The notes beneath the pieces are model-generated. The model was not told where the DNA came from, searched no databases, and saw nothing but the letters and a program-made list of their open reading frames with translations. This document shows, piece by piece, positions 1 to 64,000 of a stretch of DNA of 64,000 nt. Location of the stretch: positions 1 to 64,000 of the forward strand of contig NZ_NRQU01000010.1 of assembly GCF_004119495.1 (NCBI RefSeq), written 5' to 3'. Origin of the DNA: Flavobacterium sp. YO12 (GTDB taxonomy: Bacteria; Bacteroidota; Bacteroidia; Flavobacteriales; Flavobacteriaceae). The position numbers were made by a program, and so were the translations under genes. Position 1 is the stretch's first letter. Every line of letters begins with the position of its first letter.

Positions 1-2
1 AT

Positions 3-1031
3 CTTCCTCCGGACTTGATTTGTTCTCCATGGGAAACTTTAACACTTAGTAATGGTACTGTAATTGAAGGTGGAATCGTAAACTTACCCGCTATATTCAT
101 TGTTTCATTGCTTTCATTATTATTAATTAAAGGAACAAAAGAGTCTGCAACTATCAACAATGTATTAGTTGTTGTAAAAGTGGCTGTAGTTATCGTTTTT
201 ATTGTTTTAGGATGGAAATTTATTGATACTAGCAATTACACTCCATATATCCCTAAAAACACAGGAGTTTTTGGAGAGTTTGGATGGTCAGGAATTGCAA
301 CTGGTGCAGCAACTGTATTTTTTGCTTTTATTGGTTTTGATGCTGTATCAACTGCCGCACAAGAAGCTAAAAACCCGCAAAAAGGAATGCCTATTGGTAT
401 CTTAGGATCTTTAGTAATCTGCACAATATTATATGTGTTATTTGCTCACGTAATGACTGGACTTGTACCTTACTACAAATTTGCTGGAGATGCAAAACCT
501 GCTGCTACTGCATTTGCTGTTACAGGATATGATTTTTTACAAACAGGTTTAATCATTGCCATTTTAGCAGGATACACTTCGGTAATTCTGGTAATGCTTA
601 TGGGACAAAGCCGTGTGTTTTATACTATGAGTAAAGACGGTTTATTACCTCCATTCTTTAGTGAAATACATTCAAAATTCCGTACACCTTGGAAAACTAA
701 TGTTTTCTTTTTAATATTCGTAAGTTTATTTGCTGGACTAGTTCCTGTAAGTGACTTAGGACATATGGTAAGTATTGGAACTCTGTTAGCGTTTGTTCTA
801 GTATGTATTGGAGTTATGGTAATGCGTTATAAAATGCCTGATGCACCTAGATCATTTAGAACTCCTTTAGTTCCTTTTGTACCTATTGCAGGAATCCTAA
901 TTTGTTTAGCTTTAATGTATTCTTTACCAAACGAAAGCTGGGCACGACTTGTTATTTGGATGGCTTTAGGTGTCTTAATATACTTTATGTATGGTAAGAA
1001 AAACAGTAAATTAAATAATCCAGAAAAATAA
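3..1031 (+). CDS. Amino acid permease, APC superfamily (5' end outside window)
   Basis: An inner-membrane amino acid transporter of the APC superfamily, most like the cationic amino acid transporter (CAT) group. The reading frame is open to the first base, so the N-terminus is missing; about 340 residues remain of a family usually near 480-500. Hydrophobic segments run through most of the protein. The stretch FFAFIGFDAVSTAAQEAKNP (about residues 105-125 of the visible part) is the conserved CAT-type core around a central helix. The C-terminus is a short charged tail. A strong hairpin terminator follows at once and is shared with the convergent gene downstream. The family call is firm; the substrate cannot be read from the sequence. 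Confidence 0.9.
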   Translation, partial: LPPDLICSPWETLTLSNGTVIEGGIVNLPAIFIVSLLSLLLIKGTKESATINNVLVVVKVAVVIVFIVLGWKFIDTSNYTPYIPKNTGVFGEFGWSGIATGAATVFFAFIGFDAVSTAAQEAKNPQKGMPIGILGSLVICTILYVLFAHVMTGLVPYYKFAGDAKPAATAFAVTGYDFLQTGLIIAILAGYTSVILVMLMGQSRVFYTMSKDGLLPPFFSEIHSKFRTPWKTNVFFLIFVSLFAGLVPVSDLGHMVSIGTLLAFVLVCIGVMVMRYKMPDAPRSFRTPLVPFVPIAGILICLALMYSLPNESWARLVIWMALGVLIYFMYGKKNSKLNNPEK

Positions 1032-1051
1032 TTTTGGCTATATAAACAAAC

Positions 1052-1096
1052 AAAAAAAGGATCTTAGAGTTTTACCACTTTAAGATCCTTTTTTTT
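1052..1096. terminator. Bidirectional rho-independent terminator
   Basis: The arms AAAAAGGATCTTA and TAAGATCCTTTTT pair perfectly around a loop of about a dozen bases. A-runs and T-runs flank the hairpin, so it can end transcription of the permease (+) and of the convergent PspC gene (-). Confidence 0.85.
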
Positions 1097-1110
1097 ATGC
1101 CTATTATAAG

Positions 1111-1338
1111 TTACAAATCAAAAACTGAAGTTCTTTTGGCTCGTATTAAATCCTTTAATCGAATCCAAAAAGCTAAAGTTAAATAAACCCCAAAACCCAA
1201 ACCTGCCGTAACAAAAGAGATGTAAATAAAAAACAGCCTCACACTTGTTACACGCATCCCTAGTTTGTCTGCTAGTCTTGATGATACGTGAAAGCCATAT
1301 TTTTCGAAAAAAAATTTTAATTTTAAGATAGCCGACAT
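1111..1338 (-). CDS. PspC domain protein
   Basis: A 75-residue protein that is nearly all PspC domain. The N-terminal part (about 10-35) carries the typical basic segment with SSRLADKLGM and SVRLFFIY, followed by one long hydrophobic helix (about 36-58, with AGLGFGVYLTLAFWI). PspC proteins are small inner-membrane proteins linked to envelope stress in proteobacteria; stand-alone short copies are common in Flavobacteriia, where their role is poorly defined. The gene follows the DUF2851 gene on the same strand with a 98-base gap, so cotranscription is possible. Confidence 0.8.
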   Translation of the reverse strand: MSAILKLKFFFEKYGFHVSSRLADKLGMRVTSVRLFFIYISFVTAGLGFGVYLTLAFWIRLKDLIRAKRTSVFDL

Positions 1339-1436
1339 TGTTAGTTTTTTTTTATCCTAATTATATCAGGATGATTCTTGATTACAAAAATACAAATTAT
1401 CTAATTACTCATTTTCTAATTACTTAATATATCCTA

Positions 1437-2705
1437 TTATTTTTTCAAAAGCTCCATTCCAACAGCACATTTCAAGCAAGCTTTTTTATTACAATACTCA
1501 TTCTTAAGCTCTAATAAAGTTTGTGTTTCGAACGCATTTATTGATTTAATACCAAAAGAGGTAAACTTTTCTATTATTGAGTTCTTTTCTGGAGAGATTT
1601 CGTCCATAAAACTAATTAAATCTTCAGAAATAGATTCTCCAATCATTCTTGAATAAGCAAACTGAATTGGAATAATAGTATTAATGATTACCAAATCAAG
1701 AAATGACTTTGATAATATTTTTTCTTTGCTTGGGCTTTCTTTATCAAACTGAAAATGTTTTTTCCAATAAGGACTAGTGGAAACACTCAGGGTTTCGTAA
1801 ACATTTTTTACTGATTTTAATCTAATAATCTTCGAAAATAAGTTCTGCTGTTTATAATATAATTTAGCCAACTGCGACAGTCTGATTGTCGGAAAATTGT
1901 CTGGTCTGTGCTTAAAAAATTGAAGAGGGTCAATATAAGATCTCTCTAATTGGTATTTATGTAAGAGGTAAAAAAATCTAAATTTTAAATCTTTAAAATA
2001 CTCGTCTTCTTTCTCTTCATTTAATAAATTGGCTGTTCCAAAAAATAGTGCTTCTAAATTTTCTGCCTCGAAACTTTCTTTCCTAATAATCGAAAAAGGA
2101 ATTGATTTGGCTATTTGCAAGAAAGAAGAACCATTTGTATTTAATCCAAAATTCTTAGCTAGTAAGCAGAATAAAACAGCTTCCCAATCTTGATTAAATT
2201 CGTCTAAAAGTTTACAAACAAGTTCTGATTTACGCTCTAATCGCTCAAAAAACAACCTTTCCTGCCAATTTTTTAAAACAAACTCATCAATTTCACTTAT
2301 TTGCTTTTCGCACGGAATCCAAGTTTTAGTGGAAAACAAGTTTTGATAATTTGCAAGTACTTCTGCTTTCACATAATCTTTAATGACTAAAACTGGTATT
2401 TCAGTATTATTTTTTCTAAAAATGGCAGTATCATTCTCCCAAACAACGTGCAGAATAACATTTTCATAGGCTGAATCATTCTCATGATTATGTAAATACC
2501 AGTCTGATGATTTTAGATGAATTTCAACGTTTCCAGCCCATTTTTGATCTCCAATTTTAATATGAGCATTAAAAAAATCAGGCCCCGAAAGTTGCAAATA
2601 GTCGCCAGTTTTAATAATCGTAACCAATTCACCTTGAACTGTTTTTAAATTTAGAGTATCAAACTTTTTGAATTTCCAGAGATAATGAAGAAAGTCTTCT
2701 TTCAT
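1437..2705 (-). CDS. DUF2851 family protein
   Basis: A 422-residue soluble protein with no signal peptide, recognised as DUF2851, a family largely confined to Bacteroidota and with no assigned function. The conserved N-terminal region (about 1-110) contains LSGPDFFNAHI, GNVEIHLKSSDWYLHNH and VILHVVWENDT. These suggest a beta-rich domain with conserved His, Asp and Glu residues that could bind a metal or nucleic acid, though that is speculative. The C-terminus has a compact cysteine cluster (CNKKACLKCAVG), a possible metal site. It lies upstream of the PspC gene on the same strand. Confidence 0.8.
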   Translation of the reverse strand: MKEDFLHYLWKFKKFDTLNLKTVQGELVTIIKTGDYLQLSGPDFFNAHIKIGDQKWAGNVEIHLKSSDWYLHNHENDSAYENVILHVVWENDTAIFRKNNTEIPVLVIKDYVKAEVLANYQNLFSTKTWIPCEKQISEIDEFVLKNWQERLFFERLERKSELVCKLLDEFNQDWEAVLFCLLAKNFGLNTNGSSFLQIAKSIPFSIIRKESFEAENLEALFFGTANLLNEEKEDEYFKDLKFRFFYLLHKYQLERSYIDPLQFFKHRPDNFPTIRLSQLAKLYYKQQNLFSKIIRLKSVKNVYETLSVSTSPYWKKHFQFDKESPSKEKILSKSFLDLVIINTIIPIQFAYSRMIGESISEDLISFMDEISPEKNSIIEKFTSFGIKSINAFETQTLLELKNEYCNKKACLKCAVGMELLKK

Positions 2706-2780
2706 TTTTAGGTTTTTAATTGAAATAAAAACTAAAAATAAACATTTTTTACTATTATTCTTACAAAAATAAGTTTTTTT

Positions 2781-3263
2781 TTATCGAAGTAGATATAGTT
2801 TTGCACAAGCACGCGCATCAGACAGCGCCTCATGATGATTAAGTTGTATTTTCATTTCTCTGCAGCAATCGCTCAGTTTTGTTGGCTTCAAACCTTTTGC
2901 TTTATAAATCTTAACGGTACATTCCCACTTAGAAGCTATATTTAAATCTTCATAGTTTAATCCGTAAAGCAACATTGACTTCACCAAAACATTGCGATCA
3001 AAACTTTCGTTATGAGCCACAACTACTCTATTTTTTAATCTTTTTTCGATCTCTGGATAAATCTGTAAAAATGATTTTGAATTGACTGTATCTTTTGGAT
3101 AAATACCATGTACTCGAATAGTAAATGGATTATACTCGTTATTTGGCGGTTTTATTAAAGTGACAAATTCATCTACAATAATTCCATTTTCGACAGTAAC
3201 AATTCCAACAGAACATGGATGATAACCTGTTGCTGTTTCAAAATCAATTGCAGTAAAGTTCAT
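2781..3263 (-). CDS. 3'-5' exonuclease, DnaQ-like (DEDDh)
   Basis: A 160-residue, single-domain exonuclease of the DnaQ/RNase T fold. Exo I is FTAIDFETA (Asp7 and Glu9), Exo II is VVAHNESFDRNVL with its Asp, and Exo III is HHEALSDARACAKL, giving the His and Asp of a DEDDh site. All acidic ligands for two metal ions are present, so it should be active. With no polymerase or helicase domain attached, it is a stand-alone nuclease for DNA repair or RNA processing; which of these cannot be told. It sits alone between the DUF2851 gene and the PLP enzyme, all on the minus strand. Confidence 0.85.
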   Translation of the reverse strand: MNFTAIDFETATGYHPCSVGIVTVENGIIVDEFVTLIKPPNNEYNPFTIRVHGIYPKDTVNSKSFLQIYPEIEKRLKNRVVVAHNESFDRNVLVKSMLLYGLNYEDLNIASKWECTVKIYKAKGLKPTKLSDCCREMKIQLNHHEALSDARACAKLYLLR

Positions 3264-3346
3264 TCTAAAAATTTTATAGGATAAAAAAATCCATAAATCT
3301 ATCTTTAGAAAGCAGATTTATGGATTTATAAAAGTATTACTTTGTT

Positions 3347-4708
3347 CTATTTAATAGATCCAATAATGTCATATTTAGTGATGATATGATGATTTCCATT
3401 TCCTAGATCAATCAAAACTGCATCATTTTCTTTTGTAAAAAGCTTAGAAACTTCTTCGATTGGAGTTCCTAATTTTACGATTGGAAATGGTTTCCCCATG
3501 ACATCTTTTATCGGTTTTTCAGCTACATTTTTATCTGCAACATAACTTCTAAACAAATCTGTTTCATCAACAGAACCTACAAAACCATTTATATCAACTA
3601 CTGGAATCTGCGAAATTTTATATTTACGCATACGCTCAATAGCATGAGAAACCAGCTCTTCTGTACGAACAACGATCAATTCTTTATCGATATGATCTTT
3701 AATAACATCTTCAGCTTTGGTAACATTTTCTTCTAAGAATCCACGCTCACGCATCCAATCATCATTAAACATTTTACCTACATAACGACTTCCTGAATCA
3801 TGAAATAAGACAACTACAACATCATCTGGTTTAAAATGTTCTTTTAACTGCAGCAAGCCTTTTATACAGGCTCCAGCTGAATTTCCAACAAAAATTGCTT
3901 CTTCTAGTGCAATCTTTCTAGTATAAACTGCTGCATCTTTATCAGTCACCTTTGTAAATCCATCGATCAAAGAAAAGTCAACATTTTTAGGTAAAATATC
4001 CTCCCCAATTCCCTCTGTTATATAAGAGTAAATTTCGTTTTCATCAAAAATTCCAGTTTCGTGGTATTTTTTAAAAACAGAACCATAAGTATCAATTCCC
4101 CAAATTTTAATATTTGGATTTTGTTCTTTTAAATATTTCCCTACTCCAGAAATTGTTCCTCCTGTTCCTACTCCCACAACAAAATGAGTGATTTTACCTT
4201 CGGTTTGCTTCCAAATTTCAGGTCCGGTCTGCTCATAATGTGCTAATGAATTTGATAAATTATCGTATTGATTTACATACCAAGAATTTGGTGTTTCTTC
4301 GGCTAAACGTTTAGAAACTGAATAGTACGAACGAGGATCTGTAGGCTCAACATCTGTAGGACAAACTACAACTTTTGCACCTACAGCACGAAGAATATCC
4401 ATTTTTTCTTTAGACTGTTTGTCTGATATTACACAGATTAATTTATATCCTTTAATAATTGCAACAAGTGCTAACCCCATTCCTGTATTACCAGAAGTAC
4501 CTTCAATAATAGTTCCGCCTGGTTTTAAGCGTCCATCTGCCTCTGCATCTTCAATCATTTTTACAGCCATTCTGTCTTTTACAGAATTTCCTGGATTAAA
4601 GGTCTCGACTTTTGCCAATACTAATGCATCAATTTCAGCAACAATCTTGTTGAGTTTTACTAATGGTGTATTACCAATTGTTTCTAAAATATTTTTTGAA
4701 AAGTCCAT
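3347..4708 (-). CDS. PLP-dependent cysteine/cystathionine synthase with CBS domains
   Basis: A fold-type II PLP enzyme of 453 residues. The PLP lysine is Lys44 in NPGNSVKDRM, the substrate loop TSGNTG is at 71-76, and the phosphate-binding GTGGT is at 181-185. Two CBS repeats fill roughly 330-453, separated from the catalytic domain by a short linker. The architecture matches cystathionine beta-synthase, which condenses serine and homocysteine, but bacterial proteins of this shape can also act as O-acetylserine sulfhydrylases. The CBS pair implies allosteric control, possibly by adenosyl ligands. It follows the porin gene on the same strand by 47 bases. The family is certain; the exact reaction is not. 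Confidence 0.9.
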   Translation of the reverse strand: MDFSKNILETIGNTPLVKLNKIVAEIDALVLAKVETFNPGNSVKDRMAVKMIEDAEADGRLKPGGTIIEGTSGNTGMGLALVAIIKGYKLICVISDKQSKEKMDILRAVGAKVVVCPTDVEPTDPRSYYSVSKRLAEETPNSWYVNQYDNLSNSLAHYEQTGPEIWKQTEGKITHFVVGVGTGGTISGVGKYLKEQNPNIKIWGIDTYGSVFKKYHETGIFDENEIYSYITEGIGEDILPKNVDFSLIDGFTKVTDKDAAVYTRKIALEEAIFVGNSAGACIKGLLQLKEHFKPDDVVVVLFHDSGSRYVGKMFNDDWMRERGFLEENVTKAEDVIKDHIDKELIVVRTEELVSHAIERMRKYKISQIPVVDINGFVGSVDETDLFRSYVADKNVAEKPIKDVMGKPFPIVKLGTPIEEVSKLFTKENDAVLIDLGNGNHHIITKYDIIGSIK

Positions 4709-4755
4709 TTTGTTTAAGTTTTAATATGTGGTATTTTAAAATAAATTTTATTGTT

Positions 4756-6723
4756 TTATTGGAAGAAATTCCAAACTAAACCAAATCGCAATACAAAATC
4801 ACGATAAGGATTGTTAGGCGCCGAATAATAATCGCTTTTTGCGAAAAGAGCATTTATATGTTCTGCTTTTAGATAAAAACGCGTCTGACGAATTCTTGCG
4901 TTTATAAAAAGATCAAAAAGTGGATAATTTCCAATCTCTTTACTGTTTTGAACAAAAAACTCTCCAACAACTGGATTATATCCATTACCATAATATTTTG
5001 TAAAATAATTAAAAACAACACCTGCTTGTGCAAATAATGCTTTCTTAAAAAAGTGATTTGAATAATAGAATGTGTTTCTTGTTACAAAATCAGGTACATT
5101 TAAAATTAAATCAGATTGATCTACTTTCTGATACAGAAGAGTATTATCTAATGCAAATTTCCCAAATTTAAATTCTTTGCTTGCTTTTATTTCTAAATAA
5201 TTAATAGCGTTTCCGTACTGCTCTGGATTTATAATTTGTGTTTGGGCTAATACTTGAGCTGGAGTTGAAACATCTTTAAAATACAAATGATCATTTAAAA
5301 CTGTATACTGAACCTCGGCATTTAACCAAGGTGTATATACGCTGGCTCCAAGCGTATTGATTTTTTCGTTTTTAAAATCATTCGACCAGTTGTATTGTAC
5401 ATAACTGCTTTGATATAAATTGTAATTATTGTTTGGCAGTTTATTTACGTTTCTATATTTAAAATCGAACTGGATTTTCTCATTTAAATTATATCGTAAT
5501 TTTGCGTCAAGATCAGAAAGTGACTGGTTAGTGATAGATCTTGTATATAAAAAACGGCCATTCCATTTATTCTTTTGATATTCATATTGCCCACCTACAT
5601 TATTGATCTGAAGAAACAAATTATCAGGAATCACTCCTCCTGATTTATCAACTAAAATTCGATCGTATTTGTAATTTGATCTGTAATCGTCTACAAAAAA
5701 ATTAAACTTTCCTAAGAGAGAATTTTCATAAGCCAATCCAACTTTATTGTACAATCTTTCAAAATGAGTTTGATCATTTATACCACTTGTGGTATATGAA
5801 GCTCCAAAACGCTGCACTTGCTGTCCATCAACAGTCGAAAGAACAGTAGGCTGGTTGTATTCGAAAAATTTATTTTCGAAGTTAAACTGATGATTTATAT
5901 ATAAATTATTATTTCCGTTCTTTGGATTCACTCTGAAGGCATGGTCAAAAAACAACCTTTTCCCTTTCAAAAAAGATTTTGCATCTGTCAGGTAAACTTG
6001 TAATCGCTGACGATTTTTAAAATCTGGATTATCACTTTCAAAATCCTCTGGTGTGGTAATACCTCCATTTTCTTCGTTTGAATTATCTTGAAAAGTAAAG
6101 TGTGCATTTAAAGCATATCTTCTATCTGTTGTTGCATAACTTGTAGTAAATCTAAAATTTCCTGAACTTACTAACTGATTTATATAATCTCCTTCTGAAC
6201 GTAATCCTCTATACGCAATAGAGAAATTAAGGTTTTTTGAGGTATTTAGAGTAATAAACGAGTCTACATTTTGTCCTTTATTAATTGTTGTATTAAAAAA
6301 CAACTCTGTTACAGGGGTCGCTGCCGAATAGTATCTAATATCATCTGCCTGCAAATAATTATAGTGCATTGCCGAAAAGCCAATCTCTGGATAAGGAGAA
6401 AAACTAGTTAAACTGTATTGCAAAACATTTAAAGGCTGTCCAATATTTGAAAATTCCAACAGTCCAAAAAGATCTTTTCGAAGATGATTTTGTTTGTATG
6501 CGCTTTTTATTGTTAATGATGTATCTACATAAGTAGTATCATGCTCTAGAGTAATAATCTGGTATTGATCTATTTTAGCAATTTTCGCCTTCGTCTTTTT
6601 AACAGTGTCTGTTATACTTGAATATTTTGAATTCATATCTAAACTACTTTTTGAAGTAGTCTTTTCTTGAGAAAACAATAAGGTTGGTATAATTAATAGA
6701 TATAGAAAAATGAATATTCTCAT
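4756..6723 (-). CDS. Putative outer membrane porin (Porin_10 family)
   Basis: A 655-residue secreted protein with a signal peptide (MRIFIFLYLLIIPTLLFSQ) and a long body of alternating strands rich in Asn, Tyr and Phe. It ends in an aromatic strand (RFGLVWNFFQ), as outer membrane beta-barrels do. I recognise it as the putative porin family common in Flavobacteriia. The first 80 residues after the signal are polar (KTTSKSSLDMNSKYSS) and may form a periplasmic lead-in. It has its own -7 promoter element and is followed closely by the PLP enzyme gene. Substrate unknown. Confidence 0.8.
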   Translation of the reverse strand: MRIFIFLYLLIIPTLLFSQEKTTSKSSLDMNSKYSSITDTVKKTKAKIAKIDQYQIITLEHDTTYVDTSLTIKSAYKQNHLRKDLFGLLEFSNIGQPLNVLQYSLTSFSPYPEIGFSAMHYNYLQADDIRYYSAATPVTELFFNTTINKGQNVDSFITLNTSKNLNFSIAYRGLRSEGDYINQLVSSGNFRFTTSYATTDRRYALNAHFTFQDNSNEENGGITTPEDFESDNPDFKNRQRLQVYLTDAKSFLKGKRLFFDHAFRVNPKNGNNNLYINHQFNFENKFFEYNQPTVLSTVDGQQVQRFGASYTTSGINDQTHFERLYNKVGLAYENSLLGKFNFFVDDYRSNYKYDRILVDKSGGVIPDNLFLQINNVGGQYEYQKNKWNGRFLYTRSITNQSLSDLDAKLRYNLNEKIQFDFKYRNVNKLPNNNYNLYQSSYVQYNWSNDFKNEKINTLGASVYTPWLNAEVQYTVLNDHLYFKDVSTPAQVLAQTQIINPEQYGNAINYLEIKASKEFKFGKFALDNTLLYQKVDQSDLILNVPDFVTRNTFYYSNHFFKKALFAQAGVVFNYFTKYYGNGYNPVVGEFFVQNSKEIGNYPLFDLFINARIRQTRFYLKAEHINALFAKSDYYSAPNNPYRDFVLRFGLVWNFFQ

Positions 6724-6765
6724 TTGATAATGTTATATAAAATTATTTCGGCAAAATTTGTCGAA

Positions 6766-6773
6766 CAAAGGTA
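6766..6773 (-). promoter_or_regulatory. Bacteroidota -7 element upstream of the porin gene
   Basis: Read on the minus strand this is TACCTTTG, an exact TAnnTTTG match, 43 bases before the porin ATG. I see no TTG at the usual upstream spacing. Confidence 0.55.
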
Positions 6774-6844
6774 AAAGATAAAAACGTATAAACGAAAAAA
6801 ACAAAATGTTAGTATAGCCGCATTTTTATAACCGCTTCTAAAAT

Positions 6845-6878
6845 GAAAACCCCGTTTACAAACGTAAACGGGGTTTTC
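6845..6878 (-). terminator. Terminator of the susD-like gene
   Basis: A perfect 15-bp stem (GAAAACCCCGTTTAC with its complement) around the 4-base loop AAAC. It lies about 125 bases past the end of the minus-strand susD-like gene and upstream of the porin promoter, so it separates the two units. Confidence 0.75.
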
Positions 6879-7001
6879 AAGAAAATCAAAATATTTATTG
6901 TTTCTGTAAAATAAACTTAATGTGGACGATTACTTTAATTTTCTACTAGTTTTTAAATCTTTCAAAAATTAGAAATCCCATTAAACTAAATTTACAATTT
7001 A

Positions 7002-8477
7002 TTATAGTTCGTTCTGCTTAACTAGTGGATTTGCATTGATCTCTGCTCTAGGGATCAACCATTGCCATCTTTTATCTGTTGCAGGAACATTGATTACGTT
7101 GTTTGTGATCGTTGAATTATGATTAGCTCCAGATCTATCAAGAGGAGAATTTGTTCTCTTTAAGTCATAAAATCTAAAACCTTCTCCCCATAATTCAATT
7201 CTTCTTTGAAACCAGATTTCATCAACTAAAGCTTGTCCTGTTTTTGTAGACAAAGTATATCCAGTATCTCTTGTTTTTACTAGAGCAAATAATACAGCAG
7301 CTGCATCAGCTTGCCCTAATCTTGCTTTTGCCTCTGCTTCGATAAGGTACATCTCAGCAACACGCATATAAGGAACATCACATCTACTATCACCAGTACT
7401 TACAGATAAGAATTTTTGACTTGTGTAAGGGTATTTAGTAAAAGAGCTTGGAAGATTCAGCGAAGCATGCACTCCCGTTTTATCAAATAACTTTGAACGT
7501 ACATCCGTTGTAGGAATCAAATTATAAAGTTTACTATTAATTGCCTTTGGACATGTACGAATAACTGTTGAATTGTAATTTCTAGACATGTAAGCTCCAA
7601 AATTACCAAAATAATCTGTTTGAACTTCATTAATATGGCTTCCCCACATCCATTCTTTACCAGCGTAGTCATTAAACCCTTTTACATATTCTTCAGCATT
7701 CATTAATGCAATACCTGTTTTAGCTTTAGCAGCATAATCTGCAGCAATAGCCCAATTTCCTTGAGTTAATGCAACTCTAGCTTTTAAACCTTGTGCTACA
7801 CTTAAACCTAAATGAGAATTATTTGGTTTTGTATAACCTACTAATAAAGTATTTGCTTCATCTAGATCTTTATTGATTTGTGTGTAAACTTGTTCAACAG
7901 TTGAACGAGCAAAACCCTCATTACCAACTACTAAAACTAACGGCACTCCCAATTGCGAGTTATCAACTCCATTAACATATCTTTTTCCAAACAATTGAAC
8001 CAATTGATAGTGACAAAATGCTCTATACAATAAAGCTTGACCTTTTAAAACCTTTTTATCAGCATCTGGGCCTATTGTTGTATCTACTGCACCAAGGATA
8101 GTGTTTGCATTTCTAATTATTCTATAATAAGTACGGTACGGAAATCTAACATCTTGAGCATTCTCGTTTGCGACACCATTCCAGTTGTAAACTTGCAAAA
8201 ACCATCCATTAGTAGCAGGAAAAACCACATCATCTCCAGCAATATCAACTTGCTGCATCATTCCTCCTAAACCGTTCTCATTCTGATTACTTTCATATCT
8301 AATATACAATGATCTGTGTATACCATTTAAAAGCGTCATTAAATCGTCTGTCGTTTTAGTAATATCCTCATAAGTAACATATTCCGTAGGCTTTTTATCT
8401 AAAAAATCGTCTGAACATGAAGAGAGTACCAATAACGATATTGCGAAAAATATCTGTTTTATATAATTTGATTTCAT
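7002..8477 (-). CDS. SusD/RagB family nutrient-binding outer membrane lipoprotein
   Basis: A 491-residue SusD-like lipoprotein. The signal peptide ends in a lipobox (LVLSSC, Cys21), followed by DDFLDKKPTEYVT, the classic SusD start. TPR-like helices follow, and the C-terminal part has the family hallmark of an aromatic, basic segment (IWFQRRIELWGEGFRFYDLK) and a closing WLIPRAEINANP. SusD proteins sit on the cell surface and cap the partner SusC pore, capturing oligosaccharides or peptides. The gene lies 11 bases downstream of susC, so the two are cotranscribed. No glycoside hydrolase, sulfatase or sigma/anti-sigma pair is nearby, so the substrate cannot be guessed. Confidence 0.95.
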   Translation of the reverse strand: MKSNYIKQIFFAISLLVLSSCSDDFLDKKPTEYVTYEDITKTTDDLMTLLNGIHRSLYIRYESNQNENGLGGMMQQVDIAGDDVVFPATNGWFLQVYNWNGVANENAQDVRFPYRTYYRIIRNANTILGAVDTTIGPDADKKVLKGQALLYRAFCHYQLVQLFGKRYVNGVDNSQLGVPLVLVVGNEGFARSTVEQVYTQINKDLDEANTLLVGYTKPNNSHLGLSVAQGLKARVALTQGNWAIAADYAAKAKTGIALMNAEEYVKGFNDYAGKEWMWGSHINEVQTDYFGNFGAYMSRNYNSTVIRTCPKAINSKLYNLIPTTDVRSKLFDKTGVHASLNLPSSFTKYPYTSQKFLSVSTGDSRCDVPYMRVAEMYLIEAEAKARLGQADAAAVLFALVKTRDTGYTLSTKTGQALVDEIWFQRRIELWGEGFRFYDLKRTNSPLDRSGANHNSTITNNVINVPATDKRWQWLIPRAEINANPLVKQNEL

Positions 8478-8488
8478 AATGTTTTTTT

Positions 8489-11400
8489 TTAAAAGTTTAA
8501 GTTTAACCCTAATGTAATAGCTCTAGATGGCATGTATCTATTTTGAGTTGTTCCATTAAAAGTTTGACTTGGATCCATCCCTTGACGTTTAGTGAATAAT
8601 AATAAATTTTCACCATTTACATACAAGGTAGCATTATCCACTCCTAATTTAGTGATTAACTCTGAAGGCATCTTGTAAGATAAATTAACTTGTCTTAAAG
8701 ATAAATAATCAGAACCTATTAACCATCTGTCAGAAGCTGCAGTTGATTGAGTATTTCTACTAACGTCCATTCTTGGAACATCAGTAATATCACCTGGTTT
8801 TTGCCATCTGTTAAGAGCATCTACACTTAAAGCAGATCCATAATTGTTTCCAGTATGCATAAGTGCTGCATAATTAGAATCATACATTTTTCCACCTATT
8901 TGATAAGCAAATAAAACTTCCAATCTTAAACCTTTATATTCAAAGTTAGTCCCAAAACTACCAAACAAATCTGGAATTGCTGAATCAGCATAATGGTACA
9001 ACGCTTTATTTGGATCTGTTGTTACATTAACGCCATTAACAACTCTTTGTGTCGCATCTCCTGCAACAATTAAAGTTGGATCTGATACGTATAAAGCATA
9101 TCCATCAGCTGAATCTACACCATACCAAGCTCTCAACCAATAGTCGTACATAGACTGCCCAACCATTAATTTCTTAGTTCCATTAATAATCTCTTTTTGA
9201 GGCAAACTAGTAATTTCATTATGAATTGTAGATGCATTTATATTCAATCCCCATGAAAAGTCATTTGTTTTAACAACAACTCCATCTAAAGAAACTTCGA
9301 AACCTCTGTTAAACATAGAACCAATATTTTCGATTCTGTTATCAAGCCCTGAAGATAATGGATTTGGTACTGAAAATATTAAACCATCTGTGCTTCTGTT
9401 GTAATACTCAACACTACCTCTAAGTCTGTTTTTAAACAATCCAAATTCAACAGCAATATCTTTTTGAGTATTTTTTTCCCATTTCAAATTTGGGTTCCCA
9501 GCAGAGCTTGCAATAGCACCACCTTCACTCTGATTATCATATCCTAAACTAAATGTTGATAAGCTTGCATAATAACTTAAATCATCAAAACTTAAATGAG
9601 AATCATTACCAACCTCTCCTAAAGAAGCTCTTAATTTTAACTCATTGATCCATCCGCTATTTTCTAAGAAGCTTTCTCTTGAAAGTACCCAAGCACCTCC
9701 AACTGACCAAAAATTCCCCCAACGGTTATCATTTGCAAATTTAGAAGAACCGTCTCTTCTAAATGATCCTGAAAGGATATATTTATCTTTATAGTCATAT
9801 CCTACTCTTGACAAATAAGACTCTGTACCATAATTTCTTGTATAAGATGTTAGGTCAGTTACTGTCGCATAATTAATAAATTCTGGATTATCTGGAAAAA
9901 CCTGACCTGTTTTAGTACCAGACAACCATTCTCTTTCGTAGTCGAAACTTTCGTGTCCTGCTAAAACTGAGATTGTATGATCACCAATTTTCTTGTCATA
10001 ATTTAATAACTGGTTATAAGTAACACCAGTCATAATCCTGTTCTCTTTAGCTATCAATCCTGTAGGTGCACCGTCTCCAATTTCTGTGTTATATGTATAT
10101 GTTCTGTTTAAGTAAGTCTTATCCAATGCTGCGTTTGCAGTAAATTTAAAATCTTTCAAGAACTTAAATTCAACATAAGTTCTTGCTGATAAAGCCGTTC
10201 CTTTTTGATTATCAGTATTGTTTAGTGTTTCATAAACAATATTTCTGCCTGGTGCTGCACCAGCACCTCTACGAGTTGAGTAGATTTTATCCCCAGTAAC
10301 AGGATTTAACAAATAATCTCCGTTTGGTGCATGGTCATAAACAGGGTAAATAGGCCCCATATATCTAGTTGCTCTAAACGGGTTATTAAAAGAGCTTGTA
10401 TTATCAACTCCGTTTACTGCCATATTAGAATCTGTAGTAGTACCAGTTAAATTAATACCAGTTTTGAACCACTCTTTCAAAGCAGTGTTAAGATTCAAAC
10501 GAGCAGAAATTCTCTCGTAATCAGATTTTTGAACATATCCTTCTTCATTAAGATATCCCAAAGAAGCGAAATAGTTTGATTTATCACTTTTTCCTTGGTA
10601 CGAAAAGTCAGCATTTTGTCTTGTACCAGCTCTCTCTAATTCTTTTGTCCAATCTAAATCATCTGGATATAAAAGTTTAGCATTTGGATTTAATTTACCA
10701 TCTGTACCAACGATTTGTCCGTTTGGAACATTAAATGGGTTTGTAACCAATTCGATTGGAACTCTACCAGATGCATATGTGTTAGCTGCATCTATCTGAG
10801 CAGGTGTTCCCATTGGACGACTGTTTCTAATTGCTTCCCACTCTAAAGGGTAGTAATCATAAACATTAACTCTATCGTATTCTTTAATCAATCTTGAAGT
10901 TAAACCTTGACTTACATTTAGTGAAAACTTATCTTTTGATGATTTACCTGTTTTAGTAGTAATAATAATTACACCATTAGCCGCTTTCGATCCATAAAGA
11001 GACGTTGAAGATGCATCTTTTAAAACTGTTAAGCTTTCAATATCAGCAGAATTCAAAGTACTAATATCTCCTGCAAATGGAACTCCATCTACAACATAAA
11101 GTGGAGTATTTGATCCATTGATAGAACTAAAACCACGGATTCTAATTGCTGGAGCAGCACCTGGTTGTCCAGACGCACTTTGAATTTGAACACCTGAAGT
11201 AGCTCCTTCAATTGTAGATAAAACGTTTGTTACTGCTCTATTTTCAAAATCTTCTGCTTTGATCGAAGCAGCAGAACCTGTATAAGAACTTTTCTTTGCT
11301 TTACCATAGGCAACAACAACAACTTCGTCCAAAGATTTTCCTGAATCTTTCATTTTAACACTTACTGTTGAAGAAGGTCCTACCACAGCTGTAACCTGAT

Positions 11401-11632
11401 CCATCCCAACATAAGAAAAAAGAAGTACATCACCAGTTTTAGCTTTAATAGAGAAACCTCCATCAAAATCTGTTTGCGTACTAACTTTTGTGCCTTTAAC
11501 AATAACATTAACCCCTGGAATAACTCCTGTATCACCTGAAACGATACCTGTAACAGTCCTCTCTTGAGCATAAGAAAACTGAATAGAAAGCGCTATCAAT
11601 AGCGAATAGATCCATTGTAATTTTAATTTCAT
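8489..11632 (-). CDS. SusC/RagA family TonB-linked outer membrane protein
   Basis: A 1047-residue TonB-dependent transporter. After a signal peptide (about 1-22, ending FSYAQ) comes a carboxypeptidase-regulatory-like domain (about 24-105, with GVNVIVKGTKV and FSYVGMDQ). The plug domain (about 110-230) carries the SusC signature PLYVVDGVPF, IESLTVLKDASSTSLYGSKA and NGVIIITTKTG. The remainder is a 22-strand-type barrel ending in ITLGLNLNF. It imports a nutrient captured by the SusD-like partner, using TonB energy. It is the first gene of a two-gene operon with a two-box promoter just upstream. It is of normal length and looks intact. Confidence 0.96.
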   Translation of the reverse strand: MKLKLQWIYSLLIALSIQFSYAQERTVTGIVSGDTGVIPGVNVIVKGTKVSTQTDFDGGFSIKAKTGDVLLFSYVGMDQVTAVVGPSSTVSVKMKDSGKSLDEVVVVAYGKAKKSSYTGSAASIKAEDFENRAVTNVLSTIEGATSGVQIQSASGQPGAAPAIRIRGFSSINGSNTPLYVVDGVPFAGDISTLNSADIESLTVLKDASSTSLYGSKAANGVIIITTKTGKSSKDKFSLNVSQGLTSRLIKEYDRVNVYDYYPLEWEAIRNSRPMGTPAQIDAANTYASGRVPIELVTNPFNVPNGQIVGTDGKLNPNAKLLYPDDLDWTKELERAGTRQNADFSYQGKSDKSNYFASLGYLNEEGYVQKSDYERISARLNLNTALKEWFKTGINLTGTTTDSNMAVNGVDNTSSFNNPFRATRYMGPIYPVYDHAPNGDYLLNPVTGDKIYSTRRGAGAAPGRNIVYETLNNTDNQKGTALSARTYVEFKFLKDFKFTANAALDKTYLNRTYTYNTEIGDGAPTGLIAKENRIMTGVTYNQLLNYDKKIGDHTISVLAGHESFDYEREWLSGTKTGQVFPDNPEFINYATVTDLTSYTRNYGTESYLSRVGYDYKDKYILSGSFRRDGSSKFANDNRWGNFWSVGGAWVLSRESFLENSGWINELKLRASLGEVGNDSHLSFDDLSYYASLSTFSLGYDNQSEGGAIASSAGNPNLKWEKNTQKDIAVEFGLFKNRLRGSVEYYNRSTDGLIFSVPNPLSSGLDNRIENIGSMFNRGFEVSLDGVVVKTNDFSWGLNINASTIHNEITSLPQKEIINGTKKLMVGQSMYDYWLRAWYGVDSADGYALYVSDPTLIVAGDATQRVVNGVNVTTDPNKALYHYADSAIPDLFGSFGTNFEYKGLRLEVLFAYQIGGKMYDSNYAALMHTGNNYGSALSVDALNRWQKPGDITDVPRMDVSRNTQSTAASDRWLIGSDYLSLRQVNLSYKMPSELITKLGVDNATLYVNGENLLLFTKRQGMDPSQTFNGTTQNRYMPSRAITLGLNLNF

Positions 11633-11660
11633 TTTGGTATATATTTGAATTAGTATGCGA

Positions 11661-11691
11661 CAAACATCTTAATTATTTCTTAAAATAACAA
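11661..11691 (-). promoter_or_regulatory. Promoter of the susC-susD pair
   Basis: On the minus strand a TTG (-33 region, complement at 11689-11691) is followed after exactly 20 bases by GATGTTTG (complement at 11661-11668), a 7-of-8 match to TAnnTTTG. Spacing and position, about 29 bases before the susC ATG, fit the Bacteroidota sigma-A promoter. Confidence 0.6.
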
Positions 11692-12303
11692 GAGTCTTTT
11701 TAACAGAACACCAACATTACTTTAATAGCGCATTAACAGTAAAACGCAGTAAATCAACATTTTTTAGCTAAAACCCTATTATATATAACAATACAGCTGT
11801 ATCTAGAATATATCTAATTTTATAATTTTAACACAATATTAACATTTATAACTGTAACAAAACCCTTAAAACGGAGTGCATTTTGTTTAAAATGTAACAA
11901 TTATCCTAACAAAAAAAATAGCAAAAAGGCACATTTCCACACTTAACTAGTTATTTAAGTTCATTATTTACAATTGATAGCCCAAAAAATGCCCCACTTT
12001 CAACTCAATAATTTTTAATTTATTTTAACATAATAAATACAGCTGAGAAAAAAGAATAAAATTTAGATGCTTCGATTACAACTTAGAATATATCTTAACT
12101 GAAACGAAAATAACCTGCAATTTTAACAATATTAAAAAACATACATCAAAGGCAAATCGAAATCTTGATACAAAACACGATTTGTGTTTAGAATTATTTT
12201 ATAGAACTATACCTTATCTACTTAAATATAAGTTTGCAAAAAAACATACTTTCTACCATTATTGATCAATTTGCCTTTTTAATAAATTTTGAAAAAAAAT
12301 TAC
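11692..12303. other. Long AT-rich intergenic region between divergent susC and rnhB
   Basis: About 600 bases with no convincing ORF, terminator or RNA gene. It is very AT-rich with many A- and T-runs. A weak inverted repeat AAACAC/GTGTTT lies near 12173-12190. It may hold susC control sites, but I can point to none with confidence. Confidence 0.4.
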
Positions 12304-12331
12304 AATATTTGCACTTCAAAAAAAGAACTAG

Positions 12332-12991
12332 ATGCTGCAGCTTAATTATTCAGGATTTTCATTAGAGACAGGAACAGATGAAGCAGGACGTGGTTGTCTA
12401 GCAGGACCTGTTACGGCAGCGGCTATAATTCTTCCAAAAGATTTTGAGAATACGATTTTAAATGACAGTAAACAATTGTCTGAAAAAACACGTGCACTTT
12501 TAAAACCAATTATCGAAGAGCAATCGCTTTGTTTTTCTGTAACACATTTATTTCCTGATGAGATTGATGAAATAAACATATTAAATGCATCAATGAAGGG
12601 AATGCAGGAATGTATCTTAAAATTAAGTCAAGTTCCTGAATATATTATTGTAGACGGTAACCGTGCCTTAAATGCAAAACTAGGATTAAAAAATACTATT
12701 GGAAAACAGTTTTCTTCTGCTGAAATAGAATTGCTGAAATCTATCCCAAATACGAGTATTGTAAAAGGTGATGCCAAATTTCTAAGCATTGCAGCGGCAT
12801 CAGTATTAGCAAAAACCTATCGAGATGAATACATGGATCAAATTCACGAAGAATTTCCAATGTATAACTGGAAAAAAAATAAAGGATACCCAACCAAAGA
12901 GCATCGAGAAGCAATTAGAAAATACGGAACAACAAAATATCACCGAATGAGTTTCAGACTTTTACCTGATCAATTAGCTCTAGAATTCTAA
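12332..12991 (+). CDS. rnhB: Ribonuclease HII
   Basis: RNase HII removes RNA from RNA-DNA hybrids and excises single ribonucleotides from DNA. The 219-residue protein has the signature [14 protein letters not shown] near the start (catalytic Asp16 and Glu17), a further active-site region in YIIVDGNR, and the conserved [17 protein letters not shown] helix. The C-terminal part has [12 protein letters not shown], the usual substrate-gripping segment. It is full length for the family. The gene stands alone, divergent from susC and convergent with the SDR gene. Confidence 0.97.
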
Positions 12992-13035
12992 ATCATAAAG
13001 CAAAAATTAGCGTCTTTTGATTTTACAATAAAAAA

Positions 13036-13776
13036 TCAGCTTAAACTATTTATTTTTTTGAATGCAAAATGTGGAGCAATTCTAAAAAGCACATATAATA
13101 ATTTTACCTTCGAAATTCTTATTTCTAATTTGTTCTTATCAAGTCCTTTAAACATTTCTCCAACAGCCTTTTCTGAAGATATAGCAATTTTAGGAGGTTT
13201 ACCATTATGCCAAGGTGTATTTACAACTGGAAATAACACCTCAATAATCTGTATTGGTTCATTTTTAAGCTGATACCTCAAGACTTGGGTAAAGGAGTGT
13301 AAGGCTGATTTTACGGCATTATAGAAAGTATAAACGCCTCTTGGTACATACACCAAACCAGTAGTAATATTTATAACTTTCGAATTTTTATTTTTGATCA
13401 GAATAGGATACAACAATTTTATCAAACGAACTGGAGCTTCAAAATTGGTTGAAATTTCATCATTCATTTTTTGCAAAATCAAATCATCTTCTATAAAAGC
13501 TGTTCTATGAACAATCGCAGCGTTATTAATCAAGATATTTATCTGAGGGTAAGAAGCCTCAATCCATTTTGCAAACACTTCACATTCATGCTCATTTGCA
13601 ATATTACAAGGGTAAACAATTAGATCGGGCAGTATTCTTTGAGCTTCTTTGAGTTTTTCAACAGAACGTGAACACGTAATTACTGTATTACCTTGTTTTA
13701 AAAACTGCTTACACATTTCAAATCCTATACCTGAACTTCCTCCAGTAATAACGATAGTACTATTCGTGATTTTCAT
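13036..13776 (-). CDS. SDR family oxidoreductase (DltE-like)
   Basis: A 246-residue short-chain dehydrogenase. The Rossmann glycine motif TGGSSGIG is at 11-18, the NNAA motif near 86-89, and the catalytic pair YNAVK near 155-159, with the serine replaced in position by a Thr-rich stretch (INITTGLVYVP). The sequence pattern is closest to the DltE/YciK-type SDRs. The cofactor (NADH or NADPH) and substrate cannot be read. The gene is downstream of a Crp-family regulator gene on the same strand with a 63-base gap containing its own -7 elements, so the regulator may control it. Confidence 0.88.
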   Translation of the reverse strand: MKITNSTIVITGGSSGIGFEMCKQFLKQGNTVITCSRSVEKLKEAQRILPDLIVYPCNIANEHECEVFAKWIEASYPQINILINNAAIVHRTAFIEDDLILQKMNDEISTNFEAPVRLIKLLYPILIKNKNSKVINITTGLVYVPRGVYTFYNAVKSALHSFTQVLRYQLKNEPIQIIEVLFPVVNTPWHNGKPPKIAISSEKAVGEMFKGLDKNKLEIRISKVKLLYVLFRIAPHFAFKKINSLS

Positions 13777-13799
13777 AACTCAATATTTAAATTAAGCAT

Positions 13800-13807
13800 C
13801 AAAAATA
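13800..13807 (-). promoter_or_regulatory. -7 element upstream of the SDR gene
   Basis: Read on the minus strand it is TATTTTTG, an exact TAnnTTTG match 24 bases before the SDR ATG. A second exact match (TAGTTTTG) lies at 13818-13825. Confidence 0.5.
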
Positions 13808-13839
13808 CCCATCGTCGCAAAACTATGCATTGATCTATG

Positions 13840-14415
13840 TTAAGTCTTAAATTTTCTTCTAATTCTACTAAGTGATTCAGGTTGAATACCCAAATATGAA
13901 GCTATAATTTGCTGCGAAACTCTACTTTCTAAATTTGGAAACTCGGCAACAAAAATTTCATATCGTTTTTCTGCATCTAAAAGCAGTAATTCTCGCTCTC
14001 GTTTCTCTTTAACACAAAAAGCTTTTTCTAATATTTGAAGTAAAAAAATACTCCAAAAAGAGTTTTTCTCTTTCATTTCCAGCCATCTAAAATAATCAAT
14101 TTCTAAAATTTCTGCCTTTTCTAAAACTTCTACAGAAAAATGAGAAATACTATTATGAATCATTGCTGAGTAGGAACTTATGAAGTTGTTTTCGGAAATG
14201 ATACTTTTTGTAAACTCATTGCCATTTTCATTAGTATAAACATATCGAAACAATCCTTTTAAAACAAAAGCCATCTTACGCGGAATTTGACCTGCCACAA
14301 TAAAACAATCTCCCTTATCAATTATTTTATGCTCACAGATATTCGATAATTCCTCCAGCTCTTTTTCAGGAAGTGTTAAACTATTTAATATTGCTTTTTT
14401 ATCGATCATATCCAT
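13840..14415 (-). CDS. Crp/Fnr family transcriptional regulator
   Basis: A 191-residue regulator. Residues 1 to about 120 form a cyclic-nucleotide-binding-type beta-roll, with the conserved turn KGDCFIVAGQIPRKMAFVLKGLFRYVY. A long dimerisation helix and a short helix-turn-helix follow (QQIIASYLGIQPESLSRIRRKF, at about 165-188). The canonical cAMP-contacting phosphate cassette is not evident, so its ligand may differ or be absent, as in many Bacteroidota Crp-like proteins. Met3 is an alternative start. It lies between lipB and the SDR gene on the same strand; the hairpin before it suggests a separate transcript from lipB. Confidence 0.88.
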   Translation of the reverse strand: MDMIDKKAILNSLTLPEKELEELSNICEHKIIDKGDCFIVAGQIPRKMAFVLKGLFRYVYTNENGNEFTKSIISENNFISSYSAMIHNSISHFSVEVLEKAEILEIDYFRWLEMKEKNSFWSIFLLQILEKAFCVKEKRERELLLLDAEKRYEIFVAEFPNLESRVSQQIIASYLGIQPESLSRIRRKFKT

Positions 14416-14424
14416 ACCTAAAAC

Positions 14425-14475
14425 AGAAAAACCCGTTGAATATAATTTCTATAAAAGCAATTATATTCAATAGGT
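14425..14475 (-). terminator. Hairpin after lipB and before the Crp-family gene
   Basis: Perfect 12-bp arms, TTGAATATAATT at 14436-14447 and its complement at 14459-14470, with partial extension to ACC/GGT. On the minus strand a T-rich run follows, so it can act as the lipB terminator. Its place just before the regulator gene also allows an operator role. Confidence 0.55.
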
Positions 14476-14493
14476 ATAAACTAAATATTCAAA

Positions 14494-14513
14494 AACTAAA
14501 ACTAGTTTTAGTT
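14494..14513. repeat. 20-bp perfect palindrome over the lipB stop codon
   Basis: The sequence AACTAAAACTAGTTTTAGTT reads the same on both strands and overlaps the end of lipB. With no spacer it is a poor terminator; it could be a protein-binding site. Confidence 0.5.
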
Positions 14514-15221
14514 CGATTTTTCTGTAATAAATTCAGCTTCAAATAAATGAGCTAAATGTTTATTGATTTTAGACTTCACTTCTTCCTCATCAACACGTTC
14601 AACACCAAGTTCAACATTTAAAGAAGTAACGCCTTTACCACGAATACCGCATGGAATTATATTATCAAAATATCCTAAATCTACATTTACATTTAATGCA
14701 AATCCGTGCATGGTAACCCAACGCGAAGCACGAACGCCCATTGCACATATTTTACGCGCAAATGGTGTTCCCACACCAAGCCAAACTCCGGTTTCACCTT
14801 CACTCCTGCCCGACTCTAATCCGTATTCTGCTAAAGTCAGAATAATTGCTTCTTCTAAGAAACGTAAATATTTATGAATATCTGTAAAGAAGTTTTCTAA
14901 ATCTAGAATTGGATACCCTACAACTTGCCCCGGGCCGTGATAAGTAATATCTCCTCCGCGGTTAATTTTGTAAAAAGTTGCTCCTTTGGCTTCAAGCTGT
15001 TTTTCGTTTAATAACAAGTTCTCTAAGTCACCACTTTTACCTAAAGTATAAACATGCGGATGCTCAACAAACAATAAATAATTGGGAGTTGGCAAATCGA
15101 GTTCTTCCCTTCTATTTTTGATTTTTAAATCAACTATAGCTTTAAAAAGCTCTTCTTGATATTCCCACGTCGATTTATAATCTCTGTTTCCTAGATCTTG
15201 AAGTTGAATTTTTTTATTCAT
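14508..15221 (-). CDS. lipB: Lipoyl(octanoyl) transferase
   Basis: LipB moves the octanoyl group from acyl carrier protein to the lipoyl domains of 2-oxoacid dehydrogenases and related enzymes, the first step of endogenous lipoate synthesis. The 237-residue protein has the family motifs RGGDITYHGPGQVVGYPILD, KICAMGVRASRWVTMHGFAL (with the catalytic lysine) and IIPCGIRGKGVTSL (with the acyl-carrying cysteine). It lies 5 bases downstream of a lipoprotein gene and is probably cotranscribed with it. Full length. Confidence 0.97.
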   Translation of the reverse strand: MNKKIQLQDLGNRDYKSTWEYQEELFKAIVDLKIKNRREELDLPTPNYLLFVEHPHVYTLGKSGDLENLLLNEKQLEAKGATFYKINRGGDITYHGPGQVVGYPILDLENFFTDIHKYLRFLEEAIILTLAEYGLESGRSEGETGVWLGVGTPFARKICAMGVRASRWVTMHGFALNVNVDLGYFDNIIPCGIRGKGVTSLNVELGVERVDEEEVKSKINKHLAHLFEAEFITEKSN

Positions 15222-15226
15222 TTTAT

Positions 15227-15976
15227 TTATTTTTCAAACTCTACTTCAAAGTTGAGTTTGTCAGGATTCTCCATATAATCCGTAAAAGGGTATTGAATTG
15301 TAATTGATTTTCGATCGTCACTGAATAACGCATTCGGATTTGATACTTTTTTGATTTTTTTCGGGAAATGATAACTCACAACGTAAGTTGAAGATGCAAA
15401 CATCATTTTTGACATTCCCGCAGAATCTTTAACCATTTCGGCAACTTTTTTAGGATCTATTATAGCCTTTCTAGTAAACTTTTTAGCATCATATGTATAA
15501 GTCAATACACTATTATTGTTCCCAATACCATTCCCTAACGGACTTGCTCCTGCTCCTCCTTCAAGTTTTTGAAGCACATTGGCAGTTTGCAAAATATCCT
15601 GCAATTCATTTACATTTTTAAAATCAGTCGATAAAGTCATCAAAAACTGCTTTTTCTCACTACTCATTTTAGTATGAACAGCAAAACTTTCCAGTTTCTT
15701 CAGTTCTTTTTGAACCTCTGGAGACAACTTTGCAATACTATCTTTTTTCTCTTCAAACAATTGCTTGAAAGTAAAACTAGAATCAATATCTTTTTTGGCA
15801 TCAGCTCCCATTTGACTTCCAATTTGGTCGCCTGCCATTTCCATCAAAGCAGAACCATCCATATCTACAGAAAATTTTCCAGTTCCGTTATCATTAATGT
15901 AAATACTTTCCGTAAAAGTACAACTTGTTAAAAAGGCTAATAAAAAAGAAAAACTTAATAATTTTAATAATTTCAT
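15227..15976 (-). CDS. Lipoprotein, first of three tandem paralogs
   Basis: A 249-residue lipoprotein with a signal peptide and lipobox (FLTSC, Cys19). Just after the cysteine comes a beta-hairpin-like motif shared with two neighbours (SIYINDNGTGKFSVDMDG). A central helical, lysine-rich region follows, then a conserved C-terminal block YHFPKKIKKVSNPNA, DDRKSI and NFEVEFEK. I do not recognise a named domain. It resembles other Bacteroidota surface lipoproteins, but the function is unknown. It has its own -7 element upstream and lies 5 bases before lipB, so lipB probably depends on its promoter. Confidence 0.8.
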   Translation of the reverse strand: MKLLKLLSFSFLLAFLTSCTFTESIYINDNGTGKFSVDMDGSALMEMAGDQIGSQMGADAKKDIDSSFTFKQLFEEKKDSIAKLSPEVQKELKKLESFAVHTKMSSEKKQFLMTLSTDFKNVNELQDILQTANVLQKLEGGAGASPLGNGIGNNNSVLTYTYDAKKFTRKAIIDPKKVAEMVKDSAGMSKMMFASSTYVVSYHFPKKIKKVSNPNALFSDDRKSITIQYPFTDYMENPDKLNFEVEFEK

Positions 15977-15995
15977 CGTTGTGTAATTTTTTTAT

Positions 15996-16003
15996 CAAAT
16001 ATA
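15996..16003 (-). promoter_or_regulatory. -7 element for the lipoprotein-lipB unit
   Basis: On the minus strand this reads TATATTTG, an exact TAnnTTTG match 20 bases before the lipoprotein ATG. Confidence 0.55.
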
Positions 16004-16044
16004 CGAACTCTATTCAAAAGAATATTACTTTGTAAACTCGCTGA

Positions 16045-16824
16045 TTAATCCTCAAATATTACCTTAAATCCAATATTCATATTGCTGTTGTCCTGTATAT
16101 TCTCTAAAGGAACATCATAAATAAAACTCTTTCTATCAGCAGCAATCACAGCATTTTTTAAAGAAACCGTTTTTATCTTTTTAGGAAAATGGTATTCCAT
16201 AGAATATTTGCATTCCTTCATCATATCCTCCATTTTCTTAGAAAAAGGATCATCTTCCTCTTTTCCCTTTTTCTTTTTAGGCTTCGAAACTGCTTTTTTA
16301 TTATCCTCAGTACTCGAAATCACTTTTGTAAAACTCTTTCCATCATAAAGGAACGAAGTAGAGTTATTATCCTCAGATTTTGGTGCTGCACTTAAAGCTC
16401 CAAGTCGCTTTTTATCAGAAAGAGCTAATTTTTCCATCGCCTGAGTTGGAGATGCCATTTTTTGAATACTGTTTAAATCAGGAAAATCAAATATCATATT
16501 ATACTCCATTTGCTTTTGCTCTTCGTTCACCTTTAAACTAATTTTAAAATTCTCCAGAACCTTAAGCATTTCTTTCTCTGCTGCCGGCAGTTTTGCTATA
16601 CTATCTTTTGCTTTATCAAATAATTCTTTAAAATTAAACGTAGTATCAATAACCTTTTTATCCTTTAAAGAATCTGAACTTTTCATTCCCATTTTATACA
16701 TTCCCGCCATGTCAAATCCATACGAAAAAGACCCTGAGCCATCCTCATTTATAACCACTTTTTCTTTAATAGTGCAACTTGACATACATAATACTGCAAG
16801 GATATAAAACAGTCCTTTTTTCAT
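16045..16824 (-). CDS. Lipoprotein, second of three tandem paralogs
   Basis: A 259-residue lipoprotein (lipobox MSSC, Cys17). It shares the layout of its neighbours: an N-terminal block VVINEDGSGSFSYGFDMAGM, a middle helical region, and the C-terminal block YHFPKKIKTVSLKNAVIAAD. It differs in a highly charged insert rich in Lys and Glu (KPKKKKGKEEDDPFSKKMED, about 180-200). The stretch is well folded into the frame and not a frameshift. It sits 68 bases upstream of the first paralog, with a near-match -7 element (TATCTTCG on the minus strand, complement at 16852-16859). No known function. Confidence 0.78.
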   Translation of the reverse strand: MKKGLFYILAVLCMSSCTIKEKVVINEDGSGSFSYGFDMAGMYKMGMKSSDSLKDKKVIDTTFNFKELFDKAKDSIAKLPAAEKEMLKVLENFKISLKVNEEQKQMEYNMIFDFPDLNSIQKMASPTQAMEKLALSDKKRLGALSAAPKSEDNNSTSFLYDGKSFTKVISSTEDNKKAVSKPKKKKGKEEDDPFSKKMEDMMKECKYSMEYHFPKKIKTVSLKNAVIAADRKSFIYDVPLENIQDNSNMNIGFKVIFED

Positions 16825-16884
16825 GATTTTAAATTTTTGGTTAGTAAGCTGCGAAGATACCTTCTTTTGATAATAATTTAAGTT

Positions 16885-17601
16885 TTATTCTAAAATCACT
16901 TCCAAATTTGTCTCATCAGGATTCTGTACGCAATCAGAAAGCTGAAATTCTAAACTTAATGATTTCCTATCGGCACTTATAACTGCTTTTTCGTTTGAAA
17001 CCGATTTTATCTTTCTTGGAAAATAGTAGTTCAAAACATAAGATTGTTTCAATTTAAAATTGGAAAACATTTTTTTCTTATCCTGCACTTCTTTCATTCT
17101 TTCATCAAATTTTTCTTGGTCCGTAATTATCAAATTTCTTCTAAATGTAACACCATCAAAACTGTATTTTATTTTATAAAATGGCTTAACTATTGTATAA
17201 TTTTCTTTTAAACAACTTGCTAAACGAAGGCTTTCATAAACATTAGGAACTTCTTCTATCTTTTTAAAATCACATGAAACAATATTAAAATTCTCCATCT
17301 GAATTGGATCCATTTTTACATGCATTTTCACATTAGAATGTTCCTGAAATAATGCTTGATCTGATTTACTAAATCGCACAAAAGTTTCTTGATATTTAGT
17401 AATGTAATCTTGAAAAACAAATATGGTATCAATAAATTTCTCCGAAGAAGGACTATTTTTCCCTAACTGCATAACACTATTTTCATCTCTAAGACTGTAA
17501 ACTTCAATATTTCCAGTTCCGTCTGGGTTTATTATTATTGTTTCGGTTATAGTGCAGCTTGTAAGCAGAATTAACAATAAAAAGGCTGATATAAATTTCA
17601 T
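16885..17601 (-). CDS. Lipoprotein, third of three tandem paralogs
   Basis: A 238-residue lipoprotein (lipobox LLTSC, Cys16) and the most diverged of the set. The N-terminal block is IIINPDGTGNIEVYSL; the C-terminal block is YYFPRKIKSVSNEKAVISAD with RKSLSLEFQLSD. It carries extra cysteines in the middle (SCDFKK, SCLKEN) that its paralogs lack, which could form a disulfide outside the cytoplasm. A near-match -7 element (TATCTTAG on the minus strand, complement at 17633-17640) precedes it. Function unknown. Confidence 0.78.
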   Translation of the reverse strand: MKFISAFLLLILLTSCTITETIIINPDGTGNIEVYSLRDENSVMQLGKNSPSSEKFIDTIFVFQDYITKYQETFVRFSKSDQALFQEHSNVKMHVKMDPIQMENFNIVSCDFKKIEEVPNVYESLRLASCLKENYTIVKPFYKIKYSFDGVTFRRNLIITDQEKFDERMKEVQDKKKMFSNFKLKQSYVLNYYFPRKIKSVSNEKAVISADRKSLSLEFQLSDCVQNPDETNLEVILE

Positions 17602-17796
17602 TTTTTAGGATATTCTGAGTTTTTATAAGTCGCTAAGATAACTAGATTCTGATTCAATTTCTTACAAAACTATTTTATTTTAAAACAGCACATAGTCCCC
17701 ACGCCAGTCTATACGGGGCAAAAGGCGATTGAAATACAATAAATTGCTGTTGCAAAAATTCTAAAACACGCATTCTAAAATCTACATTCTTTTCTT

Positions 17797-17804
17797 TATC
17801 TTTG
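17797..17804 (+). promoter_or_regulatory. -7 element of lysS
   Basis: TATCTTTG is an exact TAnnTTTG match 22 bases before the lysS ATG, implying a very short leader and no room for an attenuator. Confidence 0.6.
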
Positions 17805-17826
17805 CACTCTTAAAAAAAGCACAAAA

Positions 17827-19527
17827 ATGGCATTATCAGAACAAGAAATCATCAGAAGAGAAAAACTTCAAAACTTACGCAGCTTAGGAATCAATCCTTA
17901 TCCAGCTAATCTTTTTCCTGTAAATCATACTTCGAAGCAAATAAAGGAGTCGTTTGAAGAAGGTAAGAAGGTTATCGTTGCGGGTCGTTTGATGAGTGTT
18001 CGTGATCAAGGTAAAGCTTGTTTTGCTGAATTGCAAGATAGCGAAGGACGTATCCAATTGTACGTGAATCGCGATGTTTTGTGCGAAGGCGACGATAAAA
18101 CTTTATACAACCAAGTGTTTAAAAAATTAACTGATTTAGGTGACTTTATTGGTATCGAAGGTGAATTGTTTACTACACAAGTTGGTGCAAAATGTATTCG
18201 TGTAAGCGGTTTTACGTTCTTAAGCAAAACATTACGTCCGCTTCCGTTACCAAAAGTTGACGAAGAAGGAAACGTTCACGACGCGTTTAATGATGCTGAG
18301 TTACGTTACAGAATGCGTTATGTAGATTTAACTGTAAATCCGCAGGTTAAAGAAACTTTCATCAAACGTACAAAGTTGTTTACAGCAATGCGTGGTTATT
18401 TTAACGATGCAGGATATCTTGAAGTTGATACCCCTGTTTTACAGTCAATCCCTGGTGGTGCTTCGGCAAGACCTTTTATCACGCACCATAATTCGCTTGA
18501 CATTCCGCTTTATATGCGTATTGCGAATGAATTATACTTAAAAAGATTAATTGTTGGTGGATTCGAAGGTGTTTATGAGTTTTCTAGAAACTTCCGTAAC
18601 GAAGGTATGGACAGAACGCATAATCCTGAATTTACTGCAATGGAAATATATGTAGCTTACAAAGACTACAACTGGATGATGGAATTTGCTGAAGGTTTAT
18701 TAGAGCATTGTGCAATTGCTGTAAACGGAACTAGCGAAGTTACTTTTGGCGAACACCAAATTAACTTTAAAGCGCCTTACGCTCGTGTTACGATGACGGA
18801 TTCTATCAAACATTTTACTGGTTTTGATATTTCTGGTAAATCAGAAGAAGAATTGTTTGAAGCAGCAAGAGGAATGGGAATTGAAGTGGACAAAACAATG
18901 GGTAAAGGAAAATTGATTGATGAGATTTTTGGAGCGAAATGCGAAGGAAACTATATTCAGCCAACTTTTATTACTGATTATCCAAAAGAAATGTCTCCGC
19001 TTTGTAAAGAACACCGTGATAATCCAGACTTGACTGAGCGCTTTGAATTAATGGTTTGTGGAAAAGAAATTGCAAATGCATATTCTGAATTAAATGATCC
19101 TATTGATCAACGTGAGCGTTTTGAAGATCAAATGCGTTTGGCTGCAAAAGGTGATGATGAGGCTAACGGAATTATCGATGAAGATTTCTTAAGAGCACTT
19201 GAATACGGTATGCCTCCAACTTCTGGAATGGGAATTGGAATGGATCGTTTGATTATGTATTTAACAAACAATGCTTCTATTCAAGAAGTTTTATTATTCC
19301 CGCAAATGCGTCCGGAGAAAAAACAATTAATTGAATTATCTGATGAAGAGAAAGCAATTATTCACTTCCTTAAAGAGAACGAAAACAAAATGGATCTTGC
19401 GCAGCTAAAAGTTACAGCTAATTTAAGCGGTAAAAAATGGGATGCAGCTATGAAAAATTTATCAAAACATGGTTTGACTAAAGTTGCCGTTGAAGGTGAA
19501 TTTAAATTCGTGGAATTGGTAGGATAA
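17827..19527 (+). CDS. lysS: Lysyl-tRNA synthetase, class II
   Basis: The enzyme charges tRNA-Lys. It has an N-terminal OB-fold anticodon-binding domain (about 50-160, with VIVAGRLMSVRDQGKACFAELQ in it) and a class II catalytic core. Motif 2 is FRNEGMDRTHNPEFTAMEIY and motif 3 is GMGIGMDRLIMYLTN. At 566 residues it is longer than the usual ~500. The extra ~60 residues at the C-terminus, after FPQMRPEK, form a helical tail typical of Bacteroidota LysS. The gene is monocistronic, with its own promoter and a strong terminator. Confidence 0.97.
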   Translation: MALSEQEIIRREKLQNLRSLGINPYPANLFPVNHTSKQIKESFEEGKKVIVAGRLMSVRDQGKACFAELQDSEGRIQLYVNRDVLCEGDDKTLYNQVFKKLTDLGDFIGIEGELFTTQVGAKCIRVSGFTFLSKTLRPLPLPKVDEEGNVHDAFNDAELRYRMRYVDLTVNPQVKETFIKRTKLFTAMRGYFNDAGYLEVDTPVLQSIPGGASARPFITHHNSLDIPLYMRIANELYLKRLIVGGFEGVYEFSRNFRNEGMDRTHNPEFTAMEIYVAYKDYNWMMEFAEGLLEHCAIAVNGTSEVTFGEHQINFKAPYARVTMTDSIKHFTGFDISGKSEEELFEAARGMGIEVDKTMGKGKLIDEIFGAKCEGNYIQPTFITDYPKEMSPLCKEHRDNPDLTERFELMVCGKEIANAYSELNDPIDQRERFEDQMRLAAKGDDEANGIIDEDFLRALEYGMPPTSGMGIGMDRLIMYLTNNASIQEVLLFPQMRPEKKQLIELSDEEKAIIHFLKENENKMDLAQLKVTANLSGKKWDAAMKNLSKHGLTKVAVEGEFKFVELVG

Positions 19528-19540
19528 ATTATTAAAATCC

Positions 19541-19572
19541 CAATTTTTGGAAATTCCAAATTCCAAAAATTG
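19541..19572. repeat. Intergenic inverted repeat after lysS
   Basis: Perfect 12-bp arms (CAATTTTTGGAA and TTCCAAAAATTG) around an 8-base spacer, lying between the lysS stop and its terminator. The pattern resembles dispersed Flavobacterium intergenic repeats. Confidence 0.6.
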
Positions 19573-19587
19573 ATTTTTATAAAATAC

Positions 19588-19617
19588 AAACCCGACAGAT
19601 AATCTGTCGGGTTTTTT
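19588..19617. terminator. Terminator of lysS, probably bidirectional
   Basis: Arms ACCCGACAGAT and ATCTGTCGGGT pair perfectly around one base, followed by T6. A-rich sequence on the other side lets it also serve the convergent lipoprotein gene. Confidence 0.88.
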
Positions 19618-19621
19618 ATTT

Positions 19622-20218
19622 TTAAAAAGAATACTTCTCTATTTTTTTAGAATTAACATCCAAAACCTTTGTACTTTCTTTAGGAACATCGCCTTTTATA
19701 ACTTCCTGAACAGATGGATTCGAAGGATATTTGCCGCCTTTCATTTTTAAAAGATGAAATTTCCCTCCGCTTTCAAATATTAAATCATAAAATTTTTCGG
19801 TTGATGAAGTTGTAACGTAAATTGGATAATCAGTTACTGTAAAACGATTGATTACGCTTCCGTCATTGTTTAAAATGTATCCTGAACAGCCTCCGCTTCC
19901 GCAGAAATAAGAGTTTGAAAAACCTACGAAGTATTCGTTTTTCTTATCATTATTCAAATCAAATTCTTGATAATAAAAATAACGATCGTCTTTTGTCATA
20001 GCTGGAATATCTTTCTTCAACAAAACACTTAATTGTTTCCTAATCAATTCGACTGCTTTATCATCTCTCGGAGGCGCTTCGTTGAGATTTGCTGTTCCTC
20101 CCAATGTTTTAGACAAAGTGTCCTGCACAATAGTTTTTACTATATTTTTCGATTCTGTTTTATTTTGACATGAATACAATGCCAAAATTGCAATTGCAAT
20201 TACGATTTTACTTTTCAT
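19622..20218 (-). CDS. Hypothetical lipoprotein
   Basis: A 198-residue lipoprotein with a short signal peptide and lipobox (LALYSC, Cys17). The mature part begins with a polar linker, then holds DDRYFYYQEFDLNNDKKNEYFVGF. The DLNNDKKNEY segment resembles the Asp-rich, FG-GAP/EF-like turns of secreted repeat proteins. A CGSGGCSG motif further on could form a disulfide or glycine-rich loop. I do not recognise the family. It converges on lysS and shares its terminator. Confidence 0.75.
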   Translation of the reverse strand: MKSKIVIAIAILALYSCQNKTESKNIVKTIVQDTLSKTLGGTANLNEAPPRDDKAVELIRKQLSVLLKKDIPAMTKDDRYFYYQEFDLNNDKKNEYFVGFSNSYFCGSGGCSGYILNNDGSVINRFTVTDYPIYVTTSSTEKFYDLIFESGGKFHLLKMKGGKYPSNPSVQEVIKGDVPKESTKVLDVNSKKIEKYSF

Positions 20219-20256
20219 AGTTTGTTCTTTTTAATTTTATATCTCTATAATCAATT

Positions 20257-21276
20257 CTAAACAAGCAAAGCTGCTTTATTTTCAATATTATTCTCAGTCA
20301 ATAATGATTTAATATTATTAAATGTTACCAAAGCAATCTGAGTTAAAGCTTCATTGGTAAAAAATGCCTGATGTGCTGTTACTAAAACATTAGGAAAACT
20401 CATTAACCTTTGAATAGCATCATCCTGAATAATATCTGCAGATAAATCTCTAAAGAATAATTTTTCTTCCTGTTCGTAAACATCAATTCCTAGATAACCT
20501 ATTTTACCTTCTTTCAAGCCTTCAATAACCGAAGCCGTTTCAATCAATCCGCCTCGGCTTGTATTAATAATCATCACATTATCTTGCATAGAAGCAATTG
20601 AATCTTTATTGACAACGTGCTTTGTTTGAGCATTTAACGGACAATGGAGCGAGATAATATTACTTGATTTAAAAATCGTTTCCAGCGATACAAACTCTAC
20701 ACCGTCCTTTATCATTTCATCATTAGTAACAATATCATACGCTAATACTTTACAGCCAAAACCTAAAGCAATTTTCGCAAAAGCCTTTCCTATATTTCCA
20801 GTTCCAATAATCCCAACCGTTTTTCCAAATAAATCAAAACCTAACAATCCGTTTAGAGAGAAATTTTGTTCGCGAACACGATTGTACGCTTTATGCGTTT
20901 TTCTATTTAATGTCAAAATCATTGCCATTGCATGTTCAGCAACAGCTTGCGGAGAATAAGCAGGAACACGGCAAACTTTTAAGTTGTATTTCTTTGCAGC
21001 TTCTAAATCAACATTATTAAAACCGGCACATCGTAATGCAATAATTTTTACTCCTTTTTCTGCCAGCTGCTTAATTACGGCTTCGTTTACTATGTCGTTT
21101 ACAAAAACACAAACAACAGCTGTATTTTCAATTAAAATAACAGTCTGGGGATTAAGCTGGGTTTCGAAAAAATCCAATTCAAAACCATCATTATACTGAT
21201 TAAAAAAAGCTTTATCGTAAGGCTGTGTTGAAAAAAAGGCGATTTTATTTCCGCTGATTGTAGTAACTAAACTCAT
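20257..21276 (-). CDS. ldhA: D-2-hydroxyacid dehydrogenase, D-lactate dehydrogenase-like
   Basis: A 339-residue NAD-dependent enzyme that interconverts a 2-oxoacid and a D-2-hydroxyacid, most likely pyruvate and D-lactate. The NAD-binding motif is GIIGTGNIGKAFAK. The catalytic arginine is in NTSRGGLIE, the glutamate in DVYEQEE, and the histidine in TAHQAFFTNEAL. This HQAFFT form is typical of fermentative D-LDH rather than of PdxB, SerA or glyoxylate reductases. Length matches LdhA. It has its own -7 element. The gene symbol reflects family resemblance, not proven activity. Confidence 0.85.
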   Translation of the reverse strand: MSLVTTISGNKIAFFSTQPYDKAFFNQYNDGFELDFFETQLNPQTVILIENTAVVCVFVNDIVNEAVIKQLAEKGVKIIALRCAGFNNVDLEAAKKYNLKVCRVPAYSPQAVAEHAMAMILTLNRKTHKAYNRVREQNFSLNGLLGFDLFGKTVGIIGTGNIGKAFAKIALGFGCKVLAYDIVTNDEMIKDGVEFVSLETIFKSSNIISLHCPLNAQTKHVVNKDSIASMQDNVMIINTSRGGLIETASVIEGLKEGKIGYLGIDVYEQEEKLFFRDLSADIIQDDAIQRLMSFPNVLVTAHQAFFTNEALTQIALVTFNNIKSLLTENNIENKAALLV

Positions 21277-21320
21277 AATAAATTGTTCTTGGATTTTAAT
21301 TTGTTTATAGCTTAAAAATA

Positions 21321-21328
21321 CAAAAATA
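21321..21328 (-). promoter_or_regulatory. -7 element of the D-lactate dehydrogenase-like gene
   Basis: On the minus strand this reads TATTTTTG, an exact TAnnTTTG match 45 bases before the ATG. Confidence 0.5.
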
Positions 21329-21467
21329 ATTCTAGATGCCTCTTTTAAAATAAAGCTTTAATGTTTTACGTTTCAATTTGTTAAATAAAGCACAATTCTA
21401 ATTACCCAATTAAACCTATTGATTTTAACACTGTCTAACCGATATAAACAATTAAAAAACTTACATC

Positions 21468-21905
21468 ATGAAAAAATTATTTATCGCTGCTTTGCTATTT
21501 GTTGGAATAGCAAGTTTTGCACAAGAAGCTGACCAAAAACCTATGCGCGAGCACAAAGAAAAACTAACTCCAGAGCAACGCAGTGAAAAACAGCTAAAAA
21601 AACTAACTTCTGAATTAAATTTAGATGCGAACCAACAAACACAAGTAAAACAACTTTTAGCAGATCGCAACGCAAAAGCTGAAAAATTTAAAGAAGCCAG
21701 AAAAGACAAAAAAGACAGCAATGTAAAACCAACAGCTGCTGAAAAAGAAGCTTTCAAAAAACAAATGATGGATGAAAAAGAGGCTAATGATGCTAAAATG
21801 AAAGCAATTTTGAACGCTGATCAATACAGTAAATGGAAAAACATTCAAAAAGAAAATCAAGATAAGATGAAAAATAAAATGAAAGAACGAAAAGATCAAG
21901 AATAA
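21468..21905 (+). CDS. Small periplasmic LTxxQ-like protein
   Basis: A 145-residue secreted protein with a clear signal peptide (MKKLFIAALLFVGIASFAQ). The mature part is almost all charged helix. It has LTPEQRSEKQLKKLTSELNL, the pattern seen in Spy/CpxP-like periplasmic stress proteins, followed by a long Lys/Glu/Asp-rich coiled-coil region to the end. Such proteins act as periplasmic chaperones or metal-stress sensors in other bacteria; here the role is inferred only from the motif. A strong bidirectional terminator follows, shared with the convergent metalloprotease. Confidence 0.7.
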   Translation: MKKLFIAALLFVGIASFAQEADQKPMREHKEKLTPEQRSEKQLKKLTSELNLDANQQTQVKQLLADRNAKAEKFKEARKDKKDSNVKPTAAEKEAFKKQMMDEKEANDAKMKAILNADQYSKWKNIQKENQDKMKNKMKERKDQE

Positions 21906-21932
21906 AAAAAGAGGCTCGAAAGCCTCTTTTTT
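21905..21932. terminator. Bidirectional terminator
   Basis: A short GC stem (GAGGCT with AGCCTC, loop CGAA) extended by A- and T-runs on both sides. It lies between the LTxxQ-like gene (+) and the metalloprotease gene (-). Confidence 0.85.
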
Positions 21933-21945
21933 ATTGTCTATAAAT

Positions 21946-24423
21946 CTACACCTTAGGATTTAAAATTAAATCAATTCGTTTAATACAATCCTCATAGTGA
22001 TACTTTGTTTCTGCATTTGTTCCTAATGCTTTTGCAGCCGTAAGTGATTTTTTTAATGTATTTAACTCACCGCGTACCAAAGCTCTAAGATCAGACTGAG
22101 AAACGTTGTAATATCCACTTGCTCTGTCTGATGGCTTCATCTCTTCTGTCATCAAAATTCCCATTCTGTCGATATAAGCACGTTGAAGGTTTCGACGGTA
22201 AATGGTAACACTAGCAGCACTGCTTGTTTCTTTCCAAATTCCTTTTCTCATATCTTTAAAGAAATCCAAAGCTTTATAAGTATCAGCACCCAAAATTTCA
22301 TTATCCATTAATCTTCCAATACGTCCTAAACTTAATAAGTTATTTAGATGTCTAACTTGTAAACTTCTAAACCTTTCAGTATAACCAGCATAATCTGTAT
22401 TCTTTAAAGTATTTAAATTTACAATCCAAGTTGGAGATGCAAAAGCATTTATCTGTAACCAATTCATTGCTTCGATTTGCTTTGCCTTTGGAACAACTTC
22501 GTATACATTTCCTGCCTGATTTGGATTTTTAAGGTTTTCATAAACTCCGCCAACATTTGTTACAACGTGACCTACATAACGGCTCCAAACATCCAATAAT
22601 TCCTTATACAATTCATCTAAATCTTCATAGTTGTTGGTAACATTGCTCGTCCATTCATTTAAATGATTCGCAACAAATTCAAGATTTTTAAGTCCGTAAG
22701 AACTCGCTTTCATTGAGTTATTTCCAATATCTTCTGTTTGCGAAGAAGGATCGAAAGTACTGCTTTGTTTACCATATTTATAAATTGGATTTCCTGCTTT
22801 ATCCAAAATCCATTTGTCTAAAGTCGGAGTTTCGTCTTGAGGAGTTTTCGAATTTGGAATTACTCTATAACCCCAGTTTAAAGCATAATGATCATAGGCT
22901 CCCATTTTACGAATAAAACGAACATTTTTATCTCCCGGCTGCGCAATATAATTGTATCTCGCATAATCCATGATACTTGCTGCAATACCGTTTTGCTGTG
23001 TAAAATCACCGTTTCTGTAACTTTCTGTATCAAAAGCACAGCTTGCTCCCATATTATGAGGAAAACCTAATGCGTGACCAACCTCGTGAGCAATTACCAT
23101 TCGCATCATTTCGCCCATTTCTTCATCACTAGTCTGCAATGTTCTAGCTGATGGGTTTGCCGCTCCAGTTTCTAACAAATAACGATTCCTGTATGAACGC
23201 AAATGATTGTGATACCAGATAACATCACTTTCTATAATTTCTCCCGTTCTAGGATCAGAAACACTTGGTCCAACAGCATTTCTTGTTGTACTGGCAACAT
23301 AGCGTATTACCGAATAACGAACATCTTCTGGGCTAAAATCAGGATCTTCTTCTTTTGTTGGAGCATCTTTGGCAATAATAGCATTTTTAAAACCAGCAGT
23401 TTCAAAAGGTTTTTGCCATTCTTCAATTCCTTGTTTAATATATTTTCTAAGTTTTTCCGGCGTAGCTGGATCTAAATAATACACAATTGGTTTTATTGGC
23501 TCAACCAATTCTCCTCTTGCATAAGCTTCAGGATCTTTTGGCTCCAATCTCCAACGTCTGATATAAGTTTTAAGATCAGATTTCAATTCATTGCTTCCAT
23601 AATCGTATTGGCTTATGGTAAACCACCCTACACGCGGATCTGCTAATCTAGGTTTCATTGGTACTTCTGGCAATAAAACCATCGACTGATTCATCTGAAT
23701 ACTAATTGACTCTGTTTCTTCCAGCATTGAAGGTTTTGAAGCATTATAAGTCATATCCTGAATAACTTCAATATTCATAGGAAAACTTTTAATCGTATTG
23801 ATAAAACTTCTTGAATCATCAAGTCCTTTTACTTTATACGTTTCTCTCATTTGACCAGAAATCCCGCTGATTGCTTTTACATCTGTACTGTAAAATTTAG
23901 TAACATCGATAACGGTGTTTGCAGAATCTTTACTAAAAGCAACAATATCAAAAGCAAACAATGTAGGATCATAATTATTTGATTTAACCGAAATACTTAT
24001 TGGCAAAGTATCATTTGCAACCGCATTATATGATTTTGATTTAATTAGAATTTTATCTTGAAAACGCTGCCAAACAATCAATTGTTCATTTGTTTCAGAA
24101 CCTGCATTTACATATCCTCCTCCAAGATTAGAAGGCAGTTTAGACAACCTGCTTACCAGAAGCATATCTTTGTTTAGATATTTATTTGGGATTTCGAAGT
24201 AAAACTTTTTATCTACTTTATGAACCGTAAAAAGACCTTCGTCAGAAACGGCATCTTTAGTAATTACTTTACTGTACTCTTTGATAGAAGATTCAGATTT
24301 TTTTTCTACTGGGGCTCCAGCGCTCTCTTCTTTTTTAGATTTCTTTTTTGTCGATTGGGCAAACTGACTTTCAGGAAATAACATAAAAACTGCCATTGCA
24401 GTAAAAATGAAAATTTTCTTCAT
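21946..24423 (-). CDS. Zinc-dependent metalloprotease (DUF5117/DUF5118-type)
   Basis: An 825-residue secreted protease. A signal peptide (ending QFAQ) is followed by a Lys/Ser-rich linker, then a DUF5117-type region, then the catalytic domain. The extended zinc motif VIAHEVGHALGFPHNMGAS lies at about 442-460, giving HExxHxxGxxH, so the three His ligands and the catalytic Glu are intact. Family members are common in Bacteroidota and act in the periplasm or outside the cell; the substrate is unknown. A two-box promoter precedes it. Confidence 0.9.
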   Translation of the reverse strand: MKKIFIFTAMAVFMLFPESQFAQSTKKKSKKEESAGAPVEKKSESSIKEYSKVITKDAVSDEGLFTVHKVDKKFYFEIPNKYLNKDMLLVSRLSKLPSNLGGGYVNAGSETNEQLIVWQRFQDKILIKSKSYNAVANDTLPISISVKSNNYDPTLFAFDIVAFSKDSANTVIDVTKFYSTDVKAISGISGQMRETYKVKGLDDSRSFINTIKSFPMNIEVIQDMTYNASKPSMLEETESISIQMNQSMVLLPEVPMKPRLADPRVGWFTISQYDYGSNELKSDLKTYIRRWRLEPKDPEAYARGELVEPIKPIVYYLDPATPEKLRKYIKQGIEEWQKPFETAGFKNAIIAKDAPTKEEDPDFSPEDVRYSVIRYVASTTRNAVGPSVSDPRTGEIIESDVIWYHNHLRSYRNRYLLETGAANPSARTLQTSDEEMGEMMRMVIAHEVGHALGFPHNMGASCAFDTESYRNGDFTQQNGIAASIMDYARYNYIAQPGDKNVRFIRKMGAYDHYALNWGYRVIPNSKTPQDETPTLDKWILDKAGNPIYKYGKQSSTFDPSSQTEDIGNNSMKASSYGLKNLEFVANHLNEWTSNVTNNYEDLDELYKELLDVWSRYVGHVVTNVGGVYENLKNPNQAGNVYEVVPKAKQIEAMNWLQINAFASPTWIVNLNTLKNTDYAGYTERFRSLQVRHLNNLLSLGRIGRLMDNEILGADTYKALDFFKDMRKGIWKETSSAASVTIYRRNLQRAYIDRMGILMTEEMKPSDRASGYYNVSQSDLRALVRGELNTLKKSLTAAKALGTNAETKYHYEDCIKRIDLILNPKV

Positions 24424-24454
24424 TTATTATAGGTTTTAATGGTTATTTGTTAAA

Positions 24455-24484
24455 CAAAAATAATTTTTGAATGCAATTATACAA
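24455..24484 (-). promoter_or_regulatory. Promoter of the metalloprotease gene
   Basis: On the minus strand a TTG (complement at 24482-24484) precedes an exact TATTTTTG (complement at 24455-24462) with a 19-base spacer, the consensus Bacteroidota arrangement. The ATG is 32 bases further on. Confidence 0.7.
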
Positions 24485-24542
24485 GTATTTTAGTTATCAT
24501 TAACTTTTTATTAACTAAATACAAACTACAGTTTACAACAAT

Positions 24543-24580
24543 AAAAAAGGTTTGACTTTTTGTAAAAGTCAAACCTTTTA
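24543..24580 (-). terminator. Terminator of hemL
   Basis: Perfect 16-bp arms (AAAAGGTTTGACTTTT at 24545-24560 and its complement at 24564-24579) with a 3-base loop, just after the hemL stop. Confidence 0.85.
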
Positions 24581-24600
24581 AAATAAATAGTTACTATAAA

Positions 24601-25887
24601 TTAAAATGTTTTCGAAACTTTATCGATCGCATTAATTGTAAAATCTAAATCTTCATACGTCAAAGCATCCGTTATAAACCATGTTTCATAAGCTGACGGC
24701 GCAATATAAACACCTTCCTGCAATAAACCGTGGAAAAACTTTTTAAACGTTTCGTTATCACCTTTTGCAGCAGTTTGAAAATCCACAACAGGATTTGCGT
24801 CAAAATGAACAGAAATCATAGAACCAACTCTATTGATCGTAAAAACAACATTATTTGCTTTTAAAACCCTGTCTATTCCAGCTTCTAAATAAGCCGTTTT
24901 TTCTTCTAAACGAGTAAAAATTTCACGATCATTATCTAGCGCTTTCAACATAGCATATCCAGCAGCCATTGCTAACGGATTTCCAGATAATGTTCCCGCT
25001 TGATAAACTGGTCCAAGAGGTGCTAGATAATTCATTATTTCTTCACGTGCAGCAAAAGCACCAACCGGTAATCCGCCGCCAATTACTTTTCCGAAAGTTA
25101 CGATATCAGCATTGATATTATACAATTCCTGAACACCTCCGCGAGCCAAACGGAAACCTGTCATAACTTCATCAAAAATCAGTAAAATTCCGTTTGCTGT
25201 ACACAATTCTCTTAAACCTTCTAAGAAACCTTTTGCAGGCGGAATACAACCCATATTTCCTGCAACTGCTTCAATTATAATAGCAGCAATCTCACCTTTA
25301 TTAGCTTCGATTAAAGTTTTTACATTCTCTAGATCATTGTATTTTGCTAACAAAGTATCTTTTGCAGTTCCTTCTGTAACGCCTGGACTGTTTGGCGAAC
25401 CAAAAGTTACAGCACCGCTTCCAGCCTGAATCAAAAACGAATCAGAGTGCCCGTGATAACAACCAGCAAATTTGATGATTTTATCTCTTTTCGTAAATCC
25501 GCGAGCCAAACGAATTGCACTCATGCAAGCTTCTGTCCCTGAATTTACAAATCTAATTTTGTCAATATTTGGAACCATAGAAACAGCCAAAGCTGCAATT
25601 TCTGTTTCCAATTCAGTCGGCATTCCAAATGAAGTTCCCAGTTTTGCTTTTTCGATTACTGCATCAACAACCGGCTGATACGCATGACCTAAAACCATTG
25701 GTCCCCAAGAGTTAATATAATCTATTAATTTGTTTCCGTCTTCATCATATAAATAAGCACCTTTGGCGCTTTTTACAAAAATTGGAGTTCCTCCAACTGC
25801 CTTAAACGCTCTTACTGGCGAATTTACTCCTCCGGGAATTACTTTTTCTGCTTCAGCAAAAAGCTGACTACTTCTTTTATATAACAT
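24601..25887 (-). CDS. hemL: Glutamate-1-semialdehyde 2,1-aminomutase
   Basis: HemL makes 5-aminolevulinate from glutamate-1-semialdehyde, a step of the C5 pathway to haem. This 428-residue class III aminotransferase has the start motif [13 protein letters not shown], the [20 protein letters not shown] cofactor-phosphate region, the FDEVMTGFR segment and the PLP lysine in [17 protein letters not shown] (near residue 267). It is full length. It is the last gene of a probable four-gene operon; 74 bases of intergenic DNA with TTAGATTT-type repeats separate it from the glucosaminidase gene. Confidence 0.97.
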
Positions 25888-25922
25888 TATAATATTAGAT
25901 TTCTGATATTAGATTTTAGATT
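25888..25922. repeat. TTAGATTT-type imperfect repeat upstream of hemL
   Basis: Overlapping copies of ATTAGATTT and TTTTAGATTG. It is similar in composition to the perfect palindrome between lemA and the TPM gene at 54467-54503. Confidence 0.45.
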
Positions 25923-25961
25923 GTTTGAAACGGGCTGAACACTAAAAAACTGAACACTTAA

Positions 25962-26864
25962 TTACTTAACCCTAAGCCTCTGCCCAATCGAAATTGCATT
26001 ATCAGTCAGATTATTTTTTCTTTTTAAATCTTCAACCAATAAATTGAATTTCTTTGAAATTGAATATAGTGTATCTCCTTTTTGAACCTCATACAAATTC
26101 GGATCGTATTGACTCATGTTGATTTTTGGATCAGAAGCTACATCATAAGATGATTTTTTTGGTGGAGCCGAAGTATTTATTGGCACATAGTTTCTTCCTG
26201 TAACCAAACAATCATATTGATGCAGATTATAACGCTCAATATAACTAATTAACTTATCCGGATATTTCGGATCTGTTGCGTAGCCACAAGCTCTAAGTCC
26301 TTTTGCCCAAGCTTTGTAATCGTCTTTTTCATAAGTAAACAAAGACTCGTATCTCTTTTTTCCAACCAAAAATAAAGCATGATCTCTATATGATTCTGCA
26401 GGTTCTGGGTATTTTCTAAAACATTCTTGAGCAGAATCGTCATCATGACGAACACTTTCGCCCAGCCAATCTTTATGGCATTTAATTCCGAAATGATTAT
26501 TAGCCTCAAGTGCCAAATCACCTCTTCCCGCACCCGATTCTAAAATTCCCTGCGCCAAAATTATACTAGCCGGAATTCCGTATGTTTTCATGTTTCCTAT
26601 AGCAATATCTTTATACTGCAAAACATAATTATTAATTAAATCATTGGTTACAACTGTTTTTGAAGTAGAATGAATAACCTCAGTTGTATTATTTGTAGAA
26701 GGATAATTTTTACCTATCGGCTTAGCAGGAGTAGTTTTTCTAGTCGTCGCTACTCGCGGTTTCTGGACCGCCGCTGCTTTCTTTGTCGTGGCAATAGCTG
26801 GTTTACTAGAAGAACAGCTTGCCAAAACCAATATCGTAAATAACAGTACAATTTTTTTAATCAT
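25962..26864 (-). CDS. Glucosaminidase and LysM domain lipoprotein
   Basis: A 300-residue peptidoglycan hydrolase. It has a lipobox (LVLASC, Cys17), a Lys/Ala/Thr-rich linker (about 20-70), a GH73-type glucosaminidase domain (about 85-215, with ILAQGILESGAGRGDLALE and NNHFGIKCH), and a C-terminal LysM repeat (about 255-299, with YEVQKGDTLYSISKKFNL). The conserved Glu in ILESGAGRG is the expected catalytic acid. It should cleave glycan strands from the inner face of the outer membrane. The ATG overlaps the end of the upstream PLP enzyme by 8 bases, so the two are translationally coupled. Confidence 0.92.
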   Translation of the reverse strand: MIKKIVLLFTILVLASCSSSKPAIATTKKAAAVQKPRVATTRKTTPAKPIGKNYPSTNNTTEVIHSTSKTVVTNDLINNYVLQYKDIAIGNMKTYGIPASIILAQGILESGAGRGDLALEANNHFGIKCHKDWLGESVRHDDDSAQECFRKYPEPAESYRDHALFLVGKKRYESLFTYEKDDYKAWAKGLRACGYATDPKYPDKLISYIERYNLHQYDCLVTGRNYVPINTSAPPKKSSYDVASDPKINMSQYDPNLYEVQKGDTLYSISKKFNLLVEDLKRKNNLTDNAISIGQRLRVK

Positions 26865-27765
26865 TCGTTTTAAGTATTGGTAATTTTTTCTGCTTCAACT
26901 TCATATTCATTCCATCAACTCCCTGTAATCCACCTGTGTGAATAAGTAAAATTTTTGAATGTGCAGGAAAATATTTTTTGTCTATTAAATCTATAACGCC
27001 AAAAACCATTTTTCCTGTATAAATTGGATCTAAGGGCACTTTTGTTTTTTCAAAAAATGCATTTATAAATTCGATTAATTCTAAATTTATCTTGCCATAA
27101 CCTCCAAAATGATAGTCAGAAATCAAATTCCAGTTATCTTGTTTGGCAAAAATACGAATTTCATCTTGTAAAAAGTCACCTTTTAATGATGGAAAGCCCA
27201 AAATTTTCTGATTTTTTGCCGAACTATTTATTAATCCTGAAATAGTTCCTCCAGTTCCAACAGCACAGCAAACATAATTAAAAGCAACATCTTCCTGTGT
27301 TAAAATTTCTTCACAGCCTTTTACAGCGAGTTCATTTGTGCCGCCTTCAGGGACTAAATAAAAATCGCCAAACTTATTTTTTAATTGCTCAATAAACGAA
27401 TTTTCGCTCTTAAGTCGATAATCTTCTCGCGAAACAAACTCAAACTGCATTCCGTTTTCCTGAGCAAATTTCAAAGTTGGATTTTCTTCGATTTTATCTC
27501 CAAGTTCATCGCCCCGAATAATTCCAATAGTTTTAAAACCCCGCTCTTTTCCTGCATACGCCACCGCAGCAATATGATTGGAAAATGCGCCGCCAAAAGT
27601 CAATAAAGTATCTTGATTTTTAGCTTTCGCCTGAAGTAGATTGTATTTTAACTTCCGAAATTTATTCCCCGAAACAAACGGATGAATTAGATCTTCTCGC
27701 TTTATAGTCAAAGAAATACCATCTAGAAAACTAATATTAATAGTCTGATTAAAAACTGGATTCAT
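26857..27765 (-). CDS. ACC deaminase / D-cysteine desulfhydrase family PLP enzyme
   Basis: A 302-residue fold-type II PLP enzyme. The PLP lysine is in VSGNKFRKLKYN, followed by the cofactor-loop motif TFGGAFSNHIAAVAYAG and the phosphate-binding GTGGTISG. The family includes 1-aminocyclopropane-1-carboxylate deaminase and D-cysteine desulfhydrase. In bacteria without ethylene biology the D-cysteine reaction is more likely, but sequence alone cannot decide. It overlaps the HExxH membrane protein by 4 bases and the glucosaminidase by 8. Confidence 0.88.
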   Translation of the reverse strand: MNPVFNQTINISFLDGISLTIKREDLIHPFVSGNKFRKLKYNLLQAKAKNQDTLLTFGGAFSNHIAAVAYAGKERGFKTIGIIRGDELGDKIEENPTLKFAQENGMQFEFVSREDYRLKSENSFIEQLKNKFGDFYLVPEGGTNELAVKGCEEILTQEDVAFNYVCCAVGTGGTISGLINSSAKNQKILGFPSLKGDFLQDEIRIFAKQDNWNLISDYHFGGYGKINLELIEFINAFFEKTKVPLDPIYTGKMVFGVIDLIDKKYFPAHSKILLIHTGGLQGVDGMNMKLKQKKLPILKTND

Positions 27766-28097
27766 TTTAATTTGATATAATTTAAAAACCGAAAAAAAGA
27801 TCTGTTTTTTAAATAATTTAAGTTTGTTTCATTACTGTAAGCTTCTCTTTCAAAACTAATATTTCGATACGCCAAATCTTTATTTTTATACTGAATTAAA
27901 CGAAATAGAAATTCGAAAACATACCAAATAAAAAACGGAATTATTAAAAGTTCTAACTGCTGCCTTAAATGAATTTTTTCATGATTAACAAAAACGCCAT
28001 TTGTTTTATCAAAATCATATTTCATCAAAACAAAAGGAAATACAGCCATTCCGCGATATCCTTTTGGAATTAAATATTTGCTAACAATCAGAAACAT
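27762..28097 (-). CDS. Small membrane protein with HExxH motif
   Basis: A 111-residue protein I cannot name. It has HEKIH at 39-43, the zinc-peptidase signature, then one strongly hydrophobic helix (about 50-68, LIIPFFIWYVFEFLFRL), then SFEREAY at 81-87, whose Glu could be a third metal ligand. A His-Glu-x-x-His next to a membrane helix and a later Glu fits a minimal membrane metallopeptidase, but other readings are possible. It heads a tightly overlapping operon with the ACC-deaminase-like enzyme, the glucosaminidase and hemL. It is divergent from the DUF5522 gene. Confidence 0.7.
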   Translation of the reverse strand: MFLIVSKYLIPKGYRGMAVFPFVLMKYDFDKTNGVFVNHEKIHLRQQLELLIIPFFIWYVFEFLFRLIQYKNKDLAYRNISFEREAYSNETNLNYLKNRSFFRFLNYIKLK

Positions 28098-28167
28098 TGG
28101 CTATAAAATTTATAAATTTGTAGCTATAAAATTGTTCATTTTCATTAAAATCATAATCAAATATTCC

Positions 28168-28175
28168 TATTTTTG
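28168..28175 (+). promoter_or_regulatory. -7 element of the DUF5522 gene
   Basis: TATTTTTG is an exact TAnnTTTG match 38 bases before the ATG. Confidence 0.5.
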
Positions 28176-28213
28176 ATTTTTATCTTTATTAAAATTGAAC
28201 GCGAAGCAGATTT

Positions 28214-28399
28214 ATGAAAGAGCAAAGTAATGAAAATAAATTAATCGAAGGTGAAGATTTTTACTATACACCCGAAGGTTATAAATGCTTTACTGAAAAA
28301 CATCATTTAAAACGTGGTTATTGCTGCAAAAGCGGCTGCCGCCATTGTCCGTACGGTTTTGATAAACGAACTGGAGAAATAAGAAAGAAAACTAATTAG
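28214..28399 (+). CDS. DUF5522 domain protein
   Basis: A 61-residue protein matching the DUF5522 family. The conserved core is FYYTPEGYKCFTEKHHLKRG followed by YCCKSGCRHCPYGF. The four cysteines in CCKSGCRHCP suggest a metal or iron-sulfur site. No function is established for the family; it is widespread in Bacteroidota and other bacteria. The protein is complete. Confidence 0.8.
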   Translation: MKEQSNENKLIEGEDFYYTPEGYKCFTEKHHLKRGYCCKSGCRHCPYGFDKRTGEIRKKTN

Positions 28400-28401
28400 C
28401 C

Positions 28402-28428
28402 AATTTGAAAATGTGTCAATTAGATAAT
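28402..28428. repeat. 27-base dispersed repeat, copy 1
   Basis: Twenty-seven bases identical to 52116-52142; a partial copy starts at 28560. It begins AATTTGAAAATG and ends TTAGATAAT. It follows the DUF5522 stop. Confidence 0.65.
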
Positions 28429-28604
28429 TCAAAAATCTAAAATTATTAATGGATATCCAATCACGAAAATTTAGGATTAAAATCCACAAGTCTTATCATA
28501 GGTCGGATATCCGTTATCCCTAGTTTTTCTAATTAGAAAATCTGTTAATGTGCCGATGAGTCAATTTGAAAATGAGATAATTATTTCAGATTGAATTTAC
28601 ATTG

Positions 28605-28776
28605 ATAGGTATTTCGCTCCTATGGAGCTTTTACCAACTGACCGCATTATTTTCTATAAATATTACGCCTTTCCAAGGCTTTTGGATTTGGTAAATTTTA
28701 CATTTCACAAAGCTCCATGAAGAGCGATATATTTATAGAATCAAAATCGACAGTCACATATAAGCCCCAGCGGGGC
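28605..28776. repeat. REP-like composite repeat
   Basis: Contains TTCGCTCCTATGGAGCTT, TTCTATAAATATTACGCC, a reverse-oriented GAGCGATATATTTATAGAA and CCCCAGCGGGG. The inverted TTCTATAAATAT/ATATTTATAGAA pair and GC-rich hairpins fit a dispersed intergenic repeat seen in Flavobacterium genomes. No ORF is present. Confidence 0.6.
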
Positions 28777-28826
28777 GGCATAATTTAAAAAACAAAAAAT
28801 TAATCTGTTGTTAATCTAACCACAAT

Positions 28827-28866
28827 ATCTTAGTAGCTTAGAATCTCAGCACCTTAGAATCTTAAA
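28827..28866. repeat. CTTAG-type degenerate tandem repeat before hutU
   Basis: Units of the kind CTTAGnATCT recur about every 10 bases right up to the hutU start codon. The same pattern appears near 49172-49215 (reverse), 49421-49458 and 60790-60857. Confidence 0.55.
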
Positions 28867-28869
28867 AAA

Positions 28870-30846
28870 ATGACTTTCAAAGAACAAATACAGCAAGGAA
28901 TTCCCTCAATATTACCTCCAAAGGCAACATATGATCCAGCTATTAATCATGCTCCAAAAAGAAAAGAAATTCTTTCGGCAGAAGAGAAAAAACTGGCTTT
29001 AAAAAATGCATTACGCTATTTTGAACCAAAACATCATACTGAACTAATTCCTGAATTTTCAGAAGAATTAGAAAAATATGGACGTATTTATATGTATCGT
29101 CTTCGTCCAGATTATAGAATGTACGCAAGGCCAATTGACGAATATCCAGGAAAATCGCTGCAGGCAAAAGCAATTATGCACATGATTCAGAATAATTTGG
29201 ATTATGCCGTTGCACAGCATCCGCACGAATTGATTACGTATGGTGGAAATGGAGCTGTTTTTCAAAACTGGGCACAGTATTTATTGACGATGCAGTATTT
29301 GTCTGAAATGACAGACGAGCAGACTTTAACGATGTATTCAGGACACCCGATGGGATTATTCCCTTCGCATAAAGAAGCACCGAGAGTTGTGGTTACAAAC
29401 GGAATGGTTATACCAAATTATTCTAAACCTGACGATTGGGAAAAAATGAATGCTTTAGGCGTTTCGCAATACGGACAAATGACTGCAGGAAGTTATATGT
29501 ACATTGGACCGCAGGGAATTGTACACGGAACTACAATTACGGTTTTAAACGGTTTTAGAAAAATAAAACAAAATCCAGAAGGAAGTTTATTTGTAACTTC
29601 TGGTCTTGGCGGAATGTCTGGTGCACAGCCAAAAGCTGGAAATATTGCGGGCTGTATTACAGTTTGTGCCGAAGTAAATCCAAAAATAACTAAAATTCGC
29701 CATGAGCAAGGATGGATTAATGAAGTCGTAACTTCTACAGATGAATTAGTGGCGAGAGTAGCTTTGGCGAAAGCCAATAAAGAAACAGTTTCAATTGCTT
29801 ATTTAGGAAATGTCGTTGACGTTTGGGAACGTTTTGATCAAGAAAACATTAAAATTGATTTGGGTTCAGATCAAACTTCGCTTCATAATCCGTGGGCTGG
29901 AGGTTATTATCCAGTTGGTATTTCTTTTGAAGAAGCAAACAAAATGATGGCCGAAAATCCGGATTTATTCAAAGAAAAAGTTCAGGAAACATTACGTCGT
30001 CATGCTGCTGCGATTAATAAACATACGGCAAAAGGAACGTACTTTTTTGATTACGGAAATGCTTTTTTACTTGAAGCTTCACGCGCAGGCGCAGATGTAA
30101 TGGCCGAAAATAATATTGATTTTAAATATCCAAGCTACGTTCAGGACATTATGGGACCAATGTGTTTTGATTATGGATTTGGTCCTTTTAGATGGGTTTG
30201 CACTTCTGGAAAACCAGAAGATTTGCAAAAAACAGATACTATTACAAGTCAAGTTTTAGAAGAATTAGCCAAGACTTCTCCGAGTGAAATTCAGCAGCAA
30301 ATGCAGGATAACATTAAATGGATAAAGGGCGCGCAGGAAAACAAACTTGTTGTAGGCTCTCAAGCTCGAATTCTTTATGCTGATGCCGAAGGAAGAATTA
30401 AAATCGCCGAAGCTTTTAATCAGGCAATTGCAAAAGGCGAAATTGGTGCTGTTGTTTTAGGACGCGATCATCATGACGTTTCTGGAACCGATTCTCCATA
30501 TAGAGAAACGTCAAACATTTATGACGGATCACGCTTTACGGCTGATATGGCAATTCATAATGTAATTGGCGACAGCTTTAGAGGAGCAACTTGGGTATCT
30601 ATTCATAATGGCGGCGGAGTTGGCTGGGGAGAGGTTATAAACGGCGGTTTTGGTATGGTTCTTGATGGTTCTAAGGAGGCTTCAAAACGTTTAGCATCAA
30701 TGCTTTTTTGGGATGTTAACAACGGAATTTCAAGAAGAAGCTGGGCTCGAAATGATGAAGCCATTTTTGCCATAAAAAGAGCTATGCAAGTAGAGCCATT
30801 ATTAAAAGTAACTTTGCCTAATATTGTTGACGAAAGTCTGCTTTAA
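28870..30846 (+). CDS. hutU: Urocanate hydratase
   Basis: Urocanase hydrates urocanate to 4-imidazolone-5-propionate in histidine breakdown, using bound NAD. The 658-residue protein carries YGGNGAVFQNWAQY, MYSGHPMGLFPS, the glycine-rich NAD motif TSGLGGMSGAQPKAGN, and the conserved cysteine region DIMGPMCFDYGFGPFRWVCT. It is longer than the ~555 residues of the common proteobacterial enzyme, and similar to the long Bacteroidota form. No hutH, hutI or hutG is nearby, so the pathway is scattered. A repeat block occupies its upstream region and I see no clear promoter. Confidence 0.95.
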   Translation: MTFKEQIQQGIPSILPPKATYDPAINHAPKRKEILSAEEKKLALKNALRYFEPKHHTELIPEFSEELEKYGRIYMYRLRPDYRMYARPIDEYPGKSLQAKAIMHMIQNNLDYAVAQHPHELITYGGNGAVFQNWAQYLLTMQYLSEMTDEQTLTMYSGHPMGLFPSHKEAPRVVVTNGMVIPNYSKPDDWEKMNALGVSQYGQMTAGSYMYIGPQGIVHGTTITVLNGFRKIKQNPEGSLFVTSGLGGMSGAQPKAGNIAGCITVCAEVNPKITKIRHEQGWINEVVTSTDELVARVALAKANKETVSIAYLGNVVDVWERFDQENIKIDLGSDQTSLHNPWAGGYYPVGISFEEANKMMAENPDLFKEKVQETLRRHAAAINKHTAKGTYFFDYGNAFLLEASRAGADVMAENNIDFKYPSYVQDIMGPMCFDYGFGPFRWVCTSGKPEDLQKTDTITSQVLEELAKTSPSEIQQQMQDNIKWIKGAQENKLVVGSQARILYADAEGRIKIAEAFNQAIAKGEIGAVVLGRDHHDVSGTDSPYRETSNIYDGSRFTADMAIHNVIGDSFRGATWVSIHNGGGVGWGEVINGGFGMVLDGSKEASKRLASMLFWDVNNGISRRSWARNDEAIFAIKRAMQVEPLLKVTLPNIVDESLL

Positions 30847-30873
30847 TTTAAAAGGTATTTATTATTTAATAAA

Positions 30874-30898
30874 TGTCATCCTGAGCGAAGTCGAAGGC
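30874..30898. repeat. TGTCATCCTGAGCGAAG dispersed repeat
   Basis: A single copy of a short motif often seen between genes in Bacteroidota, here after hutU. It resembles one arm of the longer TGTCATTTCGAC repeats at 35579 and 49246. Confidence 0.5.
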
Positions 30899-30971
30899 TT
30901 ATAGTAACAAAAGACCTTTAATTTTACTCAGCCTGATAAATACAAAAGAGAACATTAAATTTTTTATAACT

Positions 30972-31511
30972 ATGAAAACATTCAAATTAGTTCCGATTTT
31001 TCTGCTATTGATCTTAAGTTCATGCAGCAGTGTTACTGTATATTCTGATTACGACAAAAGTGTCGATTTTGCGCCTTATAAAACGTATGCTTTCTTTAAA
31101 CCTGGAATTGATAAAGTCGAAATTTCTGATTTGGATAAAAGACGTATTCTTCGTGCAATCGATCAACAAATGCAAGCAAAAGGATTTACAAAAAGTGATA
31201 ATCCAGACTTATTGGTAAACATTTTTACCAAATCTAGAGAGCAAGTTGATGTAAATCAATTTAGCGCCGGCTGGGGTTATGGCTGGGGATGGGGATGGAA
31301 TCCTTATATGATGTACGGCGGAAACCAAACTACCGTTTCTACTTCAACTGAAGGAACTTTATACATCGACCTAATTGATGCAAAAAAGAAAGAAATGATC
31401 TGGCAAGGTGAGGGAATTGGTGTTTTAACTAGAAACATTGATAAAAAAGATGAGCGAATTGCAGAATTTGTAGGCAAAATTTTAGCTCAATATCCTCCTG
31501 TAAAAAAATAA
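30972..31511 (+). CDS. DUF4136 domain lipoprotein
   Basis: A 179-residue lipoprotein (lipobox LILSSC, Cys18). The rest is a DUF4136 domain, a beta-rich family of envelope proteins without known function. Typical features are YSDYDKSVDFAPYKTYAFF after the cysteine and MIWQGEGIGVL near the end. A Gly/Trp-rich loop (GWGYGWGWGWNPYMMYGG) lies in the middle. The promoter of the ilvA leader overlaps its last codons. Confidence 0.85.
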   Translation: MKTFKLVPIFLLLILSSCSSVTVYSDYDKSVDFAPYKTYAFFKPGIDKVEISDLDKRRILRAIDQQMQAKGFTKSDNPDLLVNIFTKSREQVDVNQFSAGWGYGWGWGWNPYMMYGGNQTTVSTSTEGTLYIDLIDAKKKEMIWQGEGIGVLTRNIDKKDERIAEFVGKILAQYPPVKK

Positions 31512-31516
31512 TTATT

Positions 31517-31524
31517 TACTTTTG
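31517..31524 (+). promoter_or_regulatory. -7 element of the ilvA leader transcript
   Basis: TACTTTTG is an exact TAnnTTTG match 20 bases before the leader-peptide ATG. It begins just after the stop codon of the DUF4136 gene. Confidence 0.65.
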
Positions 31525-31544
31525 CTATTCAATTAGTATAAAAA

Positions 31545-31604
31545 ATGACAAACTTTAACAACATTATCATCGCTATTATCAGCATTATTGCAATTCAGCA
31601 ATAA
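31545..31604 (+). CDS. Isoleucine-rich leader peptide of ilvA
   Basis: A 19-codon ORF encoding MTNFNNIIIAIISIIAIQQ. Eight of its 19 residues are isoleucine, in clusters of three, two, two and one. It lies between a promoter and an intrinsic terminator upstream of ilvA, whose product makes the first intermediate specific to isoleucine. This is the layout of classical attenuation: with scarce charged tRNA-Ile the ribosome stalls and the terminator does not form. It was not in standard ORF calls because of its length. No experiment supports it here, but the composition is very unlikely by chance. Confidence 0.85.
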   Translation: MTNFNNIIIAIISIIAIQQ

Positions 31605-31608
31605 TGGC

Positions 31609-31670
31609 GAGGTGTTATATAAGTATGTAAAATATAATTATAAGAACCTCCCACATTGGGAGGTTTTTTA
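31609..31670 (+). terminator. ilvA attenuator (antiterminator and terminator)
   Basis: The terminator stem is AACCTCCCA (31645-31653) with TGGGAGGTT (31657-31665), loop CAT, followed by a T-rich run. The GAGGT at 31609-31613, 5 bases after the leader stop codon, can instead pair with ACCTC inside the 5' arm (31646-31650). A ribosome at the stop codon would cover GAGGT and let the terminator form; a ribosome stalled on the Ile codons would not. Confidence 0.8.
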
Positions 31671-31690
31671 TTTTAAGAATAATTAAAAAG

Positions 31691-31773
31691 TCGCCACGAA
31701 TTACACAAATTAGCACGAATTTTTATAGACAGCATCTAAAATAAAATTAGTAGAAATTCGTGTAATTCGCGGC
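31691..31773. repeat. GCCACGAATTACAC inverted repeat before ilvA
   Basis: Arms at 31693-31706 and 31760-31773 are complementary with one mismatch. The element lies between the attenuator and the ilvA start. The same family occurs as two tandem copies at 36409-36667. Confidence 0.6.
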
Positions 31774-31788
31774 AAAAAAACAAACAAT

Positions 31789-33033
31789 ATGAGTTTATTC
31801 AACGAAATCCTTAATGCAAAAAAGCAGCTTGAAAATGTAGTTGCTGCGACGCCTCTTACCCAAAATTTAAATCTTTCAGACGAATTTAAATCGACTATTT
31901 TATTAAAACGAGAAGATTTACAAATCGTACGTTCTTATAAAATCAGAGGTGCTTACAATAAGATTTCTTCCTTAACTGAAAAAGAAAAAGTAAACGGAAT
32001 TGTTTGTGCCAGTGCAGGAAATCACGCTCAAGGCGTTGCTTATTCTTGTAATTTACTGCAAATAAAAGGCAAAATTTACATGCCAAAAACTACTCCAAAA
32101 CAAAAAGTAAAACAAGTGCAATTGTTCGGGAAATCGTTTGTAGAAATTGTTTTAACAGGAGATACTTTTGATGATGCTTATGCTTCGGCAACGGCAGATG
32201 CTATCAAGAATCACAAAACATTTATCCATCCTTTTGATGATGAAAAAGTAATTGCCGGACAGGGAACTGTAGGTTTAGAAATTCTAGAAAGCTATAAAGA
32301 ACCTATAGATTATGTTTTTGTGCCCATTGGCGGCGGCGGACTGGCTTCTGGATTGTCTGAAGTTTTTAAACATTTAAGCCCAAATACTAAAATCATTGGC
32401 GTTGAACCAAAAGGCGCTCCTTCGATGAAAACTTCTATTGAGGAAAATAAAAATACAGCCTTAAAAACAATAGATAAATTTGTTGATGGTGCCGCTGTAA
32501 AACAAGTTGGCGATAAAACTTTTGAAATCTGCCGTTATAATCTTGAAGATATTATTCTGGTTCCAGAAGGAAAAGTATGCACAACCATTTTACGTTTATA
32601 CAATGAAGAAGCGATGGTTGTAGAACCTGCGGGTGCATTAACAATTGCTGCGCTGGATTTTTATAAAGATAAAATAAAAGGAAAAACTGTGGTTTGCGTT
32701 GTCAGCGGAAGCAATAATGACATTGAAAGAACTGCCGAAATAAAAGAGCGCTCACTGCTTTATGAAGGTTTAATGCATTATTTCATGATTCAATTTCCAC
32801 AGCGTCCGGGAGCTTTAAAGGAGTTTGTAAACAACATTTTAGGTCCGGATGATGATATTACTTATTTTCAATTTGCTAAGAAAAACAGCCGAGAAGTAGG
32901 ATCTGTTGTGGTTGGTTTAGAGTTGAAAAACAAAAAAGATATTATGGCTATCAAAATGAAAATGACGCAATATGGGTTTGAATTTCAATATTTAAACGAC
33001 AATCAGGATTTGTTTACGCAGCTAATTGGGTAA
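31789..33033 (+). CDS. ilvA: Threonine dehydratase
   Basis: The enzyme deaminates threonine to 2-oxobutanoate, the committed step to isoleucine. In this 414-residue form the PLP lysine is in IVRSYKIRGAYNKI, the cofactor loop is CASAGNHAQGVAYS, and the phosphate-binding glycines are IGGGGLASGL. The C-terminal ~80 residues (from about 330, YFMIQFPQRPGALKEFVNNI) form a single ACT-like regulatory domain, as in short biosynthetic forms, implying feedback by isoleucine. An Ile-rich leader and attenuator precede it, which supports the biosynthetic rather than catabolic role. No other ilv or leu genes are in the window. Confidence 0.94.
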   Translation: MSLFNEILNAKKQLENVVAATPLTQNLNLSDEFKSTILLKREDLQIVRSYKIRGAYNKISSLTEKEKVNGIVCASAGNHAQGVAYSCNLLQIKGKIYMPKTTPKQKVKQVQLFGKSFVEIVLTGDTFDDAYASATADAIKNHKTFIHPFDDEKVIAGQGTVGLEILESYKEPIDYVFVPIGGGGLASGLSEVFKHLSPNTKIIGVEPKGAPSMKTSIEENKNTALKTIDKFVDGAAVKQVGDKTFEICRYNLEDIILVPEGKVCTTILRLYNEEAMVVEPAGALTIAALDFYKDKIKGKTVVCVVSGSNNDIERTAEIKERSLLYEGLMHYFMIQFPQRPGALKEFVNNILGPDDDITYFQFAKKNSREVGSVVVGLELKNKKDIMAIKMKMTQYGFEFQYLNDNQDLFTQLIG

Positions 33034-33081
33034 TTATTTCCTGCCTGATAAATATCAGCAAATAAAGAAGAAGTTATGACG

Positions 33082-33089
33082 TATTTTTG
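33082..33089 (+). promoter_or_regulatory. -7 element of the truncated haemoglobin gene
   Basis: TATTTTTG is an exact TAnnTTTG match 24 bases before the ATG. Confidence 0.55.
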
Positions 33090-33113
33090 CAAATCAATTT
33101 TATTTAGAAAAAC

Positions 33114-33524
33114 ATGGAAACGCTTAAAGACATTTCAAACATAGAAGACATAAAACAAATGGTTAACAGCTTTTATGATAATGTTAGAAAAGACGATCTT
33201 ATTGGTCCAATTTTCAATGATAAACTGCAGGATCGCTGGGAACCGCATTTGCAAAAAATGTACGGTTTTTGGCAGACTATATTATTTGATGTTCGTGCTT
33301 ACTCAGGCACGCCATTTCCGCCTCACAAACAATTACCTGTAGATAGAACTCATTTTGACCGTTGGATTCAAATTTTCAATACTACAATCGATGCGCAGTT
33401 TGCTGGAGAAATTACCGAAGAAGCTAAAATGCGTGCAACAAACATGGCTTATATGTTTAATCATAAAATTGAACATTTTAGAAATGTTGAAAATGAACTA
33501 AAAAATGCAATTAATAAATCTTAA
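33114..33524 (+). CDS. Group III truncated haemoglobin
   Basis: A 136-residue 2-over-2 globin. The pattern MVNSFYDNVRKDDLIGPIF, HLQKMYGFWQTILF and LPVDRTHFDRWIQIF matches group III truncated haemoglobins. The proximal haem-binding histidine is in the RTHFDRW segment. Group III globins bind oxygen, NO or other ligands; the physiological role in this lineage is open. It has its own promoter and lies 215 bases upstream of an aromatic amino acid hydroxylase, an oxygen-dependent enzyme, but no functional link can be shown. Confidence 0.85.
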   Translation: METLKDISNIEDIKQMVNSFYDNVRKDDLIGPIFNDKLQDRWEPHLQKMYGFWQTILFDVRAYSGTPFPPHKQLPVDRTHFDRWIQIFNTTIDAQFAGEITEEAKMRATNMAYMFNHKIEHFRNVENELKNAINKS

Positions 33525-33667
33525 AAGAGCAATATTTTAATACAATCGCAATAGTACTTTATTACTTAAACTCAATTTAATTTAGGTAATAATTACAATA
33601 TGCGCCTAATCTGTAAACTTCCTTTAAAATCTACAAAAACGCAATAAAGGGCATTTTCGAACAAAAC

Positions 33668-33689
33668 TTTTGTGATTATTATCACAAAA
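33668..33689. promoter_or_regulatory. CRP/FNR-type palindrome upstream of the hydroxylase gene
   Basis: TTTTGTGAT and ATCACAAAA are perfect 9-bp arms around TATT, giving TGTGA-N6-TCACA at 33671-33686. This equals the consensus CRP half-site spacing. It is centred about 38 bases upstream of a -7-like TACATTTT at 33713-33720, a position suited to activation. Confidence 0.6.
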
Positions 33690-33739
33690 AAGGTGGTTTA
33701 AATTCGTAATTTTACATTTTAACCTAGAACGTTTTCGAA

Positions 33740-35497
33740 ATGAATCCAAATATAGAAACCAATCCGCTTTTAGAGAGATTGCCAAAACATTTAAAGCAAT
33801 TTATTAAACCTCAAGATTATAGTGATTACACTCCAATTAATCAAGCGGTTTGGAGATACGTTATGCGCAAAAATGTAGATTATCTTTCAAAAGTAGCGCA
33901 TCATTCGTATTTAGAAGGTTTACGCAAAACAGGAATCGAAATAGATTCTATTCCCAGTATGTATGGAATGAACCGAATTCTAACTGAAATTGGCTGGGCT
34001 GCTGTTGCTGTTGACGGATTTATTCCGCCAAATGCATTTATGGAATTTCAGGCATACAATGTTTTAGTTATTGCATCGGATATTCGACAATTAGAACATA
34101 TTGAATATACTCCTGCTCCAGACATTATTCACGAAGGTGCAGGTCACGCTCCTATTATTGCCAATCCAGAATACGCAGAATATCTAAGACGTTTTGGCGA
34201 AATTGGATGTAAAGCGATTTCATCTCATAAGGATTACCAAATGTATGAAGCGATTCGTTTGCTTTCTATTTTGAAAGAAGCTGAAGATACGCCGCAGGAA
34301 AAAATTGACGAGGCTGAAAAAGCAGTTGCCGATTTGCAAAACGATATGGGCGAATTGTCTGAAATGGCTCAAATTCGAAACTTGCATTGGTGGACGGTTG
34401 AATATGGTTTGATTGGAACTGTCGAAGACCCAAAAATTTACGGTGCAGGATTACTTTCGTCAATTGGAGAAAGTGCTTGGTGCATGACAGATAATGTAAA
34501 GAAAATCCCTTATGATATTTCGGCTGCAAATCAAAATTTTGATATTACGCAGTTACAACCGCAGCTTTACGTAACACCTACTTTTTCTTATTTAAGCTTA
34601 ATTCTGGAAGAGTTTGCTAATAAAATGGCATTGAGAACTGGAGGTATTTCTGGAATTAAAAAACTGATTCAGTCAAATGCTTTAGGAACAATTGAGTTAA
34701 GTACTGGTTTACAAATTTCAGGAGTTTTCACCAATGTTCTTGAAGATGAAGGAAAACCAGTTTACATACAAACAACTGGAAAAACAGCTTTGGCATACCG
34801 AGAAAAAGAATTAGTTGGTCACGGAACTTTAACACATCCACACGGTTTTGGAAGTCCGATTGGAAAGCTAAAAGGCTTTAATCTTGCCATTGAAGATATG
34901 AGCCCAAAAGATTTACAAGCTTACAGCATTGTAGAAAACGAAACGGTTAAACTGGAATTTGAGGGTAATATTATTGTTGAAGGCGAAATTATTACAGGTT
35001 CAAGAAACTTACACGGAGAAATTATTCTGATTAGCTTTAGAAATTGTACTGTAACGCATGGCGAAACTATTTTGTTTCAGCCAGATTGGGGAAATTACGA
35101 TATGGCAATTGGTAAAAAAGTCGTTTCGGCATTTTCTGGTCCTGCTGATGTAAATAGTTTTGACTTAATCAATATTGTTCCCACAACAAAAACTATTAAA
35201 GCAAAACATTCTCAAGAACGTAATGATTTAGAAGGTTTGTATGCAAAAGTTAGAGATATTAGAAAAAATAAAGGTTCTAAAACGGAGTTGAAATCTGTTT
35301 TTGAAAATCTAAAAAACAATCATTCAAATGATTGGCTGTTGTCTGTTGAAATTACAGAACTCTTAAAAGATTCTGACGAAAAACAACTTTTGCAAGAAGT
35401 ATTAGTTTACTTGGATCAATTGAAAACAAAACGTCCTGAAATTGCACATTTAATTTCTGGTGGATTGGATTTGATTTTTGATAAAGAAACTGTTTAA
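33740..35497 (+). CDS. phhA: Aromatic amino acid hydroxylase, long form
   Basis: A pterin- and iron-dependent hydroxylase, probably converting phenylalanine to tyrosine. The iron ligands are His131 and His136 in DIIHEGAGHAPIIANPEYA, and Glu221 in WWTVEYGLIG. The 585-residue protein differs from the ~260-residue bacterial enzyme in two ways. About 45 extra residues, rich in Glu and Lys and probably helical, lie between the second His and the Glu (about 165-210). A C-terminal part of about 250 residues has no domain I recognise. Substrate preference cannot be read directly. A CRP-like palindrome lies upstream. Confidence 0.9.
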   Translation: MNPNIETNPLLERLPKHLKQFIKPQDYSDYTPINQAVWRYVMRKNVDYLSKVAHHSYLEGLRKTGIEIDSIPSMYGMNRILTEIGWAAVAVDGFIPPNAFMEFQAYNVLVIASDIRQLEHIEYTPAPDIIHEGAGHAPIIANPEYAEYLRRFGEIGCKAISSHKDYQMYEAIRLLSILKEAEDTPQEKIDEAEKAVADLQNDMGELSEMAQIRNLHWWTVEYGLIGTVEDPKIYGAGLLSSIGESAWCMTDNVKKIPYDISAANQNFDITQLQPQLYVTPTFSYLSLILEEFANKMALRTGGISGIKKLIQSNALGTIELSTGLQISGVFTNVLEDEGKPVYIQTTGKTALAYREKELVGHGTLTHPHGFGSPIGKLKGFNLAIEDMSPKDLQAYSIVENETVKLEFEGNIIVEGEIITGSRNLHGEIILISFRNCTVTHGETILFQPDWGNYDMAIGKKVVSAFSGPADVNSFDLINIVPTTKTIKAKHSQERNDLEGLYAKVRDIRKNKGSKTELKSVFENLKNNHSNDWLLSVEITELLKDSDEKQLLQEVLVYLDQLKTKRPEIAHLISGGLDLIFDKETV

Positions 35498-35578
35498 GTT
35501 TTAAAGTACAAAGTTTTTTTTCTCACCGATTTTTAATCTCGCAAAGACGCAGAGCCGCAAAGCTTTTACCTCATTTTA

Positions 35579-35678
35579 TGTCATTTCGACGAAGGAGAAA
35601 TCTCCACAAGTAAGTCTGCAACGATAATCCAATCTTTGTAGACCTTCTCGCGGAGATTTCTCCTTCGTCGAAATGACA
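35579..35678. repeat. TGTCATTTCGACGAAGGAG long inverted repeat
   Basis: Perfect 27-bp arms (35579-35605 and 35652-35678) around a 46-base loop. The element lies between two convergent genes, where it could form a stable hairpin on either strand. An imperfect copy is at 49246-49348. CTTTG-type tandem sequence flanks it. Confidence 0.75.
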
Positions 35679-35733
35679 AGGTCGCGAAAAAACCTCTGCC
35701 CCTTTGAGTCTTTGCCTCTTTGAACCTCAAAAA

Positions 35734-36363
35734 CTACAATTTCAAATCTTCGCTTAAATCTGCATCAGATTCAATCGTTTTGCCATTGTATTGCAATTTC
35801 CAACCCATTGAATTGGTTAGGATTAAAATTTTAGACAATTCGCTTATTAAACGGTTTTGTGCATTACTTTTTAATGAAGATTTTTCGATTTTCTTAGCTA
35901 GATTGGCTTTTACCGATTTGTTGATTTTATTATAATCGTCGCCTGTAAAGGGATTCAGCTTACTTTGTTCAACATCGTAAAACTGAATATCAGGATTTAT
36001 AATAATCTCTTCTTTTGGAATATTTAAAATCGTAATGGTTTTATTTTTTTCATCGATGTCGTATTTCATTTTATGCAAATCATAAGCAACGGTAACATTT
36101 GCATTTACCACAATAAGTGCTTTTTTCTCAAATGAAATCATATCCATCAAATACTTCTGCTGGTTTTTATAAGTGATTACTTCAGAGAAATGTCCTTCGG
36201 TAACAACCAACTTCCCTACATTAAGTATTTTCTCTTGAATTAAATTGGTATTATAATCAATTGTTGAATCATCATCTTTTTTGAACTCACAATATTTAAA
36301 AGCCAAAACAATGACTAAAATAATAACACCAACGCCAATAATTCTTTTTACTAAGTTTTGCAT
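35734..36363 (-). CDS. DUF4230 domain protein
   Basis: A 209-residue protein with one N-terminal membrane helix (about 8-25, IIGVGVIILVIVLAFKYC) and a DUF4230 domain in the rest, with VVTEGHFSEVITYKNQ, VNANVTVAYDLHKM and ILNIPKEEIIINPDI. It is likely anchored in the inner membrane with the domain outside. No function is assigned to the family. It lies convergent to the aromatic hydroxylase, with repeats between, and downstream of two tandem repeat copies. Confidence 0.82.
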   Translation of the reverse strand: MQNLVKRIIGVGVIILVIVLAFKYCEFKKDDDSTIDYNTNLIQEKILNVGKLVVTEGHFSEVITYKNQQKYLMDMISFEKKALIVVNANVTVAYDLHKMKYDIDEKNKTITILNIPKEEIIINPDIQFYDVEQSKLNPFTGDDYNKINKSVKANLAKKIEKSSLKSNAQNRLISELSKILILTNSMGWKLQYNGKTIESDADLSEDLKL

Positions 36364-36408
36364 TCTGATAAAATGTTTAGACGAATTTACTTCTTTTTTT
36401 AGTTTTTT

Positions 36409-36667
36409 GCGCCATGAATCTCACTAATTACAGGAATTTTTTGAAGCGTTCTTTTTAAAATTAAGCACTAAACACAAAGTATTGAATTAGCAAAAATTCG
36501 TGAAATTCGTGGCAAAAAAAATCCTTACTAACTTTTTTTTCTTTTAGCTGGCTAAAGTTTTTTCGCCACGAATTGCACTAATTACACCAATTTTTCAGTA
36601 TGATCTTTTTAAAATTAGGTAATAAATACAAAGCATAGTATTAGTGAAAATTCGTAAATTTTGCAGC
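36409..36667. repeat. Two tandem copies of the GCCACGAATT repeat
   Basis: Copy 1 spans 36409-36513 and copy 2 spans 36563-36667. Each has a left arm of the GCCACGAATTnCACTAATT kind and a right arm of the AAATTCGTGGC kind. They fill the 325-base gap between the DUF4230 gene and tamL. No ORF or promoter was seen here. Confidence 0.65.
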
Positions 36668-36688
36668 AAAAAAAGTGACTAAAATCCT

Positions 36689-39007
36689 TTAAAATGGATA
36701 TCCAATAGCGATATTCAAAATCAGATTATCTTTTCGCCATGTACTGCTTCCAAAATTAATATCATCAATAACCCAGCGCTGTCCGTCTGGCAATGCAGGA
36801 TTTCGAAGCGGAAAAGCCAAATCTGTTCTTAGAATCAAGAACGATAAATCAAAGCGCAATCCGGCTCCAGCACCTATTGCAATTTGTTTCATAAAATCTT
36901 TCGAAATCTCGGCTCCGGGTTTATTTGGGTCCGCATTTAAAAGCCAAATATTTCCAGCATCTAAAAACACTGCACCTCTCACAATACTAAAAAGCTTTGC
37001 CCTGTATTCGGTATTAAACTCCAACTTTATATCTGCAGATTGATCTGGTGTATAATTGTCGTTTGTTGTTGGCGGAATCACATAACTTCCCGGCCCTAAA
37101 GTTCTTGCTCTAAAGGCACGGATACTATTTGTTCCTCCAACTACAAACTGCTTTGAAGCTGGCAGTGTATTCGAATTTCCGTAAGCAAATCCTGCACCTA
37201 CAATAAGTCGGCTGGCTAATTCGCTTTCTTTCCCTAATTTTAAATAATGTCTAAAATCTGATCTAATTTTTACATACTGACTAAAAGGAACATCAAGTAT
37301 TTTTATCGTGTCATTTTTCTTAATATTGGCTCCTGTAACCAAACCTGTAAGGTTTCCTGCTAAATCTATTTCGCCATTAAAATAAATCGTATTTTTTCGA
37401 CGTTTCTGCATCGTATTAGTATAGGTATAACTGTAAGTTGGGCCAAAAATCAGCTGCTTTTCAATTACTTTTCCTAATGCTGCGTCTTCTTTAATATCTT
37501 CTAAATATTCTGGCGTAACATGATTTGGACTTACATAAGTTATATCTATAACGTTCAATTGATGCTCTTTACGAATGTTTTCTTTCCATAAATAACCAAA
37601 TGATGTATTAAAAGAATTCAGGGCGTACAATTGTGTTCTTTTTTGATATTCATATCGCACTGTAGCTTTCGTTCTTGGCACAAATTCACTGCTTCCCTCA
37701 ATATTAAAAGGAGTTACAAATCTTGGCCAAGTCAAACTTGTTTCAGCTCCAAGCTTATAAATATTTTTACCTTTATTTACGCCGCCAAGCTGAAAATCGG
37801 CTCCGCCAAAAATAGAAGCCGTCAGCAATTCGGCACCTTTAAGTAAATTTCGGTTATTCCAATTCAAGTTAATTTCTGTTCCCGTATAACTGGCTGAATT
37901 TGTTTTTCCTAAAACTTCAACTCGTATAAACTTTTTAGGCAGTAACGTTAAATAATAATAAGAATCTAAAGCATTCTTTATGCTGTCTGAAGGCTTGAAT
38001 TCATTTTTAACAAAACTAAAAGTTCCTAGATTCACAAAGCGATTCAAAGTAAGATTATGATCTTTCCGATTATACAAATCTCCTTTTTTAAAATATATTG
38101 TTCTGTCAAAAACCCTTGGTTTAAAAGTCTCTGTCGTATCAATAATTGTAAAATCTTTGTATTGTGTGATATTCTTTTTTCTGTAAACTGCGCTGTCGTT
38201 TGTCAAAGAATAATTTGGGTAAACAAATATGTTATTAATTTTATATGCGGTTAATGCTTTAGGCGGCGTATCCGGTTTTATTATTATTTTGATTTTTACC
38301 TCGTGATCGCCTTTACTGCTGTCTACTCTAGCTAAAAGATAATCTGGATTAAAATAAAAATAACCTTTCTCTTTTAGTCTGGCATCAATACGTTCACGTT
38401 CTGCTTTTATAACGTCTAAGTCGTATGGTTTTCCTACTTTCAGTAAACTTCTTCGGCTTGATCTTCCAATTATTCTGGACATTGCCAGAGAATCATCAGG
38501 AAAAGTTACACTTTTTATTGTATACTGTTTTTTAGGTATAACGATATATTCTGCCGTAGCACGTTTACTTCTAACGGTAGAATCTGCACTTACCTGCGTT
38601 TTAAAATAACCTCGATTTTCAGTAAAATTTCGCAAAACTGCGGCATTATAATCTAAATCGACTTTGCTAAAAAGTACAGGCGCCTCGCCTACTTTATTTC
38701 GCAGCCAATATCTAGTTCCTTTTTGTTTTTTAGGTTCGCTGGCAAGATTATAAATCAGTAATTTAGGGCGTAATCCAAAAATTTGTTTGTTAGGTTTTGG
38801 GCGCAATAAGCCTTCTAATTCTGTTTCAAGTGCTTTTCTATCTTTCTTTTTCATGATCGAATCTTTCACCGTAACAGATGCTCCTGTATAAAGTAAATCG
38901 CCCTCTGGCAGATATTTTGTATTACTGCAGCTTAAAACAAAAAAAAGGCTGAACAGTACAAAATACTTTACATATCGATTTTCTATATGATTATGTTTTT
39001 TGCTCAT
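36689..39007 (-). CDS. tamL: BamA/TamA-like outer membrane lipoprotein TamL
   Basis: A 772-residue outer membrane protein, the Bacteroidota TamL form of TamA. It has a lipobox (FVLSC, Cys27), the typical YLPEGDLLYTGASV just after it, POTRA-like periplasmic repeats (about 40-340), and a 16-strand barrel ending NIAIGYPF. The barrel contains the conserved SIRAFRARTLGPGSY strand region, matching the Omp85 VRGY-type motif. With TamB it is thought to move proteins or phospholipids between membranes. Its start overlaps the end of tamB by 17 bases, so the two are coupled. Confidence 0.92.
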   Translation of the reverse strand: MSKKHNHIENRYVKYFVLFSLFFVLSCSNTKYLPEGDLLYTGASVTVKDSIMKKKDRKALETELEGLLRPKPNKQIFGLRPKLLIYNLASEPKKQKGTRYWLRNKVGEAPVLFSKVDLDYNAAVLRNFTENRGYFKTQVSADSTVRSKRATAEYIVIPKKQYTIKSVTFPDDSLAMSRIIGRSSRRSLLKVGKPYDLDVIKAERERIDARLKEKGYFYFNPDYLLARVDSSKGDHEVKIKIIIKPDTPPKALTAYKINNIFVYPNYSLTNDSAVYRKKNITQYKDFTIIDTTETFKPRVFDRTIYFKKGDLYNRKDHNLTLNRFVNLGTFSFVKNEFKPSDSIKNALDSYYYLTLLPKKFIRVEVLGKTNSASYTGTEINLNWNNRNLLKGAELLTASIFGGADFQLGGVNKGKNIYKLGAETSLTWPRFVTPFNIEGSSEFVPRTKATVRYEYQKRTQLYALNSFNTSFGYLWKENIRKEHQLNVIDITYVSPNHVTPEYLEDIKEDAALGKVIEKQLIFGPTYSYTYTNTMQKRRKNTIYFNGEIDLAGNLTGLVTGANIKKNDTIKILDVPFSQYVKIRSDFRHYLKLGKESELASRLIVGAGFAYGNSNTLPASKQFVVGGTNSIRAFRARTLGPGSYVIPPTTNDNYTPDQSADIKLEFNTEYRAKLFSIVRGAVFLDAGNIWLLNADPNKPGAEISKDFMKQIAIGAGAGLRFDLSFLILRTDLAFPLRNPALPDGQRWVIDDINFGSSTWRKDNLILNIAIGYPF

Positions 39008-42000
39008 TACCTTTTATTTGATTTTCTTTTAGCTCTTGCTCTTCTTTCTCTTTCTGTTTTCTTTTTTCTTTACGAATTTTCTCTTCCTTTATCATTTGCT
39101 TTTCTTGCTCTGAACGATGAAAAAGCTCTCTAAATTTATTGTAACTCATCGTAATAATAAAAGCAACCCCAGTTTCTACAACCTGACCTTCTACTGCAAC
39201 TTGGTACTGATTTTTTCTATAAGCACGAACCATATATCGGCCGTCTTTTGTAATTTGATAATCCAAGGCAACATCGCCGGCAATATTGGTGCTTTCTTCA
39301 TTGGCACGTTCTGCACCTTCAACGCCAAAACTGCTTCCAACAGTTACTTTCAAACGATCATCAAGCAGTTTTTTAGAAACTGCAACATTCAAATCAGTTC
39401 TATTTTGCATAGTTCCAGAAGTGTAATCTTCTGATGATTCTAAATCAAAATTAATTTCAAATCCAGTAATTAAATCGCCTGCCAGATTATTTAATTGCTG
39501 CGAAAGAATTTTACTCACACTTTGTCTTGCCAAAGATTCTGCACTTGTACCTCCGCTCTCGCTCGCAAACGGATTTTCACCCACAAATCGATTCAATAAT
39601 AAAAGCGCAAAAACCTGTTTATTTAATTCTGCAGGATCTTGTTCTAATTGCTTCAATTTTGCTTTTGTTTTCGTTACAACATCAGAAGAAACATCGTAAT
39701 TACCATCTGGCAGATTAATTCCAAAAGAAATATCCGGTTTCATTAATTCTCCATTCATCTTCAACAACGTCTGAAAAGGAAGTTTTTGTTTGTATGTATT
39801 TTGCATCGCCTGCGTCTCACTTTTCAGCTGACTTCCTAACAAATCAATAGGTGCAGCATTTACTTTATAAATTGCTGTAATATTTAAATTTGCCATTGTA
39901 GGCTCACCATTCCAAGTGATATAACTTCCTTTTTGAATATCGAATTTTCTTTTAATTCCGTTAAAATTCATTTCGTAAGCACCATCCGAAAATTCATATT
40001 TCCCTGTCAAAGTTGTTTTTCCTGACTGGTCAATTCCGCCGACTAATTCTGCTTCTCCTTTTAGTTTTAAATAATCTCCATTTGCTTTATCAATCAACAA
40101 AGTTAGTTCTGCTTCTTTATCAATTGAAATCGCAACATTTACATCCATTCCTTTTACTTGCGATTGATCCAGTTTATTTTGTAGATCAACAGTTTGTTTT
40201 AAATACATATTATCTTCATCAACAAACTCTACAATTCCTTCACGATCTGCTATCGAAGGATCTGACTGCGGCATTACAACCGTAAACTTAGTTTCTTTAT
40301 TGATTTTGATTGTTCCGCCAACCACAGGACTTTCAAGGTTTCCTTTGATAGTCAATTTGGTGTCTAAAAATAAATCTCCATAGAATAAATCATTGTCAAC
40401 TTCTTTAGAATGTATTGCTCTAAAATCGTCTGCAGTAACAGCCAAATCAAAATTATAATCTCTAAAATCTGTCGATTTTATAGTTCCGTTTACCTCTAAT
40501 TCATTTTCATTTTCATCAGAAAGAGAGAATTTATCAAATGAAATGGTTTCGTTATTAAAAGCAATTGTTTCATTTCCTGTTTTAAAATAAGAGTTTAACT
40601 GCGTTACTCTAAAACCGGCATCATTAAAATTAAGTTCTCCGTTTATTTTTGGAGCAGCTGCATTTCCTATAATTTTAAAATTACCCGATAAGTATCCTGT
40701 TCCCTCAGTAATGTTTCCCATACTAAAGCCTTGAATACTTTTAATATTGAGTTTATTTATAACAACGTCAAAATCAAAATTTCCTGCATCAATTGTGTAC
40801 GTTCCATTCAAATTAACATCATTCCCTTCATCACTCAAAGTCACATTTGAGGCTAAAAGATTTGCCGCTTTGTTGTCTACTTTTATTTCTAAATCTCCTA
40901 CTTTTTCACCTTTAAAAGTAAAATCATCAATTTTTAAATTTGAAGTAAAAATTGGGTTCGTCATTATATTTTCGACTAAAGCAGAACCGTTAATCAAACC
41001 TTGCATCAACAATTCGTCTTTTTTAACCATATTCATAATGGTTTCGATTTTGAAGTTCACAAAATCAACTTGAAGCGGTGCATTATTTTGTGTTCCCTGC
41101 GATTGAAGTTTTAATTCATTTCCGTTATTATCCAAATAAAATTTACTGACATACAAACGTTTGTCGCCAAATTCAATCGCATTATCTGAATCGATATTCC
41201 ATTTATCATAGTTGAGAATGAAATTTTCAGCATCTATTTTAAATATGTTTTTCGAATCTTCTGCCTTAAATTCTCCTGCAATAAAATACTGCTGTTTCTC
41301 TTTTGCATCTTTGACTTCAAGTGCATAATTCAGTATATTATTCTCAACTTTTCCAGACAAACTGGTGAATGGAATTTTTAGCGAACCGCTTTCAATTGTT
41401 GCAATTGAAACTGAATATTCTAAAGCAGTTTCTTTGGCTTCGATATTAATTTTTCCGTCAGCGATTGTATTTTCAGCATATACAATTCTCGGAATTGTTC
41501 CTTTTACTTCTAAGGAATCGGTTATATTATTATATTTTCCAGAGATTTTAATGGGTTCTAAACTGGTAAGTTTTGGAATCAGTTTAAACAAAATTGGGTC
41601 ATTATTTACGGTCAAGGTAAAAGCTAATCTTTGTTCATCAGATTCTCCGTTTACTTTCGGATTTTTTAAATCGATATATTTTGACAATGATTTTTTAATA
41701 GCTGCTGCCAAAGTTGTCAATTTGTATTTTCCATCTACTTCTGCTTTTAAAAACTGAGAAGATATTTTAATATTATTTCTAGTATTATCTGAAAAAGCAA
41801 TTAAACGAACTGAATCTAAAACAATTGGTTCAGTATCCTGCAAAATCTGAATATTTGAAAGAAATACTTTTCCGTTCAAAAAATCTGGATTGCTATTCGC
41901 TATATCAGCATCGACATTTCCGCGAAGCTTCATTGGCCCCGCATGAAGATTCAATTTTTCTAAATCGGCAATATCAAGGTTTAATTTAAGTTTTACTGTT

Positions 42001-44090
42001 GGAAATTTATCTTTCGTATCACCGCTTGCTATTAGATTAAAATTCAAATTAGGATCCTGCATTCCAGATTTTACAGCAAAAGAGCCGTTTGCAATATTTC
42101 CTTTTAATGCTAAATCTTTATAAGTATAACGATTAAAAATCGCTTTCTTAACCAATCCTTCAATTGCCGCATTTGCCGTTTTTGGATCTAGGCCATTTCC
42201 TTTTACTTTCGCTTTAAGCGTAATTTTTCCGATGGAGTCATTTTTGATCAATCTGCCTAAATCGAAATCAAGCAAATAAACTGTTGCGTCATATTTCTCT
42301 CTTTTTTTAATGCGTTGATCAAATAAAGCATCCACTTTTGCATTTCCAAAACTGCTGTTTAAAGTCAGATTGGTTTTAAAATTCTGAGCCGAACCTTTAA
42401 ACTTTCCGCTTAGATTGAGCTGAGACGGCAATTGAATGTTTTTGGGAATTGTTCCTGCAGGTACAAACGAATTAATATCTTTTGAAGTGCTCGACAGTTT
42501 TTTAATATCTAAATCATAATATGCTTTTTGCGCGTCTGGAAGTCCCGTAATTTTTCCCGAAAGAGAAACTTTTGTAGTTCCAATTCCGCTCATTTCAAAC
42601 TTCGGAATATTTAAGTCTTTTACCTTTCCGCTCACGCGGCTGTTTACATATAAAATTGCATTTGGATTACTTTTAAAAGGATTTGTTTTTTGTAAATCCG
42701 GAACAAACAATAAAATGTCTTTAAAACCTATTTTCGATTCTTTTAAACTGGCATCAATCACAAGATTTGCAATGTCTTTTTGCAAGGCCGCAAGCGATTT
42801 ATATTCTACCTTTATTTTATCTTTTACAAGAGTTTGAGGCGTCTTTAAATACAAGTTATCCAAAAAAGCATTTTTAGGTCCGTAAAAGAAATCTGTTTTT
42901 AAAGCCTGAATATTTAAACCGCTTTTTTCGTTTACAGTCAGCACTTTTATATTTCCCGAAATTGTGTCATTGGCGTAATACAATTTCTCAGCCTGAAAAT
43001 TCATTTTACTTAAATTTAAATGACTGTAATCTAAACCTTTTGAAGTTGGTTTTGACTGCATATCATCAAATTTAAAAGCAACATTTTCTATGTCGATTTT
43101 ATTTAGTTTCGCTTTCCAGCCGGCTTGCTTGATTGCTGTTGTATCTAAATTTGGAGTTTGAATTTGTTTGTCTTTTATTCCTAATCTCAGATTTCCGCTT
43201 AAATCTTTAAGTTCAAAAGCATTAAGATCAACAAGCTGTTTGTTTAAATTAATTTCATTGAAAGATAATTTTAAACTGCCGAATTTTATTCCTGAATCTA
43301 ATTTTGAATCTTTGTTATCATAAGCAATATAAATTTTTGACAAACTGATTTTACCTAGTTTTAAATTGAAATCAGTTCGCTGCGAAATTGTATCAGCAGT
43401 TTTTACTGATACTTCGGCAATTTTTTCTACAACGTCCTGATTCAAAACTAATTTAAACCCGTCAAGATCAATATTCGGAATATCAAAATTCATTTTATCG
43501 AGATCGAATTCTTTGAATTTGGTATCAAAATGTGTCAGTTTTACACGAACATCGTTCTTAGAATAATCATCTTTAAAGTTAAAATTAATGTTATCGAGAT
43601 TTATTTTTACAACAGATATTTTGAAGGGTTTACTATCTGGATCTTCTGCCTTTGACTCTTTAGATTTAAAGGCTTTGATGATATAATCGAAATTGAAAAC
43701 GCCGTTTTTGTTTCGCGAAATATTGGCTTTTACATTTTCTAATGAAACAGAGTTAATCTCTAGCTCACTGCTGACGATTTTAAAAAGATCTACATCCAAT
43801 TCTAAGCGTTTTCCTGCCAGAAGTGTATCTCTTTTTTGATCTTCAAAATAAAATCCTTCCAGAACTATGTCTTTTGGAAATTTAATTGAAATATGATCTA
43901 AGGAAACTTTGGTTTTAATTTTATCTTGAAGATAAGTAACCGCTTTGTCTTTGACATAATTCTGAACGGACGGAACCTGAATTAACACGATAAGAAGCAA
44001 TAAAAGTATAATTACAGAAACCAAGCACCATAATAGTACACGTAATGTTTTTTTTATATAATGAATGGTTTTCTTATTCATGCGCTGCAA
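38991..44090 (-). CDS. tamB: Translocation and assembly module protein TamB
   Basis: A very large (1699-residue) AsmA/TamB-family protein. A single N-terminal helix (about 16-38, VLLWCLVSVIILLLLLIVLI) anchors it in the inner membrane. A long repetitive beta region spans the periplasm, and the C-terminal TamB domain (about 1200-1640) ends with VAFIITMSYNKFRELF. A Lys/Glu-rich tail follows. TamB-type proteins form a hydrophobic groove bridging the two membranes for lipid or protein transfer. The overlap with tamL confirms the pair. Met4 is an alternative start. Confidence 0.92.
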   Translation of the reverse strand: MQRMNKKTIHYIKKTLRVLLWCLVSVIILLLLLIVLIQVPSVQNYVKDKAVTYLQDKIKTKVSLDHISIKFPKDIVLEGFYFEDQKRDTLLAGKRLELDVDLFKIVSSELEINSVSLENVKANISRNKNGVFNFDYIIKAFKSKESKAEDPDSKPFKISVVKINLDNINFNFKDDYSKNDVRVKLTHFDTKFKEFDLDKMNFDIPNIDLDGFKLVLNQDVVEKIAEVSVKTADTISQRTDFNLKLGKISLSKIYIAYDNKDSKLDSGIKFGSLKLSFNEINLNKQLVDLNAFELKDLSGNLRLGIKDKQIQTPNLDTTAIKQAGWKAKLNKIDIENVAFKFDDMQSKPTSKGLDYSHLNLSKMNFQAEKLYYANDTISGNIKVLTVNEKSGLNIQALKTDFFYGPKNAFLDNLYLKTPQTLVKDKIKVEYKSLAALQKDIANLVIDASLKESKIGFKDILLFVPDLQKTNPFKSNPNAILYVNSRVSGKVKDLNIPKFEMSGIGTTKVSLSGKITGLPDAQKAYYDLDIKKLSSTSKDINSFVPAGTIPKNIQLPSQLNLSGKFKGSAQNFKTNLTLNSSFGNAKVDALFDQRIKKREKYDATVYLLDFDLGRLIKNDSIGKITLKAKVKGNGLDPKTANAAIEGLVKKAIFNRYTYKDLALKGNIANGSFAVKSGMQDPNLNFNLIASGDTKDKFPTVKLKLNLDIADLEKLNLHAGPMKLRGNVDADIANSNPDFLNGKVFLSNIQILQDTEPIVLDSVRLIAFSDNTRNNIKISSQFLKAEVDGKYKLTTLAAAIKKSLSKYIDLKNPKVNGESDEQRLAFTLTVNNDPILFKLIPKLTSLEPIKISGKYNNITDSLEVKGTIPRIVYAENTIADGKINIEAKETALEYSVSIATIESGSLKIPFTSLSGKVENNILNYALEVKDAKEKQQYFIAGEFKAEDSKNIFKIDAENFILNYDKWNIDSDNAIEFGDKRLYVSKFYLDNNGNELKLQSQGTQNNAPLQVDFVNFKIETIMNMVKKDELLMQGLINGSALVENIMTNPIFTSNLKIDDFTFKGEKVGDLEIKVDNKAANLLASNVTLSDEGNDVNLNGTYTIDAGNFDFDVVINKLNIKSIQGFSMGNITEGTGYLSGNFKIIGNAAAPKINGELNFNDAGFRVTQLNSYFKTGNETIAFNNETISFDKFSLSDENENELEVNGTIKSTDFRDYNFDLAVTADDFRAIHSKEVDNDLFYGDLFLDTKLTIKGNLESPVVGGTIKINKETKFTVVMPQSDPSIADREGIVEFVDEDNMYLKQTVDLQNKLDQSQVKGMDVNVAISIDKEAELTLLIDKANGDYLKLKGEAELVGGIDQSGKTTLTGKYEFSDGAYEMNFNGIKRKFDIQKGSYITWNGEPTMANLNITAIYKVNAAPIDLLGSQLKSETQAMQNTYKQKLPFQTLLKMNGELMKPDISFGINLPDGNYDVSSDVVTKTKAKLKQLEQDPAELNKQVFALLLLNRFVGENPFASESGGTSAESLARQSVSKILSQQLNNLAGDLITGFEINFDLESSEDYTSGTMQNRTDLNVAVSKKLLDDRLKVTVGSSFGVEGAERANEESTNIAGDVALDYQITKDGRYMVRAYRKNQYQVAVEGQVVETGVAFIITMSYNKFRELFHRSEQEKQMIKEEKIRKEKRKQKEKEEQELKENQIKGNEQKT

Positions 44091-44121
44091 ATACGATTAG
44101 ATTATAGTTGCATTTTGTATA

Positions 44122-44141
44122 AAACAGCATCGCTGCTGTTT
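44122..44141. other. Small hairpin upstream of tamB
   Basis: AAACAGCA and TGCTGTTT around TCGC. It could terminate the GSCFA gene transcript, though it lies 190 bases beyond its stop and the T-run is short, or be a structure in the tamB leader. Confidence 0.35.
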
Positions 44142-44330
44142 ACAAATTTGTAAATTTTAATTCTTAACAATTTACACAATTACATGCAATTATTCCAAAT
44201 TTATGGGTAAATAATTGTTTTCTTACTTTTTTTGTTCAGCGGCGAAGACTGCTAGGCACAAAGTTTCTAAAATACATTTAGTAAAAATCTATTGTCTAAT
44301 ACTAATCAAACAACAATATAGTTCTCAAAA

Positions 44331-45281
44331 TTAGAACTTAATATGCGGTAATTTTTCTCCTAAAAGATCTATTTTCTTTTGAAGTTTTGCTAAGAATTTT
44401 TGATGCTGTTCTGATTCAGGATTAAAACTGCGATGACGTAAGCTTTTTTGAATTTCATCTACTTTCTGCATTGCTGAAAAGCTTTCTTGTGAAATACAAT
44501 TCTCACTGAAAAGTTTCCAAATATAATCGATCGCTATTTGATTTGGATGCAACATATCTTCGGCATAAAAACGATAATCACGAAGTTCGTCCATCATAAT
44601 CTCGTATGAAGGGAAATAATTGAAAGTCGAAAGTCGAAAGTCGAAAGTTTGATGCAAAGCTGTAAATAAATGTGACTTGCTTAATTGATTTTCGACAAAT
44701 CCATCTTTTATATGGCGTACTGGTGAAATCGTAAAAATGAAATTGATATTTGGATTTAAAGTATGAATTAAATCGATTGTATTTTGGATGCTTTTCTGGA
44801 TTACATCAACTGATAACAACTCTTTTAAAAATTGCTTTTGAGGCACTTTATGACAATTGGCAACGACTTCATCACTTTCCAAATATCTGTAAATCCACGA
44901 AGTTCCAAAAGTGATAATAATGTGAGTAGCTTCTTTAATTCTTTTGTGTGTTTCTGTAACAGTTTTGTTAAGCGATTCGAGCAATTCTTGTCTGTCTGAA
45001 TTGCTTAAATCAGAATGGACTTCGAAACTATGCCAGCGCTCGTTATGAAAAAAAACATCTTTCTCTGTAAATAAATCTTGCTTACAAACTCTCGCAACTA
45101 TTTTTTCAATTGAAACGGGGTTGAATATAATTCCAAACGGATTTGTTTCATTTTGAAATTTAAAATAATCAAATTTCTCCGCCATATTTTCTGCAAAACA
45201 AGAACCTACAGAAAGTACTTTCGAAGTATAATCAATTGGATTATTACTTTTTGAAATTGGAATTTGGGTTCTGAATTGCAT
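44331..45281 (-). CDS. GSCFA domain protein
   Basis: A 316-residue protein with the namesake motif SVGSCFAENMAEKF (GSCFA at 26-30), followed by TNPFGIIFNPVS and later YFPSYEIMMDELRDYRFYAEDMLHPN. The GSCFA family is a GDSL/SGNH-like hydrolase fold, with the Ser/Cys motif at the nucleophile position and the DMLHPN block resembling the SGNH Asp-His pair. The substrate is not known. An unusual stretch at about residues 210-219 (TFDFRLSTFN) is encoded by a GAAAGTC tandem repeat typical of intergenic DNA. Confidence 0.85.
   Translation of the reverse strand: MQFRTQIPISKSNNPIDYTSKVLSVGSCFAENMAEKFDYFKFQNETNPFGIIFNPVSIEKIVARVCKQDLFTEKDVFFHNERWHSFEVHSDLSNSDRQELLESLNKTVTETHKRIKEATHIIITFGTSWIYRYLESDEVVANCHKVPQKQFLKELLSVDVIQKSIQNTIDLIHTLNPNINFIFTISPVRHIKDGFVENQLSKSHLFTALHQTFDFRLSTFNYFPSYEIMMDELRDYRFYAEDMLHPNQIAIDYIWKLFSENCISQESFSAMQKVDEIQKSLRHRSFNPESEQHQKFLAKLQKKIDLLGEKLPHIKF
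44623..44651. repeat. GAAAGTC tandem repeat inside the GSCFA gene
   Basis: Four copies of GAAAGTC or GAAAGTT in register within coding sequence. The related GACTTTCGACTTT motif occurs in the intergenic repeat at 53298-53443. Confidence 0.6.
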
Positions 45282-45322
45282 GGTTTTTTTATTTAAACAC
45301 GAATTTCACCAATTTTCGCCAA

Positions 45323-45351
45323 TAAAAAAACCAAATACAAAAGTATTTGGT
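45323..45351 (-). terminator. Terminator of the first RHS-like lipoprotein gene
   Basis: ACCAAATAC pairs with GTATTTGGT around AAAA, with a T7 run on the minus strand after the hairpin. Nearly identical to the terminator of the neighbouring paralog. Confidence 0.8.
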
Positions 45352-45378
45352 TTTTCTATAATTAAAGTATGTCTTGAC

Positions 45379-46173
45379 TTAATAAGAATACTCATTTGTT
45401 TCTCTAGCCGTTGTTCCGTCACTTTTGTAATTAGTGATTTTTGACGGATAATTATTTGCATCATATACAATTTCTCTTTTGTATACACGTGCTTTTTCAT
45501 TTGTATAAGATGCTGTATACTTAACAACATTGTTCACAGAGCTAATAGAACCTTCACCTTCACTATGATCTATAAGCAAATTGAATCCCGCAATATTTTT
45601 ATATGGACTGTTTTTATCGTCATATTCATATTGAGCTGTAAATACACTACCTGTTTCCGAATCTGTTTGAACACTTTTAACTAGATTTCCGTTCGCAAAA
45701 GTTAACACTTCAGAATAAATACTCTTTTTTTCTACAGTACCATTAATATTGTAGCGCTCTCTTTTTACTGTTCCATCTGCGTTATGCGTAAATACTATTC
45801 TGCTATTGTATTCACCATTAGGAAATGCTGTTGAAAAGCCTTCTGCATAAGTAGACTCTGTTAGCTTTCCGTTTGTATATTTATAAGTTGTGATGTCACT
45901 AGTAATATCTTTACCGCTTTCAGTATCATAATTAATTTCTTTTACCAAAAGATTACCATCATAAGTATAGTCGGTTCTTCCTGCTTCATCTTTCGTACTT
46001 ACAATCTTATTACCATTGTAAGTAGATATATACGTAGAGTTGTCTGAAGGAAATTCTATATCAGAATATTTAATTGTTTTTGGCAAAATAGCACTTCCTT
46101 CTTGACTATCATCACTTGAACAAGATGTTAAAATTAGTGCCAAAGCACCAAAAAAGCATAATAATTTTTTCAT
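45379..46173 (-). CDS. YD-repeat-like lipoprotein, first of two paralogs
   Basis: A 264-residue lipoprotein (lipobox LILTSC, Cys18). The mature part has short repeats of the kind YTYDGNLLVKE, YKYTNGKLTES, FTHNADGTVKRE, LTFANGNLVKS and YEYDDKNSP. Such Tyr/Asp-Gly repeats look like the sugar-binding or RHS/YD class and probably fold as stacked beta-hairpins on the cell surface. Function unknown. Its neighbour upstream shares layout and about half its motifs. It has its own promoter and terminator. Confidence 0.78.
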   Translation of the reverse strand: MKKLLCFFGALALILTSCSSDDSQEGSAILPKTIKYSDIEFPSDNSTYISTYNGNKIVSTKDEAGRTDYTYDGNLLVKEINYDTESGKDITSDITTYKYTNGKLTESTYAEGFSTAFPNGEYNSRIVFTHNADGTVKRERYNINGTVEKKSIYSEVLTFANGNLVKSVQTDSETGSVFTAQYEYDDKNSPYKNIAGFNLLIDHSEGEGSISSVNNVVKYTASYTNEKARVYKREIVYDANNYPSKITNYKSDGTTARETNEYSY

Positions 46174-46201
46174 TTTGATTTGGTTAAAATTCTTAATGGT
46201 G

Positions 46202-46209
46202 CAAACGTA
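46202..46209 (-). promoter_or_regulatory. -7 element of the first YD-repeat-like lipoprotein gene
   Basis: On the minus strand it reads TACGTTTG, an exact TAnnTTTG match 29 bases before the ATG. Confidence 0.55.
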
Positions 46210-46348
46210 GTATAACCAAATATCAAAACCTTACGGGATTCCACATTAAAAAATACAAATAAGCTTTATATGCTTCGTAATGTACTAATGGCAAACAAAA
46301 TATATAAGCAATTCCTTAGTAAAAAAACATCAAAAAATAAAACAAAGT

Positions 46349-46376
46349 AAAAAAACCAAATACGGAAGTATTTGGT
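46349..46376 (-). terminator. Terminator of the second YD-repeat-like lipoprotein gene
   Basis: ACCAAATAC pairs with GTATTTGGT around GGAA, followed on the minus strand by a short T-run. Same stem as at 45323-45351, implying duplication together with the gene. Confidence 0.8.
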
Positions 46377-46403
46377 TTTGATAAAAGCTAAAACTGTTTA
46401 TAA

Positions 46404-47201
46404 TTAATATGTGTATTCTGTTATTTCATTAACTGTTACACCATCTTGCTTATATAAAGTAGCTTTAGTTGGATATCCTTTATCATTATATTCATAAACT
46501 GTTTTATATGAAGATGAAGCAGCGTCTCCAGAATAAGAATATGAATGCTTAATTAAATTATTGACACTACAATTGTCTGCGTCTATTAATAAATTGTAAC
46601 CTAAAACATTTCTAAATGGATTATTTTTTGCGTCATATTCATAAAGACTTGTTCGAACTGAACTTAATCCAGATGGCTGGTCAGTAGCAACTAACTTAAC
46701 CAAGTTACCATTCTGAAAAGTATATACCTCTGAATAATCATCTTTACTTTCTACTCCTGTTGAAGCATTTATACTGTAAGTCTCTTTTTTAACAGTACCA
46801 TCTAGATTATAAGTATATGTGTATCTACCTTTATATTGTCCAAATGGGTATTTAGACGTAAAGTTTCTTGCATATAATGTAGATGTTAACTTGCCGTTTG
46901 TATAAGAATATGACTCTTCTTCTTCTTTATCACCATTGGTTACATCATATTCTATCATTTTAACAATAACATTGCCTTCATAAGTAAAAATAGTTTTAGT
47001 TTCCTGATCTATAGCGCTTACTATTTTATTACCATCATAAGTAATCGTGGAAGTTGTATTTTCTAAAGGATAATCAGGCTTAGAAAACTTAACTGTTTTA
47101 GGTAAAATTGCAGTTTCTGCTGTTCCTGAATCATTATCATTTGAAGAACAAGATGTAATTGTTAAAATCAAAGCGCCAAAAAGGCATAAAGTTTTTTTCA
47201 T
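46404..47201 (-). CDS. YD-repeat-like lipoprotein, second of two paralogs
   Basis: A 265-residue lipoprotein (lipobox TITSC, Cys18), paralogous to its neighbour. Shared blocks are ILPKTVKFSKPDYPLEN, TSTITYDGNKIVSA, YSYTNGKLTS and VYEYNDKGYPTKATLY. I place the start at 47201 (MKKTLCLFGALILT), not at the longer ORF start 47246, because the -7 element at 47232-47239 puts transcription start after that ATG and because this Met begins a good lipoprotein signal. No known function. Confidence 0.78.
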   Translation of the reverse strand: MKKTLCLFGALILTITSCSSNDNDSGTAETAILPKTVKFSKPDYPLENTTSTITYDGNKIVSAIDQETKTIFTYEGNVIVKMIEYDVTNGDKEEEESYSYTNGKLTSTLYARNFTSKYPFGQYKGRYTYTYNLDGTVKKETYSINASTGVESKDDYSEVYTFQNGNLVKLVATDQPSGLSSVRTSLYEYDAKNNPFRNVLGYNLLIDADNCSVNNLIKHSYSYSGDAASSSYKTVYEYNDKGYPTKATLYKQDGVTVNEITEYTY

Positions 47202-47231
47202 AATTAAAAATTTATAGTTCATAATATTTTG

Positions 47232-47239
47232 CAAAAATA
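47232..47239 (-). promoter_or_regulatory. -7 element of the second YD-repeat-like lipoprotein gene
   Basis: On the minus strand this reads TATTTTTG, an exact TAnnTTTG match. It lies inside the longer ORF and so decides the start codon at 47201. Confidence 0.6.
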
Positions 47240-47384
47240 ATGACACATAAATCTGAAATTTAGAAGCATAAGTCTTTTAAGTATCAAAATAAGACAACAT
47301 ACACCTTGATAATTAGATTATAACAGCAAACAAAATTTACATTTTTAATAACAAAAACCAACTTCACAAACTAAAACAATTCCT

Positions 47385-47392
47385 TACTTTTG
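47385..47392 (+). promoter_or_regulatory. -7 element of the ABC exporter gene
   Basis: TACTTTTG is an exact TAnnTTTG match 28 bases before the ATG at 47420, which is the start of the out-of-frame N-terminus of the transporter. Confidence 0.6.
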
Positions 47393-47478
47393 CATCTTCC
47401 ACTTTTCTAAAAATCATCTATGAAATTATTATATTCTTATATAATCAAACATAAAATGCTCTTATTTTTGCTTTGATT

Positions 47479-49164
47479 ATGGCCTCTATAAACATTTGTT
47501 TCAGTTTATCAGACTCTATTATTACGGGTAAATTAATGCAGGACTGCGGTGTTGGACTGGCAAAATATAAAGGAAACGAAATGGCGTTTATAAAATCGTT
47601 ATCCTTCTGGCTTGGACTTTCGCTCGCTGCCGCGATGATTTCCAGAATTACCAAAAACTTTCAGGATTATTTTACCAATGTCGTAATTCAAAGAACCGGC
47701 GCTCAAATGTATACGGACGGAATTAAGAAATCGCTCGATTTACCATATGCTGAATTTGAGGATCAACGAAGCGGTGAAACTTTGAGTAAATTAACCAAAG
47801 TTAGAACTGATTCTGAAAAGCTGATTACACTTTCAATTTCCTTGATTTTTCAAACGATCATCGGATTCATATTTGTAATTGTTTACGTAGCTAGAATCGA
47901 TTTTCGTATTTCAATCATCTTTTTAATTACAGCTCCAATTATTGCTTTGGTAAGTTCTTATCTCGGTAAAAAAATTAAAGTTGTTTCTAGAAAAATAGTG
48001 AATCAAACTAATGCTTTGGCTGGTTCTACAACGGAGAGTTTACGAAATATCGAATTGGTAAAAAGTCTAGGTTTAACGTATCAAGAAGAGAAACGTTTGA
48101 ATTTAAATACATTCAAAATTCTGCAGTTGGAATTGGAAAAAATCCGTTTTATTAGAAGTTTGAGCTTTATTCAAGGAACAACAGTTCATTTTTTAAGAAC
48201 TTGCGTCGTTTTTACGTTGTATTATTTCTTATTTGGTAATAAAATTATTGTGGGTGATTTACTAACGATGGTATTTTTTACTTTTTTCATCTTTGGTCCA
48301 CTGCAAGAACTTGGAAACTTTATTATTGCGGTTAATGAAACGAAAGTTTCTATGGAGAATTTCAAAACATTATTAAGCGCTCCGAAAGAATTCCGACCGA
48401 AAAACCCTAAACATGTTGGAGCTATTCAATCTTTATTATTTTCGAATGTAAGTTTCAAACATAGAACGGCAAAATTTAAAGCGGTTGAGAATATTAACTT
48501 TGAAATAAAACAAGGGCAGACTGTTGCTTTTGTTGGTCCGTCGGGCTCAGGAAAAACCACTTTAGTAAAATTATTGGTTGGTTTGTATACACCCGCAGAA
48601 GGTCGAGTTCTTTATAATGATATTGATTCCACCGAAATTGATTTACTTGATTTACGAAAACAATTAGGGTTTGTCACACAAGATGCACAGTTATTCTCAG
48701 GAACTATTCGTGAAAATTTATTGTTTGTAAAACCAAATGCAACCGACGAGGATTTATACGATGCTTTAAAACGTGCAAGCTGCGACAAACTTCTTAAGCG
48801 TGCCGAAGATGGTTTAAACACTACTATTGGCGAAGGCGGGATCAAAGTTTCAGGTGGAGAAAAACAACGTTTATCTATCGCCAGAGCGATTCTTAGAAAC
48901 CCAAATTTATTGATTTTTGATGAAGCAACTTCCGCTTTGGATTCGATTACCGAAGAAGAAATTAATGCGACAATCCGAAATATTTCAGATAAAAACAGAA
49001 TAACAGTTTTAATCGCACACCGTTTATCAACCGTAATGCATGCTGATAGAATTTTTGTTTTGGAACAAGGTAAAATCATCGAGCAAGGCAAACATGATGA
49101 TTTGATTGTGGAGAAAGGGCTGTATTATGCAATGTGGCGCCAACAAATTGGGGAACGAAAATAG
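47479..49164 (+). CDS. ABC exporter, fused permease and ATPase (N-terminus frameshifted)
   Basis: A type I ABC exporter half-transporter. The membrane domain (about 1-290) is followed by the ATPase with Walker A VGPSGSGKTT, signature VSGGEKQRLSIARAIL, and Walker B LLIFDEATSALD, then AHRLST. The open frame begins only at TTG 47473 or ATG 47479. The ATG at 47420, placed just after a promoter, opens a frame encoding MKLLYSYIIKHKMLLFLL before a stop at 47474-47476. Adding one base in the T5 run at 47465-47469 joins the two frames and completes the first membrane helix. So the true gene is probably 47420-49164. Substrate unknown. Confidence 0.88.
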   Translation: MASINICFSLSDSIITGKLMQDCGVGLAKYKGNEMAFIKSLSFWLGLSLAAAMISRITKNFQDYFTNVVIQRTGAQMYTDGIKKSLDLPYAEFEDQRSGETLSKLTKVRTDSEKLITLSISLIFQTIIGFIFVIVYVARIDFRISIIFLITAPIIALVSSYLGKKIKVVSRKIVNQTNALAGSTTESLRNIELVKSLGLTYQEEKRLNLNTFKILQLELEKIRFIRSLSFIQGTTVHFLRTCVVFTLYYFLFGNKIIVGDLLTMVFFTFFIFGPLQELGNFIIAVNETKVSMENFKTLLSAPKEFRPKNPKHVGAIQSLLFSNVSFKHRTAKFKAVENINFEIKQGQTVAFVGPSGSGKTTLVKLLVGLYTPAEGRVLYNDIDSTEIDLLDLRKQLGFVTQDAQLFSGTIRENLLFVKPNATDEDLYDALKRASCDKLLKRAEDGLNTTIGEGGIKVSGGEKQRLSIARAILRNPNLLIFDEATSALDSITEEEINATIRNISDKNRITVLIAHRLSTVMHADRIFVLEQGKIIEQGKHDDLIVEKGLYYAMWRQQIGERK

Positions 49165-49171
49165 TTTTTCT

Positions 49172-49215
49172 AAAGGTTCTGAGGTGCTAAGATGCTAAGG
49201 AACTGAGATTTTAAG
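49172..49215. repeat. CTAAG-type repeat (reverse orientation)
   Basis: GAGGTGCTAAGATGCTAAGG and following bases are the reverse complement of the CTTAG-type repeat. Lies after the ABC exporter. Confidence 0.5.
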
Positions 49216-49245
49216 TTTTTTAAACAATCGAACACACGTACTATT

Positions 49246-49348
49246 TGTCATTTCGACTGAAAGGAGAAATCGCACTAATATATCGACAAAGATTGGCGAC
49301 TTTCTTTTACGGATTTCCGCGTGTGATTTCTCCTTCGTCGAAATGACA
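49246..49348. repeat. TGTCATTTCGAC imperfect inverted repeat
   Basis: The arms at 49246-49275 and 49321-49348 pair apart from a small bulge. Same family as 35579-35678, again between convergent genes. Confidence 0.7.
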
Positions 49349-49375
49349 CGAAATGAGAAAACACTATAAATACAA

Positions 49376-49407
49376 AACCCGACAGATTTTTAAAATCTGT
49401 CGGGTTT
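49376..49407 (-). terminator. Terminator of alaS
   Basis: ACCCGACAGATTTT and its complement form a near-perfect stem. The same ACCCGACAGAT stem is used after lysS at 19588. Confidence 0.8.
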
Positions 49408-49420
49408 ACTTTTATAAAAA

Positions 49421-49458
49421 ACTCAGAACCTTAGTATCTTAGATTCTTAGCACCTTTA
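49421..49458. repeat. CTTAG-type degenerate tandem repeat
   Basis: CAGAACCTTAGTATCTTAGATTCTTAG-like units between the alaS terminator and stop codon. Confidence 0.5.
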
Positions 49459-49460
49459 AA

Positions 49461-52100
49461 TTATTTAACAAAATCAACCGCTTTAGCCAAAGCCTCAGCA
49501 ATTCCATCAACATTTTTACCTCCTGCAGTTGCAAAGAAAGGTTGACCTCCTCCTCCACCTTGGATATATTTTCCTAATTCGCGAACCACTTGTCCAGCGT
49601 TTAAGTTTTTGGTGGCAACAACTTCTTTAGAAATATAGCACGTTAACATTGGTTTACCTTCGTGAGCTGTAGCGAAAACTACAAAAAGATTATTATAAGA
49701 ATTACCCAACTCATAAGCTAAATCTTTTGCTCCTTCTGGATTTAAATCTACTTGCTTCGCTAAGAATTGTACTCCGTTGATTTCTTGTAATTCTTTAGCC
49801 AAATCCGCTTTCATGTTTTTAGCCTTATCTTTCAATAAAACCTCCAATTGTTTTTTCAATTGAGCGTTTTCGTCTTGTAATGCCTGAATCGCTTTTACAG
49901 GATCTTGAGCGTTTTTAAGTGCTTCTTTAATTTCACTAAAAGAAACAGCTTGCGACTCAAAATACTCTTTTGCAGCTTCACTTGTAATGGCTTCAATTCT
50001 TCTAATTCCTGATGCAACTGCTCCTTCTGAAACAATTTTAAAATGCCAGATATCAGATGTATTTGCAACGTGTGTTCCTCCGCATAATTCAACTGAATCA
50101 CCAAATTTAATCATACGAACTAAATCGCCATATTTCTCTCCAAATAAAGCGATAGCACCTTCTTCAAGAGCTTGATCTTTTGGAATTGCTCTTTTCTCGA
50201 TTAATGGCAGACTTTCACGAATCCTTGCATTTACGAAATTCTCTACTTCTACCAATTCCTCGTCACTAACTTTAGAAAAGTGTGAAAAGTCAAAACGTAA
50301 TGAAGAATTACGAACCATCGAACCTTTTTGCTCAATATGAGTTCCTAAAATTTTTCTCAAACCTTGGTGCAATAAATGCGTAGCCGAGTGATTTGATGAA
50401 GTTTTAGCTCTTTGTGTAGCATCAACAACAGCATTAAAAGCACCTGTAATATTTTCAGGCAGTGATTTTGCTAAATGTATCGTTTGGTTATTCTCTTTTT
50501 TAGTGTCAATGATATAAATAATATCTCCATTTTGAGATTCTAAATATCCTTTATCTCCTGTTTGCCCTCCGCTTTCTCCATAAAATGGAGTTGCATTGAA
50601 AACCAATTGGTAAATTTCACCATCTTTTACACTGTCAACTCTACGGTATTTAGTGATTTTTACCTGATGAGATAATCTATCATATCCTATAAACTCCTGA
50701 ATATCATCTTCAACAATTACGTTCCAGTCTCCAGCTGTTACTTTTGATGCAGCACGAGATCTTTCTTTTTGTAATTGCAATTGTTCCTGGAATCCTGCTT
50801 CATCTAATTTCAATCCTTTTTCAGAAAGAATCAAAGCTGTTAAATCGATTGGAAAACCATAAGTATCATACAATTCGAATGCTTTTTTACCATCGATTGT
50901 ATCTCCTTGATTATTTAAAATTACAGCGTCTAAAAGAATCAAACCTTGATCTAATGTGCGTAAGAAAGAGTTTTCTTCTTCACGGATAACATTTGAACAA
51001 AGCGCTTTCTGCGTTCTGATTTCTGGGAAAGAATCTCCCATTTGCTCGCTTAAAGTTTCAACCAATTTATAAATAAACGGCTCTTTTGTGTTTAAGAATG
51101 TAAATCCGTAACGAATAGCACGACGTAAAATTCTACGAATTACGTATCCAGCTCCAGTATTAGATGGCAATTGTCCATCGGCAATAGCAAAAGCTACGGC
51201 ACGAACGTGATCTGCAATTACACGAATCGCAATATTCATTTTATTTTGCTCATCACTAATATCCGTTACGTCATTAGTTGTATATTTTGATCCTGTAATA
51301 GTTTCGATTTCTCTAATTAAAGGCATAAAAACATCAGTATCATAATTTGATATTTTTCCTTGTAAAGCCATACACAAACGCTCAAATCCCATTCCGGTAT
51401 CAACGTGTTGTGCAGGAAGTTTTTCTAGAGAACTGTCAGCTTTACGATTGAATTCCATGAATACATTATTCCAGATTTCAACTACTTGAGGGTGATCATT
51501 ATTTACTAAACTTTTTCCTGAAACTGCAGCTTTTTCTTCTGGAGTACGTAAATCAACGTGAATTTCAGAACAAGGTCCGCATGGCCCTTGATCTCCCATT
51601 TCCCAGAAATTATCTTTTTTATTACCAAGAATAATTCGGTCTTCGTCGATTAAAGTTTTCCAAATATCCCAAGCTTCTTGATCAAAAGGAACATTATCTT
51701 CTTTACTTCCTTCAAAAACAGAAACATAAAGATTCTCTTTTGGAATTTTATACACTTCTGTCAATAATTCCCAAGCCCAGTTGATTGCTTCTTTCTTAAA
51801 GTAATCACCAAAAGACCAGTTACCTAACATCTCAAACATGGTGTGGTGGTAGGTATCGATACCAACCTCTTCAAGATCGTTATGTTTTCCTGAAACACGA
51901 AGACATTTTTGCGTATCGGCGATTCTTGGACTTTTTGGCGTTCCATTACCTAAGAAAAATTCTTTAAACTGGGCCATTCCCGAGTTATTGAACATTAAGG
52001 TTGGATCGTCTTTAAGTACAATAGGAGCCGAAGGAACAATTGTATGTCCTTTACTCTCAAAAAAATCTAAAAATTGTTTACGTACGTCTTGTGATTTCAT
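49461..52100 (-). CDS. alaS: Alanyl-tRNA synthetase
   Basis: Charges tRNA-Ala and edits mischarged serine or glycine. The 879-residue protein has the class II core (about 1-250, with [16 protein letters not shown] and [13 protein letters not shown]), the tRNA-recognition helices, the editing domain with the zinc motifs [13 protein letters not shown] and CGGTHVANT, and a C-terminal C-Ala oligomerisation domain ending in a Gly-rich [15 protein letters not shown]. It is complete. The leader between promoter and ATG holds repeat sequence. Confidence 0.98.
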
Positions 52101-52110
52101 GTTTTATAAT

Positions 52111-52217
52111 GAGATAATTTGAAAATGTGTCAATTAGATAATACGACAATTAAATAATTAAAAATAATTCTTAAACAATAATTATCTAATTGTCACATTA
52201 TCTAATTATCTAATTGC
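52111..52217. repeat. AATTAGATAAT repeat block upstream of alaS
   Basis: Contains a 27-base copy (52116-52142) identical to 28402-28428, and several inverted ATTATCTAATTG units. It lies in the alaS leader. Confidence 0.65.
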
Positions 52218-52257
52218 TTTATCTTGAAAAAAAGCCCCGAACAACTGAAACATTTAC

Positions 52258-52265
52258 TAATTTTG
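52258..52265 (+). promoter_or_regulatory. -7 element of the M23 peptidase gene
   Basis: TAATTTTG is an exact TAnnTTTG match 47 bases before the ATG. Confidence 0.5.
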
Positions 52266-52290
52266 TTCGACTAACTACTTTTACAAGCTG

Positions 52291-52298
52291 CAAAAATA
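52291..52298 (-). promoter_or_regulatory. -7 element of alaS
   Basis: On the minus strand this reads TATTTTTG, an exact TAnnTTTG match. It would give an alaS leader of about 185 bases that includes the repeat block. Confidence 0.5.
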
Positions 52299-52312
52299 GG
52301 GTATTTTAAAAT

Positions 52313-53290
52313 ATGGCGAAAGTAAAATATTATTACGACTCAGAAAATCTGGCTTATACAAAAATAAAAACCAGAAAAAGGATTAAATTCGGCTATGCTA
52401 TGCTGTTTTTATTGGCTTCGGCGTTATTTGGTTTTTTAGTTTTTGTAGTTCTGCTTAATACTCCTTATTTTGAAACTCCAAAAGATCGTTTACAAGCACG
52501 AGAAATCGAAAATCTAAAACTGCATTATTCTATTTTGAATAAAAAATTGGAGGAAATTGACGCTGTTGCTGCAGCACTAGAAGATCGAGACAATAATATT
52601 TACAGAGTTTATTTTAATAAAGCTGAAATTCCAGATTCTATTAGAAAAGCAGGGTTTAGAGATCCTGAAAGATATAAAATATTAGAAGGATACAATAACT
52701 CGCAATTGGTTCTAAACACCACGAAACGAATCGATAAACTTTCAAAAGAGCTGGCTATTCAATCTAAATCATTAGATGAAATATTAAAATTGGCAAGTAC
52801 AAAAGGAAACTTATTATTAGCCATTCCGGCAATTCAGCCCGTTCAAAATGAAAGTCTAAAAAGAGTTGCATCTGGTTTTGGATATCGAATTGATCCTTTT
52901 ACGAAAGTGAGAAAAATGCACAACGGAATGGATTTTACTGCCAGCACAGGCTCTCCCGTTTTTGCCACTGGAGACGGTGTTGTTGAAAGAGCTGACGCCG
53001 CTGCATCTGGATTTGGAAATCATGTTGTAATCAGGCATGGTTTTGGTTATGAAAGTTTGTACGCTCATTTAAGCAAGTACAATTGCAGACCGGGGCAAAA
53101 AGTAAAAAGAGGAGATATAATTGGTTATGTAGGAAGCACCGGAAGATCTGAAGGACCGCATTGCCATTATGAAGTTCATAAAGATGGTAAAGTCGTAAAT
53201 CCGTTGAATTTTTATTACGGAAACATTTCTGCAGTCGAATATGTTGCGATTTCTCAAATGGCAAACCAAGAAAATCAGTCATTAGATTAA
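52313..53290 (+). CDS. M23 family metallopeptidase
   Basis: A 325-residue membrane-anchored peptidoglycan endopeptidase. One N-terminal helix (about 26-48, FGYAMLFLLASALFGFLVFV) is followed by a coiled-coil-like region (about 60-180) and the LytM/M23 domain (about 190-310). The zinc ligands are in MHNGMDFTA (His and Asp) and HCHYEVHKDG (His), with SLYAHLSKY supplying the additional His. All ligands are present, so it is predicted active rather than an EnvC-like inactive form. It heads the run of genes before the MerR regulator. Confidence 0.92.
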   Translation: MAKVKYYYDSENLAYTKIKTRKRIKFGYAMLFLLASALFGFLVFVVLLNTPYFETPKDRLQAREIENLKLHYSILNKKLEEIDAVAAALEDRDNNIYRVYFNKAEIPDSIRKAGFRDPERYKILEGYNNSQLVLNTTKRIDKLSKELAIQSKSLDEILKLASTKGNLLLAIPAIQPVQNESLKRVASGFGYRIDPFTKVRKMHNGMDFTASTGSPVFATGDGVVERADAAASGFGNHVVIRHGFGYESLYAHLSKYNCRPGQKVKRGDIIGYVGSTGRSEGPHCHYEVHKDGKVVNPLNFYYGNISAVEYVAISQMANQENQSLD

Positions 53291-53297
53291 CATACGG

Positions 53298-53443
53298 TAG
53301 TCAAAAGTTGTAAAGTTGTAAAGTCATAAAGTTGTTACCGATGTTGACTTTGTGCTTTTTTTTAAACATACCCAGTGGGTGAAAATAAAAAAACAAATGC
53401 AGGACTTTAAAAACTTTATGACTTTTGACTTTCGACTTTAGGG
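53298..53443. repeat. AGTCATAAAGTT/GACTTTCGACTTT inverted repeat
   Basis: Perfect 12-bp arms at 53322-53333 and 53412-53423, with further AGTCAAAAGT and GACTTTCGACTTT units outside. It lies between the M23 and MerR genes. Confidence 0.6.
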
Positions 53444-53492
53444 TTCCACTCTAAAAAGTACTATTTTTGAAATAAATTAGAAAGAAAAAAAC

Positions 53493-53825
53493 ATGCATAT
53501 TGAGCTTTCAAAAGATAAAAGATATTTCAGTATTGGCGAAGTTGCCAAAGCTTTTAATGTCAATGCATCATTAATTCGGTTTTGGGACAGCGAATTTGAT
53601 ATTCTGAAACCAAAAAAGAATGCCAAAGGCAACAGAATGTTCACGCCGGATGATATTACCAATTTACAATTGATTTATCATCTTGTTAAAGAAAGAGGTT
53701 TTACACTGGAAGGCGCAAAAACACACTTAAAAGAGGGCCAAAAGAAAACATTAGATAAATTCGAAATAATACGTAAATTAGAGACGATAAAAACACAATT
53801 GAACGAAATAAAAAACGAATTGTAA
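53493..53825 (+). CDS. MerR family transcriptional regulator
   Basis: A 110-residue regulator containing the winged helix-turn-helix of MerR (YFSIGEVAKAFNVNASLIRF, then KGNRMFTPDDI). The C-terminal part is a short coiled coil (about 78-110) with no effector domain and no metal-binding cysteines. It therefore resembles the small MerR proteins that respond to no obvious ligand. It lies 34 bases upstream of lemA and may be cotranscribed. Confidence 0.85.
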   Translation: MHIELSKDKRYFSIGEVAKAFNVNASLIRFWDSEFDILKPKKNAKGNRMFTPDDITNLQLIYHLVKERGFTLEGAKTHLKEGQKKTLDKFEIIRKLETIKTQLNEIKNEL

Positions 53826-53859
53826 TTAAAAATAGAAATAAACTTAAATCAAAACTAAT

Positions 53860-54444
53860 ATGAAAAAATGGTTAATCCCCGTAGGAATTATTGTTGCACT
53901 AATTGCTATCATTGCTTTTTGGTCAATTGGAATTAAAAATACTGCTTTACAGCACAGTCAAGCGGTTAACAAAGATTGGGGAAATGTACAAACTGCTTAC
54001 CAAAGAAGAAATGACCTTATTGGAAACTTAGTAAACACGGTAAAAGGTGCTGCTGATTTTGAAAAATCAACTTTAACGGCGGTTATTGAAGCTCGTGCAA
54101 AAGCTACCTCTGTAACTATTGACCCAAGTAATGTAACTCCAGAACAATTAGCACAATTCAACCAAGCACAAAGCGGTGTAACTTCATCATTATCAAAATT
54201 ATTGGTTTCTGTTGAGCAATACCCAACTTTAAAAGCTAATGAGAATTTCTTGAAATTACAAGATGAATTAGCTAGTACTGAAAACCAAATTTTAACAGCT
54301 AGGACTCGTTTTAACGAAAGCGTACAAGTTTATAATGGTTACATTTTATCAATCCCGAACAAATGGTTCTTGAGTGAATACAAAGAAAAACCATACTTTG
54401 AAGCTGTTGCAGGTGCTGATAAACCAGTTGAAGTAAAATTCTAA
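53860..54444 (+). CDS. LemA family protein
   Basis: A 194-residue protein with a short N-terminal membrane helix (about 4-26, IPVGIIVALIAIIAFWSIG) and the LemA fold behind it (VNKDWGNVQTAYQRRNDLIGNLVNTVKG). LemA proteins are helical envelope proteins of unclear role. Downstream lie two TPM-domain proteins, a pairing seen often in bacteria and suggesting a shared envelope function. A perfect palindrome follows the stop codon. Confidence 0.93.
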   Translation: MKKWLIPVGIIVALIAIIAFWSIGIKNTALQHSQAVNKDWGNVQTAYQRRNDLIGNLVNTVKGAADFEKSTLTAVIEARAKATSVTIDPSNVTPEQLAQFNQAQSGVTSSLSKLLVSVEQYPTLKANENFLKLQDELASTENQILTARTRFNESVQVYNGYILSIPNKWFLSEYKEKPYFEAVAGADKPVEVKF

Positions 54445-54466
54445 AGATTTAATATTTTTGATTAAC

Positions 54467-54503
54467 GATTTTAGATTTCAGATTTAATCTGAAATCTAAA
54501 ATC
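54467..54503. repeat. Perfect 18-bp inverted repeat between lemA and the TPM gene
   Basis: GATTTTAGATTTCAGATT (54467-54484) and its exact complement (54486-54503) around one base. It may attenuate transcription between the two genes or be a dispersed repeat. Confidence 0.7.
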
Positions 54504-54530
54504 CACAATCTAAACTCTAAAATAATTTCA

Positions 54531-54968
54531 ATGTCAAAAGTAGAAGATTTTTTAAGCAAAGAAGAAGAGCAAGAAATTGTTGAAGCTATTCGTATGGCCG
54601 AAAAAAACACTTCTGGCGAAATTAGAGTTCATATAGAAAGAACATCTTCTAAAGCTCATTATGACCGAGCTTTAGAAGTTTTCCATGAATTAAAAATGCA
54701 TGAAACCAGATTAAAAAATGGTGTATTGCTTTATTTTGCTGTTGATGATAAAAATTTTGTCATTTGCGGCGACAAAGGAATTAATGATTTAGTTGCAGAC
54801 GATTTTTGGCATTGTACCAAAGACATTATGACAAATCATTTTAAATCCGGAAACTTTAAACAAGGTATTGTTGATGGTATTTTGAATGCAGGCGAACAGC
54901 TGAAAAAATATTTCCCTTCATTGGCAGACGATACAAACGAATTATCTAACGAAATCTCAAAAGGATAA
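54531..54968 (+). CDS. TPM domain protein, short form
   Basis: A 145-residue protein that is nearly all a TPM_phosphatase domain, with EIVEAIRMAEKNTSGEIRVH near the start and GVLLYFAVDDKNFVICGDKGIN in the middle. It lacks a signal peptide and membrane helix, unlike its neighbour. TPM domains in plants act in photosystem repair; in bacteria their function is not settled. It ends 3 bases before the next gene, so the pair is translated together. Confidence 0.87.
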   Translation: MSKVEDFLSKEEEQEIVEAIRMAEKNTSGEIRVHIERTSSKAHYDRALEVFHELKMHETRLKNGVLLYFAVDDKNFVICGDKGINDLVADDFWHCTKDIMTNHFKSGNFKQGIVDGILNAGEQLKKYFPSLADDTNELSNEISKG

Positions 54969-54971
54969 ATA

Positions 54972-55802
54972 ATGAAAAATTCAAAAAATAAAATCACAAA
55001 TTCCAATAGAATTTTTCAGTTTGCCTTTTTACTTATAGTGCTTTTTACTTCTAATAGTATTTTTGCACAATTTGAGATTCCTAAAAAACCTGATTTTCAA
55101 ACCTCAGTTTATGATTATGCTAATGTTTTAAGTGCTTCTGAAAAAACGCAGTTAGAAGAAAAACTAATTCGATATTCCGATTCTACGTCAACACAAATTG
55201 TAGTCATTACAATTGAAAGTTTAAAAGGAGAAGATATTGGAATTCTTACTCCCAAATGGGCTCAGGAATGGGGAATTGGACAAGCTAAAGAAGATAATGG
55301 TGTATTGATTTTATTAGCTAAAGCCGAAAAAAAAATATGGATTTCACCTGGTTATGGATTGGAAGATCGTTTGACTGCAGGTATTGGCGGAACCATTACT
55401 CGTAATATTATTATTCCAGAATTTAAAGCTGGAAGTTATTATCGAGGACTTGATAAGGGTGCCGATGCTCTTTTTGACGTTTTTACAGGCAAATATAAAG
55501 GCGAACGCAAACAATCTAAAGGAAAAGATTTCCCAATACTCCCGTTCATTATAATTGTTGTAATTGTTTTAATTTTACTCTCTCGAAATAAAAGAGGCGG
55601 AGGAGGAAATTCTGGCAACAATGGCGGCGGCGGTCCCAGCCTGCTCGATGTAATTATTCTAAGTAATCTTGGAAGAAGCGGCGGCGGATTTGGAGGTTTT
55701 GGCGGCGGATCATCTGGAGGTGGTTTTGGCGGAGGCGGAGGCTTCGGCGGTGGATTTGGCGGAGGCGGATTCTCTGGCGGTGGTTCTGGAGGAAGCTGGT
55801 AA
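54972..55802 (+). CDS. TPM domain protein, YgcG-like, with Gly-rich tail
   Basis: A 276-residue secreted or membrane protein. A signal peptide (ending SIFAQ) leads to a TPM domain (about 40-165, with STSTQIVVITIESLKGEDIG and GVLILLAKAEKKIWISPGYG). A membrane helix (about 194-212, FPILPFIIIVVIVLILLS) is followed by a basic stretch and a long Gly/Ser/Phe-rich tail that ends GGSGGSW. The tail pattern is typical of YgcG-like proteins and is low in complexity. It is the last gene of the lemA cluster. Confidence 0.88.
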   Translation: MKNSKNKITNSNRIFQFAFLLIVLFTSNSIFAQFEIPKKPDFQTSVYDYANVLSASEKTQLEEKLIRYSDSTSTQIVVITIESLKGEDIGILTPKWAQEWGIGQAKEDNGVLILLAKAEKKIWISPGYGLEDRLTAGIGGTITRNIIIPEFKAGSYYRGLDKGADALFDVFTGKYKGERKQSKGKDFPILPFIIIVVIVLILLSRNKRGGGGNSGNNGGGGPSLLDVIILSNLGRSGGGFGGFGGGSSGGGFGGGGGFGGGFGGGGFSGGGSGGSW

Positions 55803-55911
55803 ACTAATTTTGTTTACTACGTCAATCAGGCTAAAGCTTAGTATCAAATTTTCATTGTTTTAGGTTTCAAGTTTAAAAAATCTTACTTTTACAAATTACA
55901 ATTCAATATAG

Positions 55912-56325
55912 ATGTTATCACATAAAGCAAAATACGCCCTTAAGGCCTTACTTTATTTAGCAGAACAAGACGAAAATCACATTTCTAGAACTATAGAAAT
56001 TGCTGATGGCGCTAACATTCCTAAAAAGTTTTTAGAACAAATTTTATTAGATCTAAAACGAGGACGTTTTGTGAGCAGCAAGCAAGGAAAATTTGGTGGA
56101 TATTATCTGATAAAATCAAAAAATGACATCACTTTGGCAGAAATTCACCGATTATTTGACGGTGCAATTGCACTTTTGCCATGCGCTTCTTTAAATTTTT
56201 ATGAGCCTTGCTCTGATTGCAAAACCGAGTCTGAATGCAGTCTGCGTCACGGTTTAATGCTTATTAGAGATAAAACTTTGAAGGCAATGGAAGGCATCAC
56301 AATCGCTTCATTAGTAAACAAATAA
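55912..56325 (+). CDS. Rrf2 family transcriptional regulator
   Basis: A 137-residue winged-helix regulator (KAKYALKALLYLAEQ start and KKFLEQILLDLKRGRFV recognition region). The C-terminal half holds four cysteines (91, 100, 103 and 109) in PCASLNFYEPCSDCKTESEC, followed by a His at 113. This spacing is close to the iron-sulfur ligands of IscR, so a redox- or Fe-S-sensing role is plausible. Rrf2 regulators in this phylum are also linked to sulfur metabolism. A small Cys-ending ORF and a TonB receptor follow on the same strand. Confidence 0.9.
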   Translation: MLSHKAKYALKALLYLAEQDENHISRTIEIADGANIPKKFLEQILLDLKRGRFVSSKQGKFGGYYLIKSKNDITLAEIHRLFDGAIALLPCASLNFYEPCSDCKTESECSLRHGLMLIRDKTLKAMEGITIASLVNK

Positions 56326-56369
56326 AAAAATATTTTCTAATTCCTAGTAAATCCATAGAATTAATTATA

Positions 56370-56377
56370 TATATTTG
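56370..56377 (+). promoter_or_regulatory. -7 element upstream of the MCMC small ORF
   Basis: TATATTTG is an exact TAnnTTTG match 39 bases before the small-ORF ATG, implying that the small ORF and TonB receptor are expressed from here. Confidence 0.6.
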
Positions 56378-56416
56378 CCAAAAATAATTAACAAACCATT
56401 TACAAAATTTTAACTC

Positions 56417-56524
56417 ATGAAAGTACATTTTAGTTCATCAGGTGTAACAAAACTTTGGCAAAACAATTCTACAAGACTTTTCGCAGTTGCAAAAAGCAAT
56501 TCCTCTATAATGTGTATGTGTTGA
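56417..56524 (+). CDS. 35-residue ORF ending Met-Cys-Met-Cys (possible leader peptide)
   Basis: A short ORF that starts MKVHFSSSGVTKLW and ends SSIMCMC before TGA. It has no signal peptide and no known domain. Its promoter lies 39 bases upstream and its stop is 52 bases before the TonB receptor start. The final four codons are all for sulfur-containing amino acids, a pattern like the Cys-ending leader peptides that sense cysteine supply in mycobacteria. The AT-rich hairpin after it is weak, so if it is regulatory the mechanism is not a classical terminator. This is an inference. Confidence 0.6.
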   Translation: MKVHFSSSGVTKLWQNNSTRLFAVAKSNSSIMCMC

Positions 56525-56576
56525 TTTAAAAAAATTTTATTTTAAACTCTACTAATCACATATACTTAATATAAAA

Positions 56577-59123
56577 ATGAAAACATTTACACAAAATATC
56601 TTTACAATAGTATTCTTTTTAATCTTCTCTGTCTCATTTGCACAAAACATTGAAGGTGTTGTTACAACAAGCGAAAATATACCTTTAGAAGCCGTTAACG
56701 TAGTAGTTAAAGGAACTACTAACAGCGCTGTTACTGACAACAGCGGAAAATTCACAATCGATTCAAAAGGAAGACTGCCTTTGACACTTTTAATTCAGTA
56801 CGTTGGATATACAACAGCTGAAATCGAAGTAACTGCAATACCAGTAAATCCGATTCAAGTTCTGCTAAAAGAAGAAAATGAACTTATTGAAGTTGTAGTA
56901 TCTTCAAGACGTCGTATCGAAAAAGTTCAAGATGTGCCAATTGCTATTTCAGTTATTACAGGAAAACAAGCGGAACAAACTGGAGCTTTTAATGTTAATA
57001 GAATTAAAGAATTAGTTCCATCAGTACAACTTTATTCTTCAAACCCAAGAAACACAGGTATCAATATTAGAAGTTTAGGCTCTCCTTTTGGATTAACAAA
57101 TGATGGTATTGATCCAGGTGTTGGTTTCTACGTTGATGGTGTTTACTATGCACGTCCGGCAGCTACAACTCTAGATTTTATTGACATCGAACAAATTGAG
57201 GTATTGCGCGGTCCTCAAGGATCATTGTTTGGAAAAAACACAACTTCGGGAGCTTTTAATATAACAACTCGCAAACCAAGTTTTACTACTGGTGCAGATT
57301 TTGAAGTAAGCTACGGAAATTTTGCATTCTTGCAAGCTAAAGCTTCGGTCACTGGTGCTTTAGGAAAAAAGGTTGCTGGTAGATTGTCTTTCTCTGGAAC
57401 GCAACGTGATGGTTTAGTTGATAATATCGTAACTGGAAGACCTACAAATACATTAAACAATCAAGGAATTAGAGGTCAATTACTTTTTACTCCTTCTGTA
57501 AATACAAACATTATTCTTGCTGCTGATATTACAACACAGCGTCCAGATGGATACGCTCAGGTTATTGCAGGTGTTGCACCAACACAAAGAGCTGCATATC
57601 GTCAATTTGATGCTATTATCAAAGATTTAAATTACAAGCTTCCAAGTCAAAATGCATTTGACCGTAAAATTGATCAAGATACTCCATGGCGTTCTGGACA
57701 AGATATGGGAGGTGTTTCGTTGAATATTGACACAAAAATTGGAGGAGGAACTTTAACGTCTACAACAGCTTGGCGTTTCTGGAACTGGGATCCGTCAAAC
57801 GACAGAGATTTTACAGGATTACAAGTATTGGCTAAATCGCAAAACCCAACAAGACAAACGCAGTTAACACAAGAAGTACGTTATGCGGGACAACTTACAT
57901 CAAAATTAAGCGGTGTTGCTGGAGTATTCTTTATTGACCAAACATCACAAACAAATGGTACCGAAGAATCTGGAAATGCGCAATGGAGATTTGCTCAAAG
58001 TTCAACAAGTCCATTATGGAAAACTCCGGGTCTTTTTGAAGGTTACGGCATCAAAACCGACGCTCGCATTAGAGCATCAAGTGCTGCGGTATTTGGACAA
58101 TTAGACTGGGCATTAACAGAGCGTTTACATGTTTTACCGGGTTTGAGATATAATTTCGACAAAAAAGATGCTCATTATGCTCGTACAACATACGGCGGAC
58201 TACAAACAACTGATCCTGCATTGCTGGCTTTGAAAAAACAAGTTTACTCTGATCAAGCTTTTGATTCTAGTACTGACAACACGGATTTTTCAGGAAACAT
58301 AACTGTTACTTATAAATTCAGTGATAAAATTAATGCTTACGGAACTTATGCTAAAAGTTACAAACCTGTTGGTGTAAATGTTGCCGGTCTGCCAACAGAT
58401 TCGAAAGGACAGCCATTGTTAGATCTTGCAGTTATTAAACCAGAAAAGGTAAACCATTATGAGATTGGAATTAAGACTTCTCCATTTAAAAATTCTATCT
58501 TCAATTTAGCCTTTTTTAATACTGATATTAAAGATTTTCAAACGAACGTTCAGGCTGCAGAATTGGGTGTAAACAGAGGTTATCTTGCTAATGCTGACAA
58601 AGTACGTGTAAAAGGTGCTGAACTTGATGCTAGCTTTGTTGTAAACACACACTTAACTATAAATGCAGCGGCTACTTATACTGATGGAAAGTATGTTAAA
58701 TTTACAAATGCACCGCTTCCATTAGAAGAAACCGGAGCTCCGGTATCGTTCAAAGATGTTTCTGGAACTGCTTTACCGGGCGCATCAAGATGGGCAGGAT
58801 CTTTAGGTGGTGAACTTTCTGATAATGCAAGATTCTTTGGAAACGCAGGAAAAGTTTTTTTAGCTGTTGATTCATACGCTCGTTCTGAATTTTCGTCAAG
58901 CCCTTCGGCATCAAAATATTTAGTTGTTCCGGGTTATGCGATCTTTAATGCTCGTTTAGGTTTCCGTGCATCACAAGGATTATCAGTTCACTTTTGGGGA
59001 CGTAACCTTTTAAACAAAGATTATTATGAGCAATTATTACCTGCAGGAGGAAATGCGGGACAATATGCAGGTGTACTTGGTGATCAAAGAACTTATGGAA
59101 TTACATTGAAATATAACTTATAG
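56577..59123 (+). CDS. TonB-dependent outer membrane receptor
   Basis: An 848-residue TonB-dependent receptor. It has a signal peptide (ending SFAQ), a carboxypeptidase-regulatory-like domain (about 22-100, with LEAVNVVVKGTTNSA), a plug (about 105-230, with QIEVLRGPQGSLFGKNTTSG), and a barrel ending TYGITLKYNL. It is not SusC-like: there is no SusD partner. It resembles receptors for small organic ligands more than glycan ones. Its position behind an Rrf2 gene and a Cys-ending ORF suggests uptake linked to sulfur nutrition. That is inference; the substrate cannot be read. Confidence 0.9.
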   Translation: MKTFTQNIFTIVFFLIFSVSFAQNIEGVVTTSENIPLEAVNVVVKGTTNSAVTDNSGKFTIDSKGRLPLTLLIQYVGYTTAEIEVTAIPVNPIQVLLKEENELIEVVVSSRRRIEKVQDVPIAISVITGKQAEQTGAFNVNRIKELVPSVQLYSSNPRNTGINIRSLGSPFGLTNDGIDPGVGFYVDGVYYARPAATTLDFIDIEQIEVLRGPQGSLFGKNTTSGAFNITTRKPSFTTGADFEVSYGNFAFLQAKASVTGALGKKVAGRLSFSGTQRDGLVDNIVTGRPTNTLNNQGIRGQLLFTPSVNTNIILAADITTQRPDGYAQVIAGVAPTQRAAYRQFDAIIKDLNYKLPSQNAFDRKIDQDTPWRSGQDMGGVSLNIDTKIGGGTLTSTTAWRFWNWDPSNDRDFTGLQVLAKSQNPTRQTQLTQEVRYAGQLTSKLSGVAGVFFIDQTSQTNGTEESGNAQWRFAQSSTSPLWKTPGLFEGYGIKTDARIRASSAAVFGQLDWALTERLHVLPGLRYNFDKKDAHYARTTYGGLQTTDPALLALKKQVYSDQAFDSSTDNTDFSGNITVTYKFSDKINAYGTYAKSYKPVGVNVAGLPTDSKGQPLLDLAVIKPEKVNHYEIGIKTSPFKNSIFNLAFFNTDIKDFQTNVQAAELGVNRGYLANADKVRVKGAELDASFVVNTHLTINAAATYTDGKYVKFTNAPLPLEETGAPVSFKDVSGTALPGASRWAGSLGGELSDNARFFGNAGKVFLAVDSYARSEFSSSPSASKYLVVPGYAIFNARLGFRASQGLSVHFWGRNLLNKDYYEQLLPAGGNAGQYAGVLGDQRTYGITLKYNL

Positions 59124-59150
59124 ATTTAAATTAAAGTTAGAAACTAAATT

Positions 59151-59187
59151 AACGAGATGCGTTTTACACGTATCTCGTTTTTTTTTA
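59151..59187 (+). terminator. Terminator of the TonB receptor gene
   Basis: AACGAGAT pairs with ATCTCGTT through a GC-containing inner stem, followed by a run of nine T. It marks the end of the small ORF-TonB receptor unit. Confidence 0.85.
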
Positions 59188-59345
59188 TCAAAACAACACA
59201 AAAAGACATAAACTGTTATTTTAAAAACTTTTAGCAGCATTTTATTTCATTTTTTAAAATGATCTTTATTGATGATTTTATGTAAATGAACTTTTTTCTA
59301 ATCTCGGCATTAGCAATATTAAGCGGGAATTAATCAAATACAAAA

Positions 59346-59888
59346 ATGCAGCACTACTACAATTTTACAGTTTCAAAAAAACAGATTTCGTTTGATCCTT
59401 ATTGGTACGATAACTCAAGCATGCTTTTACACTCTTTTTTAGGAATTATTCTTTTAACTTTAGGAATTATCGCATCGCATTTAAATGATCTTAAAAGTGT
59501 ACTGGTTCTTTCTATTCTAATTAGTACAGCTTTATTTTTTCGTGGTATTTACGAATGGAAAATTAAAAATAAAACGACCTTTATTTTTGACAAAAATGAT
59601 GACGCTTTTTATAAAATTACACCGCTTTCAAAAAAGAAAATTACTGCTCTAAGTGATATTTTAAACATTAAAACAAAATCGGGATCACGAAATTTTTATT
59701 ACATTCTAACACTTCAAAACAAAGCTTCCTTTAAAAATATTCCTTTAACAAATACTATTAAAAATGATAATCAAAATAATCCTGAAGTTCGTTTTTTAGA
59801 AATGGAAATTATTCCTCAATTGGAATCTTTTTTAAACATAAAAAAAGAAGGTTTTACGGTTTTTGATTCTGAATTAATTAATATTTAA
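59346..59888 (+). CDS. Hypothetical membrane protein
   Basis: A 180-residue protein with two hydrophobic helices (about 28-46 and 49-67), then a soluble C-terminal part with FIFDKNDDAFYKITPLSKKK. I do not recognise a family. The C-terminal half has a mixed charged and hydrophobic pattern like small membrane-anchored domains in Bacteroidota. It sits between a TonB receptor and a DUF2490 gene, and may belong with the latter. Confidence 0.7.
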   Translation: MQHYYNFTVSKKQISFDPYWYDNSSMLLHSFLGIILLTLGIIASHLNDLKSVLVLSILISTALFFRGIYEWKIKNKTTFIFDKNDDAFYKITPLSKKKITALSDILNIKTKSGSRNFYYILTLQNKASFKNIPLTNTIKNDNQNNPEVRFLEMEIIPQLESFLNIKKEGFTVFDSELINI

Positions 59889-59996
59889 TTTTCAAAACAA
59901 TCACAAAATCAAACCAAAAGCGTAATAAAAAACGTTTTCTATTTCAATTCATTTATTCTCATTTGTATATATTCGCAGCCTGAATTTATTGGTTGC

Positions 59997-60734
59997 ATGA
60001 AGTTTTTCAAATTAGTACTTATTTTAAGCTTAATAAGTCCCTCTTTATCGGCGCAAAATCAAAAGAAAACTGATCAGCAGACATTAACTTGGATTAGGTA
60101 TTATAATATCTTGCCTTTGAGTGAAAAATGGGCGCTTCATTCTGAATTTGATAATCGAAGCTTTCTTAATCCTATTCATGAAAACTTATTTGCAATACGA
60201 GTTCAAGGACGATATCGTGCTGCAAAAACTATCGATTTAGGTGGAGGTTTTGCTTATTTTAATGTAAATACGCAAGACCCAAATGTTGATCCTGATTTTT
60301 CGATTCCAGAATATCGCGCACAGCAGGATATTACTTTTATAAACGATATTGCCAAAATCACTTTTCATAATCGTTTTCAGCTTGAAGAACGCTTTTTTCA
60401 GAAAGCAACCAAAACAGAGTTACTTGACAACTATTGGTTTGCTTACCGATTCCGTTATAGACTGCAGTCAACATTTACGTTATGGGAAAAAGAAAAACGA
60501 AGTTTAAAAGCAACAATATCTGATGAAATTATGTTTAATTTCGGAAAAGACAATAAACGAAATACATTCGATCAAAACAGGATTTATGCAGCGCTTCGCT
60601 ATCACATTAACCCAAACATTGGTTTAGAATTAGGTTACTTAAAAAGCTTTCAAAGACGCGCCAGCGGAGTCGATTTTTATGATAGGGATATTATCCGATT
60701 TACAATTTATCATAGGATTAATCGGGAATTTTAG
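59997..60734 (+). CDS. DUF2490 domain protein
   Basis: A 245-residue outer membrane protein with a signal peptide (about 1-19, ending SLSAQ) and a DUF2490 domain: TWIRYYNILPLSEKWALHSE, RVQGRYRAAKTIDLGGGFAYF, and a C-terminal barrel strand RFTIYHRINREF. The family is thought to form small beta-barrels; function unknown. A terminator follows at once. Confidence 0.87.
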   Translation: MKFFKLVLILSLISPSLSAQNQKKTDQQTLTWIRYYNILPLSEKWALHSEFDNRSFLNPIHENLFAIRVQGRYRAAKTIDLGGGFAYFNVNTQDPNVDPDFSIPEYRAQQDITFINDIAKITFHNRFQLEERFFQKATKTELLDNYWFAYRFRYRLQSTFTLWEKEKRSLKATISDEIMFNFGKDNKRNTFDQNRIYAALRYHINPNIGLELGYLKSFQRRASGVDFYDRDIIRFTIYHRINREF

Positions 60735-60749
60735 ATTTTCTAATAAAAA

Positions 60750-60786
60750 AACGGCAAATCAGAAATTTGATTCACCGTTTTTTTTA
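60750..60786 (+). terminator. Terminator of the DUF2490 gene
   Basis: AACGGCAAATC pairs with GATTCACCGTT with two mismatches, followed by a T9 run. Confidence 0.75.
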
Positions 60787-60789
60787 TTC

Positions 60790-60857
60790 TTTGTCCCTTT
60801 GAGCCTTTGTACCTTTACATCTTAGTATCTCAGCACCTTAGACCCTTAGCCCCTTAA
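60790..60857. repeat. CTTTG/CTTAG-type degenerate tandem repeat
   Basis: Ten-base units such as CCTTTGAGCC and CTTAGTATCT run up to the stop of the outer membrane receptor gene. Longest example of this family in the window. Confidence 0.55.
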
Positions 60858-60863
60858 AAAAAA

Positions 60864-63613
60864 TCAAAATCCTCTTTGTTTTCTTCCTTTTTTACTTTCG
60901 GCAAAGTTTCCAATTTTATAGGCTAGAGAAAACATTACATACCTTTTTAAAACCGTATTTTCTTCATCTCGGATCGAAGTTGGCGAAATAGTTCTTGTTG
61001 CACTTTGGTTCTGATTTAAAACATCATATACTTTTACTTTAGCATATAATTTTTTATCCAAAAATCCATAAGATAAACTCGTATTCCAAAGGAAAAAATC
61101 CTTTTTAAAATCATCTGAAATATTTGAATTATATGTATATCCAAAATCATTTCCGAAGATTAAATTAGCAGGCCAATACGATGTTGTCTGCATATTAATT
61201 CTGTGAATTACGTTTGAAGTAGCATCTCTAGAATAATTTTCATAACGTGTTTCATTATAAGATAAACTATAAGATGGTGCAATTGAAAGCACTTCTCCAT
61301 AATCATAAGAAGCATATACACTTGGAGTAATTACAACTGATTTTGCATAATACAAAACCGCATTTGTAAATCCTTTATCAAAATTATAATTACCGCTTAA
61401 ACGCAAACCGTATCTTAAAGTGTGAGCATCTTTTTTAATCTGCTGATTCCAGTTTCCTCCAAGCGAAGCTGAATAAGTTCCTGAAATGTTTACATAAGTT
61501 GTGTTTCTTTTTCCACTTTCATCATAAATCGAGGTAGAAACAACATCATTATTATAATAATCTCCTTTTAGGAATAAACTATAGCCTGAACGTGTTCTAA
61601 AATCAAAATTCTTAAAATTGATACCTGCTGTATTTTTTTCAATCGGATTTAGATTTGGATTTCCTACAACGCTATTCAGCGGATTATTTAAATCTGCAAC
61701 AGGCATTAATTGTGTTGCTGACGGAAGCGCGTTTGAATAATCGTACTTAAATGTCAAATTTTTAGAACGATTAAATTTGTATCGAAGCTGCGCTGTTCCA
61801 TATGGCAGCATATATCTTTTATTCAAATCTGTAGTTTGATTTAAATAAAAAGAATGATTATCAAACTCTACAATTGATGTTCTCGAATTTACATTAAGTG
61901 TAAATTTACTTTTCTGCCAGGAAATCCCAACTTTTGGTGTAATCGAGTTTTGCTTTGATGTTGTATAATTAGTCAGCGATAAATTTAAATCTGAATATTC
62001 TTGTGATGCATCATCAAAATTAAATGTTTTTTGATCGTTCATAGAACTCTGCCAATCAAAATTGGTTCCGAATCTTAATCTAAGTGAATCTGTAACTGGT
62101 TCTGTATATTCTACATCAAGTGAATACGCATCGCTTTTTGATTCATTTTTTGCATTCTGATTTCTTTCATCATTTGGTTTATTATCCTGATAAAAAATAG
62201 TCTCAGAAATATTGATTCCGTTCGAATCATTTTTAGTGTTATTGTTATTAAAAACCACACTTAAATTTCGCGATTCCTTTTCAAAAGTTTTATTGAAATT
62301 AATGCTATTGGCAAAACTTGTATTAAAACTTTCTGTATGTGAAGCAGCTGTGCTTTCGTTTAAAGCGTCGCCATTTTCATTTTCAGAAAAAGTCGAAGAA
62401 GATGAATTGTTGTTTGATTGGGACAAATTCAATTTAGGTGCAAAAACAATCTGCATAGAAGGATTGATTTTGTATTCTAATTCAAAATTGGCTTTATTTC
62501 CTGTGTTTTCATTTTTAGTTTTAGAATCCGCTTCAGTCAAAATATTTCCTGTTGGCAAGAAACTAAGCTGATTCGATTTACTTTCATTTTTAGTGACAGC
62601 ATTTGTAAAATTATAACTGCTCATAAACTCCAAATCTTTTGTCCAGTCATCAGAATAATTAATTCCAGCCAAAGTAGACTGCGTAATTCCCTTTCCTCCG
62701 CTGCCAGAACCCTGACCGCCGCCTCTTGCATTTCGTCCGCCTCCCATATTATCAAATACCTCATCCATAGAGAAGCCGGTTGAGTTGATATTGTTGGACG
62801 AAGCCAGTACACTTATTTTTTGTTTATTCTTAAAAAAGTTCATCATTAAACTGCTCTCGTAGCGTTCGTCTGAACCGTATCCGCCAAGCACTTTTCCGAA
62901 ATAACCTTTATTTTTTTCTCGTCGATTGTAATATTTATACTTGAAAAATCTGAAGTCGATTCTTGTTTAGCCAGTTCTTCTTTTTTGGTTTTAAAATCAG
63001 AAACCTGAACTTTTTTAATAATATCGGCTGGAAGATTTTTAATGGCAATAGCGCCATCTTTATCAAAAAATGCTTTTCCGTTGACTAAAACCTGATTGAC
63101 TTCTCGCCCATTTACTGTAATTTTCCCAGTATTATCAACATCAAATCCTGGCAGCTGTTTCAATAAAGTTTCCACGTTTGCATCTGGACGCACTTTATAA
63201 GAACCTGCATTAAATTCTAGTGTATCTTTTTTAATGGTAATTGGCGGTGCTTCACTTTTAACTATTACTTCATTTAAAACATTTGCATTTTCAAGCATAT
63301 ACAATTTTCCGAAGTCTTTACTTTCTGTAAGTCCTTTTTGCTCTTCGTAATAGGTCTGATATCCGGTATAATTTACTTTTAAAAAAACTGGTTTATCATA
63401 CTTTTTAGTATTAATAATAAAGTTTCCGTTTTTATCGGTTGTAGCATATTCTATAATTGTAGAATCTTTTACTGTTGTAAAATAAACCGTAGCTAGTTCA
63501 AGGGGAAGCTGCGAATTGATATCCACCACAGTTCCTTTAACAACAATATTATTTTGTGCATTTGCCGAATAAACAAAAGCTAAAAACAATAGAAATGAAT
63601 AAATTTTGGTCAT
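60864..63613 (-). pseudogene. Outer membrane beta-barrel receptor, frameshifted
   Basis: An outer-membrane receptor-like protein in two frames. The first frame (63613 down to 62846) gives a signal peptide (ending ANAQ), a carboxypeptidase-like domain and a plug with LKQLPGFDVDNTGKITVNG and NLPADIIKKVQV. The second (62891 down to 60864) gives the barrel, starting LGGYGSDERYESSLMM. They join within the T7 run at 62911-62917: one extra T there makes the plug read EKKNKGYFGKVLGGYG, continuous into the second frame. The full protein would be about 915 residues. Either a recent inactivation or a base-calling error. Substrate unknown; no SusD-like partner. Confidence 0.85.
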
Positions 63614-63712
63614 AAAATTTGGTTAGTTAGATCAATAAGACTCAAATAATTGCAAAAGGTTTAATTGTGTCTTTTACATTTATTCAAATAGCGTGCCGTT
63701 AAAAAACTAACA

Positions 63713-63742
63713 GCAAAAAAAAGTCCCCTTAAACGGGGACTT
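63713..63742 (-). terminator. Terminator of der
   Basis: AAGTCCCC (63721-63728) pairs with GGGGACTT (63735-63742) and is followed on the minus strand by a T-run at 63713-63720. Confidence 0.85.
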
Positions 63743-63748
63743 CTATTT

Positions 63749-64000
63749 TTATTTCTCACGAATATAAATATCGATCGGAACTCCTGCAAAATCCCAGTTG
63801 TCACGGATTTTATTCTCTAAATATCTTTTGTAAGGTTCTTTTACATATTGCGGCATATTGGCGAAAAATACAAACTGAGGCGTTTGAGTTGGCAATTGCA
63901 TACAATATTTAATTTTTACATATTTACCTTTTGTTGCCGGCGGCGGATATGCTTCAATTACTTTCAACATATATTCATTGAATTTCGAAGTTGAAATTCT
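63749..64000 (-). CDS. der: Ribosome biogenesis GTPase Der, C-terminal end (5' end outside window)
   Basis: Der (EngA) has two GTPase domains and a KH-like C-terminal domain, and is needed for 50S ribosome maturation. Only the last 83 residues are in the window. They begin [20 protein letters not shown] and include the KH-like motif [20 protein letters not shown] and the ending [11 protein letters not shown]. This is the standard Der C-terminus. The frame runs off the window edge and the GTPase domains are not visible, so the identification rests on the C-terminal domain only. Confidence 0.85.

Follow-up and report, generated by a model that had tools for sequence, protein, structure and literature searches.

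A predicted isoleucine leader-peptide attenuator ahead of ilvA in Flavobacterium, with serial counterparts at other ilv loci

In a stretch of 64,000 nucleotides from Flavobacterium sp. YO12 (contig NZ_NRQU01000010.1, hereafter the window), the segment lying between a DUF4136 gene and ilvA is predicted from its sequence, with a probability of about 0.93, to be a ribosome-mediated transcription attenuator which senses charged tRNA-Ile and controls ilvA. Attenuation of this kind is a textbook class of mechanism, and ilvA is the committed step to isoleucine. The reading is supported by the parts that are present, their conservation, their spacing, their mutually exclusive predicted pairing and the match between leader codons and pathway; from these we infer the transcription start site, the stalling of the ribosome, its coupling to RNA polymerase, the efficiency of termination and the response to isoleucine. 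The sequence-level marks of a leader-peptide attenuator were found in the unit, namely an ORF rich in codons for the pathway product, a terminator, a 2:3 pairing exclusive of that terminator, a region 2 placed in the ribosome footprint, and conservation in relatives. The features of the locus are as follows, in window coordinates.

30972..31511, + strand: DUF4136 gene, upstream neighbour (PF13590, 171.7 bits; stop codon 31509-31511)
31517..31524, + strand: putative promoter -7 box TACTTTTG (TAnnTTTG), Bacteroidota-type, read from the sequence
31545..31604, + strand: leader ORF of 19 codons and TAA, MTNFNNIIIAIISIIAIQQ, 8 Ile codons
31602-31604, + strand: UAA stop codon of the leader
31560..31616, + strand: predicted 1:2 hairpin (MFE fold of 31527-31672), with an inner stem of 31583-31591 with 31598-31606 and outer arms of 31560-31565 and 31570-31573 with 31607-31616 (GAGGT inside)
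31606..31621, + strand: region 2, GGCGAGGTGTTATATA, core GAGGT at 31609-31613
31646..31652, + strand: region 3, ACCTCCC, 5' arm of the terminator and predicted partner of region 2
31658..31664, + strand: region 4, GGGAGGT, 3' arm of the intrinsic terminator
31664..31669, + strand: U-tract of the terminator (T6)
31642-31668, + strand: stem of the terminator hairpin, scored with 12 pairs (about 31642-31669 with the T-tract)
31789..33033, + strand: ilvA, threonine ammonia-lyase with C-terminal regulatory domain, the putatively regulated gene

The identity of ilvA was established by NCBIfam NF006390 (631.9 bits, cut-off 421) and by the Pfam domains PALP and Thr_dehydrat_C, and its protein is 100% identical to the ilvA products of F. 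plurextorum and F. oncorhynchi in the named genome collection. Isoleucine is encoded at leader codons 7-9, 11-12, 14-15 and 17, and GAGGT, which begins 7 nt past the first base of the stop codon, is complementary to the ACCTC of region 3. In a scan of 501 nt, two terminator-like sites were obtained (0.2 expected), these being the leader hairpin and its reading on the other strand, and 119 nt (31670-31788) separate the T-tract from ilvA. The elements listed in the original prediction (an ORF with eight Ile codons, a stop codon, GAGGT, a terminator and ilvA) were all found where it had placed them, and its promoter is present in the Bacteroidota sense, as the TAnnTTTG box at 31517. The 1:2 hairpin, in which leader codons pair with region 2, was absent from that list. 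The DUF4136 gene is a syntenic anchor of the attenuator and stands outside the attenuator proper.

The window Ile unit is not a product of chance. Counting every nested start, the two strands of the window contain 926 small ATG ORFs, and the leader ORF is alone among them in having at least 7 Ile and at least 40% Ile, while 20 dinucleotide shuffles of the window, taken on both strands, gave no such ORF and no Ile attenuator; under a looser Ile/Leu/Val rule the 20 shuffles gave 2 attenuator-like matches. When the window was scanned for units enriched in one amino acid of whatever kind, two further matches (Lys and Leu) came up, with region-2 complements of 0 and 4 nt respectively versus 5 nt at the Ile unit. 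The fold of the leader RNA (-36.5 kcal/mol, z = -5.1) was matched by none of 200 shuffles. In the Rfam scan of the window, none of 4227 families (T-box, Bacteroid-trp and others) reached its gathering score, and with one unit present the window holds no tandem attenuator array.

Retention of an Ile-rich ORF and a terminator upstream of ilvA across Flavobacterium had been proposed as a check of the original prediction, and the check was passed, since leader and terminator were found ahead of ilvA in 100 of 112 loci of the genus (94 distinct sequences). For this count, a leader was called where an ORF no longer than 30 codons contained 5 or more Ile, making up at least 30% of its residues, and a terminator followed within 75 nt. 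The 112 loci, which include the window's own, were drawn from 61 Flavobacterium genomes, that of the window among them, from the top 80 of 150 matches in the named collection and from five genus members of the phylum search, and some species are in both sources so that they do not amount to 112 independent lineages. L028 and L029, which are not ilvA (identities of 29.2 and 27.9%), and L030 (without a tblastn match) were removed before counting, and the units of L108, L014, L015 and L016 were recovered by a search reaching beyond 420 nt. Across the sampled Flavobacterium genomes, some of them incomplete, ilvA at 66% identity or more is present in 27 of 61, and isoleucine synthesis may often be lost in the genus.

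The twelve misses are of several kinds. At six loci (L020, L023, L024, L026, L027 and L144) ilvA lies directly behind ilvC, the identity of which was confirmed by KARI domains in longer stretches from these genomes, and at two (L022 and L097) the contig ends, leaving 172 and 118 nt of upstream sequence. The attenuator has been lost in L007 and L059, which are identical over 1500 nt and thus represent one upstream sequence, and L021 has an altered leader of 25 residues with 7 Ile (28%), under the threshold, with the usual terminator behind it. In L143 the promoter box and GAGATGTT are kept and the GGTTTTT terminator is absent, which looks like decay. The C-terminal DUF4136 motif Q[FY]PP...stop, sought by pattern search only, lies upstream of 99 of the 100 attenuators. 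As the distance from hairpin to ilvA runs from 16 to 643 nt, it is the leader unit that is conserved and not its spacing to the gene. Outside the genus, no Ile leader was seen up to 450 nt from ilvA at any of 50 loci (L112-L139, L145-L166), and in 20 longer stretches, of which 6 come from Flavobacterium genomes with ilvA behind ilvC and 1 from the genome of L143, ilvA usually stands at the end of an ilv operon.

Within 64 aligned leaders, the share of minority bases across the Ile-rich codons rises from 0.032 to 0.070 and 0.118 at codon positions 1, 2 and 3 respectively, and the Ile codons are 375 ATT, 109 ATC and 9 ATA. The 51 distinct ilvA leader peptides contain 386 Ile, 9 Val and 31 Leu; length ranges from 16 to 20 aa across relatives and the non-Ile residues are variable, in agreement with the predicted pattern of retained Ile codons among drifting neighbours. 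The purine core of region 2 begins at an offset of 7 nt, counted from the start of the stop codon, in 58 of 64 leaders (10 nt in 4, 8 nt in 1 and 6 nt in 1). Given the usual ribosome footprint, region 2 would be covered by a ribosome at the stop codon and left exposed by one that has stalled at the last Ile codon. The suggestion that GAGGT sits where a terminating ribosome would mask it is consequently borne out by the +7 offset in 58/64 leaders, taking the footprint at its generally accepted size, and this geometry, the retention of Ile and the conservation in 100/112 loci together support the attenuation reading first proposed for the locus.

Three alternative pairings are predicted in the leader RNA, with mean energies over 64 relatives of -17.3 kcal/mol for 1:2 (codons 6-16 of the leader against the stop region plus region 2), -10.5 kcal/mol for 2:3 (GGCGAGGTGTTATATAA with TTATAA...ACCTCC) and -14.7 kcal/mol for 3:4 (the terminator). 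In the MFE structure of the 2-3 segment, region 2 pairs with region 3 in 64/64 relatives, the weakest of these folds having -7.7 kcal/mol; since the mean stability of 2:3 is below that of 3:4, the model requires 2:3 to form first. Paired cells in the 64 relatives amount to 93.6% (1:2), 93.0% (2:3) and 99.1% (3:4) versus 27-77% for slid partners. In the ilvA set, of which the sequences are too similar for more, neither 1:2 nor 2:3 shows covariation beyond column shuffles and 3:4 shows a weak signal (17/500 shuffles), and the helices are therefore not supported beyond conservation. In 73 distinct units from ilv operon heads, which are not independent events because related units share both parts, region 2 pairs with its own terminator arm at a mean of -9.24 kcal/mol versus -6.90 (sd 0.23) kcal/mol in an arm-swap control, with 0/200 swaps as good, and the CCTTC class (33 units) and the CTGTATC class (12 units) each favour their own class by 3-4 kcal/mol.

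In the proposed mechanism, RNA polymerase would start a few bases past 31524 and a ribosome would enter the leader of 19 codons. When isoleucine is scarce, the ribosome would stall on the Ile codons and open 1:2, leaving region 2 free to pair with the ACCTC of region 3 before region 4 exists, whereby the terminator would be blocked and ilvA transcribed. When isoleucine is plentiful, the ribosome would reach the UAA at 31602-31604 and cover region 2, so that 3:4 could form and transcription would stop at 31664-31669. Without translation, 1:2 would sequester region 2 and again leave 3:4 free to terminate.

Leaders ahead of other biosynthetic genes of the same genome were compared with the ilvA leader. 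The product of ilvA serves isoleucine alone and that of ilvD isoleucine and valine. The ilvD operon has its own unit with the leader MQNSIIITSVIVVNVVITSAKGML (5 Ile and 5 Val), and 17 distinct ilvD leaders of the genus contain 96 Ile, 81 Val and 17 Leu, these peptides being drawn from 18 of 20 loci with L202 and L215 (heads of ilvE-ilvD operons) and nested starts omitted. As both the ilvA and the ilvD sets were chosen by Ile or Ile/Leu/Val rules, it is the contrast between them that is informative. In the genus sample, an ilvD leader was detected at 20/30 loci and none at 10/30. The leader of hisG, MISNQLHHHHFHYCSQAMC (HHHHFH), is followed by a terminator (L404, 27-87 nt before hisG terminator), and a trp leader, MKTIMNNTWWWKNLRQTS (WWW), lies under a match to Rfam Bacteroid-trp (RF01692, 71.6 bits in this genome, cut-off 49) before a trpE-like gene, the best NCBIfam match of which is trpE TIGR00564 at 443.8 bits, below the cut-off of 517.7. 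With Ile for ilvA, Ile/Val for ilvD, His for hisG and Trp for trpE, the leader codons follow the pathway product. The predicted 2:3 fold has -6.0 in the trp unit and a weaker -5.2 in the second Ile unit of the genome, and in short folds of the ilvD and his leaders this pairing was not seen; the ilvD segment folded began after GGGAATG, which is likely to be region 2 of that leader. No Leu leader was seen by eye before leuA of this genome, and no leader was found under the detection rules at its aspartokinase loci.

The sigma-70 promoter scan gave no site at the window leader, for which reason TAnnTTTG, which we take to be the -7 promoter consensus of Bacteroidota, was used instead. The box TACTTTTG is the sole + strand match to it listed between about 31002 and 32000. 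In this genome the distance from such a box to the leader is 25-29 nt for ilvA, ilvD, the second ilvA and trp and 43 nt for his; among 94 distinct relatives, 93 have the box 24-39 nt ahead of the leader start codon, the sole exception being L015, where the second of its two units had been picked. A -33 TTG element is not enriched in the relatives (29/93 versus 39/93 in a control window). These positions bear on a very improbable alternative, in which the hairpin would only terminate the DUF4136 gene, ilvA would have its own promoter downstream and the Ile ORF would be incidental. The hairpin does lie behind the DUF4136 gene, and the 119 nt after the T-tract would give such a promoter room in the window; in 13 of 94 relatives, on the other hand, the stem ends 16-37 nt before ilvA, which leaves little space for one. 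A TAnnTTTG box was found between terminator and ilvA in two relatives (L004 and L061) as that alternative would have it, and is absent there in 92/94, while the common retention of leader and terminator (100/112) speaks against an incidental ORF. With the box regularly before the leader, rarely after the terminator, and with these short gaps, a separate ilvA promoter downstream of the terminator is in general unlikely.

It is likewise very improbable that the Ile-rich ORF serves to make a small hydrophobic membrane peptide with a function of its own, toxin-like or trans-regulatory, and that the RNA structure is secondary. Its product is hydrophobic and conserved, and a leader peptide acting in trans has been reported elsewhere (PMC7298713, in the part available); however, the residues change with the pathway from Ile (ilvA) to Ile/Val (ilvD), His (hisG) and Trp (trpE), the ORF keeps a near-fixed distance from region 2, and both its length (16-20 aa) and its non-Ile residues drift. 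The strong ribosome-free fold (z = -5.1) would suit a leader RNA read by a ligand or a protein (riboswitch, T-box or RNA-binding protein) instead of by a translating ribosome, a reading to which very little probability is given, as no Rfam family reaches its gathering score in the window, the coding ORF is kept with changes increasing towards the third codon position, and region 2 lies inside the footprint of a terminating ribosome. Attenuation by the translating ribosome remains the preferred reading.

The pattern ACCTC..GAGGTTTTT occurs at 13 places in the genome (3 for a reversed-pattern control), two of which have an Ile leader, namely ilvA and ilvN'-ilvA'. The latter locus (L111, G000:C76:8000-19397) is on the - strand, with a leader at 8299-8352, an ilvN-like gene at 7483-8007 and an ilvA-like gene at 6160-7458. 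Its leader MNTQINIFIIINSIIII contains 9 Ile and is followed by a terminator ACCTCCC..GGGAGGT as at the window ilvA. The ilvA-like protein is 57% identical to ilvA and carries, by eye, the altered motifs SDGNHAQG and EGDGLAAG, and the ilvN-like protein passes TIGR00119 (62.2, cut-off 56.9).

A single ilvA had been described as the attached gene, which holds in the window and fails in three relatives (L014, L015 and L016), where ilvA stands behind an ilvN-like gene and both are preceded by a series of two Ile-dominated units. In L014 and L016 a unit of the window type is followed, 16 and 15 nt past its stem respectively, by a second unit with a different terminator (AAGCCTTTCTC...GAGAAAGGCTT), and in L015 the two units are 9 nt apart (stem end to next ATG). 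Each of their leaders has between 6 and 10 Ile, at most 1 Leu and at most 2 Val. As the paired units of the three loci are not separated by a -7 box, they should be read in series. The intervening proteins match the ilvN-like protein of L111 at 29-39%, that of L015 falling below the NCBIfam cut-offs and having no Pfam match; to judge from these matches, the intervening gene is distantly related to that for the small subunit of acetolactate synthase. The DUF4136 motif is found upstream of the units in L015 and L016, and none was seen in L014.

Serial units also occur at other ilv operon heads in the family and phylum. In 224 such sequences (754,411 nt), which count some genomes twice, 105 distinct forward detections were made versus 8 raw reverse ones, and two or three units in series were found in at least 15 of the 89 distinct heads with any detected unit. 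These tandem counts are lower bounds because the detector misses L015, L180 and L187, with two or three units each; it also admits some doubtful units (L300). One mixed unit and two nearly identical Ile units are present in L181, and further serial heads, such as L187, L193, L292 and L354, have Ile or Ile/Val leaders. At least one unit was detected at 13/60 ilv loci of the phylum sample (14 forward versus 0 reverse detections) and at 31/88 of the family sample (37 forward versus 3 reverse).

It is an evenly balanced proposition that the ilv attenuators of Bacteroidota are partly serial, AND-like gates and that the window unit is the survivor of an ancestral array. Under serial reading, transcription would have to pass two or three terminators, each under its own Ile or Ile/Val leader, and simultaneous stalls in several leaders would be needed, which would make for a sharpened, AND-like starvation gate. 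The simplest history would be an ancestral order of DUF4136, unit 1, unit 2, ilvN-like gene and ilvA, from which unit 2 and the ilvN-like gene were lost in the clade of the window; their gain in the other lineages is a possible alternative. The serial arrays raise the quantitative question of what a second like sensor contributes.

In enterobacteria, the ilvGMEDA, ilvBN and his operons have short leaders with regulatory codons, 1:2, 2:3 and 3:4 alternatives, a terminator and a region 2 that is masked by the terminating ribosome. The leader, the three alternatives, the terminator and the masking are thus common to those systems and the window unit as predicted. The window leader differs in that Ile is its only branched-chain residue, whereas the ilvGMEDA leader of E. 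coli is mixed for Ile, Val and Leu, and, unlike the enterobacterial systems, the window has a promoter box of the Bacteroidota type. Among the matches listed in the open-access literature, no description of an ilvA attenuator in Bacteroidota and none of tandem leader attenuators for the same amino acid was found. Vitreschak et al. in 2004 are said to have predicted attenuators in Bacteroidetes/Chlorobi.

For Flavobacterium psychrophilum, 'strong clues' to leader-peptide attenuation upstream of amino-acid operons were described in 2021 (PMC9723704, available portion), conserved structured elements being named there upstream of pheA and of hisG, the latter in Flavobacteriaceae; genus and mechanism class are the same as for the window unit. 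The words 'ilvA' and 'isoleucine' do not occur in the main text of that article as available, and no leader anatomy was found in it; nor is the ilvA case treated in the available portions of PMC4833913 or PMC2965389. The ilvA unit is new and well supported, its mechanism class and the flavobacterial clues being already known. The Bacteroid-trp RNA RF01692, listed in PMC2864571 (partial text), is likewise a cis-regulatory leader of Bacteroidetes and differs in its Trp pathway and its hairpin, with no match in the window. Within the same phylum, long 5' UTRs of Bacteroides thetaiotaomicron contain small ORFs reminiscent of attenuation leader peptides, the example given in the accessible text preceding a gene for a hypothetical protein and being unvalidated there (PMC7366714). 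The Salmonella mgtCBR leader mRNA, with two short-ORF attenuators sensing ATP and proline (PMC3641672, excerpted text), resembles L014-L016 and some ilv heads in its tandem arrangement; its attenuators sense different signals, whereas within an ilv series the leaders share some or all of their predominant branched-chain residues.

With four pathway-matched leaders in one genome, reporters in F. johnsoniae could be used to test transcription-translation coupling in Bacteroidota, and the leaders of ilvA and ilvD are a ready-made pair for comparing specificity. Strain CI04 of F. johnsoniae, a laboratory soil species, has the ilvA leader found in the window (L033). Attenuation of this type requires a ribosome closely behind RNA polymerase.

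Between the terminator and ilvA, an inverted repeat of about 85 nt (window 31689-31773, GTCGCCACGAATTACACAAATT ... AAATTCGTGTAATTCGCGGC) was observed; stretches like CCACGAATT are present at the same place in many relatives and resemble a dispersed repeat, and the repeat could add a further control ahead of the window ilvA. Elsewhere in the genome (L167, G000:C8:54249), a Met/Cys-rich small ORF, MKTTVCNMMSCKMPELSAEILL, starts 95 nt before a terminator, ACCTCTGC..GCAGAGGT, which is preceded by GCAGAG after the ORF and lies 66 nt before a gene for a TonB-dependent receptor (Plug domain); this unit is possibly a Met/Cys or metal-linked leader attenuator.
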